Shown here piece after piece: positions 1-21,165 of a DNA stretch of 21,165 nucleotides. Numbering within the stretch: the first letter of the stretch is position 1; each line of letters begins with the position of its first letter. A program made the translations under genes and the position numbers. The stretch lies in IMG/VR virus record IMGVR_UViG_3300022690_002130, positions 1-21,165 of that record. One strand, 5' to 3'. This stretch comes from a virus. Below the pieces are notes generated by a model. That model was not told the DNA's origin. It saw nothing but the letters and a program-made list of their open reading frames with translations, and ran no database searches.

Positions 1-300
1 AACATCTACATAGATATAATTTTTGTCCTCATCCGTTAACTGTGTATAGTCTTTTAGAACTGGAAAAAGAAGATTAGTTTCAACTGGAATATTTAAGTTA
101 TTAGAAAAAATGGAACATCTTCCTTTAGCAGAAACATCAAGTAAAATATAGATTTTATCCGCTAAATTTTTCCCTTTACTACTAACTATTTTTGTAGAGT
201 GAAAATCTTCAACAAAAACATCTCCCCTAAATTTTTTAGATAACAATACCTCCATCCCCAAATACCGAGCTATGCTTACAAATGTATGTTGTTTAATCAT
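1..300 (-). CDS. Conserved phage protein, MIKQHT family, copy 1 (C-terminus beyond window edge)
   Basis: Function unknown. The frame starts at 300 with ATGATTAAACA, after a GGAGAAGAAG ribosome binding site, and runs off the left edge open. It is a paralogue of the complete 139-residue protein at 10730-11149. Both begin MIKQHT followed by ARYLGMEV, and both carry a later block of the form P-[VI]-L-K-D-x-TQLTDED. The middle is different, so the two copies are mosaics with conserved ends. The visible part is hydrophilic, with no membrane segment. It follows the ParA-like fragment by 11 bases on the same strand and may share its transcript. The family relationship is seen directly; no role can be assigned. 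Confidence 0.75.
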   Translation of the reverse strand, partial: MIKQHTFVSIARYLGMEVLLSKKFRGDVFVEDFHSTKIVSSKGKNLADKIYILLDVSAKGRCSIFSNNLNIPVETNLLFPVLKDYTQLTDEDKNYIYVDV

Positions 301-311
301 CTTCTTCTCCT

Positions 312-473
312 TCAAAGTTCTAACTCTACCGGCCTATTTGCACGCTTAACTAATTCATCAGTAAATTTCATATAATCACTAGATGATCTACATGACGGAT
401 CATAAATACCAACCGGCATTCCTTTTGCATTAGCCGCAGGTATTTTTTGACACGTTCTAATAATTGTTTTAAA
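312..473 (-). pseudogene. ParA-like partition ATPase, C-terminal fragment lacking its N-terminus
   Basis: No start codon is available: the frame can only be followed from about 473 down to the TGA at 314-312. The translated part reads FKTIIRTCQKIP, then GMPVGIYDPSCRSSSDYMKF, then DELVKR. This resembles the end of ParA/Soj-type Walker ATPases: an I-(P/R)-x-x-x-x-x-x-E/A-A block, a G-x-x-V/I-x-x-YDP turn, a serine-rich S-x-x-DY stretch, and a last helix ending E-x-V/L-x-R. The Walker A and B motifs would lie upstream and are absent. Upstream of about 473 the frame stays open but no longer looks like ParA, and the plus-strand RHH gene begins there. The gene therefore appears cut at about 470-476 by a deletion, inversion or chimeric join. 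It could also be a distant relative; the call rests on about 50 residues. Confidence 0.55.
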
Positions 474-683
474 AATAAGAATAAAAAGCCGGATATCATA
501 AGTTCTAAAAAGTTTGATGATAGAGAAGAGAATAGGCTTATAAGGCGAAGTTTTGATATTAGTAAGCGGTGTGCTAAGGAAATTAAATTAAGAGCTATTA
601 CGGAAGGAATAAAAGACTATGACGTTGTGCAGAGGGCTTTGAATCGGTATTTTGGGTTTGATGAAGGTGAAAAAGATGACTAA
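447..683 (+). CDS. Ribbon-helix-helix DNA-binding protein (omega/ParG/Arc-like)
   Basis: Small basic protein of 78 residues as drawn. The C-terminal half has RHH geometry: a short strand at about residues 33-38 (RRSFDI), helix A at about 40-54, a glycine/lysine turn, and helix B at about 57-69 (YDVVQRALNRYF). The N-terminus is a flexible Lys/Asp-rich arm. RHH dimers insert the strand into the major groove and often bind tandem short repeats. The start is doubtful. The only in-frame initiator is TTG at 447, which also reads as TTGACA and could be a -35 box. The homologous part probably begins at about 471 (KNKNKK), next to the cut end of the ParA-like fragment, so the natural start may have been lost. 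It is a candidate ligand for the 8-bp arrays at 1534, 3375 and 7761. The fold call is by eye. Confidence 0.6.
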   Translation: MTRSNNCFKNKNKKPDIISSKKFDDREENRLIRRSFDISKRCAKEIKLRAITEGIKDYDVVQRALNRYFGFDEGEKDD

Positions 684-822
684 ATATTTAAAACCAACAA
701 TACTTTCTTTATGGTTTGTAAGTATAAGTATAGGTCTAATGGTTTTCGATTCTCATCCCTCTATGGATTGGATATTTATACTCTCAACTATATGTATTAT
801 TATATCGATTTATTTTGATTGA
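676..822 (+). CDS. Small two-span membrane protein (48 aa)
   Basis: ATG at 676 overlaps the end of the RHH gene and lies 6 bases after a GGTGAAAAA stretch; TGA is at 820-822. The peptide starts MTKYLKPT, then has a hydrophobic stretch at about residues 8-23, a short polar loop (DSHPSMDW), and a second hydrophobic stretch at about 31-46, ending YFD. Two membrane spans joined by a short loop is common among phage early proteins of unknown role. No family is recognised. Tight overlap with the neighbours suggests one transcript with the RHH gene. Confidence 0.5.
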   Translation: MTKYLKPTILSLWFVSISIGLMVFDSHPSMDWIFILSTICIIISIYFD

Positions 823-832
823 ACGAGAAGGA

Positions 833-1015
833 ATGAAAAATAATCAAAGCTGTGAAAAATGTATTTACTTTTTAAGAAATTCAGATTCAAATTATCTTGA
901 TCAAAACATGGGTCAATGTAGAAGATTTCCAACCGAAATGTATACTTCAGTGTCTCATTGGTGCGGTGAATATAAAAGCAAAGACTATGCTGTAGTTGAA
1001 GGAGAAGAAAAATGA
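833..1015 (+). CDS. Small four-cysteine protein, probably zinc-binding (60 aa)
   Basis: ATG at 833 is preferred over an in-frame TTG at 815 because GAGAAGGA ends just upstream of it. The protein has a CEKC pair near the N-terminus, then GQCRRFPTE, then HWCGEY. This C-x2-C ... C-R-x-(F/Y)-P ... W-C-G-E pattern is a familiar small phage zinc-ribbon-like arrangement. The gene at 12281 has a similar Cys-rich N-terminus (CETC, HC, HC). Its TGA overlaps the next ATG (ATGA at 1012), so translation is probably coupled. The exact function is unknown. Confidence 0.7.
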   Translation: MKNNQSCEKCIYFLRNSDSNYLDQNMGQCRRFPTEMYTSVSHWCGEYKSKDYAVVEGEEK

Positions 1016-1251
1016 TTAAACACCACACACCACGGAGAATTGGAAAAATATTATTTAGAATTCCTTTTACTATTTTATTTGTAGTACATATACGTTTAGA
1101 AACAAAATTTATAAAAAAAATAGAACTTTGGAAAAAAGAATTTCAACCTTTTAGATATGTTGTTAATGGAAGTTATTATGGATGGACTGCATATAAATAT
1201 GGGTCTGGAGCTACAAAAGAGAGTTTGAAGAAAACTGGAGGATATTTATGA
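1012..1251 (+). CDS. Unknown protein with membrane-like segment and a MIKQHT-type start
   Basis: 79 residues beginning MIKHHTPRRIG. The first 30 bases closely match the start of the MIKQHT gene at 11149 (ATGATTAAACA, then CACACA, then CACGGAG), but the rest is unrelated. A hydrophobic segment at about residues 15-27 (FRIPFTILFVVHI) is followed by a basic stretch and an aromatic tail (YYGWTAYKYGSG). It overlaps both neighbours by 4 bases. The shared start suggests a recombined 5' end. No family is recognised. Confidence 0.6.
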   Translation: MIKHHTPRRIGKILFRIPFTILFVVHIRLETKFIKKIELWKKEFQPFRYVVNGSYYGWTAYKYGSGATKESLKKTGGYL

Positions 1252-1529
1252 AGAAAAAATATATTGAGAAATGCAATTCACTAAAAAAATGTAACCCTTG
1301 GTTTTTTTGGAAACAATGTGAGATTTGTGATTATTTGTTTAGAAGAGAGAAGGGTTGGCATGCTGAAACTGGCCCTTGGAATTATAGTAATTGTAGTATA
1401 TTTGGCCCACCCACAAGTGGAGTAATCCGTTATCTATGTCAAACATGCTCACCAACTTATAAATTTGCAAATGATTATTTTTTGAATGAAAAATGGAGAC
1501 CTAAAGGTTCGCCACCTAAAAAACCATAA
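1248..1529 (+). CDS. Cysteine- and tryptophan-rich protein, possible zinc ribbon (93 aa)
   Basis: Contains paired cysteines: KKCNPWFFWKQCEIC at about residues 14-28, then NCS, then LCQTCSP at about 64-70. Two CxxC knuckles at this spacing suggest one or two structural zinc sites. The C-terminus is basic and proline-rich (KGSPPKKP). It overlaps the previous gene by 4 bases and ends just before the 8-bp repeat array at 1534, so it closes the first plus-strand cluster. No enzyme motif is visible and no family is recognised. Confidence 0.65.
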   Translation: MKKKYIEKCNSLKKCNPWFFWKQCEICDYLFRREKGWHAETGPWNYSNCSIFGPPTSGVIRYLCQTCSPTYKFANDYFLNEKWRPKGSPPKKP

Positions 1530-1533
1530 TACT

Positions 1534-1565
1534 GAACATTTGAACAAAAGAACTTTTGAACATTT
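1534..1565 (+). repeat. 8-bp periodic array, 4 units, each beginning GAAC (proposed RHH operator)
   Basis: GAAC occurs at 1534, 1542, 1550 and 1558, exactly 8 bases apart, each followed by four A/T bases (ATTT, AAAA, TTTT, ATTT). A fifth position at 1566 has GCAA. The last unit contains the proposed -35 box of the integrase promoter. The same phase and core recur at 3375 and 7761. An unspaced 8-bp period is the geometry used by MetJ-type RHH repressors. Confidence 0.8.
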
Positions 1566-1586
1566 GCAATAACTCTATTTAATATG
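1557..1586 (+). promoter_or_regulatory. Putative integrase promoter overlapping the 8-bp array
   Basis: TTGAAC at 1557-1562 and TAATAT at 1581-1586 have an 18-base spacer; a TTAATA reading gives 17. The -35 box lies inside the fourth octamer, so a protein bound to the array would block RNA polymerase. Transcription would start about 25 bases upstream of the AAAGGAG ribosome binding site of the integrase. Confidence 0.55.
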
Positions 1587-1618
1587 CTACCCTTTCCCTA
1601 ACCCAAAGGAGACATAAC

Positions 1619-2596
1619 ATGATACCCAATACCCCCATTTCTTTGGAGTCTAAGAATAAAGAAGGCAAAAGAAAACTAGCTTTATCATACGCAGGTTTTT
1701 TGGCTTCTTATGCGGACTCCTCAAAAAAAATGATACATTCATACATCGGAATATTTTCCCGATTTTTAAAACAATACAATATCTCCATAGATGAAGTTGA
1801 CCAGAATATCGTTAATCTTTATCAAGATGCTACAGGACGAAAAGATATTTCAAACGGTACATACAATTTAAGAATAGGTTATATAAAATGCTTCCTATCC
1901 TTTTTAGGTAAGAACTTTATTTATAAATATAAACACCGTGAACCTTACGGAAATATCAGAATAATTAATGAAGATGATTTTAAATTAATCATTCATCATT
2001 TAGAAAAATCAATGAAAGATAAAACGTCTTTAAGTCCCAGTGGCATCTTAAATTATCGCCGATATCTGAGGGATTTTATTATATTCTCCCTTTTCTATTT
2101 ATCAGGTCTTAGAAAATCAGAACTTACCGGATTGAAACATAAAGATGTATTTGTTGAAGGGGGAGACATTTTTTATAAAACCGATATTAAAGGTTCGAGA
2201 GAAATTAAAAAACAATTTCCTGTTTTTCTTTATAACTACATTAATGAATTGAAACAAATTGAAAACAAAACAGATGATTGTTATATTTTTACCAGTGTGA
2301 GTAATAGAAGCAGTACTAAAATGTTATCTAATGCAGCCCCTAATAAGTTTTTTATGAAATACTTTAAAAGTGTTACCGGCAAAAATGAAAGAGTTACCAT
2401 ACACGGTATTAGAAATATATCCGGTTTAGCTGTCTTTGAAGAAACAAAAGATATTTTAATTACTAAAGATCATCTCAATCATTTTCGTTTAAATACAACT
2501 CAAATTTATTTGGAAAAAGGTAGAGAAAGAAAATCAAGTCCATACAATTCATTAATCAATCGTTTAGACCTTAAGCAATATGCTGGTCAGAATTAA
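1619..2596 (+). CDS. int: Tyrosine recombinase / phage integrase
   Basis: 325 residues, full length for the XerC/D and phage integrase family. The N-terminal half (about 20-105) is a SAM-like core-binding domain; residues 115-320 form the catalytic domain. Catalytic residues can be placed: R165 in SGLRKSEL, a likely K191 in the beta-hairpin (DIKGSRE), H262-x-x-R265 in HGIRNISG, H288 in LNHFRLNTT, and the nucleophile Y297 in TQIYLEK. The set is complete, so the enzyme should be active. ATG at 1619 follows AAAGGAGAC. It is transcribed from its own promoter, which lies under an 8-bp array. Its role could be integration/excision, multimer resolution of a plasmid prophage, or segment inversion; no attP could be identified. 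Confidence 0.92.
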   Translation: MIPNTPISLESKNKEGKRKLALSYAGFLASYADSSKKMIHSYIGIFSRFLKQYNISIDEVDQNIVNLYQDATGRKDISNGTYNLRIGYIKCFLSFLGKNFIYKYKHREPYGNIRIINEDDFKLIIHHLEKSMKDKTSLSPSGILNYRRYLRDFIIFSLFYLSGLRKSELTGLKHKDVFVEGGDIFYKTDIKGSREIKKQFPVFLYNYINELKQIENKTDDCYIFTSVSNRSSTKMLSNAAPNKFFMKYFKSVTGKNERVTIHGIRNISGLAVFEETKDILITKDHLNHFRLNTTQIYLEKGRERKSSPYNSLINRLDLKQYAGQN

Positions 2597-2624
2597 TTTA
2601 AAAGAAAGGTGAGGTAATAAAATA

Positions 2625-3059
2625 ATGAATGATGATTTAATTCTTAAAATAAATTATACCGATCCTGTATATCATAAAGAAAAAACCAAAACTATTCATA
2701 TTCCCAAAGAAAAGATCAAAGATATAAAAAAAGAGCATATTAGTATTTTAATGGTGCAGTTAGCAAAGATGTATTTTAATAAAATCATCCAAAATAATAA
2801 TCAAAATTATGTTCCTTTTAGAGTTCGTTTTATAGAGGCGATTAAGAAGAGTTCCAGTGGGTTTCTTGTGGGTTATTGTCCTTGTTGTGAGGGGAAAATA
2901 AAATTTGTTAATATAGGGCCTATTTTATATCGGGAATCTCGGTGTAATGATGAAGAAAGGTTAGTCTTGGTGGGAGAAGATGAGCTTTCATGTTTTTTAG
3001 ACCCGATTAAAGGGGATTTTAAAAAGGCGGTAAGGTTTGTTAATCGGTTGAAGTGTTAA
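2625..3059 (+). CDS. Unknown protein with CPCC zinc-knuckle-like motif (144 aa)
   Basis: Begins 28 bases after the integrase, with AAAGGTGAGG as ribosome binding site. The N-terminal part is charged and beta-rich (LKINYTDP, TIHIPKEKI). A middle helix (ISILMVQLAKMYFNKI) follows. The C-terminal part has GYCPCCEGKIKF at about residues 89-100, which looks like half of a zinc ribbon; further cysteines occur in SRCND, LSCFL and the terminal C. Its position suggests co-transcription with int. It ends TAAATG, overlapping the next start region. Function unknown. Confidence 0.7.
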   Translation: MNDDLILKINYTDPVYHKEKTKTIHIPKEKIKDIKKEHISILMVQLAKMYFNKIIQNNNQNYVPFRVRFIEAIKKSSSGFLVGYCPCCEGKIKFVNIGPILYRESRCNDEERLVLVGEDELSCFLDPIKGDFKKAVRFVNRLKC

Positions 3060-3368
3060 ATGAATAAGAAAATTAAAGAAGTAACTAAAGACGAAATAGA
3101 AAATTTACCAGATGGTCTTTATAAATATAAAATAAATCAAAATTTATGTATAAATTGTAACAAATTTCAAATATATGAAGAAAGAGAATATGGTCTTTGT
3201 GAATTATGTAATAAAAGTGCGACTGAAATTCAACAATTTATCTATAAAGGTCTTCTGGTATTTAAGAGAAAGCATGAAGGTAAGAAATTTGATGAAGAAT
3301 TCAGAAAGAAATTAAAAGATGAATTAATATCATTATATGGAAGGGCTGAAAAAAAATTCAAAGCATAG
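3060..3368 (+). CDS. Small zinc-ribbon-like protein (102 aa)
   Basis: Starts at the base after the previous stop codon, so translation is probably coupled. It has two CxxC pairs, LCINCNKF at about residues 29-36 and LCELCNK at about 47-53, 14 residues apart: a classical four-cysteine zinc site. The C-terminal half is a highly charged helix (KRKHEGKKFDEEFRKKLK), perhaps a DNA- or RNA-contacting tail. No catalytic motif. It is the last gene before the long octamer array at 3375. Confidence 0.7.
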   Translation: MNKKIKEVTKDEIENLPDGLYKYKINQNLCINCNKFQIYEEREYGLCELCNKSATEIQQFIYKGLLVFKRKHEGKKFDEEFRKKLKDELISLYGRAEKKFKA

Positions 3369-3374
3369 TGAATT

Positions 3375-3430
3375 GAACTTTAGTTTATTTGTTTATTTGA
3401 ACTATTGAACTTTAGTTCTAATGTTCTTTA
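3375..3430 (+). repeat. 8-bp periodic array, 7 units in both orientations, upstream of ssb
   Basis: Seven consecutive octamers start at 3375, 3383, 3391, 3399, 3407, 3415 and 3423. All begin with G: three GAAC, two GTTT, two GTTC. The rest of each unit is A/T. Units 5 and 6 form the palindrome GAACTTTAGTTC. GTTC is the complement of GAAC, so the array mixes direct and inverted units, as seen for the RHH protein omega on its heptads. It fills most of the gap between 3368 and the ssb promoter. Confidence 0.75.
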
Positions 3431-3446
3431 TTGTTTTATATCTTAC

Positions 3447-3476
3447 TTGTTAATGACCCCACTAGGTCTATATATT
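3447..3476 (+). promoter_or_regulatory. Putative ssb promoter
   Basis: TTGTTA at 3447-3452 and TATATT at 3471-3476 with an 18-base spacer, 16 bases downstream of the octamer array. TATAAA starting at 3475 is an alternative -10. The leader to the SSB start would be about 65 bases. Confidence 0.45.
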
Positions 3477-3506
3477 ATAAACTTTCGATATGACATTTAA
3501 TAGACC
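3465..3506. promoter_or_regulatory. Inverted repeat around the ssb -10 region (possible second operator)
   Basis: GGTCTAT at 3465-3471 pairs with ATAGACC at 3500-3506, with 28 bases between. The left arm overlaps the -10 box and the right arm lies in the leader. The spacing suits either a dimeric operator or a leader hairpin. It is only 7 bp long, so it could be chance. Confidence 0.35.
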
Positions 3507-3547
3507 CAGTGATACTATTGAGTATATTAAATAAGGGAGTGAGTAAA

Positions 3548-3898
3548 ATGAGTTTTAATTACAATCAGGTAACATTAATAGGACGTTTAACCCAAGACCC
3601 TGAGATGTTAAGGGTACTAGATAAAGTAAAGGCCACTCTATATTTAGCTATTAACAGACCATACAAAAAAGAGGATGGCACTTCTGACACTGATTTTATA
3701 GCTGTTATTGTGTGGGGAAAGCTAGCCGAGATCGTACAGCAATACACAGTCAAAGGCAGTCCGCTTTTAGTCAGCGGTAGAATACAAGTAAGAAGCTACG
3801 AGTATGACGATAAAAAGCATTGGATAACTGAGGTGCTCGCTGACAATATCCAATTCTTAGGGAAAGAAGAGAAGATAAACAAGGAGCAAGTAAAATGA
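3548..3898 (+). CDS. ssb: Single-stranded DNA-binding protein
   Basis: The start at 3548 (MSFNYNQVTLIGRL) follows AAGGGAGTGAG at good spacing; an in-frame GTG at 3509 lacks one and is rejected. The 116-residue protein is one OB fold: strand 1 VTLIGRLTQDPE, then the F-I-A-V-I-V-WGKLAE core at about 49-61, then V-K-G-S-PLLVSGRIQVRSYE at about 68-84 and a last strand VLADNIQFLG at about 95-104. These are family hallmarks. It binds ssDNA during replication and recombination. Oddly it stops soon after the OB fold and lacks the acidic DDxPF tip that bacterial SSBs use to recruit partners, ending KINKEQVK. The TGA overlaps the next ATG. Confidence 0.93.
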   Translation: MSFNYNQVTLIGRLTQDPEMLRVLDKVKATLYLAINRPYKKEDGTSDTDFIAVIVWGKLAEIVQQYTVKGSPLLVSGRIQVRSYEYDDKKHWITEVLADNIQFLGKEEKINKEQVK

Positions 3899-4059
3899 AA
3901 CTAACACTAGAGGAGTTACTATTTAAAACAGGGCAGATACATGGGACTTTAATGAATGAAACTATGTCAAGACAAGATCGGATTGACAAAGCAATTAAAT
4001 TGCTTGAAGAAGTACACCAAAAGACGCTAGAAGAGAATCAAGAAAATAAAGAAGTTTAA
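3895..4059 (+). CDS. Small helical acidic protein (54 aa)
   Basis: ATG at 3895 overlaps the SSB stop codon (ATGA), after GGAGCAAG. The peptide starts MKLTLEELLFKTGQ and is mostly helical, with a Glu/Lys-rich end (LLEEVHQKTLEENQENKEV). No membrane segment and no cysteines. Coupling to ssb suggests a replication-linked role, but this is only context. No family recognised. Confidence 0.55.
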   Translation: MKLTLEELLFKTGQIHGTLMNETMSRQDRIDKAIKLLEEVHQKTLEENQENKEV

Positions 4060-4066
4060 GTTATTA

Positions 4067-4270
4067 ATGCCACGTAAACTAAAATACGACTACGATATAA
4101 AGATAATAACAAAGCTATCAAACAAACCTTTCAATTGGACAATGGCGAAGATCGCTAGACATAACAAATGGCCTAGAAAGGATACTATGCTATGGGTTCG
4201 TAGACATTATTTGATTGTAGAGGACAAGAAAGTTGAATTTATACCTATTGAGAAGAAAGGAAGGAAATGA
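4067..4270 (+). CDS. Small homeodomain-like HTH protein, paralogue of 12093
   Basis: 67 residues starting MPRKLKYDYDIK. The middle (NWTMAKIARHNKWPRKDTMLWVRRHY) looks like a helix-turn-helix: W-x-x-(I)-A helix, turn, then a recognition helix ending in W-V-R-R. The protein at 12093 has the same layout: MPKRVKYD, NWDEINNNYGKSKGTIQRWF. They are related early regulators, or terminase-small-subunit-like DNA binders. The C-terminus is basic. It overlaps the next gene by 4 bases. DNA binding is inferred from the motif only. Confidence 0.6.
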   Translation: MPRKLKYDYDIKIITKLSNKPFNWTMAKIARHNKWPRKDTMLWVRRHYLIVEDKKVEFIPIEKKGRK

Positions 4271-4719
4271 TGATATTTATTTCAGAATTTAATGACTTAC
4301 CAATGCTAAATGATGTGTTAGTATCAACCATATTTTTGGGTATACTTATAATTTTTGGATTGATAATTTATATAAGTATAACTCAAATAGATTTGAGATT
4401 TGACTATTCTTATCATAAAGAAGTAACTATTAAGAATTTAAAAAGTTTTGGTTATGCTGACTTTAATGAATTCAAGAAACAATTTGATAATGATAAAAGA
4501 AAATGGACTAGAGATATCAATTATTTAGAAGCATTTTTTGAATATGAAACAATATCTGATCATAAATGTATGGTATCTCAAGTAGAGAATGGAATAGTTT
4601 TTTTCAATAATAAAGGAATGGTATTTTCTAGTCTAAAAGAATTTAAAAAGTTTCGATCTTTCATAAAAAAGAATAAATATAAATATGAGGAAACTGATAG
4701 TGTTAATTGGAAAAATTGA
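4267..4719 (+). CDS. Membrane-anchored unknown protein with a borrowed 12-residue module
   Basis: 150 residues. One membrane span at about residues 18-38 (VSTIFLGILIIFGLIIYISI) is followed by a soluble charged domain with FEYETISDHKCMVSQVENGIVFF and a basic Lys-rich C-terminus. Residues 15-26 (NDVLVSTIFLGI) are encoded by a 36-bp segment identical but for one base to a segment inside the gene at 5570, in the same frame. There it belongs to the conserved core of another family. The N-terminus of this gene thus looks recombined. Topology is probably N-out/C-in or the reverse; function unknown. Confidence 0.65.
   Translation: MMIFISEFNDLPMLNDVLVSTIFLGILIIFGLIIYISITQIDLRFDYSYHKEVTIKNLKSFGYADFNEFKKQFDNDKRKWTRDINYLEAFFEYETISDHKCMVSQVENGIVFFNNKGMVFSSLKEFKKFRSFIKKNKYKYEETDSVNWKN
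4309..4344 (+). repeat. 36-bp coding direct repeat, copy A
   Basis: Matches 5708-5743 at 35 of 36 positions (A/G difference at base 22), and both copies are read in the same frame (NDVLVST, I or V, FLGI). The flanking sequence is unrelated apart from a few bases (TTATAAT) downstream. Confidence 0.85.
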
Positions 4720-4733
4720 GGAAGGAAATAATT

Positions 4734-5030
4734 ATGCCCGATAAAAAAGATTTATATAAACAACAAATTGTAGAGAATCTTACAAAAGATTTTTTATTAA
4801 ATATTTCAAATGAAAGAGACATACTTTTAAAAAAAATGTATCATCAGAAAATTCCTAGTTCTTATGTAAAATTTTTGTCCAGTAGGGTTTTAATTGATGC
4901 ATTATTATTTTTATTAGGAACAACAAAAGAAATAAGTAAAAAAGAATCGGATGAATTAATAGATTATTGTATAAAAGAAGCGTATGAGAATTATGAAGAA
5001 ATTATGGAAAAATGGATAAGGAGAGTCTAA
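4734..5030 (+). CDS. Unknown helical protein (98 aa)
   Basis: The ATG at 4734 (MPDKKDLYKQQ) is chosen because GAGGAAGGAAA precedes it; an in-frame ATG at 4707 overlaps the previous gene. The protein is mostly helical: VENLTKDFLLNIS, YVKFLSSRVLIDALLFLLG (hydrophobic, possibly a buried helix), ESDELIDYCIKEAYENY. It ends EKWIRRV. No cysteine pairs or catalytic motifs. No family recognised; it sits in a run of small early genes. Confidence 0.6.
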   Translation: MPDKKDLYKQQIVENLTKDFLLNISNERDILLKKMYHQKIPSSYVKFLSSRVLIDALLFLLGTTKEISKKESDELIDYCIKEAYENYEEIMEKWIRRV

Positions 5031-5033
5031 AAA

Positions 5034-5333
5034 ATGAAAAATGATAAGAAGTTAATGCTAAATGATTCTTCTATTCAAGAACTGGATGAAGAATCTTATG
5101 TAGAACAAGCGTCTAAAATTGACCATCTTCTTAAAGTTCAAAAAAGAAAAAAAGAATTGCACGATGAGGAAATAAAACGAAATATTATGTGTTTTGTTTG
5201 GTTATCTTTTGCTGATGCAACTAAACCAAAAGGAACGCAATTTAATGGTGTAATCCTTACTAAAGCATTAGGTTCTACAGACGCACTAATAAAAACACAT
5301 AAATTAAATATTAATCCGGGGGGGGCAAGTTGA
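5034..5333 (+). CDS. Unknown early protein ending at a G8 tract (99 aa)
   Basis: Starts at 5034 after AAGGAGAG. The N-terminus is acidic and helical with a Lys-rich coil (LLKVQKRKKELHDEEIKRN). The C-terminal part (CFVWLSFADATKPKG, FNGVILTKALGSTDAL) looks folded. The last codons lie on a run of eight G residues at 5318-5325, giving NPGGAS and TGA. With one G fewer the frame would read through GGQVE into the ATG at 5335 and add the next frame, so the true product may be a longer fusion of about 131 residues. Function unknown. Confidence 0.6.
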   Translation: MKNDKKLMLNDSSIQELDEESYVEQASKIDHLLKVQKRKKELHDEEIKRNIMCFVWLSFADATKPKGTQFNGVILTKALGSTDALIKTHKLNINPGGAS

Positions 5334-5334
5334 A

Positions 5335-5439
5335 ATGTATGAAATACCTTTAGATTATGAAGATGCTCATCTTTTTAAAGGTAACTTAGATATATTATTA
5401 TCAAAACGAGATTTAGAAAGATTAAATTTATATCCGTAG
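5335..5439 (+). CDS. Short frame after the G8 tract, possibly the C-terminus of the gene at 5034 (34 aa)
   Basis: Reads MYEIPLDYEDAHLF and ends RLNLYP then TAG. No proper ribosome binding site is seen; only the G-run lies about 9 bases upstream. A single-base deletion in the G8 tract puts it in frame with the preceding gene. It is either the frameshifted tail of that gene or a small coupled gene. It is acidic and helical, with no motif. Confidence 0.45.
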   Translation: MYEIPLDYEDAHLFKGNLDILLSKRDLERLNLYP

Positions 5440-5452
5440 GAGAGGGTAAAAG

Positions 5453-5560
5453 ATGACTGAATTAGACATATTATTAAGAATAGAAAGCTCACTAAAAGGT
5501 ATATTTTGGCTATTAATATCTATGTATTTAATTTGGTTATTATTTAAGGCTTTTAAATAA
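5453..5560 (+). CDS. Single-span membrane peptide (35 aa)
   Basis: ATG at 5453 follows GGAGAGGGTAAAAG. The peptide is MTELDILLRIESSLKG followed by a hydrophobic segment at about residues 17-32 (IFWLLISMYLIWLLF) and a basic end (KAFK). A good ribosome binding site and clean packing between neighbours support it. Function unknown; a holin-like or membrane-anchoring role cannot be told from sequence. Confidence 0.5.
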   Translation: MTELDILLRIESSLKGIFWLLISMYLIWLLFKAFK

Positions 5561-5569
5561 GGATGGTGA

Positions 5570-5971
5570 ATGATGGATAAAAAAGTAAGAAATAAATATT
5601 TCAAACTTGTAAATAATAAAGTTGTTCCTTGTAAGGATGTATTTGAATGGGCAACCTGGTATGAAACAGCAGATGAGAAAAGAATCATTATGAGAACAGA
5701 ATTAGAAAATGATGTGTTAGTATCAACCGTATTTTTGGGTATAAATTATAATCATTTTACTCACGGTCTTCCTATACTTTTTGAAACTATGGTTTTTGAA
5801 GGAAAAGAAGATGGGTTGGAAAAAAGATATTGTACTTTAGAAGAGGCAAAAAAGGGACATGAAGAAATTGTGAGGAGTTTAGAAGATCAACCACCACCAC
5901 TTCCACCATTCCCAGAACCGGGTCAAAGGTTGGATGAGAATTATTGGAAAGAAAAAGGGGAAAAATTATGA
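5570..5971 (+). CDS. Widespread phage protein with VSTVFLG ... ILFETMVF core
   Basis: 133 residues. Order of conserved blocks: an N-terminal KYFKLVNNKVVPC (about 7-19), FEWATWYE (about 24-31), RIIMRTE (about 37-43), DVLVSTVFLGINYN (about 47-60), LPILFETMVFEG (about 66-77), and RYCTLEEAKKGHEEIV at about 84-99, followed by a proline-rich tail (PPPLPPFPEPG). I recognise this order from many tailed-phage and prophage genomes, where the protein has no assigned function. ATG at 5570 or 5573 follows AAGGATGG. Its DVLVSTVFLG segment also occurs in the gene at 4267. It overlaps the next gene by ATGA. Confidence 0.8.
   Translation: MMDKKVRNKYFKLVNNKVVPCKDVFEWATWYETADEKRIIMRTELENDVLVSTVFLGINYNHFTHGLPILFETMVFEGKEDGLEKRYCTLEEAKKGHEEIVRSLEDQPPPLPPFPEPGQRLDENYWKEKGEKL
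5708..5743 (+). repeat. 36-bp coding direct repeat, copy B
   Basis: Partner of 4309-4344. This copy lies in the conserved core of its protein family, so it is more likely the original and the copy at 4309 the derived one. Confidence 0.8.
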
Positions 5972-6150
5972 ATAAATTAATCAACCCTATAACAATAATA
6001 ATTCTGATGCCCATAGTTATTTTTACTGGTTGGTTGTCTTGGCACTTTGGCAGACAAATCAATTATAGGTATAGCTACAAAGACATGGTTCAACAAACAG
6101 TTCGAGAAATGGTTAAAGATAATTGTTTGATTAAGGAACATAAAAATTAA
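5968..6150 (+). CDS. Single-span membrane protein (60 aa)
   Basis: Start at 5968 overlaps the previous stop (ATGA) and follows GGGGAAAA; an in-frame ATG at 5944 lies within the upstream gene. MNKLINPI is followed by a hydrophobic segment at about residues 6-25 (ITIIILMPIVIFTGWLSW). The remainder is soluble (YRYSYKDMVQQTVREMVKDNC) and ends IKEHKN. The N-in/C-out or reverse orientation is unclear. Function unknown. Confidence 0.6.
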   Translation: MNKLINPITIIILMPIVIFTGWLSWHFGRQINYRYSYKDMVQQTVREMVKDNCLIKEHKN

Positions 6151-6326
6151 TGGATGATAGAAAAGAAATATTGATTAAAATGACGGTAAGGTTATTTATA
6201 ATATTAGCTATCATAGAGATATTATTTTTAATTTATTATGAGTATTATATATTTGCTTTTAGTCAATTACTTTTACAAATTGGTGTTATAGGTTTAATGA
6301 AATTATCTTTTGAAAAATGGTTATAA
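6150..6326 (+). CDS. Two-span membrane protein (58 aa)
   Basis: ATG at 6150 overlaps the previous TAA by one base (TAATG). The peptide begins MDDRKEILIK and has hydrophobic stretches at about residues 12-34 and 36-52, ending KLSFEKWL. Its own TAA overlaps the J-domain gene start (TAATG). Coupled start-stop junctions on both sides support it as a real gene. Function unknown. Confidence 0.55.
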   Translation: MDDRKEILIKMTVRLFIILAIIEILFLIYYEYYIFAFSQLLLQIGVIGLMKLSFEKWL

Positions 6327-6997
6327 TGCAAGAAGATTTATACAACATTTTGGAAGTAAATAAAGATGCCTCTAAAGAAGATATTAAAAAAAGCTACAAA
6401 AAACTAAGTAAAAAACATCATCCCGATATCAGTAAAGAACCGGATGCACAAAAGAAGTTTGCAATCATTTCTTGTGCTTATGCAATTATAAGCGATCAAG
6501 ACAAGAGAAAAAAATATGATAAAACAGGTAAGGTTGAGCAGCCTTCTAATATACAAGAGAGAGCGTTAGAAATGTTATCTAATCTATTTTCAGATATTTT
6601 AGTATTGAATCTTAAACAGGATAGTAATGGTAGTGATAACGATATACTTTATATTCCAACTATAGAAAAGACATTGACTGAAAATTTAATAAAAGTCTTA
6701 AATCTATTAAAAACCACTGATGAAGTTATTTCTTTTTTTAAAAATAAACGAAAAAAGATTATTCAGAAAAACAAAAAATCTATTGATTTATATTCCTTAA
6801 TCATTGAAAAAAAAATTATAGAATTTCAAACTCAAAAAGATAATATATCTAAAGATTTAAAAACAATTAAAACAGCGAAATCGTTATTGAAATCTTATCG
6901 AGAGAAAAAAACAAAAAAACCCGAATTAAGTCATCACGATTCTTTTGCCTCATTTGCTCAATCTAACACAACTTCTACTACTACTTGGCAATTTTGA
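6326..6997 (+). CDS. Orphan J-domain (DnaJ-like) protein
   Basis: Start at 6326 (MQEDLYNILEV) overlaps the previous stop. An upstream in-frame ATG at 6317 adds only three residues. Residues 2-66 are a J domain: DLYNILEVNKDAS, the helix II KKSYKKLSKK, the diagnostic HPD at 32-34, then FAIISCAYAIISDQDKRKKYD. J domains stimulate the ATPase of DnaK/Hsp70. The rest (about 75-223) is Lys-rich, largely coiled-coil, and ends in a Ser/Thr-rich tail (SNTTSTTTWQF). The Gly/Phe and zinc-finger domains of true DnaJ are absent. It probably recruits host DnaK to a phage task; which one is unknown. Confidence 0.85.
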   Translation: MQEDLYNILEVNKDASKEDIKKSYKKLSKKHHPDISKEPDAQKKFAIISCAYAIISDQDKRKKYDKTGKVEQPSNIQERALEMLSNLFSDILVLNLKQDSNGSDNDILYIPTIEKTLTENLIKVLNLLKTTDEVISFFKNKRKKIIQKNKKSIDLYSLIIEKKIIEFQTQKDNISKDLKTIKTAKSLLKSYREKKTKKPELSHHDSFASFAQSNTTSTTTWQF

Positions 6998-7113
6998 TGA
7001 ATAAACGACAATCTCAGCTAAAATATGAACACTCGGATAAAGGAAAAGCATCAAACAAAACATACTATCTTAAGAAAAAGTTATTGAATATGAAGGAAAT
7101 TGAAAAAATTTAA
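6997..7113 (+). CDS. Small basic protein with SDKGKAS motif (38 aa)
   Basis: ATG at 6997 overlaps the J-domain gene stop (TGATG). The peptide MNKRQSQLKYEHSDKGK continues with ASNKTYYLKKKLL. The Y-x-x-(S/T)-DKGK-(A/E)-S motif also occurs in the protein at 11733-11915 (YMATDKGKES), a motif familiar from phage small basic repeat proteins. Probably nucleic-acid binding, given its charge; not proven. Confidence 0.55.
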   Translation: MNKRQSQLKYEHSDKGKASNKTYYLKKKLLNMKEIEKI

Positions 7114-7482
7114 ATGAATAAAGAAGAATTAAAATCTAAATTACAACTTCAATTAGATGATATACAAGACGTAATCTATGCCTTACCTTCCTTAAGAGAG
7201 CATATGCTTTCTTATCAAATCTACAAAGAGAAATGTAACATTGGGATGCGTAGTAATCTAATATTTTATATCAAAGAATTATTTTATTTTTTTGCTGAAT
7301 ATAGGATAAGAAAAAAGAGAGTATCTCTAGAAAAAAAGAAAGCAGAATTAAAATCAGATTTAATGAGCTTAGACCCCTTTAAGCCGCTTATATTGGATGA
7401 TATGGCGAAATTTGAAGACGATATTTGTGAAATATGTTCATCTACAATTTGTAATTGGAAACTTCATATTAAAAGAAAGTAG
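7114..7482 (+). CDS. Unknown coiled-coil protein with C-terminal cysteines (122 aa)
   Basis: Starts immediately after the previous TAA. N-terminal helices (KEELKSKLQLQLDDIQDV), an aromatic-rich helix (YIKELFYFFAEYRI), a Lys/Glu coiled coil at about 66-87, then a C-terminal EICSSTICNW with cysteines spaced C-x5-C after an earlier DIC. It is the last gene of the plus-strand arm. No membrane span is certain. No family recognised. Confidence 0.6.
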   Translation: MNKEELKSKLQLQLDDIQDVIYALPSLREHMLSYQIYKEKCNIGMRSNLIFYIKELFYFFAEYRIRKKRVSLEKKKAELKSDLMSLDPFKPLILDDMAKFEDDICEICSSTICNWKLHIKRK

Positions 7483-7560
7483 GAAAAATTAATCCTTAAT
7501 CCCTAACTTCTCAATACGCCGCAATATCCATGAGATCCAAAAAGACCTTAGCGCGTTAAA

Positions 7561-7603
7561 TTTGAGGCTAAACAGATTTTTAGTTTTTTATTTTAGCCTC
7601 AAA
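7561..7603. repeat. Perfect 12-bp inverted repeat (hairpin 1)
   Basis: TTTGAGGCTAAA at 7561-7572 pairs with TTTAGCCTCAAA at 7592-7603 around a 19-base T-rich loop. Outside it, AGCGC (7550) can pair with GCGCT (7620) and CCAAA (7537) with TTTGG (7624), which extends the structure with bulges. No U-run follows on either strand, so it is not a standard intrinsic terminator. Confidence 0.75.
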
Positions 7604-7636
7604 ATACTATGGGATCCTAGCGCTTTGGCATTTTAA

Positions 7637-7688
7637 CTGGCTGAGAGCGGAGATTCGGTATGCTTAAGACCTTATCACTCTCAGCCAG
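7637..7688. repeat. Perfect 11-bp inverted repeat (hairpin 2)
   Basis: CTGGCTGAGAG at 7637-7647 pairs with CTCTCAGCCAG at 7678-7688 around a 30-base loop that contains AAGACCTTA. The stem is GC-richer than its surroundings and no U-run follows. Confidence 0.75.
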
Positions 7689-7760
7689 ACGACAAATAAT
7701 TTCTTTAATATTTTATCATATTATTAAAAAATTAGGTGATTTAAAAACAATGAATAAAAA

Positions 7761-7784
7761 GAACAAAAGAACAAATGTTCAAAA
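7761..7784 (+). repeat. 8-bp periodic array, 3 units
   Basis: GAAC at 7761 and 7769 and GTTC at 7777, 8 bases apart, each followed by four A/T bases; a degenerate GTGC sits at 7785. Units 2-3 (GAACAAATGTTC) form a near-palindrome. Unlike the other two arrays, no plus-strand gene follows, which argues for a non-promoter role such as a partition site. Confidence 0.65.
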
Positions 7785-7825
7785 GTGCCCTCAGTACATA
7801 TTGTAGAAACAATATGTATTCAGTA

Positions 7826-8116
7826 TCAGAGATTTTTAGCTATTATGGTGATTGGTTTTTGATTTCCTTTCTCTTCAAAATTACCATTCATAAAACCGAT
7901 AACCCCATCTCGGCTATTCACAATATAAGTATCCCAATTTATTCTTGGATCATAATCATATTTTTCTATTGTTATTTGATCTTTTGTGAGTTCTGGACAA
8001 AAATAATTATCCATATTAATCTCGGTCACAAGTTCATCAATAGTTTTAACTTCTATTTGAGTTTTCATTGATTCTTCTAAACTCCCTCTATGGAATCTAA
8101 ACTTAATAGTTTTCAT
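7826..8116 (-). CDS. Conserved phage protein, FRFHRGSLEESM family (96 aa)
   Basis: Begins MKTIKFRFHRGSLEESMKT and contains TIDELVTEI, ITIEKYDYDPRINWDTYIV and GVIGFMNGNFEE. I recognise this combination (FRxHRGxLxESM ... Y-x-x-D-x-RI-x-WDTY-I/V ... GxxGFxxGxF) from many phage and prophage genomes; no function is assigned. ATG at 8116 follows AAAGGAAG. It is the last gene of the minus-strand accessory arm. Confidence 0.75.
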   Translation of the reverse strand: MKTIKFRFHRGSLEESMKTQIEVKTIDELVTEINMDNYFCPELTKDQITIEKYDYDPRINWDTYIVNSRDGVIGFMNGNFEEKGNQKPITIIAKNL

Positions 8117-8132
8117 TTTAGCTTCCTTTCAA

Positions 8133-8399
8133 TTAGCTTCTTTGGGATTGGTTTTCATATAACTCTGGATTATCTTTCAAAAATTCCTTTAAATCTTTTT
8201 TCCCTCTAATTTTCTTAGCACTTCTCGGAATAAATGTAATCAATAATACAATTACGAAGAATATCTTAATAAAAAGGCTATCTCCTAAAAATTTATAATT
8301 AAAAAGAAGGCCACCAAATAAAATTAAGAAACTAAATATATCAGATTTATAGGATGAAAAGTCACTTTCATTATATATAACTATTTTTATTTCTTTCAT
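8133..8399 (-). CDS. Small phage membrane protein (88 aa)
   Basis: MKEIKIVIYNESDFSSYKSD precedes two hydrophobic segments at about residues 22-38 (FSFLILFGGLLFNYKFLG) and 42-58 (IKIFFVIVLLITFIP), then a basic soluble tail (KKIRGKKDLKEFLKDN). The DFSSYKSDIF ... FLGDS arrangement is typical of a widespread phage membrane protein family of unknown role. It lies 16 bases from its downstream neighbour; its ribosome binding site is AAAGGAAT. Confidence 0.7.
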   Translation of the reverse strand: MKEIKIVIYNESDFSSYKSDIFSFLILFGGLLFNYKFLGDSLFIKIFFVIVLLITFIPRSAKKIRGKKDLKEFLKDNPELYENQSQRS

Positions 8400-8414
8400 A
8401 ACATTCCTTTCAAT

Positions 8415-8723
8415 TTATGGAAAATCCGGCAATTCCATCCAATGTGTAATTTTATCCACTATTTTATATTGCATCTCTGCCTCTTCTGAATACTCAAACC
8501 ATCCTTCTATAACCCAATAACAATCTTCTTTTTCATCATGTTCTGAAAGACTCTGGTCTTCCCACCATTCCTCAGCAATAAAATCTTCTTCTAAGACTGT
8601 TTTTGGGGGAATATATTGTGCCATTGCAATTATTTTCATATCACAACTATTTTTAAAAAATACCAATACTTTCTGTTGACACTTTGGTTTTTTATCTTTT
8701 ACATTTATCCATTTATTTTTCAT
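8415..8723 (-). CDS. DUF551-domain phage protein
   Basis: 102 residues. N-terminal WINVKDKKPKCQQKVLVFF, a middle IIAMAQYIPP and C-terminal DKITHWMELPDFP match the DUF551 pattern: W-I-x-V-x-D-x-x-P ... VLV ... A-x-Y ... I-T-H-W-M-x-LP-x-P. The family is small, soluble and common in phages and prophages; its function is not known. An acidic insertion (EEDFIAEEWWEDQS, SEHDEKEDCYW) separates the halves. ATG at 8723 follows AAGGAATG. Confidence 0.8.
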   Translation of the reverse strand: MKNKWINVKDKKPKCQQKVLVFFKNSCDMKIIAMAQYIPPKTVLEEDFIAEEWWEDQSLSEHDEKEDCYWVIEGWFEYSEEAEMQYKIVDKITHWMELPDFP

Positions 8724-8768
8724 AACATTCCTTACATTAAAGTTCAGCTTCTATGTGACTGGTTTTAA

Positions 8769-9098
8769 TTAAAATGGGAATAATTCAAATTCGTTGTGTT
8801 GAGTAAATTCAAGAGAGCATTCATTTCTATCTATAGCCTGACTATTTCCATAATCACAATATATTTTTTCGCATTTTAATAAATCACTCATATTTGAACC
8901 AGAACCTATAATAATGTTTCTATATTTCATAATATACCTTTTATCCTCAATTAGTACCTCCATCCAAAACCATTTCCAAGCACCACCTGATAAATTCCCT
9001 TTACTTTGAGTCGTTCTACAAAAAGTAGAATCTATAGGAATTATCATACCTGTATCTTTTTCAATCTTTTTAATTAAATCTCTTTTTACATATCTCAA
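8769..9098 (-). CDS. Unknown protein (109 aa)
   Basis: Soluble, mixed alpha/beta by composition. Begins MRYVKRDLIKKIEKDTGMII, with a central GNLSGGAWKWFWMEVLIEDK, then CEKIYCDYGNSQ and an acidic/aromatic end (FELFPF). Cysteines in FCRTT, KCEK, YCDY and ECSL do not form an obvious zinc motif. The ribosome binding site AAAGGAAA precedes ATG at 9098. It follows two very small frames in the same operon. No family recognised. Confidence 0.6.
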   Translation of the reverse strand: MRYVKRDLIKKIEKDTGMIIPIDSTFCRTTQSKGNLSGGAWKWFWMEVLIEDKRYIMKYRNIIIGSGSNMSDLLKCEKIYCDYGNSQAIDRNECSLEFTQHNEFELFPF

Positions 9099-9116
9099 AG
9101 TTAATGTTTCCTTTCA

Positions 9117-9269
9117 TTAAAGTTTAGATTTCAGCCTTGAATTGGTTTTTGATTTATCTATACCCCTTCTTTTTAAGAAAATATCCTCAATTATTTTAAC
9201 GCCCTCGCATGCGTGTTTTAGAAGCCATTTTTTTTCTGATTCTTTTTTAATGGGATTTGTTTCTTTCAT
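9117..9269 (-). CDS. Small basic protein (50 aa)
   Basis: ATG at 9269 overlaps the upstream stop (ATGA). The peptide begins MKETNPIKKESEKKWLLKH and has a helix ACEGVKIIEDIFLKRRG, ending with a Lys/Ser-rich tail. Start-stop coupling with its neighbour and a plausible helical, charged composition support it. Function unknown. Confidence 0.5.
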   Translation of the reverse strand: MKETNPIKKESEKKWLLKHACEGVKIIEDIFLKRRGIDKSKTNSRLKSKL

Positions 9270-9337
9270 AAATCGGTCAATTCTGTTTCCATCTTAATCA
9301 AATCAATTATAAGTTGTTGAAAATTTTTACTAATCAT
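9266..9337 (-). CDS. Very short coupled peptide (23 aa)
   Basis: Reads MISKNFQQLIIDLIKMETEL then TDL. ATG at 9337 has a good ribosome binding site (GAAAGGAAG) and its TGA overlaps the ATG of the next gene. An amphipathic helix is likely. It may be a small protein or only a translational leader for the gene at 9269. Confidence 0.4.
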   Translation of the reverse strand: MISKNFQQLIIDLIKMETELTDL

Positions 9338-9360
9338 TTTTCTTCCTTTCAAATATTATT

Positions 9361-9461
9361 TTAACTCTAACTTATGGTACTATTTTTATATGAATAACAT
9401 TATCTATATATGTTTTAATGAAGAACAATTTAAGCAGTGGTTGGCTGAAGCGTAGAGTTAA
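9361..9461. repeat. Spaced 9-bp inverted repeat flanking a tiny frame
   Basis: TTAACTCTA at 9361-9369 and TAGAGTTAA at 9453-9461 are perfect inverse copies 83 bases apart. TACTATTTTT also occurs beside each arm (9378 and 9465) as a direct repeat. Between the arms lie a proposed minus-strand promoter and a plus-strand 21-residue frame (9390-9455, MNNIIYICF...QWLAEA) without a ribosome binding site, which I do not annotate as a gene. Possible operator pair or remnant of an inserted piece. Confidence 0.4.
9399..9428 (-). promoter_or_regulatory. Putative promoter for the 9337-7826 genes
   Basis: On the minus strand TTGTTC (9428-9423) and GATAAT (9404-9399) are separated by 18 bases, about 60 bases upstream of the start at 9337. 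It lies inside the spaced inverted repeat 9361-9461. Moderate match to sigma-70 type boxes only. Confidence 0.3.
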
Positions 9462-9475
9462 AGATACTATTTTTC

Positions 9476-9631
9476 TTATTCATCTAGATTATTTTCCAGT
9501 TTATTTACTACATCAACCAACTCATTGATTTTATCGATCATTCTTTGTTCTAAAGGATTAGCAGATATATAAGTATTGTCATACGGCATACAGGGTTTAC
9601 TTGTATCTGTTATTTTTTCTATTTTAGTCAT
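9476..9631 (-). CDS. Small acidic coiled-coil protein (51 aa)
   Basis: Begins MTKIEKITDTSKPCMPYDNT, contains ANPLEQRMIDKINELVDVV and ends LENNLDE. Start at 9631 overlaps the RNA ligase stop codon (ATGA), so it is translated from the same mRNA. The C-terminal half is a predicted amphipathic helix/coiled coil. Function unknown; a partner role for the ligase is possible only from adjacency. Confidence 0.5.
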   Translation of the reverse strand: MTKIEKITDTSKPCMPYDNTYISANPLEQRMIDKINELVDVVNKLENNLDE

Positions 9632-10188
9632 GTGACTACCCTTTTCTGACCAAAATCTCGTTTCTTTATTTTTGCCATTTTTCCGTCCGGATGATGAAAC
9701 ACTATACCCTCTATATCTTTATCTTCAAGCCATTTAGATATGCCTTCATAGGTACGTTCAATTCCTTCATACTCTTGAGCAAGACTATGTGAAACAAGCC
9801 TGTGTTCGGGATATCTTTCTGGATTCTTTTGAATTTTTGGGCCGACTAATTCATAAGTTCCATGTATAGGTCGGGGTAATGCGTCTTCAAATGCCTCCAT
9901 ATGGTATTTATTTTCATTTTCTGCTGGGTCTACTTCAAGCCAGCCAACACGTTTACCAGTAATAGGATCAAATGTTTCTTCAATGAAACCGTGAGGTATT
10001 TCACCATTCTTTTTTACTTCTCTTCTTTTAAAATATCTATGTCCTTTGATCATTACACAAGTACCATCATATTTTCTGGTTGCAATACCTTCACCTTTAA
10101 ATACCCAATCACAATCTGGGTGAGGCTCATTAAGTAACTCTCTCATATTGTCTGGATTTCTTTTAAATATTGTTGGTATTTTTTTCAT
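9628..10188 (-). CDS. RNA ligase of the RLIG1 / DUF5565 nucleotidyltransferase family
   Basis: 186 residues. Covalent-nucleotidyltransferase motifs in order: motif I K39-Y-D-G42 followed by TCV (predicted AMP-accepting lysine K39), a basic stretch YFKRREVKK (about 52-60), GWLEVDP and NKYHMEAF, motif III-like GTYELVG (E113), then NPERYPEHRLVSH, motif IV DIEGIVFHHPDG (E160) and motif V MAKIKKRDFG. The K-x-DGTC ... GW-x-x-V ... E-L-(I/V)-G-x-x-I-x-x-NP ... (I/L)EGIV-x-H-x-x-DG layout matches human RLIG1 (C12orf29), a 5'-3' RNA ligase. At 186 residues it is a minimal core without the C-terminal extension. Likely role: repair of RNA cut by host defence nucleases; inferred. It is coupled to the small gene at 9631. 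Confidence 0.85.
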   Translation of the reverse strand: MKKIPTIFKRNPDNMRELLNEPHPDCDWVFKGEGIATRKYDGTCVMIKGHRYFKRREVKKNGEIPHGFIEETFDPITGKRVGWLEVDPAENENKYHMEAFEDALPRPIHGTYELVGPKIQKNPERYPEHRLVSHSLAQEYEGIERTYEGISKWLEDKDIEGIVFHHPDGKMAKIKKRDFGQKRVVT

Positions 10189-10244
10189 CTAATTCTCCTT
10201 ATTATACTTTTAGCCTTAAACCTACATTATAAATATCCTTATTG

Positions 10245-10526
10245 TCACTTTTTGGTGTTTTTGGATATATGGTTATTTATATGTCCCTTTTTACCATTCC
10301 ATATACTAACAGCCATTGATATGGTTTCCACAGTTAATCTAGGGTTTACCCCACAATTAAGGCCATCACAGAACACTACATAATTACCTGAAAAGTCCGT
10401 AAAAAAGTCAGGCTTTTCCCCACAAAATGGGCATCTTCTAATATTTGATCCACTAATTAAGTCTAGCGTGTCTAAATCTTTTGTTGTCAAATTATGATAG
10501 GTAAGTTTATTCTTTACTTCATCCAT
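10245..10526 (-). CDS. Lar-like restriction-alleviation zinc protein
   Basis: 93 residues. RRCPFCGEKP at about 30-39, FCDGLNCG at about 52-59, and a final ETISMAVSIWNGK at about 67-79 match the Lar pattern: L-x-x-CPFCG-x-x-P ... C-x-x-x-x-C ... A-x-x-x-WN. C32, C35, C53 and C58 would bind one zinc. Rac-prophage Lar reduces type I restriction, but most phage proteins with this fold are untested. A longer N-terminus (about 29 residues) and Lys-rich tail are unusual. ATG at 10526 is overlapped by the stop of a 17-residue frame. Confidence 0.75.
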   Translation of the reverse strand: MDEVKNKLTYHNLTTKDLDTLDLISGSNIRRCPFCGEKPDFFTDFSGNYVVFCDGLNCGVNPRLTVETISMAVSIWNGKKGHINNHISKNTKK

Positions 10527-10579
10527 TATTTATATCCTCCAATCAAATTATTTATCATATCAAACACGTTATACGGCAT
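10526..10579 (-). CDS. Tiny coupled frame (17 aa), leader-like
   Basis: Reads MPYNVFDMINNLIGGYK; its TAA overlaps the ATG of the Lar-like gene (TAATG). The GGAGG that serves the Lar-like gene lies inside its codons LIGGY. It has no clear ribosome binding site of its own. It may be a leader that couples translation, or no gene at all. Confidence 0.25.
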   Translation of the reverse strand: MPYNVFDMINNLIGGYK

Positions 10580-10586
10580 ATTTATT

Positions 10587-10724
10587 TTATTCATCATCAA
10601 CTTTTATATTCAAACTAACGATCAATTCGTTCATCTCAACCTTATTAATATCCATTATGATTTCAGATACTCGGATAGGTGATTTTTTTCTGTTATTTAT
10701 TCTAATGCTGATTATTTTATTCAT
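10587..10724 (-). CDS. Small unknown protein (45 aa)
   Basis: ATG at 10724 lies five bases below the upstream stop, with GGAGAAGGA as ribosome binding site. Begins MNKIISIRINNRKKSP, then VSEIIMDINKVEM, ending LNIKVDDE. Predicted as beta-helix-beta, acidic at the end. The short strand IISIRIN followed by helices is faintly RHH-like but too weak to call. No family recognised. Confidence 0.5.
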   Translation of the reverse strand: MNKIISIRINNRKKSPIRVSEIIMDINKVEMNELIVSLNIKVDDE

Positions 10725-10729
10725 TTGAT

Positions 10730-11149
10730 TTATTCCTTCTCCTTCAAAACACATGGATATCCCCATAGATCGACGTAGCCGGTTGGGGACTCTTTGTCTT
10801 TAATTGCTCCGTAACTACAGTTGATTAGTATAGTCGCTGCTTTTAAGCTAATTTTTGAAGAAGCCTTCCCAAAATCTTCTTGAATAAAATCCTTTAGACA
10901 ACTCCACCCATAAGCTTTTCTAACATCCTCATCCGTTAACTGTGTATGGTCTTTCAGGATGGGGTAAATATCATGTTCTTCTAAAGAGTAAAAACCGTGA
11001 TCATATTCTAATGAAAAATGATCTGGTGAGCTTAGAATGCCAGCTAATACTTCTTTAGAATTTTGAAATAATTGTTCATTAAAAGAGTTAACTCTCACTT
11101 CCATCCCCAAATACCGAGCCAAACTCCGTGCTGTGTGTTGTTTAATCAT
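10730..11149 (-). CDS. Conserved phage protein, MIKQHT family, copy 2 (139 aa)
   Basis: Complete paralogue of the partial gene at 1-300. N-terminal block MIKQHTARSLARYLGMEV; middle block FSLEYDHGFYSL; then IYPILKDHTQLTDEDVRKAY; C-terminal helices ATILINCSYGA and a final GYVDLWGYP. The L-K-D-x-(T/S)-x-LTDED block is recognisable in phage hypothetical proteins; no function is assigned. The start shares its first 19 bases with the mini-frame at 11487. It follows the gene at 11159 by nine bases in the same operon. Confidence 0.75.
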   Translation of the reverse strand: MIKQHTARSLARYLGMEVRVNSFNEQLFQNSKEVLAGILSSPDHFSLEYDHGFYSLEEHDIYPILKDHTQLTDEDVRKAYGWSCLKDFIQEDFGKASSKISLKAATILINCSYGAIKDKESPTGYVDLWGYPCVLKEKE

Positions 11150-11158
11150 CTTTTTTCA

Positions 11159-11431
11159 TTATTTATCAAGAATTTTTTGTATAAATTCATCTGCTTCAGT
11201 TTGTATCTTATCTAAAACCAAACAAGCGTTGTCTTCAGAAAGTTCAGTCGATATATCAGTCATTATCTTAAAACATTCGATAAATCCAGCGTAGAAAGCC
11301 TTTTTCATCTCTCTATTTTGTATGTCAGGGGCTTGTTTTGAGATCACTAGTTTTGAAAAAATACCCCACATCATTTCGATTGTTAATTTCTCTGGGTCAA
11401 CTAAATCTGTCCATTTTATTTCTTTACGCAT
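11159..11431 (-). CDS. Unknown helical phage protein (90 aa)
   Basis: Begins MRKEIKWTDLVDPEKLTIE, has MMWGIFSKLVISKQ, REMKKAFYAGFIECFKIMTD (about 39-58) and an acidic helical end (LVLDKIQTEADEFIQKILDK). The A-F-Y-A-G-F-x-E-C-F-K block suggests an alpha-helical bundle. ATG at 11431 follows GAGAGGAG and is overlapped by the 23-residue MIKQHT mini-frame. Family not recognised with confidence. Confidence 0.6.
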   Translation of the reverse strand: MRKEIKWTDLVDPEKLTIEMMWGIFSKLVISKQAPDIQNREMKKAFYAGFIECFKIMTDISTELSEDNACLVLDKIQTEADEFIQKILDK

Positions 11432-11487
11432 ATTTTCTCCTCTCTCTTTCTTTTTAAATTAAGTTCAACTGTGTGTTGTTTAATCAT
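11416..11487 (-). pseudogene. MIKQHT start module without its gene (23 aa)
   Basis: ATG at 11487 overlaps the upstream stop (ATGA). The first 19 bases are identical to the start of the gene at 11149, giving MIKQHTVE, after which similarity ends and the frame runs through the next ribosome binding site to TAA at 11416. It looks like the cut-off head of a third MIKQHT gene, kept as a leader frame, or a result of recombination at gene starts. Confidence 0.45.
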
Positions 11488-11732
11488 TCTTTTTTCAGTA
11501 TTTTAAAATATGCTTTAAAAAATTTTACAATGTTTTCAGTAATAAAGCCTAAAACATCCTCATCCAAAGTTTTATGTTTCATTATTTCTTTTGTCATACT
11601 CATAGTTACAAATCTACCTGATATATTTTTTGGTAAATAGCGACTTCTATGTACAAACATTTCTAAAGAATACATTTTGTTATCTTCGTCATACATTAAC
11701 TGAGTAGAAACTTCCATTATTTTATTTTTCAT
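11484..11732 (-). CDS. Unknown protein (82 aa)
   Basis: Begins MKNKIMEVSTQLMYDEDNKM; contains YSLEMFVHRSRYLPKNISG, a beta-like block, then MTKEIMKHKTLDEDVLGF and a basic helix (IVKFFKAYFKILKKE). No cysteine or catalytic motif. It starts one base below the stop of the upstream gene at 11733. Soluble and probably alpha/beta; no family recognised. Confidence 0.6.
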   Translation of the reverse strand: MKNKIMEVSTQLMYDEDNKMYSLEMFVHRSRYLPKNISGRFVTMSMTKEIMKHKTLDEDVLGFITENIVKFFKAYFKILKKE

Positions 11733-11915
11733 TTAATACCTTAACCTTTCTAATGCTCTTCTCTTTATATTTTCTCTATATTTATCAGAGTCTTGATACT
11801 TTTTTATAACTGCTCTGTACTTATCCGTCTGTAGATACTTTTTCATTGCCCTTTTTTTAGACTCTTTGCCTTTATCAGTCGCCATATACTTTTTCTGGTA
11901 CTCTTTCTGGTTCAT
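11733..11915 (-). CDS. Small basic protein with TDKGK-type repeats (60 aa)
   Basis: Start at 11915 (MNQKEYQKKYMATDKGKE) is set by AGGAG six bases upstream; the longer frame to 12032 would cross the promoter. It contains three repeats of a (T/S)-D-K-(G/Y) motif about 18 residues apart: ATDKGKES, QTDKYRAV, DSDKYREN, each followed by Lys/Tyr-rich helix. This is a familiar phage basic repeat protein, probably nucleic-acid binding, of unknown role. It is the first gene of the minus-strand accessory arm and has a 5' hairpin leader. A relative is at 6997. Confidence 0.7.
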   Translation of the reverse strand: MNQKEYQKKYMATDKGKESKKRAMKKYLQTDKYRAVIKKYQDSDKYRENIKRRALERLRY

Positions 11916-11931
11916 TTTGTCACTCCTAATT

Positions 11932-11983
11932 TGAAATGGCCGCTGTCTTTCAGGGGGGAAAATAAAAACAAACGACCATTTCA
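11932..11983 (-). promoter_or_regulatory. Leader hairpin directly upstream of the 11915 start
   Basis: In the minus-strand transcript UGAAAUGGUCG pairs with CGGCCAUUUCA (11 bp, one G-U), around a 30-base loop that contains six C residues. The stem starts at the expected transcription start (about 11982) and ends nine bases before the AGGAG of the first gene. Likely an mRNA-stabilising or translation-control element. Confidence 0.5.
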
Positions 11984-11988
11984 GTGCT

Positions 11989-12017
11989 ATAATACAATCA
12001 ATCTGTAACAAAATCAA
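11989..12017 (-). promoter_or_regulatory. Promoter for the minus-strand accessory arm
   Basis: On the minus strand TTGATT (12017-12012) and TATTAT (11994-11989) with an ideal 17-base spacer. The start would be near 11982, giving a leader of about 67 bases that contains the hairpin. Confidence 0.6.
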
Positions 12018-12056
12018 TATATTTATACTCATTTATTTTTTTATAGTACAATAAGT

Positions 12057-12085
12057 TTGATATAAACTTAAAAATAAGATATACT
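12057..12085 (+). promoter_or_regulatory. Promoter for the 12093 gene, apparently leaderless
   Basis: TTGATA at 12057-12062 and TATACT at 12080-12085, spacer 17. Transcription would begin at about 12091-12093, at or within two bases of the ATG at 12093. No ribosome binding site fits in between. Confidence 0.6.
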
Positions 12086-12092
12086 TTAAAGC

Positions 12093-12284
12093 ATGCCAAA
12101 AAGAGTAAAGTACGATCCTCAAAAAATTATGTTTGAGTTGAATAAAAAAGAAAAAAATTGGGATGAAATTAATAATAATTATGGAAAATCTAAGGGTACT
12201 ATACAAAGATGGTTCGATAATAACGATTATTGTATTGAAGAGTTGCCTAAAAGATATCTTATTTATAAAAAGGAAAAGGAATGA
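12093..12284 (+). CDS. Small homeodomain-like HTH protein, paralogue of 4067
   Basis: 63 residues starting MPKRVKYDPQKIMFELNKK. The HTH lies at about 22-43: NWDEINNNYGKSKGTIQRWF, with the recognition helix T-I-Q-R-W-F. This resembles homeodomain-like transposase or terminase-small-subunit N-termini. The relative at 4067 shares MP-(R/K)-x-(L/V)-KYD and the NW start of the HTH. It has its own promoter diverging from the minus-strand arm, so it is well placed to be a switch regulator. Its mRNA seems leaderless. It overlaps the next gene by ATGA. Confidence 0.65.
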   Translation: MPKRVKYDPQKIMFELNKKEKNWDEINNNYGKSKGTIQRWFDNNDYCIEELPKRYLIYKKEKE

Positions 12285-12580
12285 CGTTTAAACTAAAAAA
12301 TGATTGTGAAACTTGTATTTTTAAAAACGATATAAGGTTGGTTAATGGGGCTGAATTAACTGCTTCTGGTGGTGAAATTAAAGTTCCACATTGTTTTGCT
12401 GAGATATATTTTGAAGAAGAGGATGAAAGCCATTGCTGGAATAAACAAAGTCAAAGAAATCCAAAACTATTTTTATCACAAGATGATGCTGGATTTAATA
12501 ATTTAGACACATTGTTTGGGTTGGGACATCTTAATGTTTCAGATCCCGGATCATCAAAACTTAATTTTGATTCACACTAA
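12281..12580 (+). CDS. Chimeric protein: Cys-rich N-terminus fused to a tail-fibre lectin-domain fragment
   Basis: 99 residues in two parts. Residues 1-58 are a small Cys-rich unit (CETC at 9-12, HC at 37-38, HC at 51-52), similar in layout to the protein at 833. Residues 63-99 (LFLSQDDAGFNN, LDTLFGLGHLNV, ending DSH) align with residues 119-156 of the lectin-domain fibre protein at 13913-14695 (VFLSQDDTG, VDSLFGLGTLSV, ETH). The fibre copy goes on for 100 more residues; this one stops. The fragment is on the opposite strand from the fibre gene, about 1.7 kb away, and diverged in sequence, so it is not a recent copy. The stop codon abuts the late-operon terminator. Confidence 0.65.
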   Translation: MTFKLKNDCETCIFKNDIRLVNGAELTASGGEIKVPHCFAEIYFEEEDESHCWNKQSQRNPKLFLSQDDAGFNNLDTLFGLGHLNVSDPGSSKLNFDSH

Positions 12581-12622
12581 AAAAATTATGACTCTCCACT
12601 ACAAACAAATGAAGAGCCATAA
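12579..12622 (-). terminator. Intrinsic terminator of the late operon
   Basis: In the minus-strand RNA UUAUGGCUCU (12622-12613) pairs with AGAGUCAUAA (12595-12586), 10 bp with one G-U, loop of 17, followed by seven U residues (12585-12579). It lies 39 bases after the last late gene. On the plus strand the stem has an A-C mismatch and no U-run, so it acts in one direction only. Confidence 0.8.
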
Positions 12623-12660
12623 CTACAAAACCACAAGAGTATCTTATTAATATATCATTT

Positions 12661-13038
12661 TTATATATTCAATCCAAATTTAACTTCCCCATTAGATGGA
12701 TCCCAATCAGCCGAAACAATACCAAACGATCCGTTTACTTTCTTTGTCTTGATATCATATCCCAATTTTAGACCTGCCAATTCTCCCTTTGCCTTGGTAA
12801 TAATATCAGCAGCTTTATCCGTATCTTCATCCGAATATTCTTTTGTAAGATCATCAAACTTTTTTATCAACCAGCCCACTTTTTTAGCTTCCTTTTCTTT
12901 CTTACTAAACTCAGCGAGTTGTTGTGCCATAGTCAAATACATCTTTATAGTCTTCCAGTTCTGTTTATCAAGCCCCCACCTAACCAACCCCCGAACATAC
13001 TGCCAAACAAATAATAACCCCGTTTTTAATACTAACAA
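12661..13038 (-). CDS. Unknown late protein with hydrophobic N-terminus (125 aa)
   Basis: TTG start at 13038 with a strong AAGGAGG eight bases upstream; no ATG fits. N-terminal LVLKTGLLFVWQYVRGLVRW could be a membrane anchor. A charged helical middle (QLAEFSKKEKEAKKVGWL, DEDTDKAADIITKAKGEL) and a beta-rich end (KKVNGSFGIVSADWDP) follow. It is the last gene of the late operon, after the endolysin-type and membrane proteins. An accessory lysis or virion role is inferred from position. No family recognised. Confidence 0.65.
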   Translation of the reverse strand: MLVLKTGLLFVWQYVRGLVRWGLDKQNWKTIKMYLTMAQQLAEFSKKEKEAKKVGWLIKKFDDLTKEYSDEDTDKAADIITKAKGELAGLKLGYDIKTKKVNGSFGIVSADWDPSNGEVKFGLNI

Positions 13039-13039
13039 A

Positions 13040-13456
13040 TTAATGACCTCCTTTTAATGATTTTATAACAGTAAAATAAAAAGTTGCAAACGCAATGCCT
13101 AAAAAAATAAGGCGTGGTATCCAATAAACAAAAATATTAATAATCCCTCCCCATACCGTTTTCCAAATAGCATCTGTAGTTTCCTCTTTTGTTTTCATCT
13201 TTTCAGTTGTTAAAATATTGTTATTAATTTTATCATCTAACCCTGCAAATGCCTTTCGATTTTCTTGTGATATTGAATTTATCTTTGAATAAATATTATC
13301 TAAACCTTTATCAACTTTTTTAAGTATTTCTTTATTATCATTTTGTAAGCCACTAATATGATCTTTATTGACCTCAATTTGCTCTAATACAAATTTTTTG
13401 TCTGCATTCCACCTAGACGTACCGTCTTCTAAAGGGATTGCATTTTGAGAATTCAT
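13040..13456 (-). CDS. Coiled-coil protein with C-terminal membrane anchor (holin- or spanin-like position)
   Basis: 138 residues. Soluble N-terminus, a coiled coil at about 23-85 (FVLEQIEVNKDHISGLQND, ILKKVDKGLDNIYSKI), then a hydrophobic region at about 101-131 (VWGGIINIFVYWIPRLIFLG, IAFATFYFTV), one long or two short spans, and a basic end KSLKGGH. It overlaps the endolysin-type gene by ATGA. In phages, a membrane protein coupled to a lysis enzyme is often a holin or a holin-associated protein; here the tail anchor is the unusual point. No family recognised. Confidence 0.65.
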   Translation of the reverse strand: MNSQNAIPLEDGTSRWNADKKFVLEQIEVNKDHISGLQNDNKEILKKVDKGLDNIYSKINSISQENRKAFAGLDDKINNNILTTEKMKTKEETTDAIWKTVWGGIINIFVYWIPRLIFLGIAFATFYFTVIKSLKGGH

Positions 13457-13911
13457 TTTAAATGCTTTTCATCTTTCACAATAAAAATAACACTCTTTTT
13501 GTCTAAAATCTCTTTGGCTATTATCGGGTAAAGCCTAGTATAAGCAATTCTTGAATTCCAAATAAGGCCATCCCCTACTTGATTATTCTTAACATTGTCA
13601 CCCATCAATGGACAACCTGCGGTATGATCTTTGGTGCTTCCGGTATGAAAGTAAATATATTTAAAGTCTGGAATTTCTCTAATCCAAAGCATCCCTTCAT
13701 GAAAGGAATACCTTTTTTTATATTTTTGATTTAAAAGCCCATCGGTTCTTAAATCAACCCTGTATTCTCCGGCTGGAATTCTCGTTTCTTTTAGAATTTT
13801 CTTATCTCTATGGGTATCTTCTAACATGTGACAGGCAAAAACACCGTCAATGAAGAATAAACCTTGTGTACTGCGTCCGTTATCTGAGTATCTTTGGTTT
13901 AATAAAATCAT
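13453..13911 (-). CDS. DUF5675-family protein, probable lysis enzyme
   Basis: 152 residues. Order of blocks: LLNQRYSDNGRSTQGLFF (strands), HMLEDTHRDKKI (about 28-39), KETRIPAGEYRVDLR (about 41-55), MLWIREIPDFKYIYFHTG (about 74-91; H89, G91), DHTAGCPLMGD (about 95-105; C100). L-E-D ... I-P-A-G-x-Y ... (I/F)-H-x-G-x-x-x-x-x-T-x-GC is the DUF5675 signature. The His and Cys recall L,D-transpeptidase-type active sites. Members are found in phages and tailocins near lysis genes and are thought to act on cell wall; activity is not proven. It lies between fibre genes and a membrane protein. Confidence 0.75.
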   Translation of the reverse strand: MILLNQRYSDNGRSTQGLFFIDGVFACHMLEDTHRDKKILKETRIPAGEYRVDLRTDGLLNQKYKKRYSFHEGMLWIREIPDFKYIYFHTGSTKDHTAGCPLMGDNVKNNQVGDGLIWNSRIAYTRLYPIIAKEILDKKSVIFIVKDEKHLK

Positions 13912-13912
13912 T

Positions 13913-14695
13913 TTATGGTGTTCCCCATTTATTTTTTAAGTAATTTTTTACTAAATCTATTTCAGCAGTGATTAATGCTCGTTCATATATAATAACTTCA
14001 GAAATTCGACCCACATAAACCGGAATAGCATTTACTCTTGCTCCAATTACAAGGGGATCTATACTATCCGCCCCAAAAAAACCTGGCATTGTGCTTATAC
14101 TAGATGCCGAAAAACTGTCTGCAAAAACATTAAAGGAAGTACCTTCTACTTTGAATCCCGAAACATGGGCTATTCCATCATCAAAAGTCTGTGTTGTATT
14201 GACCCCATTTATTGCACCAGCAGTGCCATGTGTTTCAAGAGTAAGCGTACCATCAGGAGATACAAACACACTTAATGTTCCCAAACCAAATAATGAATCT
14301 ACACTATTTGTGGTTCCGGTATCATCCTGAGAAAGAAACACATTACGAGTTCCATCTGCGGTTTTAAATACAACAAAACCTGTATAGTCACCTCTTGATG
14401 GAATCCAATTTACTTTCAATCGATTAGACCCATCAAAACTAAGCGTTGGCAACCCATTCAATCCAGTCGCCTCATAGGTTGCCTGCACAATAGGATTAGG
14501 TTCACTAGCATCTCTATTGTTTACCGATCTATCCGCCCATATCTCAACATCAGCCCCATTAAAAGTAAAAGAAGAAAAAAGTAATGCATCTAACCATAAA
14601 CCTAAATTAAGAATTTGTGACGGAAGAAAATCATCAGTACCAATTATTTGAGTCACTGGTTTTTTTACTAGATTAACAACTAAATTTCTTAGCAT
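13913..14695 (-). CDS. Tail-fibre-like protein with LamG/concanavalin-type lectin domain
   Basis: 260 residues. Residues 30-255 are one jelly-roll lectin domain: LGLWLDA (32-38), VEIWADRSVNNRDA (50-63), LPTLSFDGSNRL (82-93), YTGFVVFKTAD (104-114), NVFLSQDDTG (118-127), and the closing LVIGARV, VYVGRISEVIIYERAL. The L-W-L-D-A ... W-x-D-x-S-x-x-x-x-D-A ... F-D-G ... G-x-I-x-E-(V/I)-I-I-Y pattern is typical of laminin-G-like phage adhesins that bind surface sugars. It lies after the fibre and fibre-accessory genes, so it is probably a receptor-binding subunit. A fragment homologous to residues 119-156 sits in the early gene at 12281. Confidence 0.8.
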   Translation of the reverse strand: MLRNLVVNLVKKPVTQIIGTDDFLPSQILNLGLWLDALLFSSFTFNGADVEIWADRSVNNRDASEPNPIVQATYEATGLNGLPTLSFDGSNRLKVNWIPSRGDYTGFVVFKTADGTRNVFLSQDDTGTTNSVDSLFGLGTLSVFVSPDGTLTLETHGTAGAINGVNTTQTFDDGIAHVSGFKVEGTSFNVFADSFSASSISTMPGFFGADSIDPLVIGARVNAIPVYVGRISEVIIYERALITAEIDLVKNYLKNKWGTP

Positions 14696-14701
14696 AAAAA
14701 C

Positions 14702-14953
14702 CTATGGTTGTATATTATTTTGATGATCATATACAACTTTATCCAGTGTTGTTTTGTCGTCTGAACTTAATGCTTGATCAAATGATATTTTTGCTTCATC
14801 GCCCGAACATTTAATATTAAATATTTTATTTGGTAACGCTGCTTCAACTTCTGTCGCTAACATTATAGGATTGTCTGACTCATCGACTCTTAAAATATTA
14901 TCAATATCCCATAAATTATTTATTAAGTGTCTTGTATATAAATATTCGGTCAT
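14702..14953 (-). CDS. Small fibre-associated protein (83 aa)
   Basis: Begins MTEYLYTRHLINNLWDIDNI; contains VEAALPNKIFNIKCSGDEAK and ISFDQALSSDDKTTLDKVVYDHQNN. The F-x-(I/V)-x-C-x-G-D-E-x-x-I-x-F-D-x-x-L-S-x-x-(D/E)-x-x-x-L-D-x-(I/V)-V-x-x-H pattern recurs next to phage fibre genes. It could be a small structural subunit or assembly factor. Wedged between two fibre genes with 3-6-base gaps. Confidence 0.6.
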   Translation of the reverse strand: MTEYLYTRHLINNLWDIDNILRVDESDNPIMLATEVEAALPNKIFNIKCSGDEAKISFDQALSSDDKTTLDKVVYDHQNNIQP

Positions 14954-14956
14954 GAT

Positions 14957-16099
14957 TTATCCTTTCGTAAAATAAACTATTTCAATTTCTAAATATCTAA
15001 TAATTCCACCAATAGCGTTATGATCCAGCAAAAGGCCGCAGCGATCTCCTGCTGATATTGAACTAAATACAACTGATAAATCAATTTCAATAAATTGATC
15101 GGTATTACCAGTAAAATCATAAGTTGTTGTTGTGTCTGATTCTGAATTTTGGTTGAATGGTTCCCCAATAGTTGCATAATCAGAAAAAAGATCAATATTT
15201 TTACCTGCTCCAGCAGCTCCAGCTGTTGGATTTCCTGTAATTACTAATTTAATAAGGGAAAAAAAATCATTAGGAATTCTAAAAGTAAATCTACTCTCTG
15301 CATTTGCAGCAATATTTTTTACTCTAAAATCACCTAAATCCGCATCATATTCTGAATTGAAAGTAGCTGAATTTGTTGACCTTCTATGAAGGTCAACCGC
15401 CCATTGCGAAGTTCTAGCAACAATATGAGCAGAATCACCTACGACTGATAACTCCCAAGTTGATCTACCACTTATTTGTTCAGCTCCATCAGGGGTTAAT
15501 ATAACTTTATTAAAATCAGAAGTGTTTTTCTGAATGGTTGCTTCCATTTCTTGATTACTTGCAAGTGCTGGTAAATCCACTATGACTTCTCCACCGGAAG
15601 TATCTACACTTAATAACCCATCCCCCTGTTTAAGGGTATAGGGTGAATCCGAAAAATCAATTTCTGTCACTTTTCTTTTTGTAAATAATTGATCTAATGC
15701 GTTATTAAGAGTAGTACCCGGAACGACACTATCATTATTGACTTGTGATGAAACATAGTCATTTGCTGCTGCCACAACCGCACCGGTTCTTCCAAAAACA
15801 GAATCTACCGGAGCCATAGTTGAATCTAACGTATTAAGGGCATCTTTGACAGTCGTACCGCTTACCCCACTATCATTATCTACTAGAGATGCTGCATAGT
15901 CATTCAATACTGGAACAACCACACCTACTCTACTATTAAACGAACTTACAGTACCTATTGATGATATATCGTCTTTAAGTTGTTGATATGTTTGATTTGT
16001 TGAGTTATTTCCAGCGGGATTTTCCCATAATGTTAGAGCCGCATCATCTGGGACTGCTTGATTTCCATAACCTGAATACTTTTTACCATCATTAGCCAT
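14957..16099 (-). CDS. Tail fibre protein with two 47-residue repeats
   Basis: 380 residues. N-terminus (1-50) carries YSGYGNQAVPDDAALTLWEN, a likely baseplate attachment part. Two repeats follow at 51-91 and 98-138: S-(S/V)-F-(N/G)-(S/R)-R-(V/T)-G-(V/A)-VV ... NDY ... V-(D/N)-NDS-x-V-x-GTT-(V/L)-x-(D/N)-AL-(N/D)-x-L. This FGRTGAVV/DY/ND unit is a classic phage fibre shaft repeat. The rest is a beta-rich shaft (VDTSGGEVIVDLPALASNQE) and a C-terminal globular domain with IDLFSDYATIG and LEIEIVYFTKG. A trimeric fibre is expected. It lies in the fibre cluster after the baseplate genes. Confidence 0.85.
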   Translation of the reverse strand: MANDGKKYSGYGNQAVPDDAALTLWENPAGNNSTNQTYQQLKDDISSIGTVSSFNSRVGVVVPVLNDYAASLVDNDSGVSGTTVKDALNTLDSTMAPVDSVFGRTGAVVAAANDYVSSQVNNDSVVPGTTLNNALDQLFTKRKVTEIDFSDSPYTLKQGDGLLSVDTSGGEVIVDLPALASNQEMEATIQKNTSDFNKVILTPDGAEQISGRSTWELSVVGDSAHIVARTSQWAVDLHRRSTNSATFNSEYDADLGDFRVKNIAANAESRFTFRIPNDFFSLIKLVITGNPTAGAAGAGKNIDLFSDYATIGEPFNQNSESDTTTTYDFTGNTDQFIEIDLSVVFSSISAGDRCGLLLDHNAIGGIIRYLEIEIVYFTKG

Positions 16100-16108
16100 A
16101 TTTGTCTC

Positions 16109-16408
16109 TTAATTTATAAAAGCACTAACAAGAGTACTTCCACCCGCACCCGAAACGATAGCGCCTACAAAAGACCCGATCTTTAATACATCGATTTTCT
16201 CTATGGTGTTTGTTGTAAATGATGCATCTGAACCATCCGTCTTTTTTAAAGTTATCCAAGTAGACCCGTTGTCAGTTGTTCCTTGTAAAGTAACAGTAGC
16301 CCCATCAAAAGTACCGGAAACAGTAATATTTTTAACCGCACCGTCTGATTCTATTTGATTGGGTGGTGGTGATACATTTACTGCTTGATTTTCTAATAAA
16401 AACGCCAT
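16109..16408 (-). CDS. Small beta-sandwich structural protein (99 aa)
   Basis: Begins MAFLLENQAVNVSPPPNQ; the rest is beta-rich: VKNITVSGTFDGATVTLQGT, DNGSTWITLKKTDG, VGAIVSGAGGSTLVSAFIN. This is an Ig-like or discoidin-like arrangement with a T-x-D-x-G-x-x-W loop, common in small virion accessory proteins. It lies directly upstream of the fibre gene with a good AAGGAGAAAT ribosome binding site. The exact position in the virion is unknown. Confidence 0.6.
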   Translation of the reverse strand: MAFLLENQAVNVSPPPNQIESDGAVKNITVSGTFDGATVTLQGTTDNGSTWITLKKTDGSDASFTTNTIEKIDVLKIGSFVGAIVSGAGGSTLVSAFIN

Positions 16409-16419
16409 GTTATTTCTCC

Positions 16420-16659
16420 TTAACTTATTTTAATTTTATGCTCAGTTGCAAAAGAATGTAATAAATCTAATTGTGCTTGGAGTCGATCAATTTCAGTCTT
16501 ATACTGTAATTCAGTAATATCTAAATGAAGAAAATCATTATATCCCTCATCAGGTATATTTAATTTGAATTTAATTTTTCCATCTTTTTTTTCAATTACA
16601 GATTTACCCGGTTTATCTTTTAAAGAATTATGTTTTTGAACCCCATCGATTATTGCCAT
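16420..16659 (-). CDS. Small fibre-cluster protein with C-terminal coiled coil (79 aa)
   Basis: The N-terminus is Lys-rich (VQKHNSLKDKPGKSVIEKKD), then KIKFKLNIPDEGYNDFLHLD, and a heptad-like helix at about 50-75 (LQYKTEIDRLQAQLDLLHSF). It starts after AGGAGGTTT, 12 bases below the upstream fibre gene. Could be a fibre chaperone or linker; inferred from size and place only. Confidence 0.55.
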   Translation of the reverse strand: MAIIDGVQKHNSLKDKPGKSVIEKKDGKIKFKLNIPDEGYNDFLHLDITELQYKTEIDRLQAQLDLLHSFATEHKIKIS

Positions 16660-16670
16660 GTTAAAACCTC

Positions 16671-17471
16671 CTAAATTTCATAATTAATATCACATGAAAA
16701 ATTTCTATTTGTTCCTAATCCCCAGTCAGAGTTATCGCCATTTCCTATAAATAACTCTGAAACCGTAGCTGCAAAAACAACCGCACCAAAACGACCTGTT
16801 CCCGGTTGAACTTGACCTGAACCCGTTTGATTAGTCATCAGAGCATCAATAGGTAAAGTAGCTGAAACATATCTTGAAGCAACGCCACCTGTCGTGCCGG
16901 TTGCATTAATACAAACAAAAATATGTTTATTTTTATACTTAAATTTAGCTACATTTGTGACTACTGCTGTAAATGTCATTGCACCATCTGCCCCATAGGT
17001 TGGAACATAATTTGCCCATGCACTTTCTTGTAATTGAAATTCGTCATTTGATTCATCAAAAACCAACTCAATTATCTCATCAAGTAAAATCATTCCAGCT
17101 AATAAATTGTTTGCTACAAACTTTATACTCTTAGCACCAAGACCATTGATATTTACCGTACTAGACCCTGTATTCGTATTAACCACACGGAACCTAATTC
17201 GCATTCCATCTTTATATTGAAATATCTGTGCTTGTGCCCCTACATTTTGTAAAACATAAACATCTGCTGCACTTCCACCGGCTTCTTGGTAAAAATCCCC
17301 TCTTGCTGCAAAAATAGCGAGTGCTTTATGTGATTGCTGAAAATCACCGACATTAAGAACTTGTCCTGAACCTACAATAAAGTTGTTATTTTCAAACTTA
17401 AATCCATTTAAAAAATTGGCTAGTAATTGCCCTTGAGTCCCATTTATAAAATCTTCTATTGTTGCACTCAT
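16671..17471 (-). CDS. Tail fibre / tail collar-type protein
   Basis: Start at 17471 (MSATIEDFINGTQGQLLANF) follows GGAGGGAAAA; the longer frame to 17498 would run through a terminator stem. 266 residues. N-terminal attachment part, then DVYVLQNVGAQAQIFQYKDG, the block NTGSSTVNINGLGAKSIKFV (about 101-120) and EIIELVFDESNDEFQLQ: the N-x-G-x-x-x-V-N-(I/V)-NGLGAKSIK ... (I/V)-x-ELV-x-D ... F-x-L-Q signature of phage fibre proteins. The C-terminal part (ISATGTTGG, GAVVFAATVSELFIGNGDNS) is a beta-rich tip. First gene below the internal terminator. Confidence 0.8.
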   Translation of the reverse strand: MSATIEDFINGTQGQLLANFLNGFKFENNNFIVGSGQVLNVGDFQQSHKALAIFAARGDFYQEAGGSAADVYVLQNVGAQAQIFQYKDGMRIRFRVVNTNTGSSTVNINGLGAKSIKFVANNLLAGMILLDEIIELVFDESNDEFQLQESAWANYVPTYGADGAMTFTAVVTNVAKFKYKNKHIFVCINATGTTGGVASRYVSATLPIDALMTNQTGSGQVQPGTGRFGAVVFAATVSELFIGNGDNSDWGLGTNRNFSCDINYEI

Positions 17472-17487
17472 TTTTCCCTCCATTAAC

Positions 17488-17517
17488 AAAAAAGACAAAC
17501 TCTTGGTAGAGTCTGCC
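17488..17517 (-). terminator. Intrinsic terminator/attenuator between gp48-like and fibre genes
   Basis: In the minus-strand RNA GGCAGACUCU (17517-17508) pairs with AGAGUUUGUC (17503-17494), 10 bp with two G-U pairs, loop ACCA, then six U residues (17493-17488). It ends 16 bases upstream of the fibre start codon, so no promoter fits after it. Fibre expression must depend on read-through or antitermination. Confidence 0.75.
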
Positions 17518-17570
17518 TTCGATTTCGATCAGCAAATATTGTTTAAATATTTTTATATCAGTTTTCTTCT

Positions 17571-17576
17571 ATTATA
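17571..17576 (-). promoter_or_regulatory. Possible -10 box upstream of the fibre leader
   Basis: Perfect TATAAT on the minus strand just past the gp48-like stop, but the -35 (TTTATT, 17-base spacer) is weak. If used, it would give a leader of about 75 bases ending in the terminator at 17488. Such a short leader resembles an attenuator. Confidence 0.35.
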
Positions 17577-17578
17577 GT

Positions 17579-18193
17579 TTAATTGCTAACAAAAATAAAC
17601 TTGTATGTGGAAATAGAGAGTTTTTTAAAAAGGCATTGCAGTATATTGGCTTTTGTAGGATTCGTATCAAAATCACTTTGTACGATAACCTCAAATTTAC
17701 TTCCTTGTATGAAATTTGGGGTTGCCGGAACATCAAATGGGGGGAATGCTGAGACTGGAATAAATTCAAGGGGTGTCGCTGGAACATCAAATGGAGGGAA
17801 TTGTATATAACTAAATGTTATTGTAAATCCAAACCCTAATGCCATAGCAGTAAATTGTTCTACTGTTTGAACTGATAAAGACGTTAATTTCAAAACAATG
17901 TTTTCTCTGCGTTCTTCAACTGTTGATGCTAAAGGAATGCAATCATCCGGTATCTTAATTGCAGATTCCCATTCTTCTAAAAAATCAGTGGTGTTATTCG
18001 GGTCTAGTTCATTTATGAAAGTAACAAAGAGATCGTTTACTCTTTGGAATTCTACTGATTTACCTTTTAAATATTTTCTTAAATTGGTTTGTTCTAAAAA
18101 TTTAGCAGTAAATAGTTTTCCGTTTGGTAAGAAATTAGCTAAAAAATTAGTGTGTTCTTCTGTTGTGAAATTATTGAATATCTTATTAGCCAT
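17579..18193 (-). CDS. Mu gp48-like baseplate/tail protein (DUF2313)
   Basis: 204 residues. N-terminus FLANFLPNGKLFTAKF (about 18-33), then LRKYLKGKSVEFQRVNDLFV, NNTTDFLEEWESAIKIPDDC (about 67-86), STVEERRENIVLKLTSLSVQ (about 90-109), FTAMALGFGFTITF. LP-x-G ... L-x-G ... F-L-x-x-WE-x-x-x-(G/K)-(I/L)-P-D-x-C ... R-R-x-x-(I/V)-x-x-K is the DUF2313 (Mu gp48) signature. It follows the J protein directly, as in Mu. Odd: an 18-residue tandem duplication around FPPFDVPATP at about 131-159. Confidence 0.85.
   Translation of the reverse strand: MANKIFNNFTTEEHTNFLANFLPNGKLFTAKFLEQTNLRKYLKGKSVEFQRVNDLFVTFINELDPNNTTDFLEEWESAIKIPDDCIPLASTVEERRENIVLKLTSLSVQTVEQFTAMALGFGFTITFSYIQFPPFDVPATPLEFIPVSAFPPFDVPATPNFIQGSKFEVIVQSDFDTNPTKANILQCLFKKLSISTYKFIFVSN
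17724..17805 (-). repeat. 54-bp (18-residue) tandem duplication within the gp48-like gene
   Basis: GGAACATCAAATGG occurs at 17727 and 17781, exactly 54 bases apart and in frame, encoding FPPFDVPATP twice. The following codons differ (LEFIP, NFIQG), so the duplication is old or was under selection. Confidence 0.8.
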
Positions 18194-18197
18194 AATA

Positions 18198-19748
18198 TTA
18201 TGGGAAAGTTATTACACCCAATACAGCCAATTCACTAGGTTCAATCTCTATATCTCCAATAGGTGTACTCAAAGTAAAAGAAATTAGTTTTTGACCTGTA
18301 CTATCAACCGTATTAATAATCAAACTCTGATAGTCTAATTCTGTAATATCTTGAGCAACACTTGTTCCTGAAGCAAAAAAGTTTTCCAAAGTTGCGGTTG
18401 TGGCATCTCTCATTGATTGGGTATTCGGATTAATAGCTATGAATGTAAAATCTGTGGTAACCGGTATCGGTGCAGCCACAATAACATCGGTTTCACTTAT
18501 TTGTGCCGGTTTTATTTCCAATATAGCAGCAAACACATCGGCTACTTCTGATACAGTAGGGATTATATTTGTATCATTATCACGAACAAAAAATACCCTT
18601 ACTTGACCCAGGCCAGCAACACCAAAATTAGCAACAATCGTTCCGGTTGCCGGACTTGATGGAGAACCGGAGACCACATACCCAAAAGTGGTTGAATCTA
18701 TCACAAGAATTTTTTCATTAGTAACATTATATTCGGGTTCAATTGCCCCTGTTGTTGTTATGGGTTGGCCATCAAAAAGACCATGAGGGGTAGCTGTAGT
18801 AAAGATTGCAAAATCACCAGACAGTGTTACTGAACTAGCTGCTACGGAATCGGCTAAAAAATCAACACCCTGAACAAAAACTCTAGTTACACCCGGTACT
18901 GTTTTAGCTTGAATTTCTATAGCTGCATCATTAAATAGGGAAATAGGATTTTGAACACGAAATAAAAATCGATCTCTTAAAGAGTCGTCCGATTCTTCAT
19001 CTGCTCCACCCCCAATTTCATCAAATGAAACGAAACCGTCATTATCAACTCCGGCTATGGGTGAAGATAAAGAAATGCTAGTACCTGAAATTAAATTATT
19101 TATTGCCCCAAAATCAAGGCTTTCTGTATCGACATTGGCAAACGTTGCACTTGCTAGAATGGTTCCTGTTGCAGGGGTTGAAGGTGTGCCGGAAACTGTG
19201 TAGGTAAAAGAATTTAAACCGGTTACAACGATAACAAAAGTTCCGTTGAATTCCGTTTCAACCGCACCGGACATTAGGACTTCCATATTTGAAGCAAAAC
19301 CATGATCAACTGAGGTAATAACGGTTGCTGTTTGAGAAATCCTTGTTAATGAGCTAACGGATAGGTCTGTGGCTGTTATGACAGAAGCAACCAATGTTTG
19401 ATAGGCATTGCCACTGTCTGAAGTGAATTGTGACCCACTTGCAATAACAGAAGTATCAATGCCAGTAAGTGTAACAAACCCTGAAGCCTTGGTTGCCGGA
19501 AGTCTGGTTATGCCATAAATAGCCGCCCATCTTTCAAGAAATTCTCCGGTTGCTGTGTCCCAGAATGTTTGTATTATTAACTGTTCTAAGGTTTTGTATA
19601 CCTCAAATATGGCGTTAGCATCTGCCACAATTAAACTACTAACAAAGGAATTTCTCACAAAAGGGTCTAATTCATTAAGTTGCTCTCTTAAATCAACCGC
19701 CATTCTATTAAATATCTCTGTTGCATTTTCTGGAATATTTATAGACAA
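18198..19748 (-). CDS. Baseplate J-like protein (Mu gp47) with two inserted beta domains
   Basis: 516 residues, clearly longer than usual (about 350-400). The TTG start at 19748 has GAGGGGAGA upstream. N-terminus SSLIVADANAIFEVYKTLEQ, then DTATGEFLERWAAIYGITRL (64-83), and FTSDSGNAYQTL: the baseplate J pattern. The core continues with DDSLRDRFLFRVQNP (254-268) and VPGVTRVFV (284-292) and closes with ITELDYQSLIINTVDSTGQK. Two homologous inserts at about 137-203 and 305-373 share H-G-(F/L) ... G-A-(V/I)-E-x-E-(F/Y)-N ... F-x-Y-x-VSG-(T/S)-PS-(T/S)-PATGTI. J forms the wedge of contractile-tail baseplates. Confidence 0.9.
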   Translation of the reverse strand: MSINIPENATEIFNRMAVDLREQLNELDPFVRNSFVSSLIVADANAIFEVYKTLEQLIIQTFWDTATGEFLERWAAIYGITRLPATKASGFVTLTGIDTSVIASGSQFTSDSGNAYQTLVASVITATDLSVSSLTRISQTATVITSVDHGFASNMEVLMSGAVETEFNGTFVIVVTGLNSFTYTVSGTPSTPATGTILASATFANVDTESLDFGAINNLISGTSISLSSPIAGVDNDGFVSFDEIGGGADEESDDSLRDRFLFRVQNPISLFNDAAIEIQAKTVPGVTRVFVQGVDFLADSVAASSVTLSGDFAIFTTATPHGLFDGQPITTTGAIEPEYNVTNEKILVIDSTTFGYVVSGSPSSPATGTIVANFGVAGLGQVRVFFVRDNDTNIIPTVSEVADVFAAILEIKPAQISETDVIVAAPIPVTTDFTFIAINPNTQSMRDATTATLENFFASGTSVAQDITELDYQSLIINTVDSTGQKLISFTLSTPIGDIEIEPSELAVLGVITFP

Positions 19749-19810
19749 ATTATTTCTCCCCTCATTCTTTTTAGTTCAATAGTATTATTATAAAACATAA
19801 TTAATAATCT

Positions 19811-20380
19811 TCATAACGGAACAAAATCGCCACCAGCTAATATCTCACCATCGCCACCTAATAAAATTGAGCCGTCACCACCTGATAAGAGATAGGGTGA
19901 TACTGCCGGTGGTGGAATAACAACAGGAACCGGAGAAACAAAAGATGTGTTTTCCCATAAATCGAACTGTAAAGTGAATGAAGAGTCATCAAAACGGACA
20001 AAATTCACTGTGATTGTTATATTTTGGCTCTTTATTTCACCGGTGACTATAATATCCTTAACCAATTGATCGGGTATCATCCAAATAAAACAATCTCTGA
20101 CAAAATCAATGGCTAAATTAAGCGTTTTATCAATTAATCTGGATTGATATAGCAACCAAAGTTTGGAGCCAATCTCATAATCCTCTTCTTCATTCTGTTC
20201 ATTACCTATCCAGCCTCTTCTTAATGATGCTTCTGCAATTTCTGAAGGTTCGGCTCTTTTGTCTACAAATAAAGCTAAGAGAATGGTTGTGTCTAAGCCG
20301 TCATTGGAAGTAAAATCACCGTTGGTTATAGTGAGATCATAAACGTCATCTTCATTTTTAGTTAATGTGAGATCAGACAT
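19811..20380 (-). CDS. Mu gp46-like baseplate protein with glycine-rich tail
   Basis: 189 residues. N-terminus: LTKNEDDVYDLTITNGDFTS (about 5-24), DTTILLALFVDKRAEPSEI (29-47) and RRGWIGNEQNE: the GP46 / baseplate wedge pattern D-x-(T/I)-x-x-L-x-x-S/T-L-F-(T/V)-D-(R/K)-R-A ... RGWW/I-(G)-D/N. The middle holds FVRDCFIWMIPDQLVKDIIV and NITITVNFVRFDDSSFTLQF. After a proline hinge (VVIPPPAVSP) the end is LSGGDGSILLGGDGEILAGG, three GGDG-type repeats, as seen in other phage virion proteins. Order gp45-gp46-gp47-gp48 as in Mu. Its first 113 bases plus upstream sequence are repeated in inverse orientation at the window end. Confidence 0.85.
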   Translation of the reverse strand: MSDLTLTKNEDDVYDLTITNGDFTSNDGLDTTILLALFVDKRAEPSEIAEASLRRGWIGNEQNEEEDYEIGSKLWLLYQSRLIDKTLNLAIDFVRDCFIWMIPDQLVKDIIVTGEIKSQNITITVNFVRFDDSSFTLQFDLWENTSFVSPVPVVIPPPAVSPYLLSGGDGSILLGGDGEILAGGDFVPL

Positions 20381-20400
20381 ACTTTTAGTTTATCAAAATG
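20257..20400. repeat. 144-bp exact inverted repeat, arm 1
   Basis: Identical to the reverse complement of 21022-21165 (20257 pairs with 21165, 20400 with 21022). It covers the first 124 bases of the gp46-like gene and 20 bases upstream. The arms are 621 bases apart. Confidence 0.95.
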
Positions 20401-20405
20401 TTAAA

Positions 20406-20984
20406 TTATACCGGTGGGCCTGTTTGACCAACAACTGGTGGTACTGCCTCTTTCAAATGTACATGAGTATCTAAATCTACTCCACCACTTGTGGCGACGG
20501 TTCCACCAACAATAGCTCCGGTCACATCAAGATCACCATTGATCTTTACATTGCCGTTAATCGTGGTTAAATCTGCTGTTACATTGACATTGGGTGCGGT
20601 CACATTAACATCACCTTCGGAAATAATATCAATTTTAGCTTTTGAAATGATTTCTATACCGCCATCCGCTTTAAAGAATATACGAGTATCTTTAACCCAA
20701 TTACCAAAAGCAGCCTCACCGGGTTCCAGTTTTTTAGGTCTGTTATCTTCAGACATTTCTATGGCAAAAGCGTTTTCTTCGTGACCCACATTTATTTTAA
20801 CCCCAAGATTATTTACTGGTGCATTGGCTGTCATACCATAGGGATAAATAACGACAATATTTTTTACTTTCCTCATATATGAATATTGATTCATTGGAAA
20901 TTGTTGATCATCTTTTAAGACATTGGTTTTGTTTACCCAAGATACAAGATTAACAAGTCTACGGAATAAATTTTTAAGATTCAT
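20406..20984 (-). CDS. Mu gp45-like baseplate spike (gpV-type) protein
   Basis: 192 residues. N-terminus LKNLFRRLVNLVSWVNKTN; an OB-like part KNIVVIYPYGMTANAPVNNL, VGHEENAFAIEM, AAFGNWVKDTRIFFKADGG; a beta-helix with repeating I/V strands at about 109-160 (IEIISKAKIDIISEGDVNVT, APNVNVTADLTTINGNVK); and the tip DTHVHLKEAVPPVVGQTGPP. H-x-H ... G-x-T-G-x-P at the end is the spike-tip signature of gpV/gp45 proteins, which coordinate metal and pierce the host envelope. ATG at 20984 follows GGAGGTTAAG. It heads the visible late operon. Confidence 0.88.
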   Translation of the reverse strand: MNLKNLFRRLVNLVSWVNKTNVLKDDQQFPMNQYSYMRKVKNIVVIYPYGMTANAPVNNLGVKINVGHEENAFAIEMSEDNRPKKLEPGEAAFGNWVKDTRIFFKADGGIEIISKAKIDIISEGDVNVTAPNVNVTADLTTINGNVKINGDLDVTGAIVGGTVATSGGVDLDTHVHLKEAVPPVVGQTGPPV

Positions 20985-21021
20985 GCTTAACCTCCGAATG
21001 AGTTTGATCTGAATTCAAGTT
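20974..21021 (-). CDS. Possible 3' end of the gene upstream of the spike gene (partial)
   Basis: An open frame enters at 21021 and ends NLNSDQTHSEVKHES at TAA 20976-20974, overlapping the spike start. In Mu-like order this would be the gp44/gpD-type tail protein. Only 15 residues are visible before the inverted-repeat junction, so the call rests on overlap and gene order alone. Confidence 0.25.
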   Translation of the reverse strand, partial: NLNSDQTHSEVKHES

Positions 21022-21165
21022 CATTTTGATAAACTAAAAGTATGTCTGATCTCACATTAACTAAAAATGAAGATGACGTTTATGATCTCACTATAACCAA
21101 CGGTGATTTTACTTCCAATGACGGCTTAGACACAACCATTCTCTTAGCTTTATTTGTAGACAAAA
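21022..21165. repeat. 144-bp exact inverted repeat, arm 2 (probable artefact)
   Basis: Exact reverse complement of 20257-20400. From 21042 it re-encodes the start of the gp46-like protein (MSDLTLTKNEDD...) on the plus strand and runs to the window edge. No sequence divergence at all, and it breaks the expected upstream gene, so a fold-back chimera or graph error is most likely. Confidence 0.9.

Follow-up and report, generated by a model that had tools for sequence, protein, structure and literature searches.

What is the function of 343 bases free of genes at the point where the two gene arms of a phage genome meet? We addressed this question for an IMG/VR virus record of 21,165 bases, classed as linear and probably a fragment, which was analysed in full and is called the window here. 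Its leftward arm contains tail genes (baseplate J and its neighbours), a DUF5675 gene and small genes, and its rightward arm an Xer-like recombinase, ssb, a DnaJ-domain gene and small genes. The window derives from a tailed phage that probably persists in its lysogens in plasmid form, as a phage-plasmid. Among the smaller genes, 10245-10526 encodes a candidate Lar-like restriction alleviation protein (Pfam E 5.4e-6, narrowly missing the curated cut-off). Genes 1-315, 1012-1251 and 10730-11149 share a ribosome-binding region and an N-terminus (MIK[QH]HT...), the first and the last of them also internal stretches, and by their sequences the three form a small family of putative paralogues. The search for tRNA and tmRNA genes in the window found none.

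The first-pass annotation had described a structured non-coding gap at this place and had proposed a small RNA, a replication or partition site, or an attachment site. The gap was placed correctly: the stop codons of the two converging genes form its borders, and the longest ORF inside has 48 amino acids, none of the ORFs being convincing. A plus-strand ORF (7775-8071) overlaps the gap and lies antisense to gene 7826-8116, which matches phrog_8785 (E 2.6e-12). The gap is the structurally most unusual stretch of the window, it is far from either contig end and it shows no sign of a chimeric join. The features discussed below are collected in Table 1.

Table 1. Positions of the gap, its repeats and the associated genes in the window
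Feature	Position	Strand	Description
ParA/Soj-type ATPase, C-terminal fragment	312-476	-	matches to plasmid proteins
Small RHH-like protein, ParB/omega-like candidate	447-683	+	weak profile and tblastn matches
Array (a)	1534-1561		four tandem GAAC boxes, 8-bp period; ends about 57 bp upstream of the recombinase ATG
Xer-like tyrosine recombinase	1619-2596	+	resembles XerA/XerC/XerD/XerH; without obvious arm-binding domain
Array (b)	3375-3426		seven in-phase boxes (GAAC, GTTt, GTTt, GAAC, GAAC, GTTC, GTTC); upstream of ssb
ssb-leader inverted repeat	3460-3511	+	12 bp, one mismatch, 28-nt loop; near array (b)
Single-strand DNA-binding protein gene (ssb)	3548-3898	+	sequence match
Intergenic gap	7483-7825		between convergent genes 7114-7482 (+) and 7826-8116 (-)
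IR1	7561-7603		perfect 12-bp inverted repeat, arms 7561-7572/7592-7603, 19-nt AT-rich loop
IR2	7637-7688		perfect 11-bp inverted repeat, arms 7637-7647/7678-7688, 30-nt loop
Very AT-rich stretch	7690-7760		71 bp, 85.9% A+T, between IR2 and array (c)
Array (c)	7761-7788		GAAC-N4-GAAC-N4-GTTC-N4-(GTGC), 8-bp period; in the gap
IR3	7790-7823		15-bp arms 7790-7804/7809-7823, 13/15 (87%) complementary, 10-bp perfect core, 4-nt loop

The two perfect inverted repeats that had been reported, IR1 and IR2, are exact, and no other perfect inverted repeat of at least 11 bp with a spacer of at most 45 occurs in the window; a third hairpin, IR3, had been missed. Fifteen simulated windows contained between zero and two perfect inverted repeats of at least 11 bp each, five in total, and the probability of at least one GC-rich arm (at least five G/C) of at least 11 bp in 343 nucleotides is about 0.0003. 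IR3 is located 1 bp from array (c) and can also be read as an 11-6-11 structure at 7793-7820 with an arm match of 10/11; its sequence makes it a candidate hairpin or Xer/lox-like core. Two further elements described earlier carried less weight. The duplicated AAGACCTTA motif is real, but it is not significant (p about 0.13 for a repeated 9-mer with at least three G/C and 0.51 for any 9-mer) and was dropped. The outer split pairing (CCAAA/AGCGC) is present as letters, but the MFE structure of the plus-strand RNA does not contain the full pairing; we judged it to be within chance and dropped it as well. An integron attC-type site was rejected, since by eye the order of the core motifs is wrong. 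Elsewhere in the window, a near-identical 46-bp direct repeat is found at 4308-4352 (in gene 4267-4719) and 5707-5752 (in gene 5570-5971).

Hairpins between converging genes might mark the end of transcription, and the gap might serve two converging operons as their 3´ untranslated region, for termination and insulation, in which the hairpins act as roadblocks, as protectors of RNA 3´ ends or as Rho-linked terminators and the array is incidental. The position between converging genes fits this explanation, as does the location of IR3, 2 nucleotides from the end of gene 7826-8116, and a hairpin is present in the convergent gap of some tail-cassette relatives (L066, L086, L090). The gap hairpins are similar to intrinsic (rho-independent) terminators in being stem-loops at operon ends but differ from them in having long loops and no U-run, and in IR1 arms that are T-rich at the 5´ end and A-rich at the 3´ end. 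Our search for intrinsic terminators (a GC-rich stem with a short loop, followed by a U-run) gave none within 6900-8500 and thus none in the gap, whereas the phage does have U-run terminators on the minus strand, at 12624-12584 (just after gene 12661-13038) and at 17520-17491. Judging by these, the tail/lysis transcript may end near 12584, with genes 12033-7826 forming a unit of their own. The view that the gap hairpins are not ordinary terminators is therefore borne out, and the presence of U-run terminators elsewhere in the window, with none in the gap, was counted in favour of a partition site. In addition, the convergent late/early gaps of tail-related phages are mostly short and lack such repeats, and only a few contain one hairpin; compared with them, a length of 343 bases is unusual, but not diagnostic. 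The match of the gap array to two distant promoter regions would also be left unexplained. Taken as a whole, we consider the operon-end explanation possible but somewhat unlikely.

The octamer array, and not the hairpins, is the decisive feature of the gap. It had been noted in the first-pass annotation, and it turned out to be weightier than was thought at the time, because two matching arrays are located elsewhere in the window. All three consist of tetramer boxes separated by AT-rich spacers of 4 nucleotides; the boxes are all direct in array (a), and direct and inverted in arrays (b) and (c). Array (c) has three perfect boxes in the order ->-><- and one degenerate fourth box; array (b) has a core of four perfect boxes in the order ->-><-<- (3399-3426), extended to 3375 by one perfect and two degenerate boxes. 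Searched for repeats, the window gave an exact match between 7772-7786 and the reverse complement of 1552-1566, immediately ahead of the recombinase gene, although by our estimate a 15-mer match alone is not rare in DNA this AT-rich. For pairs spaced by 8 bp, GAAC was the top tetramer among those tested, with 8 pairs seen and 0.73 expected (2 pairs were seen for the tetramer next in enrichment); the GAAC tetramer had been spotted first and was counted afterwards. The window contains three GAAC clusters of at least three boxes, all of them intergenic, and its best 3- and 4-box arrays occur only at these three places. None of 300 order-2 simulations contained two clusters of at least three boxes, and 149 of 150 order-3 simulations had no cluster at all, the remaining one having a single cluster. 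The margin of GAAC over all other tetramers makes an origin by chance unlikely.

Two of the three arrays are located just upstream of genes, which would also be expected if all of them were operators of an ordinary phage transcription regulator, for lysogeny or early genes, without a part in partition. The gap array would then control a short unannotated transcript, perhaps a leftward RNA containing IR2 and IR1. In line with this, the leader of ssb likewise combines an array with a long-loop inverted repeat, possibly an autoregulatory leader, and an RNA read leftward from the gap has a good fold (z -6.3 for the whole gap, -3.82 for 7601-7720). However, no promoter-like site rose above the shuffled background, and a plain regulator would not need the ParA gene that is present. 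We regard this explanation as tentative and rather unlikely.

The recombinase encoded downstream of array (a) offers another view of the gap. It resembles Xer proteins and has no obvious arm-binding domain, which makes it unlikely that the arrays serve as arm sites of an integrase. Core sites of tyrosine recombinases (dif/lox/attP) have inverted arms of 11-13 bp around a spacer of 6-8 bp and are found next to the recombinase gene. IR3, 34 bp long and read as 15-4-15 or 11-6-11, might be the core site at which this recombinase resolves multimers or brings about integration, array (c) being an accessory element. Besides the type of recombinase, the order of the elements speaks for such a core site, since array (c) abuts IR3 and array (a) precedes the recombinase gene. 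Yet this gene is located 5 kb from the gap, and the perfect spacer of 4 nucleotides is a better fit for a hairpin. We also counted against it that the inner arm ends of IR3 do not show the usual dif letters. Altogether, an Xer core site at IR3 seems quite improbable, and an attachment site, one of the functions proposed earlier, found no direct support.

Another possibility is a structured small RNA encoded in the gap, or an origin of prophage replication that is based on RNA. In some parABS prophages, which have parS sites with 8-bp repeats, a non-coding RNA beside the par genes drives replication (PMC7157519). The fold of the whole gap compared with shuffled sequences (z -4.7 on the plus strand and -6.3 on the minus strand) and the AT-rich stretch of 71 bp (86% A+T) are consistent with this possibility. 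On the other hand, the fold is unexceptional in short windows, the best 120-nucleotide window of the gap ranking sixth of 1054. None of the Rfam covariance models matched the gap at its gathering score, low-scoring matches being due to chance, and the searches for relatives of the gap were negative. The cumulative GC skew has its peak close to the gap, which is terminus-like, although gene direction confounds this measure. An RNA or RNA-based origin appears distinctly unlikely; of the functions proposed earlier, the small RNA did not gain support from Rfam.

The search for relatives was made at several levels. No near nucleotide relatives of the window or of the gap were found in phages and plasmids, and distant matches to the gap were AT-rich chance matches only. 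Pattern scans of IMG/VR for IR1, for IR2 and for the box array gave no matches, so that no relative carrying the array was found there, and searches of IMG/VR for relatives of gene 7826-8116 and of the recombinase were likewise negative. A search with the baseplate gene in bacterial genomes gave no useful host. The RNA ligase encoded at 9628-10188 is of the phrog_14301 kind and has many relatives of 40-51% identity in unrelated phage contigs. Relatives of this ligase and of the baseplate gene were rejected as relatives of the gap, because they have tail genes or single genes in common with the window and not the gap; they were used only to show convergent gaps in similar phages.

Candidates for proteins acting at the arrays are found at the left end of the window. 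A C-terminal fragment of a ParA/Soj-type ATPase has 22 matches to plasmid proteins, mostly annotated as ParA family, with 32-43% identity; the Walker region of ParA is absent from the window. Next to it, the ORF 447-683 encodes a small protein whose weak tblastn matches include one in a Peribacillus plasmid, to a protein overlapping parA at its 3´ end, and one in an Enterocloster plasmid, to a protein about 1 kb from the gene for a ParA-like ATPase. A profile built from these three related proteins and compared with all PDB chains ranked the omega repressor (1irq, E 0.48) first and a CopG protein (E 0.93) second, both below significance, and the alignment with omega and CopG is in the right register. 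Searches of Pfam and PHROG with this ORF gave no match, nor was a sequence match to ParG found. AlphaFold without an alignment predicted two helices and no strand, a single-sequence prediction that is uninformative, and structure searches with two RHH models returned no fold match. Beside parA in the two plasmids with the distant RHH-like matches, no GAAC-like array was found. By its sequence, the ORF may weakly be taken for an RHH protein.

The arrangement of these two genes has to be seen together with the contig ends, both of which look chimeric. The last 144 bases of the window (21022-21165) repeat 20257-20400, about 0.8 kb inside, exactly and in inverted orientation, so the right end is a fold-back chimera from amplification or assembly. 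On the left, the ParA fragment (minus strand) and the RHH-like ORF (plus strand) meet head to head near 476-490, and a second inverted chimeric join is probably located within 312-490. The gene order at the left end is therefore not to be trusted, and the true 5´ end of the ORF was probably lost at the junction. Inverted joins with deletions are typical products of multiple displacement amplification and mostly connect segments less than 10 kb apart (PMC1855051). Therefore, parA and the RHH gene are probably close to each other in the true genome, and probably on one strand.

Several known systems are similar to this combination of arrays and genes. The tandem short boxes at fixed spacing, direct or inverted, that mark RHH-type ParABS sites are found in all three arrays. 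In the delta-omega system of pSM19035, the RHH ParB protein omega binds 7-bp repeats at six parS sites that overlap promoters; four contiguous repeats are enough, and three are poor activators (PMC9499535). In the window, too, short non-palindromic boxes, direct and inverted, form several arrays at a distance from each other that may overlap promoters, and there are a small ParA, seen as a C-terminal fragment, and a candidate small RHH-like protein whose family profile matches omega first in the PDB. In contrast to pSM19035, the period is 8 bp and the box GAAC instead of the 7-bp WATCACW, an array has 3-7 boxes instead of 7-10, the setting is a phage, and the gap array has strong hairpins beside it and no known promoter. 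Compared with the minimum of four contiguous boxes for omega, array (a) has four, array (b) four perfect boxes within seven, and array (c) three perfect boxes and one degenerate box.

A similar box design is known for ParG on parH of TP228, in which four-letter boxes with AT-rich 4-nucleotide spacers, direct and inverted, mark the DNA for the RHH partition protein (PMC7308502). ParG, an RHH protein with a flexible N-terminus, is at the same time centromere-binding protein and repressor, which would be a further likeness. The box itself is a different one, however, and the sites described here are dispersed over 6 kb. A probable likeness in lifestyle is that to the RedRock-type mycobacteriophages, the prophages of which are maintained extrachromosomally by ParA/ParB with more than one parS locus, an 8-bp repeat occurring eight times in each (PMC7157519). 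These copies are all direct and the phages have no integrase, whereas here an Xer-like recombinase is encoded and boxes point in both directions.

The replication or partition function, one of the three proposed earlier, has thus gained strength, since the GAAC array occurs at two further intergenic sites and the window encodes a ParA C-terminus and an RHH-like protein. The most likely explanation, to which we give about an even chance, is that the gap holds an operator or a centromere-like (parS) site of the ParA/RHH system of the phage-plasmid. The gap would then be a non-coding DNA control region, in which dimers of the RHH-like protein (447-683 or a relative of it) would bind neighbouring GAAC/GTTC boxes, one dimer next to the other. 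Such dimers would control the promoters of recombinase and ssb from arrays (a) and (b). Array (c), located in a convergent gap, where no gene promoter is needed, would give rise to a parS-like partition complex that the phage ParA recognises, and would mark the molecule for ParA-driven partition of the plasmid prophage. Proximity is the only tie between the hairpins and array (c); IR1-IR3 may insulate the converging transcripts or lend the DNA or RNA a special shape, they may form an RNA, or IR3 may serve the Xer-like recombinase.

Against a partition site we counted that no more than a fragment of ParA is present, at a contig end that is probably chimeric, that no relative with the array was found, that the three perfect boxes and one degenerate box of array (c) are to be set against the poor activation by three omega repeats, and that the RHH match is below significance, without a Pfam or PHROG match and without a strand in the AlphaFold model. 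The gap array is probably an RHH operator or centromere array of a phage-plasmid, but not a proven parS. A broader version, which we think improbable, is a combined maintenance locus in which a parS-like RHH array is fused to an RNA-based replication origin or to an Xer resolution site and one RHH protein couples partition, recombination and the supply of single-strand DNA-binding protein via the three dispersed arrays.

If the partition reading is right, an uncultivated phage would use a single small protein and a code of 8-bp boxes, placed at three sites, to link plasmid inheritance with recombination and replication genes, in a manner similar to the streptococcal omega regulon. A partition site would then be recognisable in a viral contig without close relatives, by a tetramer that occurs at fixed spacing only between genes.
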